Positions 1 through 37,274 are shown, counted from the stretch's first letter. The stretch: DNA of 37,274 nucleotides from Flavobacteriales bacterium (GCA_018057455.1 JAGPDT010000019.1:14383-51656), one strand, 5' to 3'. Made by a program: numbers and translations. Notes: generated by a model not told the origin, from the sequence alone.

Positions 1-118
1 ACCACCGTCACCGCCGCTCTCCCTTACCCGTGGTTGGCGCTCGCGTGTCGCGAGTGCTAAACCACGCCACAACATGAAAGCCCCCGCCCGTACCACCGTC
101 ACCGCCGCTCTCCCTTAC
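1..118 (+). repeat. 27-bp direct repeat of the metG 5' coding sequence
   Basis: Positions 1-27 and 92-118 are identical over 27 bases. The second copy encodes residues 7-15 of MetG (TTVTAALPY). The first copy lies upstream of the metG start and in the same reading would run TTVTAALPY and then into a stop codon at 58-60. Identity ends abruptly after base 27. The first copy begins exactly at base 1 of the window, so it may extend further left. Confidence 0.9.
37..57 (+). other. Hairpin just upstream of metG
   Basis: Arms GCGCTCGCG (37-45) and CGCGAGTGC (49-57) can pair over 9 bp, with one G-U, around a 3-nt TGT loop. The hairpin sits between the two copies of the 27-bp repeat and 16 nt before the metG ATG. 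No T-run follows, so an intrinsic terminator is not supported. It could be an mRNA leader hairpin or a junction scar of the duplication. Confidence 0.5.
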
Positions 119-2221
119 GCCAACGGCCCGCTCCACATCGGCCACATCGCGGGAGCGTACCTGCCTGCGGACATCTACGTGCGCAACCTGCGCGCCCGCA
201 ACAAGGAGGTGCTCTTCATCTGTGGCAGCGATGAGCACGGCGCCGCCATCACCTTGCGCGCCCTCAAGGAAGGCACCACCCCGCAGGCCATCGTGGACAA
301 GTACCACGCCCTGATGGGCAAGGCCTTCGCCGACTTCGGCATCACCTTCGACATCTACCACCGCACCAGCAGCGAGCTGCACCGCGAAACCTCCCAGGAG
401 TTCTTCCTGCAACTCAACGCCAACGGCGCCTTTACGGAAAACACCGAGGAGCAGTACTACGATACCGAAGCCAAGCAATTCCTGGCCGACCGCTACATCA
501 TGGGCACCTGTCCCACCTGTGGCAACCCCGATGCCTACGGCGACCAATGCGAAAAATGCGGCAGCGCGCTCAGCCCAAAGGACCTCATCGATCCCCGCAG
601 CACCCTCAGCGGCAGCAAACCCGTGCTGCGCCCCACCAAGCACTGGTACCTGCCCATGGAACGCAGCCAGCACTGGATGCAGGAGTGGATCAACACCGGC
701 ATGCTCGATGGTGCGCAACAGCACGACCCCGCCGAGTGGAAGCCCCAAGTGCTGGGCCAATGCAACAGTTGGCTCAAAGAGGGCCTGCGCCCCCGCGCCA
801 TGACGCGTGACCTCACCTGGGGCGTGCCCGTGCCGCTGCCCGGGGCCGAAGGAAAGGCCCTCTATGTGTGGTTGGATGCGCCCATCGGCTACATCAGCGC
901 CACCAAGCAATGGGCGGCCGACCAAGCGGCCAAAGCTCCCGGGTCAAGCCCGGGATGGGAAAAATGGTGGAAGGCAGAAGACACGCGCCTGCTGCACTTC
1001 ATCGGCAAGGACAACATCGTTTTCCACTGCATCATCTTCCCCATCCTGCTGAAGGAACACGGCGGCTTCATCCTCCCGCAGAACGTGCCCGCCAACGAGT
1101 TCCTCAACCTCGAAGGCCGAAAGCTCAGCACCAGCCGCAACTGGGCCGTGTGGCTCCACGAATACATCGAACGCTGGCCCGGCAGGCAAGATGAGCTGCG
1201 CTATGCGCTCGCCACCATCCTGCCCGAGTTCAAGGACAGCGAGTTCACCTGGAAGGACTTCCAGGACAAGAACAACAATGAGCTGGTGGCCATCATCGGC
1301 AACTTCGTGCAGCGCGTCTTCGTGCTTTGCAACAAGTACTACGAAGGAAGAGTGCCGGAACCGGCGGCCTCCAACGCTCCACAAGGCGAACAGGACACCG
1401 TGCTCTGGGCCGAGCTGTCCGCCATACCGGGCAAAGTGGCCGAGGACATCGGCAAGTTCCGCTTCCGCGATGCGCTGCTCACGGCCATGAACGCCGCACG
1501 CCTCGGCAACAAGTACCTCACCGACACCGAGCCGTGGAAGCTGGAGAAGACCGACCCGGACCGCGTGCGCACCGTGCTCTTCAACGGCCTGCGCATCACG
1601 GCGGCGCTCAGTGTGGTGTTGGAACCTTTTCTTCCGTTCACGGCGCAAAAGCTGCGCACCATGCTGGGCTTGGGTGAATTGAAATGGGCCGATGCGCTGC
1701 GCGAAGGATTGATCGTGCCCGGCGCGCCGATCGGCAAGGCGGAACACCTCTTCAAGCCCATTACCGATGCCGAGATCGCTGCCGAAGTGGAACGCCTGAA
1801 AGCCAATGAACCCAGGGAGTACAAGAAGGTTGATGAAGATAGCCCTTCGGCTCCGCCCAGGATAGAGCATGAAGAAGAGGTGAAGGCAAAGCCGAACATC
1901 GCCTTCGATGATTTCACCAAGCTGGACATCCGCATCGGCACCATCACCGCCGCCGAGCGTGTGCCCAAGGCGGACAAGTTGCTGAAGCTCGCCATCGACG
2001 TGGGCGAGGGCACGCCGCGCACCATCGTCAGCGGCATCGCACAGCACTTCACGCCGGAAGAATTGCCCGGAAAGCAAGTGCTGGTGCTCTGCAACCTGGA
2101 ACCCCGCAAAATGCGCGGCGTGGAAAGCCAGGGCATGGTGCTGATGGCCGAGGATGCCGAGGGGAAATTGGTGTTTGTGCAGCCGGGAAGGGAAGTGCCT
2201 CCGGGCGCGGAGGTGCGGTAG
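74..2221 (+). CDS. metG: Methionine--tRNA ligase (MetRS), with C-terminal tRNA-binding domain
   Basis: Cytoplasmic class Ia aminoacyl-tRNA synthetase that charges tRNA-Met with methionine using ATP. At 715 aa it has the length of the long, dimeric bacterial form. The Rossmann catalytic core has the HIGH motif at residues 21-24 and a KMSKS-type loop, KLSTS, at 350-354. Two zinc-knuckle pairs lie in the connective peptide insert (C146/C149 and C159/C162), as in the E. coli-type enzyme. The anticodon-binding helical domain follows. A charged linker near residues 575-610 leads to an EMAPII/Trbp111-type OB-fold tRNA-binding domain, starting about FDDFTKLDIRIG, that runs to the end. The ATG at 74 is the natural start because the HIGH region follows closely. 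Two oddities are a duplicate of codons 7-15 upstream and a palindromic insertion-like segment at 937-955. Confidence 0.97.
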   Translation: MKAPARTTVTAALPYANGPLHIGHIAGAYLPADIYVRNLRARNKEVLFICGSDEHGAAITLRALKEGTTPQAIVDKYHALMGKAFADFGITFDIYHRTSSELHRETSQEFFLQLNANGAFTENTEEQYYDTEAKQFLADRYIMGTCPTCGNPDAYGDQCEKCGSALSPKDLIDPRSTLSGSKPVLRPTKHWYLPMERSQHWMQEWINTGMLDGAQQHDPAEWKPQVLGQCNSWLKEGLRPRAMTRDLTWGVPVPLPGAEGKALYVWLDAPIGYISATKQWAADQAAKAPGSSPGWEKWWKAEDTRLLHFIGKDNIVFHCIIFPILLKEHGGFILPQNVPANEFLNLEGRKLSTSRNWAVWLHEYIERWPGRQDELRYALATILPEFKDSEFTWKDFQDKNNNELVAIIGNFVQRVFVLCNKYYEGRVPEPAASNAPQGEQDTVLWAELSAIPGKVAEDIGKFRFRDALLTAMNAARLGNKYLTDTEPWKLEKTDPDRVRTVLFNGLRITAALSVVLEPFLPFTAQKLRTMLGLGELKWADALREGLIVPGAPIGKAEHLFKPITDAEIAAEVERLKANEPREYKKVDEDSPSAPPRIEHEEEVKAKPNIAFDDFTKLDIRIGTITAAERVPKADKLLKLAIDVGEGTPRTIVSGIAQHFTPEELPGKQVLVLCNLEPRKMRGVESQGMVLMAEDAEGKLVFVQPGREVPPGAEVR
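937..955. repeat. Palindromic element inside metG
   Basis: TCCCGGG (937-943), loop TCAAG (944-948), CCCGGGA (949-955): a perfect 7-bp stem with a 5-nt loop. It is translated in frame as part of APGSSPGW, in a stretch between the catalytic core and the conserved LLHFIGKDN segment where I recall length variation among MetRS proteins. Its form resembles the short GC-rich palindromic repeats (REP/RPE-like) found dispersed in some bacterial genomes. No second copy was noticed in this window. Confidence 0.5.
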
Positions 2222-2245
2222 TGTTGTTGCTGTTGGGTACAGTTG

Positions 2246-2410
2246 TCAGTTGTCAGGCGCGGAGAGTTCACCGCTGCCGAATGTCTCCAATTTCCCGGCG
2301 CCCGGGTGTTTGCGGAGTGCCTCTGCCCGTTCCGCCAGACCCTGAGGCCCTTGGAGGGCGGCGGTTTCGCGCATCTCGATCAAGCGCGGATCATGTGGCA
2401 CCTTGTTCAT
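2246..2410 (-). CDS. Possible small hypothetical protein (54 aa)
   Basis: A minus-strand ORF convergent with metG that begins MNKVPHDPRLIEMRETAALQ. It has a balanced, charged and probably alpha-helical composition and codon use like the neighbouring genes (mostly G/C third positions), which is unusual for a random frame. A start nine codons further upstream (2437) is also open. No family is recognised. It lies in an otherwise empty 400-bp stretch after metG and could equally be a gene remnant. The rest of 2222-2625 shows nothing else I can support. Confidence 0.3.
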   Translation of the reverse strand: MNKVPHDPRLIEMRETAALQGPQGLAERAEALRKHPGAGKLETFGSGELSAPDN

Positions 2411-2625
2411 GGCCAGAGGCCGAAGTTGAATGGGCACTCAGCAACAGCCGAGCGCCGGACCGGTGGGAATAGGGGCCTGCTCAACGAATGGGACGGTCCA
2501 ACTGTTCCTGGGCGTTCTCGGCATGGCCAACGGGCGTTACATGCTCACGATCTTGTCAAGGGAAGGAAGGGGTTCCGCACGGTTCGTTTGGTCGGTCGGG
2601 TAGTGTTGGGCGCAAGAACGCCAAC

Positions 2626-2946
2626 ATGAAAAAGTACGTCGTATGGGGAGTTGTGGCCATTGTGGCCTGCGCTCATCTGAATGTGGTAGGACCGGATTGG
2701 AACAGCGCTGGGATCTTTGGCTTGCCTGCCAACAGCTTCTTGGGCACTACCGACGGAGTACCGATCAACTTCCGCGCGAACAACACGTTGGGGATGCGGC
2801 TCTTGGAGTCGCTCACCGGTCAGACCATCGGCAGCTGCACCAATGAGAACCTGTGCGGGAACGTTCGGGATCGGCGCGCTGCGGAGCGTTTTGTTTTGGA
2901 ATGCAGCGAGGCCGCCCGTTGCGGGACGGCCTCACTCATTCCTTGA
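2626..2946 (+). pseudogene. Frameshifted N-terminal remnant of a tail-fibre-like secreted protein
   Basis: The frame opening at the ATG at 2626 encodes a hydrophobic start (MKKYVVWGVVAIVAC) followed by WNSAGIFGL, NSFLGTTDGVPINFRANN and MRLLESLTGQTIG. This matches the conserved opening of large Bacteroidota proteins related to phage tail fibres and S74 (intramolecular chaperone) peptidases, where FxGTTDxxPxxFRxNN is usually followed by an NVGIGT-type motif. Here the frame is lost at about 2863-2868. Removing one base (the C near 2866) restores NVGIGALRS in the adjacent frame. Downstream there is only a hairpin and then the opposing gene, so the body and C-terminus are absent. I read this as a decayed, truncated gene. 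The 106-aa ORF that remains is unlikely to be functional. Confidence 0.6.
2908..2933 (-). terminator. Hairpin, probable terminator of the T9SS type A gene
   Basis: Arms GAGGCCGCCCG (2908-2918) and CGGG-A-CGGCCTC (2922-2933) form an 11-bp stem with one bulged A and a TTG loop. It lies 24 nt beyond the minus-strand stop at 2957. Neither strand has a good T-run, so termination strength is uncertain. It also overlaps the end of the frameshifted plus-strand remnant. Confidence 0.5.
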
Positions 2947-2956
2947 GGAGCGGGGT

Positions 2957-5900
2957 TCACCGCACCAGTGGCACGCGGAAGGTGCGTTGCACATCACCGC
3001 TGGCGACCCGCACGAACCAAATGCCGGCGTTCAGCGCATGGCCGTCCATGGTGATGCGCCCGGGCATCACCACGGCGCCACGGCCCAGGGTGTGGCGGCC
3101 CGTGGCATCATACACGTCCACGTCCACCGGTGCGTTCCCGAAGCCGTGCTCGATGATGAACTGTTCGGGCGTGGCCCACACGGCCAGGGTGTTGCCCGCT
3201 TCCGCGGCCCTTACCCCGGTGGTGGCATCCACTTCCAATTGTTGGGTGTAACTGTCCGAGCAATCGGCACTGGTGGCCGTCAGGGTCACGCTGTAGGTGC
3301 CGGGCTGGGCGTAGGCGTGCACCGGGGTGTGCTCGCTGCTGGCGGTGCCGTCGCCGAAGTCCCACGTGTAGCTGTCGGCCAACACGGAGTTGTTGTTGAA
3401 CTCCACAGGGGTGCCCACCGTGGTGCTGGCCAACAGGGCGAATTGCGCGAACGTGCCCTCACCGGCGGGGATCTCCGCGGCGATGGTGGTGGTGCAACCT
3501 GCTGCATCGGTGATGGTGGCGGATTGGCTGCCCGCAGGACCGTTGAGCACATGGCCCGTGGCACCGGTGCTCCAGAGCACATCGTATGGCGCCGTGCCTC
3601 CGTGGAGCAGCAGCTCAAGGTTACCGTCGGTGCTGTTGGGGCAGCTGGTGGCCGTTTGCAGCACTTCAATGTGGATGGTTTCCGGCGCGGTGATGGTGAA
3701 GTCGCTCACCAGTTCGCCACAGGCACCACCCGGGGTGATGCGTACTTGGTAGGTGCCCGCGGGGGCCGGGAAGATGCACACATCTCCTTCGCCGATCACG
3801 AAGCTGGAAAGAGGAATGCCAGCGGCACCCGCCCATGTGATCCCCAGTTGGCCTTGCGCTGCCACCACCGTGGCGCGGCCTTCCCCATCAGGGCACGGAG
3901 CGTTCTCCACATAGAGGGGAACAGGCTTGGTGCCGTTCAACAAGAAGCGCGGCTGGCCGGCATCATCCCCGGCGTTGATCGTGAAGGTGTAGCTGGCGCC
4001 ATCGGTGAGCGGGGTCACCGCACCGGTCTGCAGGTCGGTGAGGCTCAGGCAGGAGAGGGCGCGGATGCCCGCCATGCCCGCGGTGATGGTATAGGTGCCG
4101 GTAATGTCCACGTCCACCATCACGGGAACCTGAATGGCCGTGTCGTAGCTGCCGAAGAAGTCCAGGGCCAGCCGTTCACCGGTGCTGCTCAGGATCCCGA
4201 TCTGCGGCGCGCCCGCGGTCTTGAACGGCAACTTCAGGGCATCCACGCCATCAAGGGCCGGACTGCCTTGGGCGAAGATGACCATGGCTTCGTCGCTGTA
4301 TGTGTTCAGGTTGCTGGCGATGGTGAGGTTGAGCATGGGCAGCACCGGCTGAAGGCTGCCACCGAACGTACCGCCCAATGGCTCGGCCACCTTGGCGGAT
4401 TCATCCACGGTGGTGGTCAGGCTGGTACCGTCGGCCTTCATCCAGAAGCCTTGGCTGCTCTGCAGGATGCCGTTGAGACCGCCTTGGCCCACGCCGTTGG
4501 ACCACGCCTTGGTGGTGCCGGTGGCCGGGTCGAAGATCCAGTAGGCGTTCTGCACGTCACTTCCACGGCTGATGGCGGTGAAGTCGATGGGGCTGGGCAG
4601 CGGATTGCCCACCAGGTTCCAACCGTCGGCGGGCACGCTGCCCGAGGAAGTGAAGCTCAGGGGCAGGGTGAAGGGGCTCTGTGCGATGGTAGGCGCCCCG
4701 GTGAGGTCCACCGTGAAGGCGTTGGTGCCGGTGAAGGTGTCGCCGCACCAGGCCCGGAAGCCTTGGCCCGGGATCAGTGCCTGGGCCGTTGAGCTCACGC
4801 CCACTTCGCCGGAATCGGCACTGGGGAAGGTGTTGGTCTCATCATACCAGCGGATGCTGGGCCACAGGATGCCGCTGGCCGGGGGGTCATAGAAGTTGGG
4901 GTAGTGTGAACCGGGAAAACCCGCGGTGAAGAAGTCGTCCTTCCACTCATTCACGGTTTGCCCGGCCACGGGGCTGCCCAGCATGCGCCAATTGGTATGG
5001 CCTGCCGGGATGTACCGTTGCACCGTGAGGTTGCCCCCATAGCTGGCACCACTGGCTACGGGGCCCAACCGGCCGGTGCCCGTGGCGTTGCTCGTCAGGG
5101 CCACATTGCCCGTGCTGGCGTCGAAGAAGCCGTCCACCAATTGCAGGGTGCCACGGATGCCGATGGCTGCCTGGGCCGCCGTGCCCGCGGGCGTGTTCAC
5201 CGTCAGGTCCCAGAGGTCCATGTTGCCGCCAGCGTTCACCAGGGTGGTGGCCGCGCTGCCTGCCAGTGCCAGCGTGCTGTTGTCCGCACCGTTCACCAGG
5301 CCGCCTATGTTCACGTCATCGCCGTGAACCGTGCACGTGGTGCCGGCATTGAGCACCAATGTGCCTCCGCCCGCCACGCCCAGGTCCTTCACGTCCACAT
5401 CGGCCGTGGTGGTCACGGTATGGCCGTTCTGCACCACCATGTGCGTGAGTGCGCTGAAGGTGGCCGGCCCGGGGGTGCCCACGGGCTTCAGCGACCAGAT
5501 GGGGTCGCCCACATTCCCGTTGGACTGGCTGTAGTAGGTGATGTCCGCCGTGGTGCCCAGCACGATGATGTCGGCACCGGCGGCATCGCCCGGGCCACCA
5601 TGGCCCGTAGTGGAGTATTCAGCCTTGTAACCGTACAAACGCACCGTGAGCGGCGCAATGCGGTTGGCCACGGTGAAGTTGAAGGATCGCGTTTGGGTGG
5701 TGGTATTGTCCGTTATTTTGGCCACGCCGCCTTGGTTGGCAGTGAATCCATCGGCGCTGGTACGCACCACATAGCGCAAGGGGCCCCGGTTGTTGCGTTG
5801 CAATTTGAAGGTCACTTTGTTGATCGTGAACTGCTTGCCCGGTTGCGGAGTCAAAGTGAACTCCATGTAGTCGTTCATGTTCGGTACCGTCGCTGTGGTC

Positions 5901-6151
5901 CATCCTTTGGCGTTGAACCGGTCCGCATCCGCGAGGGCTTGGAGGCCCGGGCCTCTGCTGATGATGGAGCCGGTGAGCCCCGGGTCGTTGAAGTTGGAGG
6001 ACCAGGTGGCCTCATTGCCCACCGCACCGGCGAAATCGAAGGTGAGCACTTGTTGCGCATGGGCCTGCATGGTCCACAGGGCCAGCAGCCATCCGGCCAC
6101 CAAATGCAGGTGCACGCGGAAAGACGGGTTGAGCATAACGTTCTTCATCAT
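2957..6151 (-). CDS. Secreted T9SS type A sorting-domain protein with PKD domain
   Basis: A 1064-aa protein probably exported to the cell surface or medium by the type IX secretion system. I chose the start at 6151 (MMKNVML) because a signal peptide follows (hydrophobic core then AHAQQ). Upstream in-frame codons read as non-coding. The N-terminal third contains beta-rich segments (about 25-200, jelly-roll-like) and then repeats typical of Bacteroidota autotransporter-like surface proteins. A single SprB-like repeat lies near residue 825 (TSCPNSTDGN ... TDAAGC). A PKD domain follows near 915-975 (YTWDFGDGT, HAYAQPGTYSVTLTA). The last 80 residues form a type A sorting domain (VDVDVYDATGRH ... 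GIWFVRVASG). No catalytic domain is recognised, so an adhesive or structural role is only an inference. It stands alone on the minus strand, followed by a hairpin. Confidence 0.85.
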   Translation of the reverse strand: MMKNVMLNPSFRVHLHLVAGWLLALWTMQAHAQQVLTFDFAGAVGNEATWSSNFNDPGLTGSIISRGPGLQALADADRFNAKGWTTATVPNMNDYMEFTLTPQPGKQFTINKVTFKLQRNNRGPLRYVVRTSADGFTANQGGVAKITDNTTTQTRSFNFTVANRIAPLTVRLYGYKAEYSTTGHGGPGDAAGADIIVLGTTADITYYSQSNGNVGDPIWSLKPVGTPGPATFSALTHMVVQNGHTVTTTADVDVKDLGVAGGGTLVLNAGTTCTVHGDDVNIGGLVNGADNSTLALAGSAATTLVNAGGNMDLWDLTVNTPAGTAAQAAIGIRGTLQLVDGFFDASTGNVALTSNATGTGRLGPVASGASYGGNLTVQRYIPAGHTNWRMLGSPVAGQTVNEWKDDFFTAGFPGSHYPNFYDPPASGILWPSIRWYDETNTFPSADSGEVGVSSTAQALIPGQGFRAWCGDTFTGTNAFTVDLTGAPTIAQSPFTLPLSFTSSGSVPADGWNLVGNPLPSPIDFTAISRGSDVQNAYWIFDPATGTTKAWSNGVGQGGLNGILQSSQGFWMKADGTSLTTTVDESAKVAEPLGGTFGGSLQPVLPMLNLTIASNLNTYSDEAMVIFAQGSPALDGVDALKLPFKTAGAPQIGILSSTGERLALDFFGSYDTAIQVPVMVDVDITGTYTITAGMAGIRALSCLSLTDLQTGAVTPLTDGASYTFTINAGDDAGQPRFLLNGTKPVPLYVENAPCPDGEGRATVVAAQGQLGITWAGAAGIPLSSFVIGEGDVCIFPAPAGTYQVRITPGGACGELVSDFTITAPETIHIEVLQTATSCPNSTDGNLELLLHGGTAPYDVLWSTGATGHVLNGPAGSQSATITDAAGCTTTIAAEIPAGEGTFAQFALLASTTVGTPVEFNNNSVLADSYTWDFGDGTASSEHTPVHAYAQPGTYSVTLTATSADCSDSYTQQLEVDATTGVRAAEAGNTLAVWATPEQFIIEHGFGNAPVDVDVYDATGRHTLGRGAVVMPGRITMDGHALNAGIWFVRVASGDVQRTFRVPLVR

Positions 6152-6197
6152 GATGGAGGATTGACGGTGCCGCACGCCGACACCATGGAACAGGTGG

Positions 6198-6205
6198 TAA
6201 AAGTA
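6198..6205 (-). promoter_or_regulatory. Possible -7 box for the T9SS type A gene
   Basis: On the minus strand TACTTTTA matches the Bacteroidota -7 element TAnnTTTG at all but the last base, 46 nt before the start codon. No convincing -33 TTTG was found at the right spacing. Confidence 0.25.
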
Positions 6206-6308
6206 GGTCCATGGCGGAAACTTCGGGTGCAGCCGTTCCGGTGCACGGGTCCGAAGCGGGCAGGTAGGCATGAATGCGATGAAGGAACACCGGTCTCCAC
6301 CACCCAGC

Positions 6309-6656
6309 TCAAAGCAGCACGTGCATTTTGCTCACCAGGCCGTTGCGGAACTCAAACACATGCCGGATCAGGCCTTGGGAGATCATTTCACCCCCGGTGC
6401 TATGGACCGTGCGCAACAGAGAAACCACCACCGTTCCCGAAGGTTTGAGCTGGAAGTGCTTCACATCATAAGTGTGGCGGTGCACTTCGCGCAACTGGAT
6501 CCAATAGGCGACCACGGCCGAAGGCCCTCGCAAGGTGGTTCCCTCCAGCATGTTCGGCCATTCCACATCCTGGGCGAAGTAGGCCGGTATGCGTTCATAC
6601 TGGCCCGCGTTGAATGCCGCGTAACAATCCCGTATGAGACGTTCCTGCGGATGCAT
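6309..6656 (-). CDS. SnoaL/NTF2-like small protein
   Basis: A 115-aa soluble protein with the length and pattern of the SnoaL-like branch of the NTF2 superfamily. It has an N-terminal helix with LIRDCYAAFNAGQYERI, then FAQDVEWPNM, and a beta-sheet ending in VFEFRNGLVSKMHVLL. Members are cone-shaped barrels that bind small hydrophobic ligands, and some are isomerases or cyclases. Nothing here identifies a substrate, and catalytic residues cannot be assigned from sequence alone. The ATG at 6656 fits a promoter-like box 20 nt upstream. It lies 157 bp ahead of the T9SS protein on the same strand but does not look functionally linked to it. Confidence 0.75.
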   Translation of the reverse strand: MHPQERLIRDCYAAFNAGQYERIPAYFAQDVEWPNMLEGTTLRGPSAVVAYWIQLREVHRHTYDVKHFQLKPSGTVVVSLLRTVHSTGGEMISQGLIRHVFEFRNGLVSKMHVLL

Positions 6657-6676
6657 CTGGTAGGTTCAACTTGAAT

Positions 6677-6684
6677 GCAAGGTA
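6677..6684 (-). promoter_or_regulatory. -7-like promoter box of the SnoaL-like gene
   Basis: TACCTTGC on the minus strand is a close variant of TAnnTTTG, 20 nt before the ATG. The same octamer precedes the VOC gene at 35964-35971. No -33 TTTG is evident. Confidence 0.4.
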
Positions 6685-6688
6685 TATC

Positions 6689-6702
6689 ATTCCCAAGGGA
6701 AT
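6689..6702. promoter_or_regulatory. Palindrome abutting the SnoaL-like promoter (possible operator)
   Basis: Arms ATTCCC (6689-6694) and GGGAAT (6697-6702) are separated by 2 nt, giving a DNA dyad too tight for an RNA hairpin. It sits immediately upstream of the -7-like box at 6677-6684, where a repressor or activator of the SnoaL-like gene could bind. Confidence 0.35.
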
Positions 6703-6946
6703 AGGTAGCGGAAGGTGCAGAACCCACCGATCGGGGCCAAGGAAGGGGATGACGGTAGCCGATGGGCGGCCACCGGCCCGGTCCGATGGCGGGCTCATTG
6801 GATGTTGGACGGCCTGGTGCGGCACGGACCATGGGCCGGTGCAGCGGGCTTGACGGGAGGCCAGTGTGGGCTCCTCGAACGTGCCACTGCGGCGGCTGTT
6901 CCGCGAATGACGTGTACGAACCGGGTCCGCCAAGCCCTGCAGGGGC

Positions 6947-6954
6947 TACTTTCG
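6947..6954 (+). promoter_or_regulatory. Possible promoter box of tRNA-Arg
   Basis: TACTTTCG differs from the Bacteroidota TAnnTTTG -7 element at one base and ends 33 nt before the tRNA. No -33 TTTG was seen upstream. Confidence 0.4.
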
Positions 6955-6987
6955 CGCCCGTCTTCACCACGCCGTGAAGGTCTTGCC

Positions 6988-7062
6988 GGCCTCATAGTTC
7001 AACGGATAGAATAGGAGTTTCCTAAACTCTAGATCCAGGTTCGATTCCTGGTGAGGCCACCA
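6988..7062 (+). tRNA. tRNA-Arg(CCT)
   Basis: The full cloverleaf folds by eye. The acceptor is GGCCTCA (6988-6994) with TGAGGCC (7052-7058), then discriminator A (7059) and an encoded CCA (7060-7062). The D-stem is GTTC with GAAT. The anticodon stem is GGAGT (7014-7018) with ACTCT (7026-7030) around the loop TTCCTAA, giving anticodon CCT at 7021-7023. The T-stem is CCAGG (7035-7039) with CCTGG (7047-7051) and loop TTCGATT. It reads AGG arginine codons. Confidence 0.95.
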
Positions 7063-7140
7063 CCACACGGCCCGGACCCTTGCCGCGCAGGGGTCGAGCC
7101 GGTCCAATGCCGTCGGGATGCACCCTGCGGCCGGGCCAGG

Positions 7141-7175
7141 GCGCCAACATCAACGTGTGTGAAACTGGCGCTTTT
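7141..7175 (+). terminator. Possible terminator after tRNA-Arg
   Basis: GCGCCA (7141-7146) can pair with TGGCGC (7166-7171), and TTTT follows directly (7172-7175). The stem is only 6 bp with a 19-nt loop, so this is weak support. Confidence 0.3.
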
Positions 7176-7202
7176 GCGCGGCAAGCGGGAGCGGGACGCG
7201 CC

Positions 7203-7210
7203 TAATTTCG
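7203..7210 (+). promoter_or_regulatory. -7-like promoter box of the T9SS island
   Basis: TAATTTCG is one base from TAnnTTTG and lies 20 nt before the ATG at 7231. A TTTG at 7173-7176 is 26 nt upstream, slightly too far for a standard -33 element. It is the only promoter candidate before the first gene of the plus-strand series. Confidence 0.4.
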
Positions 7211-7230
7211 GCGCAACCCGCCGTGTGCCC

Positions 7231-8223
7231 ATGCCCGTGTTCCGCCTGTTATTGTCCTTTTGCCTGCTGGTATCCGCATGCTTGCTTCAGGCGCAACCCG
7301 CCAACGATGATTGTTCCGAGGCCGTGGAACTCTGTGCCCGGCAACCGGTGGCCGGAAACAACACCGCGGCCATCAACACCATGCCCGCCTACTGCCAGCC
7401 CGGTGGCATGGCCCTCTGGTACTCCTTCACCACCAACAGCGTGGGCGGGCCGGTGAGCGTGTCCTTGGACCAGATCAACTGCCCCGACCTGGCCGGCATG
7501 GACAACGCCCTGAGCGTGGTACTGCTCAGCGGTGACGGCTCGTGCAACCCCGCCACCTTCCAAGTGGCCTCGGCCTGCCAATGGGACTCGCTCCCCTTCA
7601 CCGCCACCAGCAGCCAGCCCCTGTTGCCCAACACCCCGTACTGGGCCATGGTGGGGGGCATGCAGGACAACGGTGCAACCATTGCCGCCCAATGTGGGTT
7701 CAACATCTCCATTAGCGGACCCGGTATGGATGTGGTGAACGTGGTGTTCGATGCAGGACCCGATGTGGTCATTCCCGCCGGGGCCAGCACCCAGTTGCAG
7801 GCCACGGGCGGCACCACCTATGCATGGAGCCCCACCTCGGGCCTCAGCGGCATCGCCGTGGCCGACCCCGTGGCACAGCCCACGGAGACCACCGTATACA
7901 CGGTTTCCACGGTGATCAATGGCTGCACCTATGTGGACACCCTTACCGTGGAGGTCAAGCACCTGGTGGCCCCGGTGAACACCTTCACGCCCAATGGTGA
8001 CGGCATCAACGACACCTGGGAAGTACCGGAACTGGCCAACTACCCGCAGGCCGAGGTGAGCATCCATGACCGTTGGGGCCAGCGCGTGTACCACAGCATC
8101 GGCTACAAACAACCTTTTGATGGTGCCGGGCTCCCGGCGGCCACCTACTACTGGTACATCCAAGTGAATGACCTGGGCGGCAAGTCGGACCCCTACACCG
8201 GTTACGTCACCATTGTCCGCTGA
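7231..8223 (+). CDS. T9SS type B (gliding-motility C-terminal domain) surface protein, 330 aa
   Basis: A small secreted surface protein. I chose the ATG at 7231 because it starts a signal peptide (MPVFRLLLSFCLLVSACLLQ followed by AQPANDDC); codons further upstream overlap the promoter region. Residues about 26-175 form a Cys-containing domain beginning NDDCSEAVELC, a pattern common at the start of Bacteroidota extracellular proteins. An Ig-like or PKD-like segment follows (GGTTYAWSPTSGL). The C-terminal 85 residues are a type B T9SS sorting domain (NTFTPNGDGINDTWEV, HDRWGQRVYHS, GYVTIVR). It is the first gene of the island and its stop overlaps the next ATG by 1 nt. That makes it the likely cargo of the PorP/SprF protein at 8223. 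Confidence 0.88.
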   Translation: MPVFRLLLSFCLLVSACLLQAQPANDDCSEAVELCARQPVAGNNTAAINTMPAYCQPGGMALWYSFTTNSVGGPVSVSLDQINCPDLAGMDNALSVVLLSGDGSCNPATFQVASACQWDSLPFTATSSQPLLPNTPYWAMVGGMQDNGATIAAQCGFNISISGPGMDVVNVVFDAGPDVVIPAGASTQLQATGGTTYAWSPTSGLSGIAVADPVAQPTETTVYTVSTVINGCTYVDTLTVEVKHLVAPVNTFTPNGDGINDTWEVPELANYPQAEVSIHDRWGQRVYHSIGYKQPFDGAGLPAATYYWYIQVNDLGGKSDPYTGYVTIVR

Positions 8224-9161
8224 TGCGCTGCCTGGCCCTGCTCCTTTTCCCGCTTGCCGCCACCGGCCTGTTCGCGCAGCAGACCGCACAGTACACGCAG
8301 AACGTGTTCAACATGTTCGCCATCAACCCGGCGGTGGCCGGCAGCAAGGATTGCATTGATGTACGCTTGGGCTACCGCCAGCAGTGGACGGGCTTCCCGG
8401 GGGCGCCGGTCACCGGCTGGGCCACCATCAACAGCGTGATCAAGCCCAAGCGCAGGTCCTTTCAGGCCAACCGCCACGGCATCGGCCTCTTGGTGGAAGC
8501 CGACAACACCGGGCCTTTGGGCTACACCACCCTGAAACTGGCCTATGCCTACCACCTCCAGTTGAAGCGGGACGTCTTCCTGTCCTTCGGCTTTTACGCC
8601 GGGCTGCTTCAGGAAAAGCTCTCGCTGGGCGACGTGAATGCCATGGACAACAACGACCCGGCCCTGGCCAACAACGGCAGTGTCCTGGTGGTGCCGGACA
8701 TCACCCCCGGCATCTGGCTGTACGGCAAGTCTTCCTGGGCGGGCCTTTCCATCCAACAGTTGCTGGGCAACAAGCTCGAGGGCATCGGATTGGAAATGGC
8801 CCTTACGCGTCATTACATCGCCACGGCAGGCCACCGGTTCCGGGTCAACAAGGATTTCAGCGTGGTGCCCAATGGGCTCTTCAAGCTTTCCCCGGGATCG
8901 CCCATGGCCATGGACCTCAACGTGCTGTTGGAGTACAGGCGCAAGCTGGGCCTGGGTGTGAGCTACCGCAACCAGGACGCCGTGGCCTTCCTGGTGAAAG
9001 TGCCTTTCCTGAAGTACTTCTCCTTGGGGTATGGCTATGATATCACCACCAGCAAGCTCAGGGCCGGCGGTGCCAATACCCACGAAGTGATCCTGGGCAT
9101 CTATCCCTGTGTGCCTTTGGATCCCGATAAAGCGATCGTACGATGCCCCATCTTCGAATGA
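8223..9161 (+). CDS. PorP/SprF-family outer-membrane protein (module 1)
   Basis: A 312-aa protein with a signal peptide (MRCLALLLFPLAATGLFAQQ) and the typical PorP/SprF opening QYTQNVFNMFAINPAVAGS, followed by alternating amphipathic strands of an outer-membrane beta-barrel. In Flavobacterium johnsoniae, SprF is encoded next to the adhesin SprB and is needed for its secretion. Related proteins serve other type B cargos. The TGATG junction with the preceding cargo and the 4-nt ATGA overlap with the following adhesin indicate translational coupling. Whether it serves the 330-aa protein, the 3121-aa protein or both cannot be decided from sequence. Confidence 0.9.
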   Translation: MRCLALLLFPLAATGLFAQQTAQYTQNVFNMFAINPAVAGSKDCIDVRLGYRQQWTGFPGAPVTGWATINSVIKPKRRSFQANRHGIGLLVEADNTGPLGYTTLKLAYAYHLQLKRDVFLSFGFYAGLLQEKLSLGDVNAMDNNDPALANNGSVLVVPDITPGIWLYGKSSWAGLSIQQLLGNKLEGIGLEMALTRHYIATAGHRFRVNKDFSVVPNGLFKLSPGSPMAMDLNVLLEYRRKLGLGVSYRNQDAVAFLVKVPFLKYFSLGYGYDITTSKLRAGGANTHEVILGIYPCVPLDPDKAIVRCPIFE

Positions 9162-12100
9162 GCCCCTCCCGGCCCCGGCGATCCGCCATGCCCCTGCTTG
9201 CGGCCCTGATCTTCTGCCTGGCCCTCATCCCGCCTGTCCTGGCCCAACAGCAACGCTTCTGGGTGGGCGGTAGCGGACTGTGGAGCGATCCCGCGCACTG
9301 GGCGGCCACGGCCGGTGGTCCCGGGGGCGAAAGGGTGCCTGGCAACGGCGATGCCGTGGTCATCGCTCCGGCCAATGGCCCGGTGGTGGTGCAGTTGGAC
9401 CGGTCGTTCACCGTGGGCGACCTGCAGATCGATGCCCGCCGGGGCACCGTGCAAGTTGAGGGCGCGCAGGGCGGCTTGCGCATAGGCGGCGACCTGGTCC
9501 TCCATGGAAGCGTGGTGTGGAACAGCCCGGTGGCCGTGGAACTCTTCGCCGGAAAGCCCGTGTGCCACGTGGACCTGCGCGGCATACCGCTCGGCGGCGA
9601 TCTGCGCTTCAGCGGTAGGGGCACGTGGTCCATGCGCAGCGACCTGGTGCTTGGCGATCGGGCGGGCATCCACCTGGCCAATGCAACCCTGGTGACCAAT
9701 GGCAACATGGTGCGGGCCGGCCGGCTCATCATGGCCGGACACGGGGCCAAACTGATGGCCGGGGCTTCCGTGGTGCTGCTGGCTGAACCGTTCGTGCCAC
9801 CTGCGACAGACGCGGTGGAGCCCGGCACGTCGCGGTTGCTGGTCAATGGGGTACCTGCCCATTGGGGTTCCGGCCAACAGGCCCGGGAGAGCGGGCGGGG
9901 AGCCAACGTGTGCGCCACGGGCGTGGGCCAAACGCCCTTCATCATCGACGCGCAGTTGATGAGCAACTTCAATGGTTACGGCGTTTCGTGCCATGGTGTA
10001 TGCGACGGTTCCGTGCAAGTAACGGTCAGTGGTGGCGTGGGCCCCTTTACCTACAGTTGGGTGGGCGGACCGGCCAGCGCCACCTGGAACAACGTGTGCC
10101 CCGGCAACCAGATCGTGATCGTTACCGACCAGGGCCAAGGGGTGAGCTGTGCCGCCACCGTCCAGGTCACCGATCCCGCGTTGCTCAGCGTGATCTTCAC
10201 CGGGGTGCAAGCACCCACCTGCGCCGATGTCTGCAACGGCACCTCCTCGGTGTTCGCCGTGGGCGGTGTGTCCGGCTACAGTTATTCCTGGAACAACGGT
10301 GCCGGCACCGGAAGCAGCTTCAGCCAGTTGTGCGCCGTGGGCAACACCTTGCACGTCACCGACGCGAACAACTGTGCGTTCGACACCACGTTCAGCTTCC
10401 CGGTGCAGCCCATTCAGGCCAACCTCACGGTGGCGGACGCCCTGTGCGCCAATTCCTGCGATGGTTCGGCCCAAGTGGCGCCCACCGGTGGCACGGGCGC
10501 CTTTTCCTACAATTGGTCGCCGGGCAGCCCCACCGGGGACGGTACACCGGCTGTTAGCGGCCTGTGCGCGGGCAACTATACGGTGACCATCCAGGATGCC
10601 AACGGCTGCGATACCACCTTGCTGTTCCAGGTCACGGCGCCGCAACCGGTCGCGCCCAATGAATCACATACCGATGCCACCTGCGGGGGCAGTTGCGATG
10701 GCACGGCCACCGTGGCGCCCACCGGTGGTTCCGGCAACTATGCCTTCAGCTGGGCTCCGGCGCCGGGAGGTGGCGCCGCAACGGCCTCCGCCACCGGCCT
10801 GTGTGAAGGCGTGTACATGGTGACCATCACCGATGCCACCACGGGTTGCGACACCTCGGTCGCCATCACCATCGACGCGCCGGCGCAGATCATGCCCGTG
10901 CCCGCGGTCACCGACGCCACCTGCGCCACCAGCTGCGATGGAACGGCCAGCGCGCCCGCCACGGGCGGTACCGGTGCGTTGACCTACGCCTGGATGCCGG
11001 CCGTTACCGGGCAAGGTACCCCGAATGCCACGCTGCTCTGCCCGGGCACGTACAGCCTCACCATTGCCGATGCAGCCGGTTGTGATACCACCGTGCAGTT
11101 CGTGATCGGCGCGCCGCCGTCCCTTGATCCGGTGATCATGGCCACCGATGCAAGCTGCGCCGGCCAGTGCGACGGCACGGCCTCCGTCAACACCACCGGT
11201 GGTACGGGCACGCTGGCCTATGATTGGCAGCCCGGCAACCCCATGGGTGACGGCACCCCAACGGTGACAGGCCTGTGCGCCGGCACCTGGAGCGTGACGA
11301 TCACCGATGCCAACAATTGCGACTCCACCCTGCAGTTCACCATTGCTGAGCCGCTGCCGCTCCAAGTCACCCCGGCCCAAACGGATGTCACCTGCTCTTC
11401 CACCTGTGATGGAACGGCCACGGCCGCGGTGACCGGTGGTACGGGATCCTACAGTTATCTCTGGGCGCCGGCACCCGGTAGCGGCCAAGGCACCAACGCG
11501 GCCGGCGGCCTCTGTGCCGGCACATGGTCCCTCACCGTCACCGATGCGAACGGCTGCTCCATCGTGCAGAACTACACCATCTTACCGGCAGTTCCCTTCG
11601 ATATGGTGCTCACGCTGGGGCCTGCCAGCTGCCCGGATGTGTGTGATGGAACGGCACAAGCGGTGGTGGGCGGAGCCCTGCCGACGTACACGTATTTCTG
11701 GTCGCCGGCACCGGCCATGGGCCAAGGCACGCCCAATGCTGCCGGCTTGTGCCCGGGAGCAGGCAGCCTGTTAATCACCGATGCGTTGGGTTGCGATACC
11801 GTGATCAACTTCAACATCGCCGCACCCCCAGCGCTGGATGTGGCGTCCACGGTCACCGATGCCACCTGCCACGGCGCGTGTGATGGCTCCATCATCCTGG
11901 CCCCGAGCGGTGGCAATGGTGCCTATACCTATGTGTGGGCGCCGGCCTCAGCCGGTACCGGTGCCTCGGCTACCGGCCTCTGCGCCGGCAACTACCAAGT
12001 GCTGGTTTCAAGCGGGGCCTGCGATACGCTGCTGGACTTTGCCATCGGCCAGCCCCCCGCTCTTGATGTGGGCTTGTCCTCCACCGATGCATCCTGCGTG

Positions 12101-15100
12101 GATGCCTGCGACGGAACCGCCGTGGTCGCAGGCTCCCTGGCCGGCCTCTCGTTCAACTGGCAACCGGCACCGGCAGTGGGGCAGGGAACACCCAATGCCT
12201 CGGGGTTCTGCCCCGGGAACCATACGGTACTGGTGACCAACGCCGCCGGTTGTGATACGCTGATCGCCTTCGCCATCCTCGCCCCAACGCCCTTGGTGCC
12301 AACGGTGGTGGTGACCGATGCTTCCTGCGGGACAGCCTGCGATGGCTCCGCGGCAGTGACCGTGACCGGCGGAAGCGGGGGCGGTTATGGCTATGTATGG
12401 ACCCCTGCACCGGGAACCGGCCAGGGCACCGCCGCGGCCGGGCAGCTCTGCCCGGGCAACTGGTCGGTGACCATCACCGATGCCGCCGGTTGTGATACCA
12501 CCGTGTCGTTCACGGTCTCACGCCCCGCAGGCATTGATGTGGCCGCCGTGGTCACGCCGGCCGGCTGCGCGAACAGTTGCGACGGTTCCATCGCGGCCAC
12601 GGCCACCGGTGGCATGGGCACCTATACCTGGGCCTGGAGCCCGGAGCCCGGTAGCGGCCAAGGCACGGCTTCCGTGGGCGGGCTTTGCCCAGGAACTTGG
12701 GCAGTGACCGTGGCCGACCAAGCCGGTTGCGACACCACCCTTAGCTTCATCATTGATGCACCCGATGCGATCGATCCGCACGGCTCTTTCTCCAACGAAA
12801 CCTGCCATGGCCCCTGCGACGGCACCGCCACCGTGGCACCCACCGGAGGGGCTGGCAGCTACACCTATCTCTGGGCGCCGGCCCCGCCCGTGGGCCAAGG
12901 CACGGCCACGGCGGGCAACCTCTGCCCCGGCAATTGGTGCGTTACCGTCACCGATGCCGCCGGGTGCGATTCCACCTGGTGCTTCACCCTGCTGCCCAAT
13001 ACCCCGATCACCGCCAGCGTGGCCACCGTGGACGGCCAATGCTGGAATGCGTGCACCGGCATGGCCACGGCAACGGCAGCCGGTGGCGCCGGCGGGTACA
13101 CCTACCAATGGTCGCCAGCGCCCGGAGCGGGGCAGGGCACCGCCACGGTCTCCGGCCTGTGCCAAGGTCCGGGCACGGTGACCATAACCGATGCAGCGGG
13201 CTGCGACACCACGCTCGGCTTCATCATCTTCAAGTACCCGCCCATCCAGCCCAGCTTCACGGTGGTGCCGGAAACCTGTGGGGGGGGCTGCACTGGTGAA
13301 GCCGGTGCCTTTCCCGTGGGCGGAAACGGAACCTATACGTATGCATGGGCACCGGAACCCGGCGCGGGCCAAGGCACCCATGTGGCCACGGGCCTCTGCG
13401 CAGGGATCAACTACACGCTCACCATCACCGACGGACTCGGCTGTGACACCATCATTCCTTTTACCGTCCCGGCGTTCGTGCCCATCGAGCCCACCTTGGT
13501 GCTGGCCCCGGCTTCCTGTGCCGACACCTGTGACGGCTCCGCCACCATCACCGGCACCACCGGAGGGTCTGCGCCCTACACCTATTTCTGGGATCCGGCC
13601 CCGGCGAGCGGCCAAGGCACCAACGCGGCCACGGGCCTGTGCCCGGGCAACTACCAAGTAGTGGTCACCGACCAGGATGGCTGCGATTCCGTGATCACCT
13701 TCTCCATCCTGGCACCTGCGCCGATCGATCCACAGGCAACAGTGACACCCTTGGCCTGCGCAGGCCAATGCACCGGGGCGATCGACCTGCAGCCGCAAGG
13801 CGGGACGGGTGCGTTCAGCTACACCTGGTCACCGGCCCCGCCCAATGGGCAAGGCACCGCCCATGTAAGCCAGCTCTGTGCGGGCGATTGGACCGTGGTG
13901 ATCACGGACGCCAACGGGTGCGACTCCACGGTGACCTTCACGCTCCTGGAACCCGTGCCGTTGGCCGCATCGGCGGACGTGACCTCAAGCCATTGCGGAG
14001 CCTGCAACGGTGAGGTGCAGTTGCACCCCACGGGCGGAAGTGCTCCGTACACCTTCAATTGGGGGCCGCCGGTGAACACGTCCACCACCGACAGCCTGAT
14101 GACCGGCCTGTGTGCAGGTCTCTACGCCCTCACCATCACCGATGCGGCCGGGTGTTCCACCGCACTGGCCTTGGCCGTTGCCGATGTGGATGGTGAAGCA
14201 CTGACCGGGGCCAATGGCACCGCCAGTTGCCCGGGGATCTGCGACGGAGTGGTCTCCGTGGCCTACACCTGCGCCAACGGACCCTGCACCGTGGCCTGGA
14301 CCGACCTGCTGGGCAACGTACTGGCCCAGGATGTGGATACGCTCAGCGGCCTTTGTGCAGGCAGCTATCTGGTGGCCGTTACCAACGGCATCGGCTGCGT
14401 GAGCATCGATACGGTGACCGTGGCCGACCCCGTGCCGTTCCTTGCGGATATCAGCAGCACCGCGGCCAACTGTGCAGGCAGCTGCGACGGAATGGCCACC
14501 ATCGGGATCACCGGAGGGGTGGGGCCGTTCGACTTTACCTGGAGTCCCGCACCGGGTGCCGGACAAGGAACCTCCCAAGCCACCAGCCTTTGCCCGGGCA
14601 GCTACGACATCCTGGTGCATGACCAAGGCGGATGTGATGCCACCTTCAGCGTGCTCATTACCGCTCCGGCACCACTGCTGGTGACGGCTGTGGTGGCCAA
14701 CATCACCTGCGCCGGCCAGTGCGACGGAAGCATCAGCCTGGATGTGCAAGGGGGTACCGGGCCCCATACGTACACATGGACGCCTGCACCGCCCGCGGGG
14801 CAAGGTTCCTCCGTGATCAGCAACCTCTGCCCGGGGAATTTCCAAGTGGAGGTTGTGGACGCAAACGGTTGCGATACCACGCTCCACTTCAACATCATCG
14901 AGCCTGCACCCTTGGTGCTCAGCGGATCGGCCACCATGAGCCACTGTGCCCTGTGCGACGGTACGGCCGCCGTCCAGGTGAGCGGTGGCACCGGTGCCCA
15001 CACCACCCAATGGACCTTGGCCGGTACCCCGGTAGGCACCGGTGACGCCTTGACCGGCCTGTGTGCGGGGATCTACTCCGCTGGCGTTACGGATGCCCAA

Positions 15101-18100
15101 GGCTGCGCTGCTTCCATGGTGCTGGTGGTACCCGACGACAACGCCGAACAAGTACAGGCCGTGGACGGCCAGACGCTTTGCGCCAGTTCCTGTGATGGCG
15201 GGGTGGGCGTGGCCTACACCTGTGTGGATGCACCGTGCACCATAACGTGGTACGACGTGCTGGGCAACCAACTGGCGCAAGGGCAGGACACCCTGGCCGG
15301 CCTTTGCACGGGAACCTATTTCGTAACGGTCCTGAATGCTGCCGGATGCACCAGCGTGGATACCGCAACGGTAGTGCCTTCGCATGTGATCATGCCCAAC
15401 TTGGCCACTTCCGCAGCGAGCTGCAACGGGCTTTGCGACGCCACGGCCACCGTAGGTCCGGTGGGTGGCTTACCGCCTTACACCTACGTGTGGACCCCGG
15501 AACCGGCCAGCGGCCAGAATACCGCGATGGCCACCGGACTGTGTGCCGGCACTTACCAAGTGGCCATTGCCGATTCCACCGGATGTGATACCGTGGTGAA
15601 CGTGCTGATCACCGCCCCGCAACCGGTTGCGGTGGATGCACAAGTGGCCCAGGTCTCGTGCCATGGGGCGTGTGATGCCACCATCGTGCTGTCGCCCACG
15701 GGCGGAAACGGATTCTACTCCTTTACATGGTCCCCAGTGCCGCCCAACGGCCAAGGCAGCAATGGCGCCTTCAACCTCTGCCCGGGCACATGGACCGTGA
15801 CGGTCGCGGACATCAGCGGTTGCGATACCACCTTGTCGTTCACCATCACCGAGCCCGATTCCTTGCAGGCCGCCACTACATCCACGCTGAGCAATTGCAA
15901 TGTGTGCGACGGGACGGCCTCGGTGGTGCCCACCGGTGGTACGCTTCCCTACGTGATCTCCTGGTCGTTGAACGGGGGGGCGGTGGGTGCCGACAGTACG
16001 GTCACCGGGTTGTGCGCCGGACTGTATTTGGTGCAAGTGACGGATGCCCATGGTTGTGTGGTGGAGCTTCCCGTGCCCGTTACCGATGCGGGTGCGGAAC
16101 AATTGGCCACGACCAACTTCATGCTGGACTGCCCTGCGGATTGTGATGGCATGGTGGATGTGTCATTCAACTGCTCGGTTCCGGCCTGCACCATCCAATG
16201 GTTCGATGCCACCGGAATGGACCTGAACGTACCGGGACCCACCTTGGCCAACCTGTGTGCAGGCCTGTACTTTGTCCAAGTGTCCAATGGCGCTGGCTGC
16301 ACGGCCATCGACACGGCCCGCGTGCTCGCACCGGAGCCCATCCTGGCCAACCTTGGCACCACCGCGGTAACCTGTGCCGATGCCTGCGATGGTACGGCCA
16401 TCGTGGCGCCCACAGGCGGCACCGGCGGCTACACCTATGTATGGACCGAGGGCGCCGATACCCTGTCCACCGGCACGCAGGTGAGCGGGCTGTGCGCGGG
16501 AACCTATTCCGTGGAGATCACCGACCTGGGGGGCTGTTCCATCACGCAGGGCGTGCTGATCACGGCCCCGCAGCCGATCACGGCCACCGTTGCCGCGCAG
16601 GACATTTCCTGCAATGGAGCCTGTGACGGCAGCATCATCGTGCTGGGGCTGGGCGGCACCGGAACGCTCAGTTACCAATGGACCCCCGAACCGCCGGCTG
16701 GCCAGCAAGGCTCCGGCTCATTGTCCGGGCTGTGTGCCGGGGCTTGGACCGTGGCCATCAGCGACGCCAACGGGTGCGATACCACCTTCTCGTTCACCCT
16801 CGCCGAACCAGCGCTGCTCACGGTGGACCTCACCCACACGGACAACGTATGCTTTGATGATTGCCTGGCCATGGCCCAGGTGGCCATGTCCGGAGGAACA
16901 GCACCATTCTCCATCCTCTGGACCACGGCGGGCGGTGGTGTGATCGACCAGGACACGGTGGAGGTATCCGGGCTGTGCGGCGGGGCCTACCAAGTGCTGG
17001 TCACCGATTCCAACGGCTGCAGCCTCACCACGGCCTTCACCATCAGCGCCGGTGCGCCCATTGAAGCCAACCTGAGCGTGCTGGGCGAAAGTTGCAACGG
17101 ACCCTGTGACGGCACCGCGTTGGTGGCGCCGGCCGGCGGGACCGGCGTGGGTTACACCTACCTATGGCAACCGGGCAACCCCGTGGGCCAAGGCACCGAT
17201 CAGGTCAACGGACTCTGCCCCGGAAACTGGAGCGTGACCCTCACCGATGATGCGGGTTGCGACACCACCTATGCGTTCGTCATCGACCCCTTCCAGCCGA
17301 TCACGCCCACGGCCACCGTGCAGGACATTGCTTGCCATGGGGATTGCAACGGCAGCATCTCCTTGGCCACCACCGGAGGGGTTGGGGCCCTCACTTACCT
17401 GTGGACCCCCGAACCGGCCAGCGGCCAAGGCACCCCAGCCATCGGCGGGCTTTGTCCGGGTGATTGGACCGTGGTGATCACCGATGCGGCCGGTTGCGAT
17501 ACCACCGTTACCCATGGCCTGGCCGAACCACCGGTCCTGGTGGTCACCACCGACGGGGTGACCGACGCCAGCTGCACCAGCGCCAGTGATGGTGCCATCG
17601 CCATTTCCATAGCGGGTGGAACACCCGGGTACGCGATCGCATGGAGCGGCCCCAACGGGTATCAATCCTCGGAAGAGGACATCAGCGGAGTGTTGCCCGG
17701 CACCTATGTGGTAACGGTCACGGACACCAACAACTGCATGGTATCAGCCCCGATTGATGTGGCCGCGTTGGTGTCGGTGGTCGCGGATGCCGGAGCCGAC
17801 CTGGTGGAATGCTCCGGGGTGGCCATCACCTTGGATGGATCCGCCAGCCAAGGGAACGGCACCTTCCAATGGACCGACGGGCAAGGAGATCCGCTGGGCA
17901 ACGATACCCTGCTGAGCACCGGGATCCTGGCGGATGGCACGCACACCTTCATCCTCACCCTTACCGACGGTCCGTGCAGCGATGCCGATACCGTGGTGGT
18001 CACGGTGTTGCCATTGCCCGTTGCCGATGCCGGTGAGGACCGCACCATCTATGTGCAAGGCACCACCGCGCTGGGCGGTTCCCCGGCCGGTCCGCCGGGA

Positions 18101-18523
18101 AGCACATTCGCTTGGCTGCCGGACAGCCTGCTCAACAATGCAAGCCTTCCCAATCCCATGGCCACCGTGGGCACCACCACTTGGTTCCAGTTGACCGTGG
18201 TGGCCCCCGACGGATGCTCCAGCGTGGATTCCGTGCTGGTCACCGTGGTGCCCGAGGTGAAGGTGCCCAGTGGCTTCAGCCCCAACGGCGACGGCCACAA
18301 TGACACGTGGGTCCTTGGTTTCGCCGGGCTCTTCCCCGATCTGGAGGTACGCGTGTTCAGCCGATGGGGCGAACCGTTGTTCCATAGCGTGGGCTACAGG
18401 GTGCCTTGGGACGGGAAGTATGACGGGAACCCTGTGCCGATGGGAACGTATTACTACGTCGTGGACCTCCATGACGACCGGTTCCCCGAGGCGATCACCG
18501 GTCCGCTTACCGTGATCCGCTAA
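9158..18523 (+). CDS. Giant SprB-repeat T9SS adhesin, 3121 aa
   Basis: A predicted cell-surface adhesin or gliding protein. I prefer the ATG at 9158 (ATGA overlap with the previous stop) to 9143. It gives a signal peptide with a basic start (MSPSRPRRSAMP), a hydrophobic core and LAQQQ. Residues about 28-270 contain the WVGGSGLWSDPAHW motif and a beta-helix-like region. From about residue 275 to 2865 come 33 SprB-type repeats of roughly 75 aa. Each has C-x3-C-DG, GGTGxYxYxW, GLCxGxY/WxVTITDAxGC. Then come two Ig/PKD-like segments (VADAGADLVEC, VADAGEDRTIY). The last ~85 residues are a type B sorting domain (SGFSPNGDGHNDTW, SRWGEPLF, GPLTVIR). Four cysteines per repeat and a 951-bp higher-order period are unusual. 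A motility or attachment role is inferred from SprB. Confidence 0.92.
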   Translation: MSPSRPRRSAMPLLAALIFCLALIPPVLAQQQRFWVGGSGLWSDPAHWAATAGGPGGERVPGNGDAVVIAPANGPVVVQLDRSFTVGDLQIDARRGTVQVEGAQGGLRIGGDLVLHGSVVWNSPVAVELFAGKPVCHVDLRGIPLGGDLRFSGRGTWSMRSDLVLGDRAGIHLANATLVTNGNMVRAGRLIMAGHGAKLMAGASVVLLAEPFVPPATDAVEPGTSRLLVNGVPAHWGSGQQARESGRGANVCATGVGQTPFIIDAQLMSNFNGYGVSCHGVCDGSVQVTVSGGVGPFTYSWVGGPASATWNNVCPGNQIVIVTDQGQGVSCAATVQVTDPALLSVIFTGVQAPTCADVCNGTSSVFAVGGVSGYSYSWNNGAGTGSSFSQLCAVGNTLHVTDANNCAFDTTFSFPVQPIQANLTVADALCANSCDGSAQVAPTGGTGAFSYNWSPGSPTGDGTPAVSGLCAGNYTVTIQDANGCDTTLLFQVTAPQPVAPNESHTDATCGGSCDGTATVAPTGGSGNYAFSWAPAPGGGAATASATGLCEGVYMVTITDATTGCDTSVAITIDAPAQIMPVPAVTDATCATSCDGTASAPATGGTGALTYAWMPAVTGQGTPNATLLCPGTYSLTIADAAGCDTTVQFVIGAPPSLDPVIMATDASCAGQCDGTASVNTTGGTGTLAYDWQPGNPMGDGTPTVTGLCAGTWSVTITDANNCDSTLQFTIAEPLPLQVTPAQTDVTCSSTCDGTATAAVTGGTGSYSYLWAPAPGSGQGTNAAGGLCAGTWSLTVTDANGCSIVQNYTILPAVPFDMVLTLGPASCPDVCDGTAQAVVGGALPTYTYFWSPAPAMGQGTPNAAGLCPGAGSLLITDALGCDTVINFNIAAPPALDVASTVTDATCHGACDGSIILAPSGGNGAYTYVWAPASAGTGASATGLCAGNYQVLVSSGACDTLLDFAIGQPPALDVGLSSTDASCVDACDGTAVVAGSLAGLSFNWQPAPAVGQGTPNASGFCPGNHTVLVTNAAGCDTLIAFAILAPTPLVPTVVVTDASCGTACDGSAAVTVTGGSGGGYGYVWTPAPGTGQGTAAAGQLCPGNWSVTITDAAGCDTTVSFTVSRPAGIDVAAVVTPAGCANSCDGSIAATATGGMGTYTWAWSPEPGSGQGTASVGGLCPGTWAVTVADQAGCDTTLSFIIDAPDAIDPHGSFSNETCHGPCDGTATVAPTGGAGSYTYLWAPAPPVGQGTATAGNLCPGNWCVTVTDAAGCDSTWCFTLLPNTPITASVATVDGQCWNACTGMATATAAGGAGGYTYQWSPAPGAGQGTATVSGLCQGPGTVTITDAAGCDTTLGFIIFKYPPIQPSFTVVPETCGGGCTGEAGAFPVGGNGTYTYAWAPEPGAGQGTHVATGLCAGINYTLTITDGLGCDTIIPFTVPAFVPIEPTLVLAPASCADTCDGSATITGTTGGSAPYTYFWDPAPASGQGTNAATGLCPGNYQVVVTDQDGCDSVITFSILAPAPIDPQATVTPLACAGQCTGAIDLQPQGGTGAFSYTWSPAPPNGQGTAHVSQLCAGDWTVVITDANGCDSTVTFTLLEPVPLAASADVTSSHCGACNGEVQLHPTGGSAPYTFNWGPPVNTSTTDSLMTGLCAGLYALTITDAAGCSTALALAVADVDGEALTGANGTASCPGICDGVVSVAYTCANGPCTVAWTDLLGNVLAQDVDTLSGLCAGSYLVAVTNGIGCVSIDTVTVADPVPFLADISSTAANCAGSCDGMATIGITGGVGPFDFTWSPAPGAGQGTSQATSLCPGSYDILVHDQGGCDATFSVLITAPAPLLVTAVVANITCAGQCDGSISLDVQGGTGPHTYTWTPAPPAGQGSSVISNLCPGNFQVEVVDANGCDTTLHFNIIEPAPLVLSGSATMSHCALCDGTAAVQVSGGTGAHTTQWTLAGTPVGTGDALTGLCAGIYSAGVTDAQGCAASMVLVVPDDNAEQVQAVDGQTLCASSCDGGVGVAYTCVDAPCTITWYDVLGNQLAQGQDTLAGLCTGTYFVTVLNAAGCTSVDTATVVPSHVIMPNLATSAASCNGLCDATATVGPVGGLPPYTYVWTPEPASGQNTAMATGLCAGTYQVAIADSTGCDTVVNVLITAPQPVAVDAQVAQVSCHGACDATIVLSPTGGNGFYSFTWSPVPPNGQGSNGAFNLCPGTWTVTVADISGCDTTLSFTITEPDSLQAATTSTLSNCNVCDGTASVVPTGGTLPYVISWSLNGGAVGADSTVTGLCAGLYLVQVTDAHGCVVELPVPVTDAGAEQLATTNFMLDCPADCDGMVDVSFNCSVPACTIQWFDATGMDLNVPGPTLANLCAGLYFVQVSNGAGCTAIDTARVLAPEPILANLGTTAVTCADACDGTAIVAPTGGTGGYTYVWTEGADTLSTGTQVSGLCAGTYSVEITDLGGCSITQGVLITAPQPITATVAAQDISCNGACDGSIIVLGLGGTGTLSYQWTPEPPAGQQGSGSLSGLCAGAWTVAISDANGCDTTFSFTLAEPALLTVDLTHTDNVCFDDCLAMAQVAMSGGTAPFSILWTTAGGGVIDQDTVEVSGLCGGAYQVLVTDSNGCSLTTAFTISAGAPIEANLSVLGESCNGPCDGTALVAPAGGTGVGYTYLWQPGNPVGQGTDQVNGLCPGNWSVTLTDDAGCDTTYAFVIDPFQPITPTATVQDIACHGDCNGSISLATTGGVGALTYLWTPEPASGQGTPAIGGLCPGDWTVVITDAAGCDTTVTHGLAEPPVLVVTTDGVTDASCTSASDGAIAISIAGGTPGYAIAWSGPNGYQSSEEDISGVLPGTYVVTVTDTNNCMVSAPIDVAALVSVVADAGADLVECSGVAITLDGSASQGNGTFQWTDGQGDPLGNDTLLSTGILADGTHTFILTLTDGPCSDADTVVVTVLPLPVADAGEDRTIYVQGTTALGGSPAGPPGSTFAWLPDSLLNNASLPNPMATVGTTTWFQLTVVAPDGCSSVDSVLVTVVPEVKVPSGFSPNGDGHNDTWVLGFAGLFPDLEVRVFSRWGEPLFHSVGYRVPWDGKYDGNPVPMGTYYYVVDLHDDRFPEAITGPLTVIR
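9985..17765 (+). repeat. Array of 33 diverged SprB-type repeats
   Basis: Counted by the CxxxCDG/GGxGxYxYxW core, the array has 33 units of about 222-230 bp. The units are clearly diverged at DNA level, so it is an old expansion and not a recent identical tandem. Units 18, 22 and 26 have a shortened C-x2-C core. Units 19, 23 and 27 carry an extra cysteine pair (for example AYTCANGPCTVAW). Unit 33 has lost both of the extra cysteines that the other 32 have. Confidence 0.85.
13757..16609 (+). repeat. Three tandem copies of a 951-bp (317-aa) four-repeat superunit
   Basis: Homologous landmark codons recur at exactly 951 bp. The first Cys of units 17, 21, 25 and 29 falls at 13757, 14708, 15659 and 16610. 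The residue before the first Cys of units 18, 22 and 26 falls at 13991, 14942 and 15893. The VAYTC-type landmark of units 19, 23 and 27 falls at 14261, 15212 and 16163. The next corresponding interval is 723 bp (to 17333), so the following superunit lacks about one repeat (228 bp). Confidence 0.85.
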
Positions 18524-18526
18524 CCG

Positions 18527-19459
18527 ATGGCCCCCATGCGACATCTCCTCCTCCTCGTGTTCGCCGGATCATGTGCGCAGGCCATGCACGCGCAGCAACT
18601 GCCGCAGCTGAGCCAATACAACAGCTTTGATTACCTGTACGACCCGGCGGTGGCGGGCAGTCGCCCGTGGTTCGAGCTCCGCAGTGCCCACCGCAACCAA
18701 TGGGTGGGCATACAGGACGCTCCGCGCACGTTCATGCTCAGCGCCACCACCCCGTTGGCCGCCAACATGGGCTTGGGCGGATACATCTTCACCGATCATG
18801 TGGGGCCTTCACGCCGTACCGGCGTGCAATTCAGCTACGCCTATCACCTGCGGATCAACGAGGAGATCAGGCTGGGCATGGGCCTGTCGTTCGGCTTGCT
18901 CCAGTTCCTCATGGACGGGTCGAAGATCCAGTTCCACGACCCCGATGAACCCCTGATGGATGACCAGGTGCGCGGTGAGCTCATGCCCGATGCCACCTTT
19001 GGTGCGTACCTCTACCATGAGAACTGGTGGTTCGGCGCCACCGCCCCGCAGCTCCTGCGCAACAAGGTCCGGTTCTTCGAGGTGCATGACCCGACCAACA
19101 GCTTGCTGGCGGCCCACTATTATGCCATGGGCGGCTACCGGTTCGCGCTTGGGGATGACATCAAGCTGGAACCGTCCTTCTTGCTCAAGTACGTCAGCCC
19201 GGTACCGCCCAAGGTGGACCTCACCGCAACGGTGCGCTATCGCGACATGGTATGGCTGGGCGCCACCTACCGCACGGAAGATGCCCTCAGTTTCATGGTG
19301 GGCTACTGGCTCAAGCAGACCTTTCAATTCGGATACAGCTACGACCTGACCACAACAGCGTTGAAAGGATACACCTCCGGAACCCATGAAGTGATGCTGG
19401 GCATCACCTTCGGGAAGGATCCCGGAAAGGCCCAACAGCAGCCCCCAACGGCACAATAA
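18527..19459 (+). CDS. PorP/SprF-family outer-membrane protein (module 2)
   Basis: A 310-aa protein starting 3 nt after the stop of the giant adhesin. An alternative start at 18536 (MRHLLLLVFAG) removes three residues and leaves a better signal peptide. After the signal come LPQLSQYNSFDYLYDPAVAGS, the PorP/SprF signature, and repeated amphipathic strands ending in FQFGYSYDLTTTALKGYTSG, HEVMLGI. It is the most likely dedicated secretion or anchoring partner of the 3121-aa adhesin, by analogy with SprF and SprB. A Gln/Pro-rich tail (QQQPPTAQ) follows the last strand. Confidence 0.9.
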   Translation: MAPMRHLLLLVFAGSCAQAMHAQQLPQLSQYNSFDYLYDPAVAGSRPWFELRSAHRNQWVGIQDAPRTFMLSATTPLAANMGLGGYIFTDHVGPSRRTGVQFSYAYHLRINEEIRLGMGLSFGLLQFLMDGSKIQFHDPDEPLMDDQVRGELMPDATFGAYLYHENWWFGATAPQLLRNKVRFFEVHDPTNSLLAAHYYAMGGYRFALGDDIKLEPSFLLKYVSPVPPKVDLTATVRYRDMVWLGATYRTEDALSFMVGYWLKQTFQFGYSYDLTTTALKGYTSGTHEVMLGITFGKDPGKAQQQPPTAQ

Positions 19460-19545
19460 AAGAGCAAATAGCACTTGCCTTGGTCCGAGCGGTGGGCGCA
19501 TTGGTCGGCCCGGTGCTGCTCTTTGCCGAAGTGCCCATGCCCCAT

Positions 19546-19564
19546 GGGCCTTCCGGAAGGGCCC
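19546..19564 (+). terminator. Weak hairpin after module 2
   Basis: GGGCCTT (19546-19552) pairs with AAGG-G-CCC (19557-19564) with one bulged G around a CCGG loop. A T-rich stretch (TATTTTAT) follows 13 nt later. It lies in the 177-bp gap before the second giant gene and may attenuate read-through. Confidence 0.25.
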
Positions 19565-19581
19565 GGCCCAAGCGGGTATTT

Positions 19582-19589
19582 TATCTTGG
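19582..19589 (+). promoter_or_regulatory. Possible -7-like box of the second giant adhesin gene
   Basis: TATCTTGG differs from TAnnTTTG at one base and ends 47 nt before the chosen start at 19637. The 177-bp gap here is the only sizeable break in the otherwise overlapping or abutting island, which makes an internal promoter reasonable. No -33 TTTG was seen. Confidence 0.3.
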
Positions 19590-19636
19590 TCGCTGATTTG
19601 ATCAAGCGCGGAGGGATTCACCTGCACAATTCGGTG

Positions 19637-22600
19637 ATGAGGAGATCGGTGGCCATGAACCTGTTGCTTGTTGGTTTGGCCTTGGCCTTGCCGAACGTTG
19701 TGCGACCGGCGGTGGAAGGTGCCTTGCACACGGCCACAACAGGGCTCGGACCCGGGGCGGATGGCACCGCCACGCTGTGTGCCAACGGTCCCATGGTATC
19801 CTTGTTCGATCACTTGGGCGGTACGCCCGACCCAGGTGGTACTTGGAGCGGGCCGGCGCCCCACCCCGGGTTTTTCGATCCGGCATCCGATGTGCCGGGT
19901 GCATTCACCTATACCGTCGCCGGCCCGCCGGTGGCCAGCGCCACCGTTACGGTGGTCGTGCAGGCTCCGGCGGACGCGGGAATCGCAGCCTCGTTCTCCA
20001 CGTGCAGCTCCTCGCCGGCGGTGGACCTCTTCACCCTCTTGGGAGGCACGCCCGATCCGGGTGGCGGCTGGACCTTGGGCGGCAATCCCGTATCCAACTT
20101 GTTCTCCCCGGGCTCCTCATCACCGGGCACCTACACGTACACCGTGAATGGCGTTCCGCCTTGCACCAATGCCACAGCGGACGTGGTGGTGTCCGTGGTG
20201 GCCGCCCCCAATGCGGGCGGTGACAGGAGCCTCACCGTGTGCAGCAGCGATCCACCGTTCAGCATGCGTGCACAGTTGCCGGGTGCTCCCGACTTGGGCG
20301 GAACCTGGACACCCGGTGGATCGGACACCTTCACGCCCGGCCTGTCCACCCCCGGAGTGTACACGTACGTGGTGCCGGGCACGGCACCGTGCGCCAACGA
20401 CACGGCCCGGCTGACCACCACGGTGCGCGAGGCTCCTGTTGCCGGCAGCAACCGGTCCGTGGAGGTTTGCAGCGATGCGGCCGTCTTCAATCTGCGGGAT
20501 TCATTGGGCGGCAGCCCCGATGCCGGTGGCACCTGGGCCGGCCCCTTGGGCGCCCATTCAGGCCTGTTCCAACCGGCCACCGACCCGGGCGGGGCATACG
20601 TGTACAGCGTGCCGGGCCAAGCGCCCTGCCTTGCGGCCACGGCAACGGTGACCGTGGTGTTGAGGCCGGCGCCGGACGCCGGCACCAGCGTGAACCTCGT
20701 GAAATGCTCCAATGAGGCGCCCTTCAACCTGCTGTCGCAGTTGGGTGGCACGCCGGACGCGGGCGGCGCGTGGACCGGCCCGGGGGGCAGCCCTTTTCCC
20801 TCCGGCACATTCACCCCGGGCACCAACACCCCGGGCTTGTACACCTATACCGTGCCCGGCCTGGCACCCTGCGGGCCGGCTACTGCTACCATCAACATTT
20901 CCTTGGTCGCCGCCCCCAAGGCCGGTATCAATGGCAGCCACACCGTGTGCAGCAGTGAGGGCGCCTTCGCCCTGTTCAGCCATTTGGGCGGATCACCGGA
21001 TGTGGGAGGGGCGTGGACCGGCCCGACCGGTCCGGTGCCTTCGGGATCTTTCATTCCGGGCACGGACCTGCCCGGGGTGTACACCTATCTGGTGTCCGGC
21101 ACGGCGCCTTGCGCAAACGCCACGGCCACAGTGACCGTGACGGTGGTGAACGCGGCCAACGCGGGCAGCAACGGATCGGTCACGTTGTGCAGTTCCAGCC
21201 CCGATGAAGACTTGTTCGCACACTTGGGCGGCACACCCGATCCAGGAGGGCAGTGGGCCATTCCACCGCCGGGGAGCGGCAATCTGTCCGGCGGTCTCTA
21301 CCAGCCCTCCAATCCAGCACATCCGGCCGGAGGCTACAGCTACACGGTCAACGGCAGCGCACCCTGCCCGGATGTTTCAGCCCTGGTGCAAGTGGTGGAG
21401 AACAAGGCGCCGGAAGCGGGTGTGGATGGCTCCACCATCCTGTGTAGCACCAACCCCCCGTTCAGTATGGCCACCTTGCTTGGCGGGGTGCCTGATGTGG
21501 GCGGGGTCTGGTTGAATTCTTTGAACGCGCCGGTGGCCTCCACCTTCACACCGGGCACCACGCCCCCGGGTATTTTCCGCTATGTGGCCTCCGGCCAAGC
21601 ACCTTGCCTGAACGATACGGCCCAACTCACTGTGCAGGTGAACACCGCGCCGAAAGCAGGGACCAACGGTGCTGAGGTGGTGTGCAGCGACGGTGCCCCC
21701 GTGGACCTCTTTGCGGAGCTGGGCGGCACACCGCAATCGGGTGGTACTTGGACCGACCCGGACAACATTGCACACAGCGGCACCTTCGTTCCCGGCCCTG
21801 GTGCATTGGAAGGTGGGTATACCTACTTGGTGACCGGCATCAGCCCCTGTGCGGATGTCAGCGCCGTGGTCAGCGTTACGCAGCACCTCCGGCCCATGGC
21901 CGGAACAAGTGCGTCGTTGGGCCTTTGCAGCACCGATCCCGCGGTGAACCTCTTTGATCACCTGGGCGGCACCCCGGATGCCGGCGGTACTTGGACCGGA
22001 CCGGGCGGTGCCGCCAGCAACGGGGTGTTCATACCCGGCCTGGCGGGCTCCTATGCATACCAATACAAAGTGGTCGGAACGGTGCCCTGTGCGCCGGACA
22101 GCGCCACGGTCTCCATCCTCGTTTCGCAGGCACCAAATGCCGGCAACAGCGGAACCCTCACCATCTGTACCGGCCAAACTACCGTGGACCTCTTCGATGG
22201 GCTGGACGGCGCACCGGACCTCAATGGCACTTGGACCGAGATAACGGTGACCGGCCGGTTGGGCGGCCACACCTTCAATCCGGGCATCCCCACGCAATTG
22301 CCTCCGGGCAACTATGACTTCCGTTATGTGGTGCCGCCCAGCGGCACGTGCAATGGCGACACGGCCACGGTCCGGGTCACCATCGTGGCCGTGTTGAACG
22401 CCGGGAATGATGGCACTCTTTCCGTGTGCGACACGGAAACCCAAGTGGACCTTTTCAGCGCATTGGAAGACAACCCGCAGCCCGGCGGCAACTGGCAGGA
22501 CTTGAACGCCACCGGGCAGGTGACCGGCAAGTTCTTCAACGCCCAAGGCGCGGGCCCGGGTACCTACCAGTTGAAGTACAAATTGACCGGCGCACTCGGT

Positions 22601-25600
22601 TGCGCTTCGGATTCGGCCGTGGCCACCGTGCAGGTCACCGCCGGTCCACATGCCGGACACGAGGCTTTCGCCATGTTCTGCTCGGACGGACCGCCCGTAG
22701 CCCTGTTCCCGTACATCAGCCCGGCCGATCCCGCAGGTGCTTGGCGCAAACCGCCACCGGGCAATGAGGTCTTCAGCGGTACCTACGACCCGGCGACCTT
22801 CGCGCCCGGCGACTACTCCTATACGGTCACCGGCAGCGGGCCATGCAGTGCCGCCGTGGCCGTGTTGCATGTCAGTGAGACCCTCGGGCCCAATTCAGGG
22901 CAATCGGCCTTGGTCACCAAGTGTGCCAGTGATCCGGCCTTTGAGATGGCCGCTGCCATGGGCGGCAGCCCCGATGCCGGGGGAACATGGAAGAATCCCT
23001 TCGGCCAGGTCCATCCGGGCACTTTCGTGCCGGGTGTGGATCCACCGGGCGTGTACCTCTACACCGTAGCGGGCGTGTTTCCTTGTACGGACAAGACCAG
23101 TTCCCTCACCGTGAACGTAAACCCCGTACCACAGGCCGGCGGCGCCAGCTCCAGGACCGTGTGCAGCAGTGCCCCGGATCTCCTGCTCTTCGCCGAACTT
23201 TCCGGTGCCCAACCGGGCGGTTCCTGGTTCGATCCCGTCATGGCACCGTTCCCTTCGGGCATCTTCAGCCCGGGCACCAGTACACCAGGTTTGTACACGT
23301 ACCGGATCATCGGAGCTCCACCTTGCGGAATGGCCGAAGGCACGGTCACCGTATCGGTGATCACCGCGCCCAATGCCGGGGATGCCAGCACCGTGGCCTT
23401 GTGCCAGAACGGCCCGGCAGTGCAACTGGTGAACCTCTTGGGCGGCCCGCATGACCTCACGGGTACATGGACTGGCCCAGCCCCCTCTAGCGGCTACTTC
23501 AGCGGCACCTTCCAGCCGGGGAGCAGTGCCCCCGGCGTGTACACCTACAAAGTGCACGGCATTCCGCCATGCCCGGCGGACAGCAGCACCGTGGCCGTTT
23601 CGGTGGCCTTGCCTCCATCGGCCGGCCTGAGCCGGAGCATCAACGTCTGTTCATCGGCCGGCCTCTTTGCCATGGTGGACAGCTTGGGCGGTACGCCCGA
23701 TCTGAACGGCTCGTGGGTCCGCTTGCCTTCGGGCCAGCCCAGCAATGGCATTTTCAACCCGGGCACACCGGGCACGTTCACCTTTCAGTACACCGTGCCG
23801 CCATCCGGCAGTTCCCCGTGCACTCCCGCACAGGCCACCTTGACCATCCAGGTGACGGCGGCGCCAAATGCGGGTGTGGACGGGAACTTGGCCATGTGCT
23901 CCACCAGCGGTCTTTCACCCATGTTCCCCTATTTGACGGGCGGCCCGCAAACCGGCGGTACGTGGAGTTTCAACGGAACGAGCCACGGCAGCAGCTTCGA
24001 TCCCGCGATGGACCTGCCCGGCCTGTACGCCTATGCCGTGCAAGGCACCGGTGGCTGCATGAATGACACCGCATGGGTCACGGTGATGATGAACCAGGCC
24101 CCGGATGCTGGCAGCAATGGGGTGTTGGTGCTTTGCGACGACACCTTGGCCGCCATTGTGCTGCGCCAGGTGCTCGGTGGCAACCCGGACGTGGGTGGCT
24201 CGTGGACAAATTCCGGTACCGGTCTCCCGGCCAGCGACATCTACCTGCCCACCAACTTCGGCGCAGGGGTGCACAGCTTCACCTATACCGTGCAAGGGCA
24301 GTCGCCTTGCCCGGCGGCCAACGCGCAGGCAACCATCATACAGAATGCCAAGGCCGTTGCGGGCAATGACGCATCCACCACGCTCTGTTCCGATGGTGGC
24401 AACATGGACCTGCTCGCCCTCCTGGGCAACGCTGCCGACCCGGCCGGCAGTTGGATCGATGCGGACGGTGCGCCAGCGACCGCGCTCTTCAGCCCTTCCA
24501 GCCACGGCCCCGGCACCTTCGTGTACCGCTACGTGGTAACGGGTGACGCACCCTGTGAGAACGATACCGCCCGGGTGGCCGTATCGGTGAACCGCAAGCC
24601 CAATGCAGGGGTGAGCACCGCCCCGCAACTCTGCTCCAACGGGCCGATGGTCGCCCTGCAGAGCCTCTTGGGCGGTACCCCGGACGCCAACGGCAGCTGG
24701 GCATACCAGCCTTTGATCGGACCGCCGGTGCCCAGTGATGGAACCTTCGCACCGGGAACAGACCCCGCGGGGGCCTATGTGTATACCGTGGCAGGTACGC
24801 TTCCTTGCTCCAACAGTTCGGCCACGGTGCAGATCGCCGTGGTGCCTGAGCCGAATGCCGGGTCCTTTGGCACGATCAGCGCCTGTGTGAGCGATACCGA
24901 GGTGATCCTCTTCGCAGGGCTGTCCGGTTCGCCGCAGACCGGCGGGACCTGGCAGGACATCAACGCCACGGGCCAGCTGGTGAACGGCATCTTTGATGCA
25001 ACCGGCGTGCTGCCCGGCAGTTACCGCTTCCGCTACACGGTGGCGGGCATGGGGCCTTGTGCGAACGATACCGCCTCCGTGCTGGTGACGGTGTCCGCGG
25101 AACTGGATGCCGGGGAGGATGCCAGCGTGTCTTTCTGCCAGGGTGAAGTAGTGCTGCTCACCCCGTTCCTGGCCGGCAATCCGCAGCCCGGCGGAACATG
25201 GACGGGACTGGAATCCCAGGACGGATTGCTCAACGACGTGCTCAATTGCGCCCAAGCCGGGGTGGGCACCCACCACTACCGGTATGTAGTGGGCGGTTCC
25301 AGCACTTGTGCCCCGGACAGCGCCATCCTGACGGTGACCATCCTCAACGGGCCACAGGCCGGTAGCGGCGTGCCGGCATCCATCTGTTCCAATGTGGCCT
25401 CCTTCGACCTGTTCAACCAGCTCAGCCCACCTTTCGATTCCAACGGGCAATGGCACTATCCGGTGACCGGTGCGGTCCTGCCTTCGTCCATCATCAACCC
25501 TGCGGTGGATCCCGCTGGCACGTACCTGTATACCGTGCCCGCCATCGGAAACTGCCCCGCAGCATCGGCCACCGTGGAGGTAAGCATCGTGCAGGCCGCC

Positions 25601-27607
25601 AATGCCGGCACCAGTGGATCGCTTGCCTTCTGCTCCAATGGAATGCCCGGCCCCCTGGGCGCGGGATTGGGCGGAGGGGCCGACCCCAATGGAACATGGA
25701 CGTACGGCAACCCCCCGGCGCTGCATAGCCCCGCCTACGATCCCGCCGCTGACCAAGGCGGCAACTATTTCTATACCGTGAACGGCTCGGGGCCCTGCCC
25801 CAATGCCACGGCCACCGTGCTGGTGACCGAAACCGCCGCCCCATTTGCCGGCGGCAACAACACCTATACGTTCTGTTCCAGTGATGGCGCCTTCAACATG
25901 TTCACGGCATTGCTCCAGAATCCCGAGAGCGGAGGTACCTGGCGCCGGGACGGAACACCGCCCACGACGCATGGTGCCATCTACAATCCCACGGTGGACA
26001 GCAGCGGCGTGTTCCTCTACATCCGCTTGGGCAACGGCCCTTGTGCCAGCGATACCGCCCGGCTGACCGTAGTGGAAGCAAGGGCACCGCTCGCCGGTGG
26101 CGATGCATCGATCGAGGTGTGCCCAACAGATTCCCAGGTGGACTTGTTCGCCGCCTTGGGCGGGGATCCGGACAGCACCGGTGCCTGGTTCGATGCGAAT
26201 GATGATCCACTGCCCGACAGCCTGTTCAACGCCGCGTTGGTCCCGTTCGGGTCGTACCAGTTCATGTACGTGGTGCAGGGCACGGCTCCTTGCACGCATG
26301 ACACGGCCTTGGTGACCGTGGTGGTGGGCGCTGGCCTGAATACGGGAATCGGTGGGCTGGACACCCTCTGCGGTTCACGGACCCAATATGACCTGTTCCA
26401 ATCATTGGGCGGCACGCCTGACGCGGGGGGTATTTGGAGTGAACAGACCGGCATAGGAGCCATCACCGGCCAATGGCTGGACGCCACCTTGCTGGTGCCT
26501 GATGCCTCCTACCCCATGGTGTACACCTTGGAAGACCCGGCCTGCGGACAGGTACAAAGCGTGGTGCTCCTGTACATCGCTCCCTTCCCCGACCCGGGAC
26601 CGGATACCAGCATCACGTTGTGCAACACCAGCGGCGTCCTCGATCTGGCCCTGCTGTTGCGCGGTGCCGATCCGGGCGGGCAATGGCTTGGCCCCAACGG
26701 GGCACCCACGGACAGCCTCTTCAATCCCGCCACCGGGCCTGCGGGCACCTACAGCTATTTCCTGGCCGGCAATGAGGCTTGCGGCGATACCGCCGCAAGC
26801 CTCTCCATCCAGGTGAACCCGCCGGCCGACGCAGGCACCGATGCCAGCGCGCAGTATTGCAACAGCGGTGAAGTGGACCTGTTCCCCCTGCTGGGCGGCA
26901 ACCCGCAACCAGGCGGCATGTGGACCGACCTGGGTGGTTCAGGGGCCTTGACGGGAGAAACCGTCGAACTGGGCCAGCTCAGCGTAGGCCAGTATGCCTT
27001 CAGCTACCTGGTGCTCTCGGCCGGCTGCCCTGCCGATAGCGCGGTAGTTACCCTGAACCTGGTGGACGGTGTGGAAGTGACGGACATACAGCGCACCTGC
27101 AACGAACAAGACCGGACCTATGTGGTGAGCTTTCTCCTCTCAGGTGGCATCCCCGGCAGCTATGCCGTTACGGGTGGGAACGGGACAATGAGCACCGCGG
27201 CACCCTTTCTGTTCACAAGTGTTCCCCTTCCCACCAGCCAAGCGTTCTCCTTCCTTGCGGATGACGACAACCACTGCACGCCCGTACTGGTGCAAGGAAC
27301 AAGCCCCTGCGGCTTCACCGATGCGGTCTTCGTGCCTGAGTCCTTCACGCCCAATGGGGACGGGGCGAACGACCTGTTCACCATCCCCGGCATTGAGGGC
27401 TATCCCCACAATGCGGTCACCATCTTCAACCGGTGGGGCGGCCAGGTCTATTCCGCCACCGGGTATGACAATGTGCGCACCGTGTGGGATGGCAGTTCGC
27501 CCCGGGCGCTGCTTCCCGGTGACGCGTCCACCGGAACGTACTACTATGTGCTGGACCTGGGCACGGGGGCCGAGCCGCTCAAGGGCTTTGTCTATTTGAA
27601 CCGATGA
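19637..27607 (+). CDS. Giant repeat-containing T9SS type B adhesin, 2656 aa
   Basis: A second very large predicted surface protein. I chose the ATG at 19637 (MRRSVAMNLLLVGLALAL), which opens a signal peptide; 19655 is an alternative. The open frame to 19475 reads like intergenic sequence. Residues about 47-2475 are 30 repeats of roughly 80 aa with the pattern APxAGxxGxxxxCSS, DLFxxLGGTPDxGGTW, GxYTYTVxGxxPC, TATVTV. This family is common in Bacteroidota surface proteins but distinct from SprB repeats. Each repeat has two cysteines. After a non-repeat linker (VEVTDIQRTCNEQ) a type B sorting domain ends the protein (ESFTPNGDGANDLFTIPG, NRWGGQVYSATGY). Its last four bases overlap the start of the third PorP/SprF gene. 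The repeat function is unknown and adhesion is inferred. Confidence 0.9.
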   Translation: MRRSVAMNLLLVGLALALPNVVRPAVEGALHTATTGLGPGADGTATLCANGPMVSLFDHLGGTPDPGGTWSGPAPHPGFFDPASDVPGAFTYTVAGPPVASATVTVVVQAPADAGIAASFSTCSSSPAVDLFTLLGGTPDPGGGWTLGGNPVSNLFSPGSSSPGTYTYTVNGVPPCTNATADVVVSVVAAPNAGGDRSLTVCSSDPPFSMRAQLPGAPDLGGTWTPGGSDTFTPGLSTPGVYTYVVPGTAPCANDTARLTTTVREAPVAGSNRSVEVCSDAAVFNLRDSLGGSPDAGGTWAGPLGAHSGLFQPATDPGGAYVYSVPGQAPCLAATATVTVVLRPAPDAGTSVNLVKCSNEAPFNLLSQLGGTPDAGGAWTGPGGSPFPSGTFTPGTNTPGLYTYTVPGLAPCGPATATINISLVAAPKAGINGSHTVCSSEGAFALFSHLGGSPDVGGAWTGPTGPVPSGSFIPGTDLPGVYTYLVSGTAPCANATATVTVTVVNAANAGSNGSVTLCSSSPDEDLFAHLGGTPDPGGQWAIPPPGSGNLSGGLYQPSNPAHPAGGYSYTVNGSAPCPDVSALVQVVENKAPEAGVDGSTILCSTNPPFSMATLLGGVPDVGGVWLNSLNAPVASTFTPGTTPPGIFRYVASGQAPCLNDTAQLTVQVNTAPKAGTNGAEVVCSDGAPVDLFAELGGTPQSGGTWTDPDNIAHSGTFVPGPGALEGGYTYLVTGISPCADVSAVVSVTQHLRPMAGTSASLGLCSTDPAVNLFDHLGGTPDAGGTWTGPGGAASNGVFIPGLAGSYAYQYKVVGTVPCAPDSATVSILVSQAPNAGNSGTLTICTGQTTVDLFDGLDGAPDLNGTWTEITVTGRLGGHTFNPGIPTQLPPGNYDFRYVVPPSGTCNGDTATVRVTIVAVLNAGNDGTLSVCDTETQVDLFSALEDNPQPGGNWQDLNATGQVTGKFFNAQGAGPGTYQLKYKLTGALGCASDSAVATVQVTAGPHAGHEAFAMFCSDGPPVALFPYISPADPAGAWRKPPPGNEVFSGTYDPATFAPGDYSYTVTGSGPCSAAVAVLHVSETLGPNSGQSALVTKCASDPAFEMAAAMGGSPDAGGTWKNPFGQVHPGTFVPGVDPPGVYLYTVAGVFPCTDKTSSLTVNVNPVPQAGGASSRTVCSSAPDLLLFAELSGAQPGGSWFDPVMAPFPSGIFSPGTSTPGLYTYRIIGAPPCGMAEGTVTVSVITAPNAGDASTVALCQNGPAVQLVNLLGGPHDLTGTWTGPAPSSGYFSGTFQPGSSAPGVYTYKVHGIPPCPADSSTVAVSVALPPSAGLSRSINVCSSAGLFAMVDSLGGTPDLNGSWVRLPSGQPSNGIFNPGTPGTFTFQYTVPPSGSSPCTPAQATLTIQVTAAPNAGVDGNLAMCSTSGLSPMFPYLTGGPQTGGTWSFNGTSHGSSFDPAMDLPGLYAYAVQGTGGCMNDTAWVTVMMNQAPDAGSNGVLVLCDDTLAAIVLRQVLGGNPDVGGSWTNSGTGLPASDIYLPTNFGAGVHSFTYTVQGQSPCPAANAQATIIQNAKAVAGNDASTTLCSDGGNMDLLALLGNAADPAGSWIDADGAPATALFSPSSHGPGTFVYRYVVTGDAPCENDTARVAVSVNRKPNAGVSTAPQLCSNGPMVALQSLLGGTPDANGSWAYQPLIGPPVPSDGTFAPGTDPAGAYVYTVAGTLPCSNSSATVQIAVVPEPNAGSFGTISACVSDTEVILFAGLSGSPQTGGTWQDINATGQLVNGIFDATGVLPGSYRFRYTVAGMGPCANDTASVLVTVSAELDAGEDASVSFCQGEVVLLTPFLAGNPQPGGTWTGLESQDGLLNDVLNCAQAGVGTHHYRYVVGGSSTCAPDSAILTVTILNGPQAGSGVPASICSNVASFDLFNQLSPPFDSNGQWHYPVTGAVLPSSIINPAVDPAGTYLYTVPAIGNCPAASATVEVSIVQAANAGTSGSLAFCSNGMPGPLGAGLGGGADPNGTWTYGNPPALHSPAYDPAADQGGNYFYTVNGSGPCPNATATVLVTETAAPFAGGNNTYTFCSSDGAFNMFTALLQNPESGGTWRRDGTPPTTHGAIYNPTVDSSGVFLYIRLGNGPCASDTARLTVVEARAPLAGGDASIEVCPTDSQVDLFAALGGDPDSTGAWFDANDDPLPDSLFNAALVPFGSYQFMYVVQGTAPCTHDTALVTVVVGAGLNTGIGGLDTLCGSRTQYDLFQSLGGTPDAGGIWSEQTGIGAITGQWLDATLLVPDASYPMVYTLEDPACGQVQSVVLLYIAPFPDPGPDTSITLCNTSGVLDLALLLRGADPGGQWLGPNGAPTDSLFNPATGPAGTYSYFLAGNEACGDTAASLSIQVNPPADAGTDASAQYCNSGEVDLFPLLGGNPQPGGMWTDLGGSGALTGETVELGQLSVGQYAFSYLVLSAGCPADSAVVTLNLVDGVEVTDIQRTCNEQDRTYVVSFLLSGGIPGSYAVTGGNGTMSTAAPFLFTSVPLPTSQAFSFLADDDNHCTPVLVQGTSPCGFTDAVFVPESFTPNGDGANDLFTIPGIEGYPHNAVTIFNRWGGQVYSATGYDNVRTVWDGSSPRALLPGDASTGTYYYVLDLGTGAEPLKGFVYLNR
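19770..27070 (+). repeat. Array of 30 diverged ~80-aa repeats
   Basis: Thirty units were counted by the APxAG ... GGTW core. Units 11-13 (from about 22130) and 22-24 (from about 24848) share unusual variants: a WQD/WTE-type core in place of WTGP, the FRY/LKY strand, and an SP insertion in units 13 and 24. The offset is about 2.71 kb, compatible with an old duplication of an 11-repeat block. Confidence 0.75.
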
Positions 27608-28527
27608 GGCTGCCACGCACATACCTGCCCACCGCGGCCCTGTTGATGGTGCTGGCCATGCCCAAGGTGCAAGCCCAGCAGGACCCCATGTACAGCCAGT
27701 ACATGTTCAACACCTTGGCCTTCAATCCGGCCTACGCGGGCAGTGCCGATGTGTTCACCGCCATGCTGCTGAGCCGCCACCAATGGCTCGGGTTCCAAGG
27801 GGCACCGGGCACGCAGACGCTTGCATTGCACTCCCCCTTGCCGGGCGACAAGCTGGCGCTGGGAGGCCACCTCATCCACGATGTGGCCGGCCCGGCCAAG
27901 CAGAGCAGCGCATTCCTGGACCTGGCCTACCGGATCCGTACCGGCGCCAACACCCGCTTGGCCTTTGGCCTCAGCGGAGGGGTGAACTTCTTCCAGGCCG
28001 ACCTGGCCGCGTTGGAGACCGTGTCACCCGATCCGCACAACGCCAACATCAGCGGAAAGTTGCTGCCCAATTTCGGCTTCGGCCTGTACTGGCACGCCCC
28101 GCGCTACTACGTGGGCCTCAGCGCGCCCAAACTGCTGGAGAACACCATCGGCGAGAACGGGGCCGTGGTCACCGCCCAGGAGTTCAGGCACTACTTTCTC
28201 ATGGCCGGCTTGGTGCTCGAACTCTCTCAAGACGTGGCGTTCAAGCCCACCGCAATGCTGCGCGTGGTGCAAGGTGCCCCTTTTTCGCTGGACCTCAACG
28301 CCAGCTTCCTCGTGCGCGAAAGGGTCTGGTTCGGCGCCCTGTACCGTTGGGGCAATGCTTTCGGGCTGCTGGGGCAGTTCCAAGTGAATGAACAATTGCG
28401 GCTGGGCTATGCCTTCGACATGACCACCACCACCTTGGGGGCCTACAACGCCGGTACCCACGAACTGATGATCGGCTACGACTTCAAGTACACCAAGGGG
28501 CGCACCGTTTCGCCGCGCTACTTCTGA
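27604..28527 (+). CDS. PorP/SprF-family outer-membrane protein (module 3)
   Basis: A 307-aa protein. Its signal peptide (MRLPRTYLPTAALLMVLAMP, then KVQAQQ) precedes the family signature DPMYSQYMFNTLAFNPAYAGS and RHQWLGFQGAPGTQ. The barrel strands continue to LGYAFDMTTTTLGAYNAGTH near the end. ATGA overlaps the stop of the 2656-aa adhesin by 4 nt. Its own stop overlaps the start of the OmpA-family gene by 1 nt. The cargo-PorP-OmpA order is the classical arrangement seen in Bacteroidota, so it probably serves the 2656-aa adhesin. Of the three PorP/SprF proteins here it has the most canonical signature. Confidence 0.93.
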   Translation: MRLPRTYLPTAALLMVLAMPKVQAQQDPMYSQYMFNTLAFNPAYAGSADVFTAMLLSRHQWLGFQGAPGTQTLALHSPLPGDKLALGGHLIHDVAGPAKQSSAFLDLAYRIRTGANTRLAFGLSGGVNFFQADLAALETVSPDPHNANISGKLLPNFGFGLYWHAPRYYVGLSAPKLLENTIGENGAVVTAQEFRHYFLMAGLVLELSQDVAFKPTAMLRVVQGAPFSLDLNASFLVRERVWFGALYRWGNAFGLLGQFQVNEQLRLGYAFDMTTTTLGAYNAGTHELMIGYDFKYTKGRTVSPRYF

Positions 28528-30725
28528 TGATCAATGCCATCCGCCTCCTTCTGCTGCACGGGCTGCTCCTGGTGCCTGGGGTGGTGGCCCTGGGCCAAGG
28601 CCGGGCGGACACGCACACCCGCTTGGCCGACCGCTACTATGCGCGCATGGCCTATGCCCAGGCCAAAGCCGAGTACCGCATCGCAGCGGACCTGGGCGCG
28701 GTGAATGAACACGTGGTGAAGCGGCTGGCTGATTGCTCCATGAAGCTGGGCGACACCCGGGACGGGGAACTCTGGTATGCCCAGGTGGTGAAGTACCTCA
28801 ACCGGGCGCCCATCGACCTGTACATGTACGCCCAGGCCCTCAAGGGCAACGGCAAGTACGCCGAGGCTGAAACTTGGATGGACCGCTACCTGGCCATGAG
28901 CCCGAAAGAAGGGGAGCCCGGCCAAAGCAACATCGTGGACTTTGCCGCCAAGTTCGCGGCCAACCCGGACCGCTTCACCGTGAAGCGTGTCTCGGTGAAC
29001 ACCCCGCTGGACGACATGGCCGCCACCTGGGACGGACCGGAGCGCGTCGTTTTCTGCTCCACCAAGGATTCCTCCATTGGCGTGCAACGGCGCGCCGCTT
29101 GGAACGACCAACCCTTCCTGGACCTGTTCACCGCCAAACGGCAACCGGACGGCGACCTGATCGATGCCCGCCCGGTACGCGGCAATGTGAACTCTCGCCT
29201 GCATGACGGCCCCGCCGTGGTGGCCCCCGACGGCTCGCTGTGGTACACCCGCACCAACGCCGCCAAGGGCCAGAACGGGGTGCACCGGCTGGCCATCATG
29301 CATGCCCAGCGCGATGGGGAGGGCTGGAAGGGTGCCGACCCCTTCCTCTACAACAACCCGGAATGTTCCGTGGGCCACCCCGCCATTTCCGCCGATGGCC
29401 GTTGGTTTTTCTTCATCAGCGACATGCCCGGCGGTTACGGCGGCACCGACCTCTACCTGTGCGAGAACCGGGGAGGCCAATGGGGCGAGCCACGCAACCT
29501 GGGCCCCGGGGTGAACACCCCCCGCAATGAGCTTTTTCCGTTCATGGCGGCGGACGGTACCCTGTATTTCGCCAGCGCCGGACCACCGGGACTGGGCGGA
29601 CTGGACATCTTCGCCAGCAGGGCGGGTGAGCATGGTGAATTTGCCTTCTCGGTGAACGTGGGCGCGCCGGTGAACAGCTCCAAGGACGACTTCGCCTTCG
29701 TGATCGACCCCGCCGGGAAGACCGGCTACTTCACCAGCGACAGGCCCGGTGGTCCAGGGGGCGATGACCTCTTTGCCTTCACCATGCACTACGCCCTGGA
29801 GCAGCGCTACCTGTGCACCGGCACGGTGATCGATGACGACAACGCCCTGCCTGTTGCCGGGGTGGCCGTGGAACTCCTCGATGCCGGGGGGGCGGTGGTG
29901 GAAAGCACGGTCAGCGATACGCTCGGCCGGTACTCCTTTCCGGTGAAAGAGAACATGGCGTACGCGGTGCGAGCCCGCATGCAGGGCCGTTACGATGGGC
30001 TTGTGCACTTGAGCACCGAGCACATCAAGCAGGCACAGATCCTTGTGCGCGACGTGCACTTGGTACCGGATGCGGGCATCTGGCTGCGCGGCGTGGTGCG
30101 CCACAAGGACCAGCTCGGCTTCGTGGAAGGGGTGAAGGTGAGCGTGGTGAACCTCACCAGCTTCTTCAGCGAAGTGCATCTCTCGGAGGACGGCGGCGAT
30201 TTCCTGTTCCGTATGCAGCCCAACGAACAGTTTGAAGTGGTGCTGGAAAAGCCCGATCTGTTCACCATCAGCGTGCCGGTGAGCACCATGGGCATGCAGC
30301 GGGGCGTGCTGGACCTGGGCGAAGTGGCCGACCTGGCCATGGAACCGGTACAACTGGGCCGGTACCTGCCATTGAAGCATGTGAAGTGGACGGAAGGCAC
30401 CGGGAATTTGCCGCCTTCGGCATTGGCCGAACTGGACCAGGTGGCCGAGCGGGTGCAAGTGAACCCTTCGTTGAAGTTCGAGCTGGCCGTGCATATGGAT
30501 ACCCGCCTGGCCCCGGATGCCGCCATGAAACTGGCCCAGGCGCGGGCCACGGCCATTGCGGACTACCTGCGCACCAAGGGCATCCGCGGCGATCAAATGG
30601 CCGTGAAGGCCTATGGCATCACCAAGCCGCTGGTGCCCTGCGGGCCGGGCGTGGAATGCACCGCCGGAGAGCACCAACGGAACGAACGCGTGGAGTATGC
30701 GGTGACCGCCATCAGCGGATCATGA
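28527..30725 (+). CDS. PorE-like OmpA-family protein (TPR, beta-propeller, CRD, OmpA)
   Basis: A 732-aa periplasmic or outer-membrane-associated protein. After a signal peptide (HGLLLVPGVVALGQG) there are TPR-like helices at about 25-130 (LADRYYARMAYAQAKAEYR). A PD40/WD40-type propeller spans 150-415, with repeated GHPAISADGRWFFFISD and GGTDLYLCE / GGLDIFASR motifs. A carboxypeptidase-regulatory-like domain spans 428-500 (GTVIDDDNALPVAGVAVELL). An OmpA-like peptidoglycan-binding domain fills 627-732 (ARATAIADYLRTKGI, NERVEY). This domain order matches PorE, a T9SS component of Porphyromonas. It may tether the secretion or adhesin complex to peptidoglycan. No lipobox cysteine is evident. It is the last gene of the island, and its stop region overlaps the convergent deacetylase gene by 14 bp. 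Confidence 0.88.
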   Translation: MINAIRLLLLHGLLLVPGVVALGQGRADTHTRLADRYYARMAYAQAKAEYRIAADLGAVNEHVVKRLADCSMKLGDTRDGELWYAQVVKYLNRAPIDLYMYAQALKGNGKYAEAETWMDRYLAMSPKEGEPGQSNIVDFAAKFAANPDRFTVKRVSVNTPLDDMAATWDGPERVVFCSTKDSSIGVQRRAAWNDQPFLDLFTAKRQPDGDLIDARPVRGNVNSRLHDGPAVVAPDGSLWYTRTNAAKGQNGVHRLAIMHAQRDGEGWKGADPFLYNNPECSVGHPAISADGRWFFFISDMPGGYGGTDLYLCENRGGQWGEPRNLGPGVNTPRNELFPFMAADGTLYFASAGPPGLGGLDIFASRAGEHGEFAFSVNVGAPVNSSKDDFAFVIDPAGKTGYFTSDRPGGPGGDDLFAFTMHYALEQRYLCTGTVIDDDNALPVAGVAVELLDAGGAVVESTVSDTLGRYSFPVKENMAYAVRARMQGRYDGLVHLSTEHIKQAQILVRDVHLVPDAGIWLRGVVRHKDQLGFVEGVKVSVVNLTSFFSEVHLSEDGGDFLFRMQPNEQFEVVLEKPDLFTISVPVSTMGMQRGVLDLGEVADLAMEPVQLGRYLPLKHVKWTEGTGNLPPSALAELDQVAERVQVNPSLKFELAVHMDTRLAPDAAMKLAQARATAIADYLRTKGIRGDQMAVKAYGITKPLVPCGPGVECTAGEHQRNERVEYAVTAISGS

Positions 30726-31338
30726 TCGGTCCCAGGGCCGCACAGGCGTAGCCTTTGCACCGGAAACCTTGCAGGATCGGCACCAAGGCCTCCTTCAGGC
30801 AGGCCGCGCTCTTCGGGTTGTCGTGCAGGACGATGATACTGCCCGGCCGGGCATGCCGCAGCACATGCCGCGCACACTCCCCACCGCGGCGGCCCGGCTT
30901 GAAATCGTAGCCCATCACGTCCCACATCACCACCCGGTACCGCCGGCCGATCGAGCGCAATTGCCCCGGGGGAAGATGCCCGTACGGCGGACGGAACAGC
31001 ATGCTCCCGGTTGATCGTGCAGCACGCAGCACGCTTCGTTGATAGGGCCGCTTGGCGGTACGCCAACCATCGGCATGGTCCCACGTATGGTGCCCGATGG
31101 AGTGCCCATCCGCCCGGATGCGCTGCATCAGCTCCGGGTGTTGTTCCGCCTGTTGCCCCAGGCAGAAGAAGGTGGCTTTCGCCCCGTGTACGGCCAAGGT
31201 GTCCAGCACCCATGGGGTGATTCCCGGGCAAGGGCCGTCATCGAAGGTGAGGAACACCTTGTTGCCCGCGTGGGCCACCCGCCACAGCAGCCGGCGGTCC
31301 AGTGCGGCCAGCAGCCGCATGGCCAGCCGGGCCGGCAT
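30712..31338 (-). CDS. Polysaccharide deacetylase (NodB/CE4 family)
   Basis: A 208-aa enzyme with all main CE4 motifs: TFDDGP at 31-36 (catalytic and metal-binding aspartates D33/D34), HTWDH at 84-88 (zinc ligands H84 and H88), RPPYG at 116-120, WDVMGYDF near 139 and the terminal LHD at 171-173. It removes acetyl groups from N-acetylated glycans such as peptidoglycan or exopolysaccharide. The natural substrate cannot be told. No clear cleavable signal is present, but the start MPARLAMRLLAALDRRLLW is amphipathic to hydrophobic. The ATG at 31338 overlaps the stop of the DUF2723 gene by 1 nt (TGATG), which fixes the start and implies coupling. The open frame further upstream is a shadow of that gene. 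The short length indicates essentially just the catalytic domain. Confidence 0.92.
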   Translation of the reverse strand: MPARLAMRLLAALDRRLLWRVAHAGNKVFLTFDDGPCPGITPWVLDTLAVHGAKATFFCLGQQAEQHPELMQRIRADGHSIGHHTWDHADGWRTAKRPYQRSVLRAARSTGSMLFRPPYGHLPPGQLRSIGRRYRVVMWDVMGYDFKPGRRGGECARHVLRHARPGSIIVLHDNPKSAACLKEALVPILQGFRCKGYACAALGPIMIR

Positions 31339-34300
31339 CAGAAGCGCGCGTTGATCGTACGCCGGCCCTGGGTGGCCATGTCCTCCAGTTTCATCTGGTA
31401 GAGGGTGTCCACTTCCGCCGAACGCAGCAGGAGCTTGGTGGCGAGGGGCTGTTGGCCGTGCACCTGTGCCGTGCGCGCCAAGCGGTCCATCACCAGTTTG
31501 CTCAAGCCCATGTCGTCCTCCACCCGCTGGGCGAACTCCGGCGAGAGGCTCAGGTACCACGCCATGTTCTCGTCCATGATGGTGAACAGGCGCTCGCCCA
31601 ACCGGTTGGCCGATGCCGTATCGCCTGCTTGGTAATACGCTTCGATGATGGGCAGCATGATGCGGTCGTAGGGCACGTTGTGCTCGGGCATCTTGGCCTG
31701 GGCCAGGTCCAGCACCTGCTTGGCCTCCTCCTTGCGGCCTTCGGCGGCCAGCTCGGTGGCCAGTGTGGCGATCTGCAGGCGCAGGTTGGTGGTCATGCGC
31801 AGCACGTTTTCATCCAGGTATACGCCCGGTCCGTGGTCCATGCCGCCCCACTTGAACTTGTTCACCACGTTGTCCAACATGATGTCCGTGGCCACGCTGC
31901 CGTAAGTGTTCGCGGTGGAGGACTTCCCGGCCACGGGCACCAGGCGGTAGGTGAGGCCTTCCAAGCGGAAGTGGTCCTGCAGGTTCAGGTAACTGTCCGG
32001 GCCGGTGGTGACGGCGAAGTAGATGGGCCGCTTCCAGTCGTTGTTGGCCAGCAGGTCCATCATCAGGAAGTGGTTCTTCATCACGTACTGCCGGTTCACG
32101 GTCCAGCGCACATCGCCGGTGAAGAGCGCGGTGTCCTTGGCGGTGAGCATGCCTTGCGGACCGAAGACGAAGGCGCTGTCGGCGGGGATGCGGAAGCGTT
32201 GGGCGGGGATGTAGGCGTCCTTTTTGCCCAGCTGGAAGATCTGCTGCAGGTTGCGGTCGTCCGTGGCAAAGCCCATGGCCCGCTTCAGGTCCAGGTAGCC
32301 GGGGATCTTCTCATTGGGGATCAGGGCCACCACATCACGCGTTCCTTGGCGGTACTTGGCGGGGTCCATGGTGAAGGGCACCGGCTCGCTCGCGTAGGCC
32401 TTGCGCCGCATCTGGTCGATGTACCAATCGGTGTTCAGCAGGCTGAGGTTCACCACGCGCACGTCCGTGCGGATGCCTTCCACCTCCTGGGCGTACCACA
32501 GGGGGAAGGTGTCATTGTCGCCATTGGTGAACAAGATGGCGTTGGGGGCGCAGCTGTTGAGGTAGTCGGCGGCGAGGTCGCGCGCGGGATAGCGGTTGCT
32601 CCGGTCATGGTCGTCCCATTCGGCGCGCACCATCACCACGGGCACCACCAGCCCGATGAGGGTGGCGGCCAACGCGCTGGACCGGTCATTGCGCAGCCTG
32701 CCCAGGAGGTGCATGGCACCCAGGGCCAGGCCGCCCGCCATGCCCATGTAGAAGAGGGAGTAGGAGATGGCGTGGTCGCCACCGGCCAGCATCTCCGCCA
32801 GGAACTTCAGCACACCGATGGCGAGCGTGCCGCCTACGGCGACCATCAGTTCACGCCGGGTGACCGAGCGTGCCGCGTCGAAGAGCGCGTACACCCCCAG
32901 GCCGATCCAGATGGCGAAGGCGTAGAAGGAACCCACATAGGCATAATCCCGCTCGCGTGGTTGGAAGGGGTATTGGTTCAGGTAGATCACGATGGCCAGG
33001 CCGGTGAAGAAGAACAGCAGCAGCACCACGCTCCCGTTGCGCACGTCGCGGCTTAGCTGGTACACCAGGCCGATCAGGCCCAGGAGCATCGGCAGCAGGA
33101 AAAGCTTGTTCATGCCCTTGTTGCGGGTCATGCTCGGGGGCAGGGTGTCCTGGTTGCCCAAACGCTGGGCGTCGATGGCCTTGATGCCCGTGTACCAGTT
33201 GCCGTCGGTGATGCCGCCGTGGCCCTGGATGTCGTTCTGCCGGCCGGCGAAGTTCCAGAGAAAGTAGCGCCAGTACATCCAGTTCACCTGGTAGTCCGTG
33301 AAGAACCGGAGGTTCTCCAGCTGCGTGGGCTTCTGGATCACCGTGGGCTTGCCTTCGCGGTCGGTGGTGCGCACGGCCACGCCCTTGAAATCGCTCCACT
33401 GCTTGTACGCGTCAATGTGGTTGGACTGGGAGCTGTACATCCGCGGGAACAGCATGGTGGTGGCGGGGTCGTACACCGGTTCGGTGCCTTTGCGGGCATC
33501 GGTCACCACGTATTCATTCTCCAAAGTATGGCCCGGGTTTTCGGCCAGGAAGTGGTCCGCGCTCCATCCGTCGTAGAACACCTTGGCCGTGCGGTTCCCC
33601 TTCATCACCTTCCAAGTGGCGGTGTACACCGGGTTGCCGTCCTCGCGCTGGTTGGCCAGCTGGCTGCCCCAGAATTGGCCCATCATCAGCGGGCGGTCGC
33701 CGTATTGCTCACGGTTGAGGTAGCTGAGCAGGTTGAACACGTTCTCCGGGTTGTTCTCGTCGATGGGCGGGTTGGCATTGCTGCGCACCACGATCATGGC
33801 GTAGGTGCTGTAACCGGCCAGGATCACCGTTACGCCCAGGAGCACCGTGTTGAGGACCACCTTGCCATGCCGCTGGGTCCACACCAGGCCCCAGGCCACC
33901 AAGCCCAGGATCAGCGTCGTGTAGATCAAGGTCCCCGTGTTGAAGGGCAGCCCGAAGTCGTTGACGAAGAGCAGCTCGAAACTGCCGGCCATCTTCACCA
34001 GGCCCGGGATGATCACCGCTTGGATGGCGCCCAGGATCAGGGCCGAAATGATGAAGGTGTAGATGATGCCCTTGCGGGTGACCTGGTACTTCTTGAAGTA
34101 GTACACGAAGGCGATGGCCGGGATGCAGAGCAGGTTCAGCAAGTGCACGCCGATGCTCAAGCCCATCAGGTAGGCGATCAGGATCAGCCAGCGGGTGTTG
34201 TGGGGCTTGTCGGCTTCGCGTTCCCACTTGAGGATGGCCCAGAACACGATGGCCGTGAAGAAGGAGGAAAGGGCGTACACCTCGCCCTCCACCGCGCTGA

Positions 34301-34712
34301 ACCAGAAGGAATCGCTCCAGGCGTAGGCCAATGCGCCCACGATGCCGCTGCCCAGCACCGCGACGACCTTGCCGGAAGTGAGTTCTTCATCGCCCTTGCG
34401 CACGGCCAGATACCAGGCCATGTGGGTGATGCTCCAGAAGAGGAAGAGGATGGTGAAGGCGCTGGCCAGGGCGCTGAGCACGTTCACGGCCACAGGCACG
34501 TTCTCCACCGATACGAAGGCGCTGGCCACGCGGGCCAGGATCATGAACAGCGGAGCGCCCGGCGGGTGGCCCACTTCCAGGTTGTAGGCCGTGGCGATGA
34601 ATTCCCCGCAATCCCAAAAGCTGGCCGTGGGCTCGATGGTGGCGAGGTAGGTGTAGGCGGCCACCAGGAATACGGCCCAGCCGGTGAGGACGTTCAGCTT
34701 GTTGAAATTCAT
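31338..34712 (-). CDS. DUF2723 family multi-pass membrane protein (GT-C-like)
   Basis: A 1124-aa integral inner-membrane protein. The opening MNFNKLNVLTGWAVFLVAAY and the loop SFWDCGEFIATAYNLEVGHP (acidic D34 and E37) followed by PGAPLF are hallmarks of DUF2723. This Bacteroidota family resembles protein O-mannosyltransferases of the GT-C fold. About a dozen hydrophobic segments fill roughly the first 720 residues, then a long mostly soluble C-terminal part with helical, TPR-like character reaches the end. It may transfer a sugar from a lipid carrier to secreted proteins, which would suit the glycosylated surface proteins of T9SS organisms, but that is inference. It is translationally coupled to the polysaccharide deacetylase, suggesting a shared envelope-glycan role. 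Confidence 0.9.
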   Translation of the reverse strand: MNFNKLNVLTGWAVFLVAAYTYLATIEPTASFWDCGEFIATAYNLEVGHPPGAPLFMILARVASAFVSVENVPVAVNVLSALASAFTILFLFWSITHMAWYLAVRKGDEELTSGKVVAVLGSGIVGALAYAWSDSFWFSAVEGEVYALSSFFTAIVFWAILKWEREADKPHNTRWLILIAYLMGLSIGVHLLNLLCIPAIAFVYYFKKYQVTRKGIIYTFIISALILGAIQAVIIPGLVKMAGSFELLFVNDFGLPFNTGTLIYTTLILGLVAWGLVWTQRHGKVVLNTVLLGVTVILAGYSTYAMIVVRSNANPPIDENNPENVFNLLSYLNREQYGDRPLMMGQFWGSQLANQREDGNPVYTATWKVMKGNRTAKVFYDGWSADHFLAENPGHTLENEYVVTDARKGTEPVYDPATTMLFPRMYSSQSNHIDAYKQWSDFKGVAVRTTDREGKPTVIQKPTQLENLRFFTDYQVNWMYWRYFLWNFAGRQNDIQGHGGITDGNWYTGIKAIDAQRLGNQDTLPPSMTRNKGMNKLFLLPMLLGLIGLVYQLSRDVRNGSVVLLLFFFTGLAIVIYLNQYPFQPRERDYAYVGSFYAFAIWIGLGVYALFDAARSVTRRELMVAVGGTLAIGVLKFLAEMLAGGDHAISYSLFYMGMAGGLALGAMHLLGRLRNDRSSALAATLIGLVVPVVMVRAEWDDHDRSNRYPARDLAADYLNSCAPNAILFTNGDNDTFPLWYAQEVEGIRTDVRVVNLSLLNTDWYIDQMRRKAYASEPVPFTMDPAKYRQGTRDVVALIPNEKIPGYLDLKRAMGFATDDRNLQQIFQLGKKDAYIPAQRFRIPADSAFVFGPQGMLTAKDTALFTGDVRWTVNRQYVMKNHFLMMDLLANNDWKRPIYFAVTTGPDSYLNLQDHFRLEGLTYRLVPVAGKSSTANTYGSVATDIMLDNVVNKFKWGGMDHGPGVYLDENVLRMTTNLRLQIATLATELAAEGRKEEAKQVLDLAQAKMPEHNVPYDRIMLPIIEAYYQAGDTASANRLGERLFTIMDENMAWYLSLSPEFAQRVEDDMGLSKLVMDRLARTAQVHGQQPLATKLLLRSAEVDTLYQMKLEDMATQGRRTINARF

Positions 34713-34737
34713 GGGGTTGGATAGCTGCGAATGGCGG

Positions 34738-34745
34738 CGAAGCTA
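34738..34745 (-). promoter_or_regulatory. -7-like box of the DUF2723 gene
   Basis: On the minus strand TAGCTTCG differs from TAnnTTTG at one base and lies 25 nt before the ATG at 34712. It is one of several TAnnTTyG/TAnnTTsG variants preceding genes in this window. Confidence 0.35.
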
Positions 34746-34778
34746 CCGAAAGTCGATGCATCCGGCGCAGGAGGTGCT

Positions 34779-34805
34779 TTTGTATTGCGGAACTTTCTAA
34801 ATTTG
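34779..34805 (+). promoter_or_regulatory. Promoter of tRNA-Gln
   Basis: TAAATTTG at 34798-34805 is a perfect match to the Bacteroidota -7 element TAnnTTTG. A TTTG at 34779-34782 lies 15 nt upstream, slightly closer than usual. The box ends 42 nt before the tRNA, in the divergent region shared with the DUF2723 gene. Confidence 0.55.
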
Positions 34806-34847
34806 CCGCGCTTCCGGGGTGGCGTTGGTTGCTTTTGGAAGCGGTAT

Positions 34848-34920
34848 TGGCCGATGGTGTAACTGGCAACACGTCTGATTTTGGTTCAGAAGAGTCCAGG
34901 TTCGAGCCCTGGTCGGCCAA
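34848..34920 (+). tRNA. tRNA-Gln(TTG)
   Basis: The acceptor stem is TGGCCGA (34848-34854) with TCGGCCA (34913-34919), with discriminator A at 34920. CCA is not encoded (CAA follows). The D-arm pairs GTGT with ACAC. The anticodon stem is TCTGA with TCAGA around the loop TTTTGGT, giving anticodon TTG. The T-stem is CCAGG with CCTGG and loop TTCGAGC. The terminal U-A first pair is typical of glutamine tRNAs. Confidence 0.95.
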
Positions 34921-34925
34921 CAACG

Positions 34926-34950
34926 AAACCCTGCGAAAGCGGGGTTTTTT
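34926..34950 (+). terminator. Intrinsic terminator of tRNA-Gln
   Basis: AAACCCTGC (34926-34934) and GCGGGGTTT (34939-34947) form a 9-bp stem, with one T-G, closed by a GAAA tetraloop. T bases continue through 34950. It starts 5 nt after the tRNA. Confidence 0.85.
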
Positions 34951-34962
34951 GTTGTATTGCTC

Positions 34963-35014
34963 CCTCAGCGGTCTCCCGCCAGTGGCTGAAAAGCCACTGG
35001 TGGGGACCCTGAGG
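34963..35014. repeat. Long imperfect hairpin between tRNA-Gln terminator and the deaminase gene
   Basis: Outer arms CCTCAG (34963-34968) and CTGAGG (35009-35014) enclose a further stem. GTC-t-CCCG (34971-34978) pairs with TGGG-GAC (35001-35007). Then a perfect 9-bp CCAGTGGCT (34979-34987) pairs with AGCCACTGG (34992-35000) around a GAAA loop. About 22 pairs form in total, with no T-run on either side. It could be a REP-like palindrome, an mRNA 3'-end stabiliser or a bidirectional terminator for the minus-strand deaminase gene that ends at 35046. Confidence 0.6.
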
Positions 35015-35045
35015 CATAGAGCCAGCCACGAGGATCGATCGCGCC

Positions 35046-35522
35046 TCAATACTTCAACTTGCCGTCCTTCGCTTTCCACGCGGCGAACACCTGCGCGGCC
35101 TCTTCGCCCAGCATCCGTTCCATGCGGAATTTCCGTTGGTCCGGGGGCAAGGGAAGCTCGTCATAGATCAGCTGGTCATCAAAACCGGCATCGGCGGCAT
35201 CTTCCCGCGTGGCGGCGTACACAATGCGGTCCGGGCGCGCCCAATAGATGGCGCCCAAGCACATGGGGCAAGGCTCGCAGCTGGTGTACAGCGAGCATCC
35301 CTCCAGTTGGAAGGAACCCAACTTGGCACAGGCATCGCGGATGGCCACCACCTCGGCGTGGGCCGTGGGGTCGTTGCTGCTGGTCACGCGGTTATTGCCT
35401 TGGCCCACCACTTCGCCGTCCTTCACGATCACGCAGCCGAACGGCCCGCCATCGCCGCGCTCCATCCCGGCGCGTGACAAGGCAATGGCCTCGCGCAGGA
35501 ATTTTCCGTCTTGCTCGTTCAT
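35046..35522 (-). CDS. guaD: Nucleoside/base deaminase, guanine deaminase-like
   Basis: A 158-aa zinc-dependent cytidine/deoxycytidylate-deaminase fold enzyme. The HAE motif is at 55-57 (zinc ligand H55, proton shuttle E57) and PCPMC at 84-88 (zinc ligands C85 and C88). Flanking sequences VTSSNDPTAHAEV, LYTSCEPCPMCLGAIYWA and DAADAGFDDQLIY follow the Bacillus-type guanine deaminase (GuaD), which converts guanine to xanthine for purine salvage or catabolism. The tRNA adenosine deaminase TadA shares the fold but lacks the TSSNDPT and AGFDD pattern. I chose the start at 35522 (MNEQDGKFLREAI). A promoter-like box ends only 5 nt upstream, so the mRNA may be leaderless. It lies 35 bp downstream of the VOC gene, with no obvious functional link. 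Confidence 0.88.
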   Translation of the reverse strand: MNEQDGKFLREAIALSRAGMERGDGGPFGCVIVKDGEVVGQGNNRVTSSNDPTAHAEVVAIRDACAKLGSFQLEGCSLYTSCEPCPMCLGAIYWARPDRIVYAATREDAADAGFDDQLIYDELPLPPDQRKFRMERMLGEEAAQVFAAWKAKDGKLKY

Positions 35523-35527
35523 CGGTG

Positions 35528-35535
35528 GAAAGGTA
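35528..35535 (-). promoter_or_regulatory. -7-like box of the deaminase gene
   Basis: TACCTTTC on the minus strand is one base from TAnnTTTG and is followed by only CACCG before the ATG. This would place transcription initiation at or next to the start codon. Confidence 0.4.
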
Positions 35536-35557
35536 TTCGATAGGTGACCCTTGGCAG

Positions 35558-35959
35558 TCACGCTTCCCACATCCCCGCCTCGATCACCTCCACGCAATGC
35601 CGGTCGGGGTCGCGGAAGTAGAAGCTGCGCCGGCCGTTGGGCCACACATGGTCGTGTTCGATGGCGATGCCCACCGCCACCACGTGGGCGCGCCATGTTT
35701 CATAGTGGTTGGCAGCGGCCTCAAACGCAAAGTGCAGCTCACCGGACCCGAAGTGGCGCGGCACTCCTTCCTGGTCCTTTGTCCGCTCGGCGTTGAAACA
35801 AAGCAGCACGGAATTTCCGGCCCGGAAGAAGGCCAGCAGTTCGGGTGTATGCGTGAAGCATTCCAAGCCGAGTTGATCCGCGTAGAAGGCACGGGTGCGC
35901 TCAGTATCGGCCACATAGAGGCAGGTCTCCTTGATGCCGATCAGGGGCGGGGAGGGCAT
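35558..35959 (-). CDS. VOC (glyoxalase/bleomycin-resistance/dioxygenase) family protein
   Basis: A 133-aa single-unit VOC metalloprotein with two paired beta-alpha-beta-beta-beta modules. Module 1 opens with IKETCLYVADTERTRAFYAD, GLECF and a possible metal ligand at E11. Module 2 has GELHFAFE with H76 and the closing FRDPDRHCVEVIE with E124, the usual VOC metal positions. Members act as glyoxalases, thiol transferases such as FosA, dioxygenases or drug-binding proteins. The substrate is not predictable here. The ATG at 35959 is the only sensible start because the first strand follows directly, yet a promoter-like box ends 4 nt before it. It precedes the deaminase on the same strand. Confidence 0.88.
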   Translation of the reverse strand: MPSPPLIGIKETCLYVADTERTRAFYADQLGLECFTHTPELLAFFRAGNSVLLCFNAERTKDQEGVPRHFGSGELHFAFEAAANHYETWRAHVVAVGIAIEHDHVWPNGRRSFYFRDPDRHCVEVIEAGMWEA

Positions 35960-35963
35960 GGAA

Positions 35964-35971
35964 GCAAGGTA
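35964..35971 (-). promoter_or_regulatory. -7-like box of the VOC gene
   Basis: TACCTTGC on the minus strand, identical to the octamer ahead of the SnoaL-like gene, with only TTCC between it and the ATG. This suggests a leaderless transcript. Confidence 0.4.
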
Positions 35972-35985
35972 AGGAGGGATCAAAA

Positions 35986-36012
35986 GATCAGATGATTTGT
36001 CGATCAGATGAT
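35986..36012. promoter_or_regulatory. Direct repeat GATCAGATGAT x2 (possible regulator site)
   Basis: The 11-mer GATCAGATGAT occurs at 35986-35996 and 36002-36012, a 16-bp period. Its outer ends also form the inverted pair AGATCA / TGATCT. It lies 15 nt beyond the -7-like box of the VOC gene, in the region a transcription factor would occupy. Confidence 0.45.
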
Positions 36013-36083
36013 CTGCGGGTGGCGCGTGGGGCCTTATCATCTCATTACACATGGTCCTGCACGCTCGCGAAAAGTGAAGGTTG

Positions 36084-36128
36084 CCATGTTCAAGAATGGT
36101 TCTGAACATGGGAGTGAGGGTATGTTCA
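36084..36128. promoter_or_regulatory. Three alternating ATGTTCA/TGAACAT arms
   Basis: ATGTTCA (36086-36092), TGAACAT (36103-36109) and ATGTTCA (36122-36128) alternate in orientation. Arms 1 and 2 extend to CCATGTTC (36084-36091) with GAACATGG (36104-36111), plus an inner AGAA with TTCT around a TGG loop, about 12 bp with one bulge. The middle arm can pair with either neighbour. This is an array of dyad half-sites or mutually exclusive hairpins, upstream of the toxin-antitoxin genes. Confidence 0.55.
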
Positions 36129-36211
36129 CCACCCATGGATACACACGTTCGGACGTGGCAGGACCGGCAGGTTCGTAGGGAATGCGCCCCGGAACCCGCG
36201 CCAGGCACAGG

Positions 36212-36244
36212 TTTGCGACCGTCCTCGCCAAGGGCGTAATTTGG
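36212..36244 (+). promoter_or_regulatory. Promoter of the VapB45/VapC45-like operon
   Basis: TTTG at 36212-36215 and TAATTTGG at 36237-36244 are separated by 21 nt, the expected layout of a Bacteroidota -33/-7 promoter with one mismatch in the -7 element. Only 7 nt separate the -7 element from the GTG start at 36252, so the transcript would be leaderless or nearly so. Confidence 0.55.
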
Positions 36245-36251
36245 GCCCGCT

Positions 36252-36935
36252 GTGACCACGAACCTGAAACCGGCTTTGGGGCTGGGTGCCTTCTCGGTAC
36301 CGGATATCGCCTTGATCCTTGACATTCCCCAAGGCAAGGTGCGCCGAATGCTCAACCAAGTTTGGGATGAACGCCTGGGCAAGGACCTGATCGGTGACAC
36401 CTTCTCCATCACCATCGGAGACCATAAGTTCGTCAACTTCCACACGCTCATTGAACTATACGTGTATTTCGAGTTGCGCGACATGAAAGTGAGCGCACAG
36501 AGGATCATCAAGACCCGCAATGCCATGCGGAAGGACCTGGGCTCCGACCATCCCTTTGCCATGGCCAAGCTGCTCAGCAACGGCAAGAAGATCTGGTACG
36601 AGTTCAAGGACAGCATTGTGGATGCCGACGGCAGCCGACAGACCAACTTTGAGCGCATGGTGCGCGACTATGCGAAGAAGATCGACTTCAATGGGAATGA
36701 CCTGGCCGTGCGGTACTGGCCCATGGGCAAGGAACATAAGGTGGTAGTAGACCCTTTGCACCAGTTCGGCATGCCCACCATAGCGGACACCAACATCAAT
36801 ACCCATACGCTGCGGGGCATGTTCCGCAGCGGCGAACCGCCCGAAGTGCTGGCCGAGATGTTTGACATACCCCTGAATGCGGTGAAGGATGCACTGAACT
36901 TCCACGGCCGTGAATTACCGGCCAAGGCCGCATGA
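36252..36935 (+). CDS. VapB45-like antitoxin (HTH + DUF433)
   Basis: A 227-aa protein with a GTG start (MTTNLKPALGLGAFSVPDIA). An N-terminal helix-turn-helix lies at about 14-36 (FSVPDIALILDIPQGKVRRM). A middle alpha/beta region follows. A C-terminal DUF433 domain with a second HTH-like segment spans about 172-220 (GMPTIADTNINTHTLRG, PPEVLAEMFDIPLNAVKDAL). The length and HTH-plus-DUF433 order fit Mycobacterium VapB45 (Rv2018), the antitoxin of the VapC45 PIN-like toxin. Four nucleotides separate its stop from the next gene, which encodes a PIN-like protein, so it very probably neutralises that toxin and binds the operon promoter. The upstream boxes suggest a leaderless mRNA. Ribonuclease inhibition has not been shown for this pair. 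Confidence 0.82.
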   Translation: MTTNLKPALGLGAFSVPDIALILDIPQGKVRRMLNQVWDERLGKDLIGDTFSITIGDHKFVNFHTLIELYVYFELRDMKVSAQRIIKTRNAMRKDLGSDHPFAMAKLLSNGKKIWYEFKDSIVDADGSRQTNFERMVRDYAKKIDFNGNDLAVRYWPMGKEHKVVVDPLHQFGMPTIADTNINTHTLRGMFRSGEPPEVLAEMFDIPLNAVKDALNFHGRELPAKAA

Positions 36936-36939
36936 GGGC

Positions 36940-37274
36940 ATGCACATCTACCTCGATGAGAATCTTTCGGAGTACGTGGCCCAAGGGCTTCAACTATTGA
37001 GCCGCGCACACTACCGGGACATCGAGGTGCTCTCCACCAAGCAGGACAAGGATTTGGGACCAGGGGTGAAGGATCCGGACCTTATCCCCATCGTGGCCAA
37101 GAAGCACGGCGTACTCATCACCAAGGATATCCGCATCCGAACCACGATGCTCTTCCAGTTGTGCCAGCAGAACAAGCTCGGCATCTTTTTCTTGAAGATG
37201 CCTTCAGGCAAGGAGGCCCATTGGGATATTGTGCGCGTGCTGGTGGAGCATTGGGAAGAGATCGTGAAGCACAC
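36940..37274 (+). CDS. VapC45/DUF5615-like PIN-domain toxin, 3' end cut by window
   Basis: The frame is open from the ATG at 36940 to the end of the window (111 codons, no stop), so the C-terminus is missing. It starts MHIYLDENLSEYVAQGLQLL with the acidic pair D6/E7. It continues with VKDPDLIPIVAKKHGVLITK (D45, D47) and D63, then GIFFLKMPSGKEAHWD. These match the compact PIN-like folds of VapC45 and DUF5615 proteins, metal-dependent ribonucleases whose acidic residues bind Mg2+. It is linked 4 nt behind the DUF433 antitoxin. VapC45 is about 138 aa, so only a few tens of residues are likely missing. Confidence 0.85.
   Translation, partial: MHIYLDENLSEYVAQGLQLLSRAHYRDIEVLSTKQDKDLGPGVKDPDLIPIVAKKHGVLITKDIRIRTTMLFQLCQQNKLGIFFLKMPSGKEAHWDIVRVLVEHWEEIVKH

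Follow-up and report, generated by a model that had tools for sequence, protein, structure and literature searches.

The window analysed here, a stretch of 37,274 nt from a Flavobacteriales bacterium, encodes a giant secreted protein whose SprB modules appear, from cysteine covariation among homologous sequences, to be stapled to their neighbours through a bond between the first cysteine of one module, C1(n), and the fourth cysteine of the next, C4(n+1). Our preferred reading, to which we give a probability of about 0.87, is that of an adhesin of the SprB kind in which units 1-32 each hold an internal C2-C3 disulphide and every junction carries a C1(n)-C4(n+1) staple, the result being a barely extensible rope. 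The cysteines common to all SprB repeats would then form no bond within their own module. The chain of staples would start with C257 bonded to C4 of unit 1, proceed through the array in the same way, with C1 of unit 1 joined to C4 of unit 2, and finish with C1 of domain 34 bonded to C3025; neither end of the array would then have an unpaired cysteine. The features are listed in Table 1.

Table 1. Features of the adhesin gene and its two flanking genes (positions counted from the first nucleotide of the window)
Feature	Position	Strand	Support or remark
PorP/SprF family outer-membrane partner, upstream of adhesin	8223..9161	+	Pfam PF11751 E 1.4e-66, NCBIfam TIGR03519; kept upstream in orthologous loci
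Giant adhesin of T9SS type B (3126 aa)	9143..18523	+	Pfam SprB E 3.8e-153, CHU_C E 2.5e-18
Cys257, 26 residues ahead of the C1 in unit 1 and proposed to pair with C4 of unit 1	9911..9913	+	Found at exactly -26 in each of the 22 proteins compared
SprB units 1-32, four cysteines (C1-C4) per unit	9968..17551	+	
Extra pair C1266/C1280 of unit 13 (residues 53/67 of the unit; cross-strand register 120 between F and G)	12938..12982	+	
Four-unit super-repeat in three copies (units 18-21, 22-25, 26-29; 317-318 aa each)	13973..16828	+	Units 18/22/26 and 19/23/27 match best among themselves, at constant spacing
Unit 19 extra local pair C1710/C1715	14270..14287	+	
Unit 23 extra local pair C2027/C2032	15221..15238	+	
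Unit 27 extra local pair C2344/C2349	16172..16189	+	
SprB unit 33, two Cys only	17552..17788	+	Two-Cys last unit kept in orthologues
Domain 34 (PKD-like): C1-like C2890, C4-like C2945	17810..17977	+	
Domain 35: lone C4-like Cys3025, proposed partner C2890	18215..18217	+	Shared by the 22 proteins compared
CHU_C / T9SS type B sorting domain	18260..18478	+	Pfam CHU_C
PorP/SprF family outer-membrane partner, downstream of adhesin	18527..19459	+	Pfam PF11751 E 3.3e-77; kept downstream in orthologous loci

The translated ORF contains 144 cysteines and 33 SprB units of 75-81 aa each. It matches PF13573 with 497 bits over 20 stretches (gathering cut-off 28), and the SprB signature, C1 near the start of the unit and C4 within DxxGC, is found in all 33 units. 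The CHU_C domain at residues 3040-3112 marks the protein as a type IX secretion system (T9SS) type B substrate, and genes for PorP/SprF partners lie directly on both sides; the adhesin belongs among the SprB-repeat proteins of T9SS type B. Two domains that read as PKD-like from their sequence are located between the array and CHU_C. In units 1-32 the motif order is CxxxC (CxxC in units 18, 22 and 26), then LCxG, then DxxGC, while unit 33 (TDASCTSASDG ... GVLPG ... TNNC) has C1 and C4 and lacks C2 and C3. An earlier note on this DNA had described just this pattern, an extra cysteine pair in 32 of 33 units with both members missing from unit 33, and its estimate of about 128 repeat cysteines is right for 32 x 4; the total rises to 138 once unit 33 and the local pairs are included. 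The local pairs that it listed in units 19, 23 and 27 are all present, but a further one in unit 13 (NWC1266...STWC1280) had been missed. Among homologous units the two columns of the unit 13 pair are both cysteine in 17 cases, with five having the first only and none the second only, and all 98 units with either cysteine of the unit 19/23/27 type carry both. Mean pairwise identity among the 33 units is 37%, which indicates that the four-Cys pattern is held by selection and does not reflect recent copying.

The extra pair was followed across 2231 distinct units, extracted with a profile built from both two-Cys and four-Cys units; they come from about 140 loci in relatives, in genomes spread over the phylum and in 71 named contigs. 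The scan behind the 71 contigs was keyed on the pattern around C4 only, with no selection for C2 or C3. Both cysteines were found in 1222 units and neither in 974, leaving 35 split (2196 of 2231 concordant, beyond what chance would give), and a visible alternative partner cysteine is present in 29 of the split units. Eighteen of these splits come from three related proteins (L135-137), whose units have C3 without C2 and each carry a new loop cysteine, and another eleven are SCxxCYNG units, with C1 and C2 but no C3, found at the end of the SprB array in a small protein. The SCxxCYNG units were dropped as exceptions, being last SprB units in which C1 has no SprB module after it; this C1 probably bonds C2. 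On a unit tree built with the columns in question left out there are about nine independent contrasts on supported branches (mean 8.8 concordant, none opposed), and in held-out units the phi coefficient for C2/C3 is 0.986. Since C2 and C3 are present or absent together, and the splits mostly have an alternative partner, they behave as the two halves of one disulphide, and on this covariation they almost certainly form an intra-unit bond.

These counts bear out the proposal in the earlier note that the pair is gained and lost as one, and homologues routinely carrying a single extra cysteine, which it had named as evidence to the contrary, were not seen among the 2231 units beyond the 35 splits. 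Unit 33, read there as a paired loss, does not count as an independent one: orthologues likewise close a run of about 32 four-Cys units with a two-Cys last unit, so its state represents one historical event. The four-Cys form is not peculiar to this adhesin, the sample having 55 mixed and 10 pure ORFs with it.

An intra-unit C1-C4 bond was the starting assumption, and the earlier note had implied one by calling the extra bond a second disulphide. This was abandoned, as no covariation links C1 to C4 of its own unit and C1(n) is instead coupled to C4(n+1). In the first table of 2231 units, phi for C1 and C4 inside one unit is -0.01, whereas across junctions of the first set C1(n) and C4(n+1) are both present in 2051 cases, both absent in four and never split. 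The count was repeated on 240 loci, including 80 further genome regions, using an HMM with the four cysteine columns masked because an unmasked profile would favour units with those cysteines. Inside a unit, 55 then have only C1, 51 only C4 and three neither (phi 0.03), while for C1(n)/C4(n+1) there are 1946 junctions with both, 13 with neither and eight apparent splits (Fisher p 5e-27). Read individually, the eight comprise four with a compensating linker cysteine before unit n+1, three with a cysteine displaced by the alignment and one with a masked base. As controls, C4(n)/C1(n+1) gave phi 0.01 and C1(n)/C4(n+2) had no junctions without both. Of 4624 couplings computed over pairs of adjacent units, C1(n)-C4(n+1) is at the top, and the reverse pair stands at 1190th. 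Loss of C1 and C4 is seldom seen: the 13 junctions without both come from nine loci, some of them related (L180/L184/L191 and L139/L140/L145), and represent perhaps eight events. A held-out set of 70 loci (661 junctions) gave four apparent splits, all explained by linker or displaced cysteines; none of its junctions lacks both cysteines, so this set confirms that exceptions are absent but does not reproduce the co-loss.

Were C4 bonded to the preceding module, the first module of an array would need no C4 and the last module no C1. Among the 14 first units of the main set that lie near a protein start, 11 are without C4. One of the other three has a cysteine at the mature N-terminus and one lies in an upstream-incomplete frame with a cysteine nearby; the third (L191) is a true exception, its first unit having C4 with no cysteine between the signal peptide and the unit. 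Last units before the sorting domain lack C1 in 11 of 15 cases; of the other four, three are followed by a tail cysteine and the fourth by masked bases. C4-bearing first units near the protein start also occur in the held-out set, and they were dropped as exceptions because all have a cysteine either right after the signal peptide, at the mature N-terminus, or right before the unit; held-out units without C1 are mostly last SprB units. At the ends of the present array, Cys257 (at -26) and the lone C4-type cysteine of domain 35 are conserved in 22 of 22 proteins, the adhesin itself included, compared with two of 22 for Cys141.

These observations bear on an arrangement with two disulphides inside every module, the canonical C1-C4 and the extra C2-C3, which we consider unlikely. 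The presence of both C1 and C4 in most units fits it, as it would for any two conserved residues, and C2-C3 lies within the unit under both views, but the independent loss of C1 and C4 within a unit and their joint loss across junctions speak against it. It would also leave first units without C4 and last units without C1 unexplained, and would orphan Cys257 and Cys3025 despite their conservation, where the inter-unit scheme gives both a partner. Even less probable is that no bonds form and the cysteines bind metal or stay reduced in the core, covarying through packing. Some Chitinophagales arrays do have a third cysteine per unit with no obvious partner (GTYTC); the adhesin is, however, exported, as its CHU_C domain indicates, and all-or-none pairing, linker cysteines that compensate for loss of C1, and a nearby cysteine matching the C1 of a last unit (SCxxCYNG) are all typical of disulphides. 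Covariation as such establishes coupling and does not reveal chemistry: the analysis shows covarying cysteines, rules at the array ends, contacts derived from couplings, a predicted Ig-like fold and conservation among orthologues, and from these the oxidised state, the bonds themselves, the mechanics and the adhesive role are inferred.

The structural context of the cysteines was examined by prediction. AlphaFold2 models of four units of the adhesin (pLDDT 94.4, pTM 0.70) and three units of a two-Cys paralogue (pLDDT 97.5, pTM 0.81) are both Ig-like sandwiches, judged by strand order and PDB matches, with strands A-B-C-E-F-G and coupling registers of 60 for B-E, 120 for F-G and 85 for C-F. Mean-field coupling links all conserved residues in the four-Cys subset, and the argument for bonds was confined to the mixed and two-Cys sets. 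Registers were determined from two-Cys units alone with all four cysteine columns left out, and the best antiparallel B-E register (i+j=60) sets residue 12 (C2) opposite residue 48 (C3), while the F-G register of 120 brings residues 53 and 67 of the unit 13 pair face to face. The registers thus place the extra cysteines, as far as couplings between sequence columns can tell, where bonds can form. In units 1-32, C2-C3 would pin strand B to strand E at the C-terminal pole of the module. The other top couplings between adjacent units connect the AB/EF loops of n with the BC/FG loops of n+1, and it is there that C1(n) and C4(n+1) come to lie close to each other in the Ig topology. Covariation between adjacent units would equally fit C1 meeting the C4 of a second chain held in register, giving a cross-linked bundle or sheet of neighbouring molecules in place of one laced chain. 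We regard this as highly improbable, since both the array-end rules and the couplings from the C-terminal pole of n to the N-terminal pole of n+1 follow from contact between neighbours in one chain with no further assumptions.

The consequences of stapling for fibre length were estimated by treating residues as links of 0.36 nm and disulphides as shortcuts along the path from Cys257 to Cys3025. The longest extension is computed as 996 nm with no bonds; intra-unit bonds reduce it to 354 nm, and the inter-unit scheme to 163 nm. With 35 domains at an assumed 3.5-4.5 nm, the folded length comes to about 122-158 nm; the limit of 163 nm is close to this, which implies that a laced fibre would barely stretch, and would hardly lengthen even with its modules unfolded. 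The C2-C3 bonds leave the length limit unchanged and would pin strands B and E beside each staple. If the junctions are stapled, such a fibre could neither unravel nor lengthen much, force would be carried by covalent bonds, and folding would have to set the inter-domain bonds in order. A rope of this kind would be suited to bearing the load where a cell-surface complex, moving or anchored, is connected to a substrate, a matter of relevance to SprB-type adhesins as the force carriers of gliding in Bacteroidota.

Unit number is strongly conserved, with exactly 33 units in 19 of 21 orthologues (the other two have 37 and 34). Across the nineteen 33-unit orthologues, 396 of 627 window units have their best match at the same position, where 19 would be expected. 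This fixed count of position-specific modules suggests that fibre length is itself under selection. For the Bacteroidota as a whole we think it very likely that the conserved SprB cysteine pair is a C1(n)-C4(n+1) staple which fixes contour length by covalent shortcuts, that four-Cys arrays add an intra-module lock, and that the present lineage has been held at 33 position-specific units. For annotation, the rule for such arrays would be a first module without C4 and a last module without C1.

The gene order CHU_C protein - PorP/SprF - array - PorP/SprF is retained in 22 of 23 orthologous loci with complete arrays of 33-37 units, and in the single exception (L124) only the CHU_C protein was not seen. 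The flanking PorP/SprF genes are followed by a gene for a 2710-aa protein whose repeats are of another type, then by a third PorP/SprF gene and one of the OmpA family. PorP-like proteins are bound by T9SS type B proteins, and SprF of Flavobacterium johnsoniae binds SprB (PMC9143113), so it is fair to infer that the neighbouring PorP/SprF proteins anchor the adhesin. After export by the type IX system, they would probably hold it at the cell surface.

With F. johnsoniae SprB the adhesin shares the PF13573 repeat above cut-off, the type B C-terminal domain and adjacent PorP/SprF partner genes, and it differs in having C2-C3 in 32 of 33 units. By sequence, the nearest relative with a solved structure (E 7.5e-44 and 1.3e-48) is GhpA, Grappling hook protein A of Aureispira sp. 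CCB-QB1 (PDB entries 9FLP, 9FLS, 9FLU, 9FLV, 9FLW, 9FLX, 9FLY and 9G8B), fragments of which are among the top fold matches. GhpA also has Ig-like repeats, with C1-like and C4-like cysteines in the aligned stretches, but it is a 5898-aa protein with no C2-C3 pair in those stretches; it forms a multimeric hook with neck and base for ixotrophy, and the likeness seen here is in the homology of the repeats. An inter-domain disulphide between two neighbouring Ig domains occurs in Siglec-type receptors, where a cysteine of one Ig domain is likewise bonded to the next domain, although this involves one junction in a short receptor and the adhesin would have a repeated ladder over about 35 domains. Within the gliding machinery, an SprF-GldK disulphide joins the carrier to the periplasmic track (PMC12635249), a case of covalent bonds bearing load in the same adhesin system; the staples proposed here would run from module to module. 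The searchable literature gave no account of disulphides between repeats in arrays of the SprB type, and an earlier one may exist outside it; nor was load-bearing by a long chain of small SprB-type domains described there.

The single canonical unit that the earlier note cited belongs to the ORF at 2957-6271 on the minus strand (Pfam SprB 19.8 bits, under the cut-off of 28), and a second giant protein of this genome, 3149 aa long, has two-Cys units only (32 of 32).

A second giant SprB array is present in the same genome, in an ORF of 3149 aa (L021, G000:C73). Every unit is of the two-Cys type, and the last lacks C1, the cysteine near the unit start, as predicted by the array-end rule, in which C1 of each unit would pair with C4 (DxxGC motif) of the next. 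The neighboring 2710-aa protein contains a different type of repeat, roughly 80 aa long, in which each unit holds two Cys. In the first unit the sole Cys is of the C1 type (C102), and C2612 stands alone close to the protein end. The Cys layout is staggered as in the SprB array.

In a family of small proteins (loci L022-L025, L031, L034, L041, L043 and L053), the first SprB unit lacks C4 and the last carries SCxxC, and these proteins are apparently a minimal stapled unit of two modules. In the Chitinophagales-like arrays of L139, L140 and L145, many units have a third Cys at unit residue 54 (GTYTC), for which no partner is evident. The orthologue in L096 has 37 units versus the usual 33, a surplus of four that matches the size of one four-unit super-repeat.

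In F. johnsoniae, SprF is bonded to GldK through a twin-Cys tail (PMC12635249); the two PorP/SprF proteins encoded on either side of the SprB giant are listed below.

Genes neighboring the SprB giant
Feature	Position	Strand	Remarks
PorP/SprF protein, upstream	8223-9161	+	C-terminal tail with two Cys, YPCVPLDPDKAIVRC
PorP/SprF protein, downstream	18527-19459	+	no such Cys
T9SS type B protein, 2710 aa	19475-27607	+	follows the downstream PorP/SprF gene
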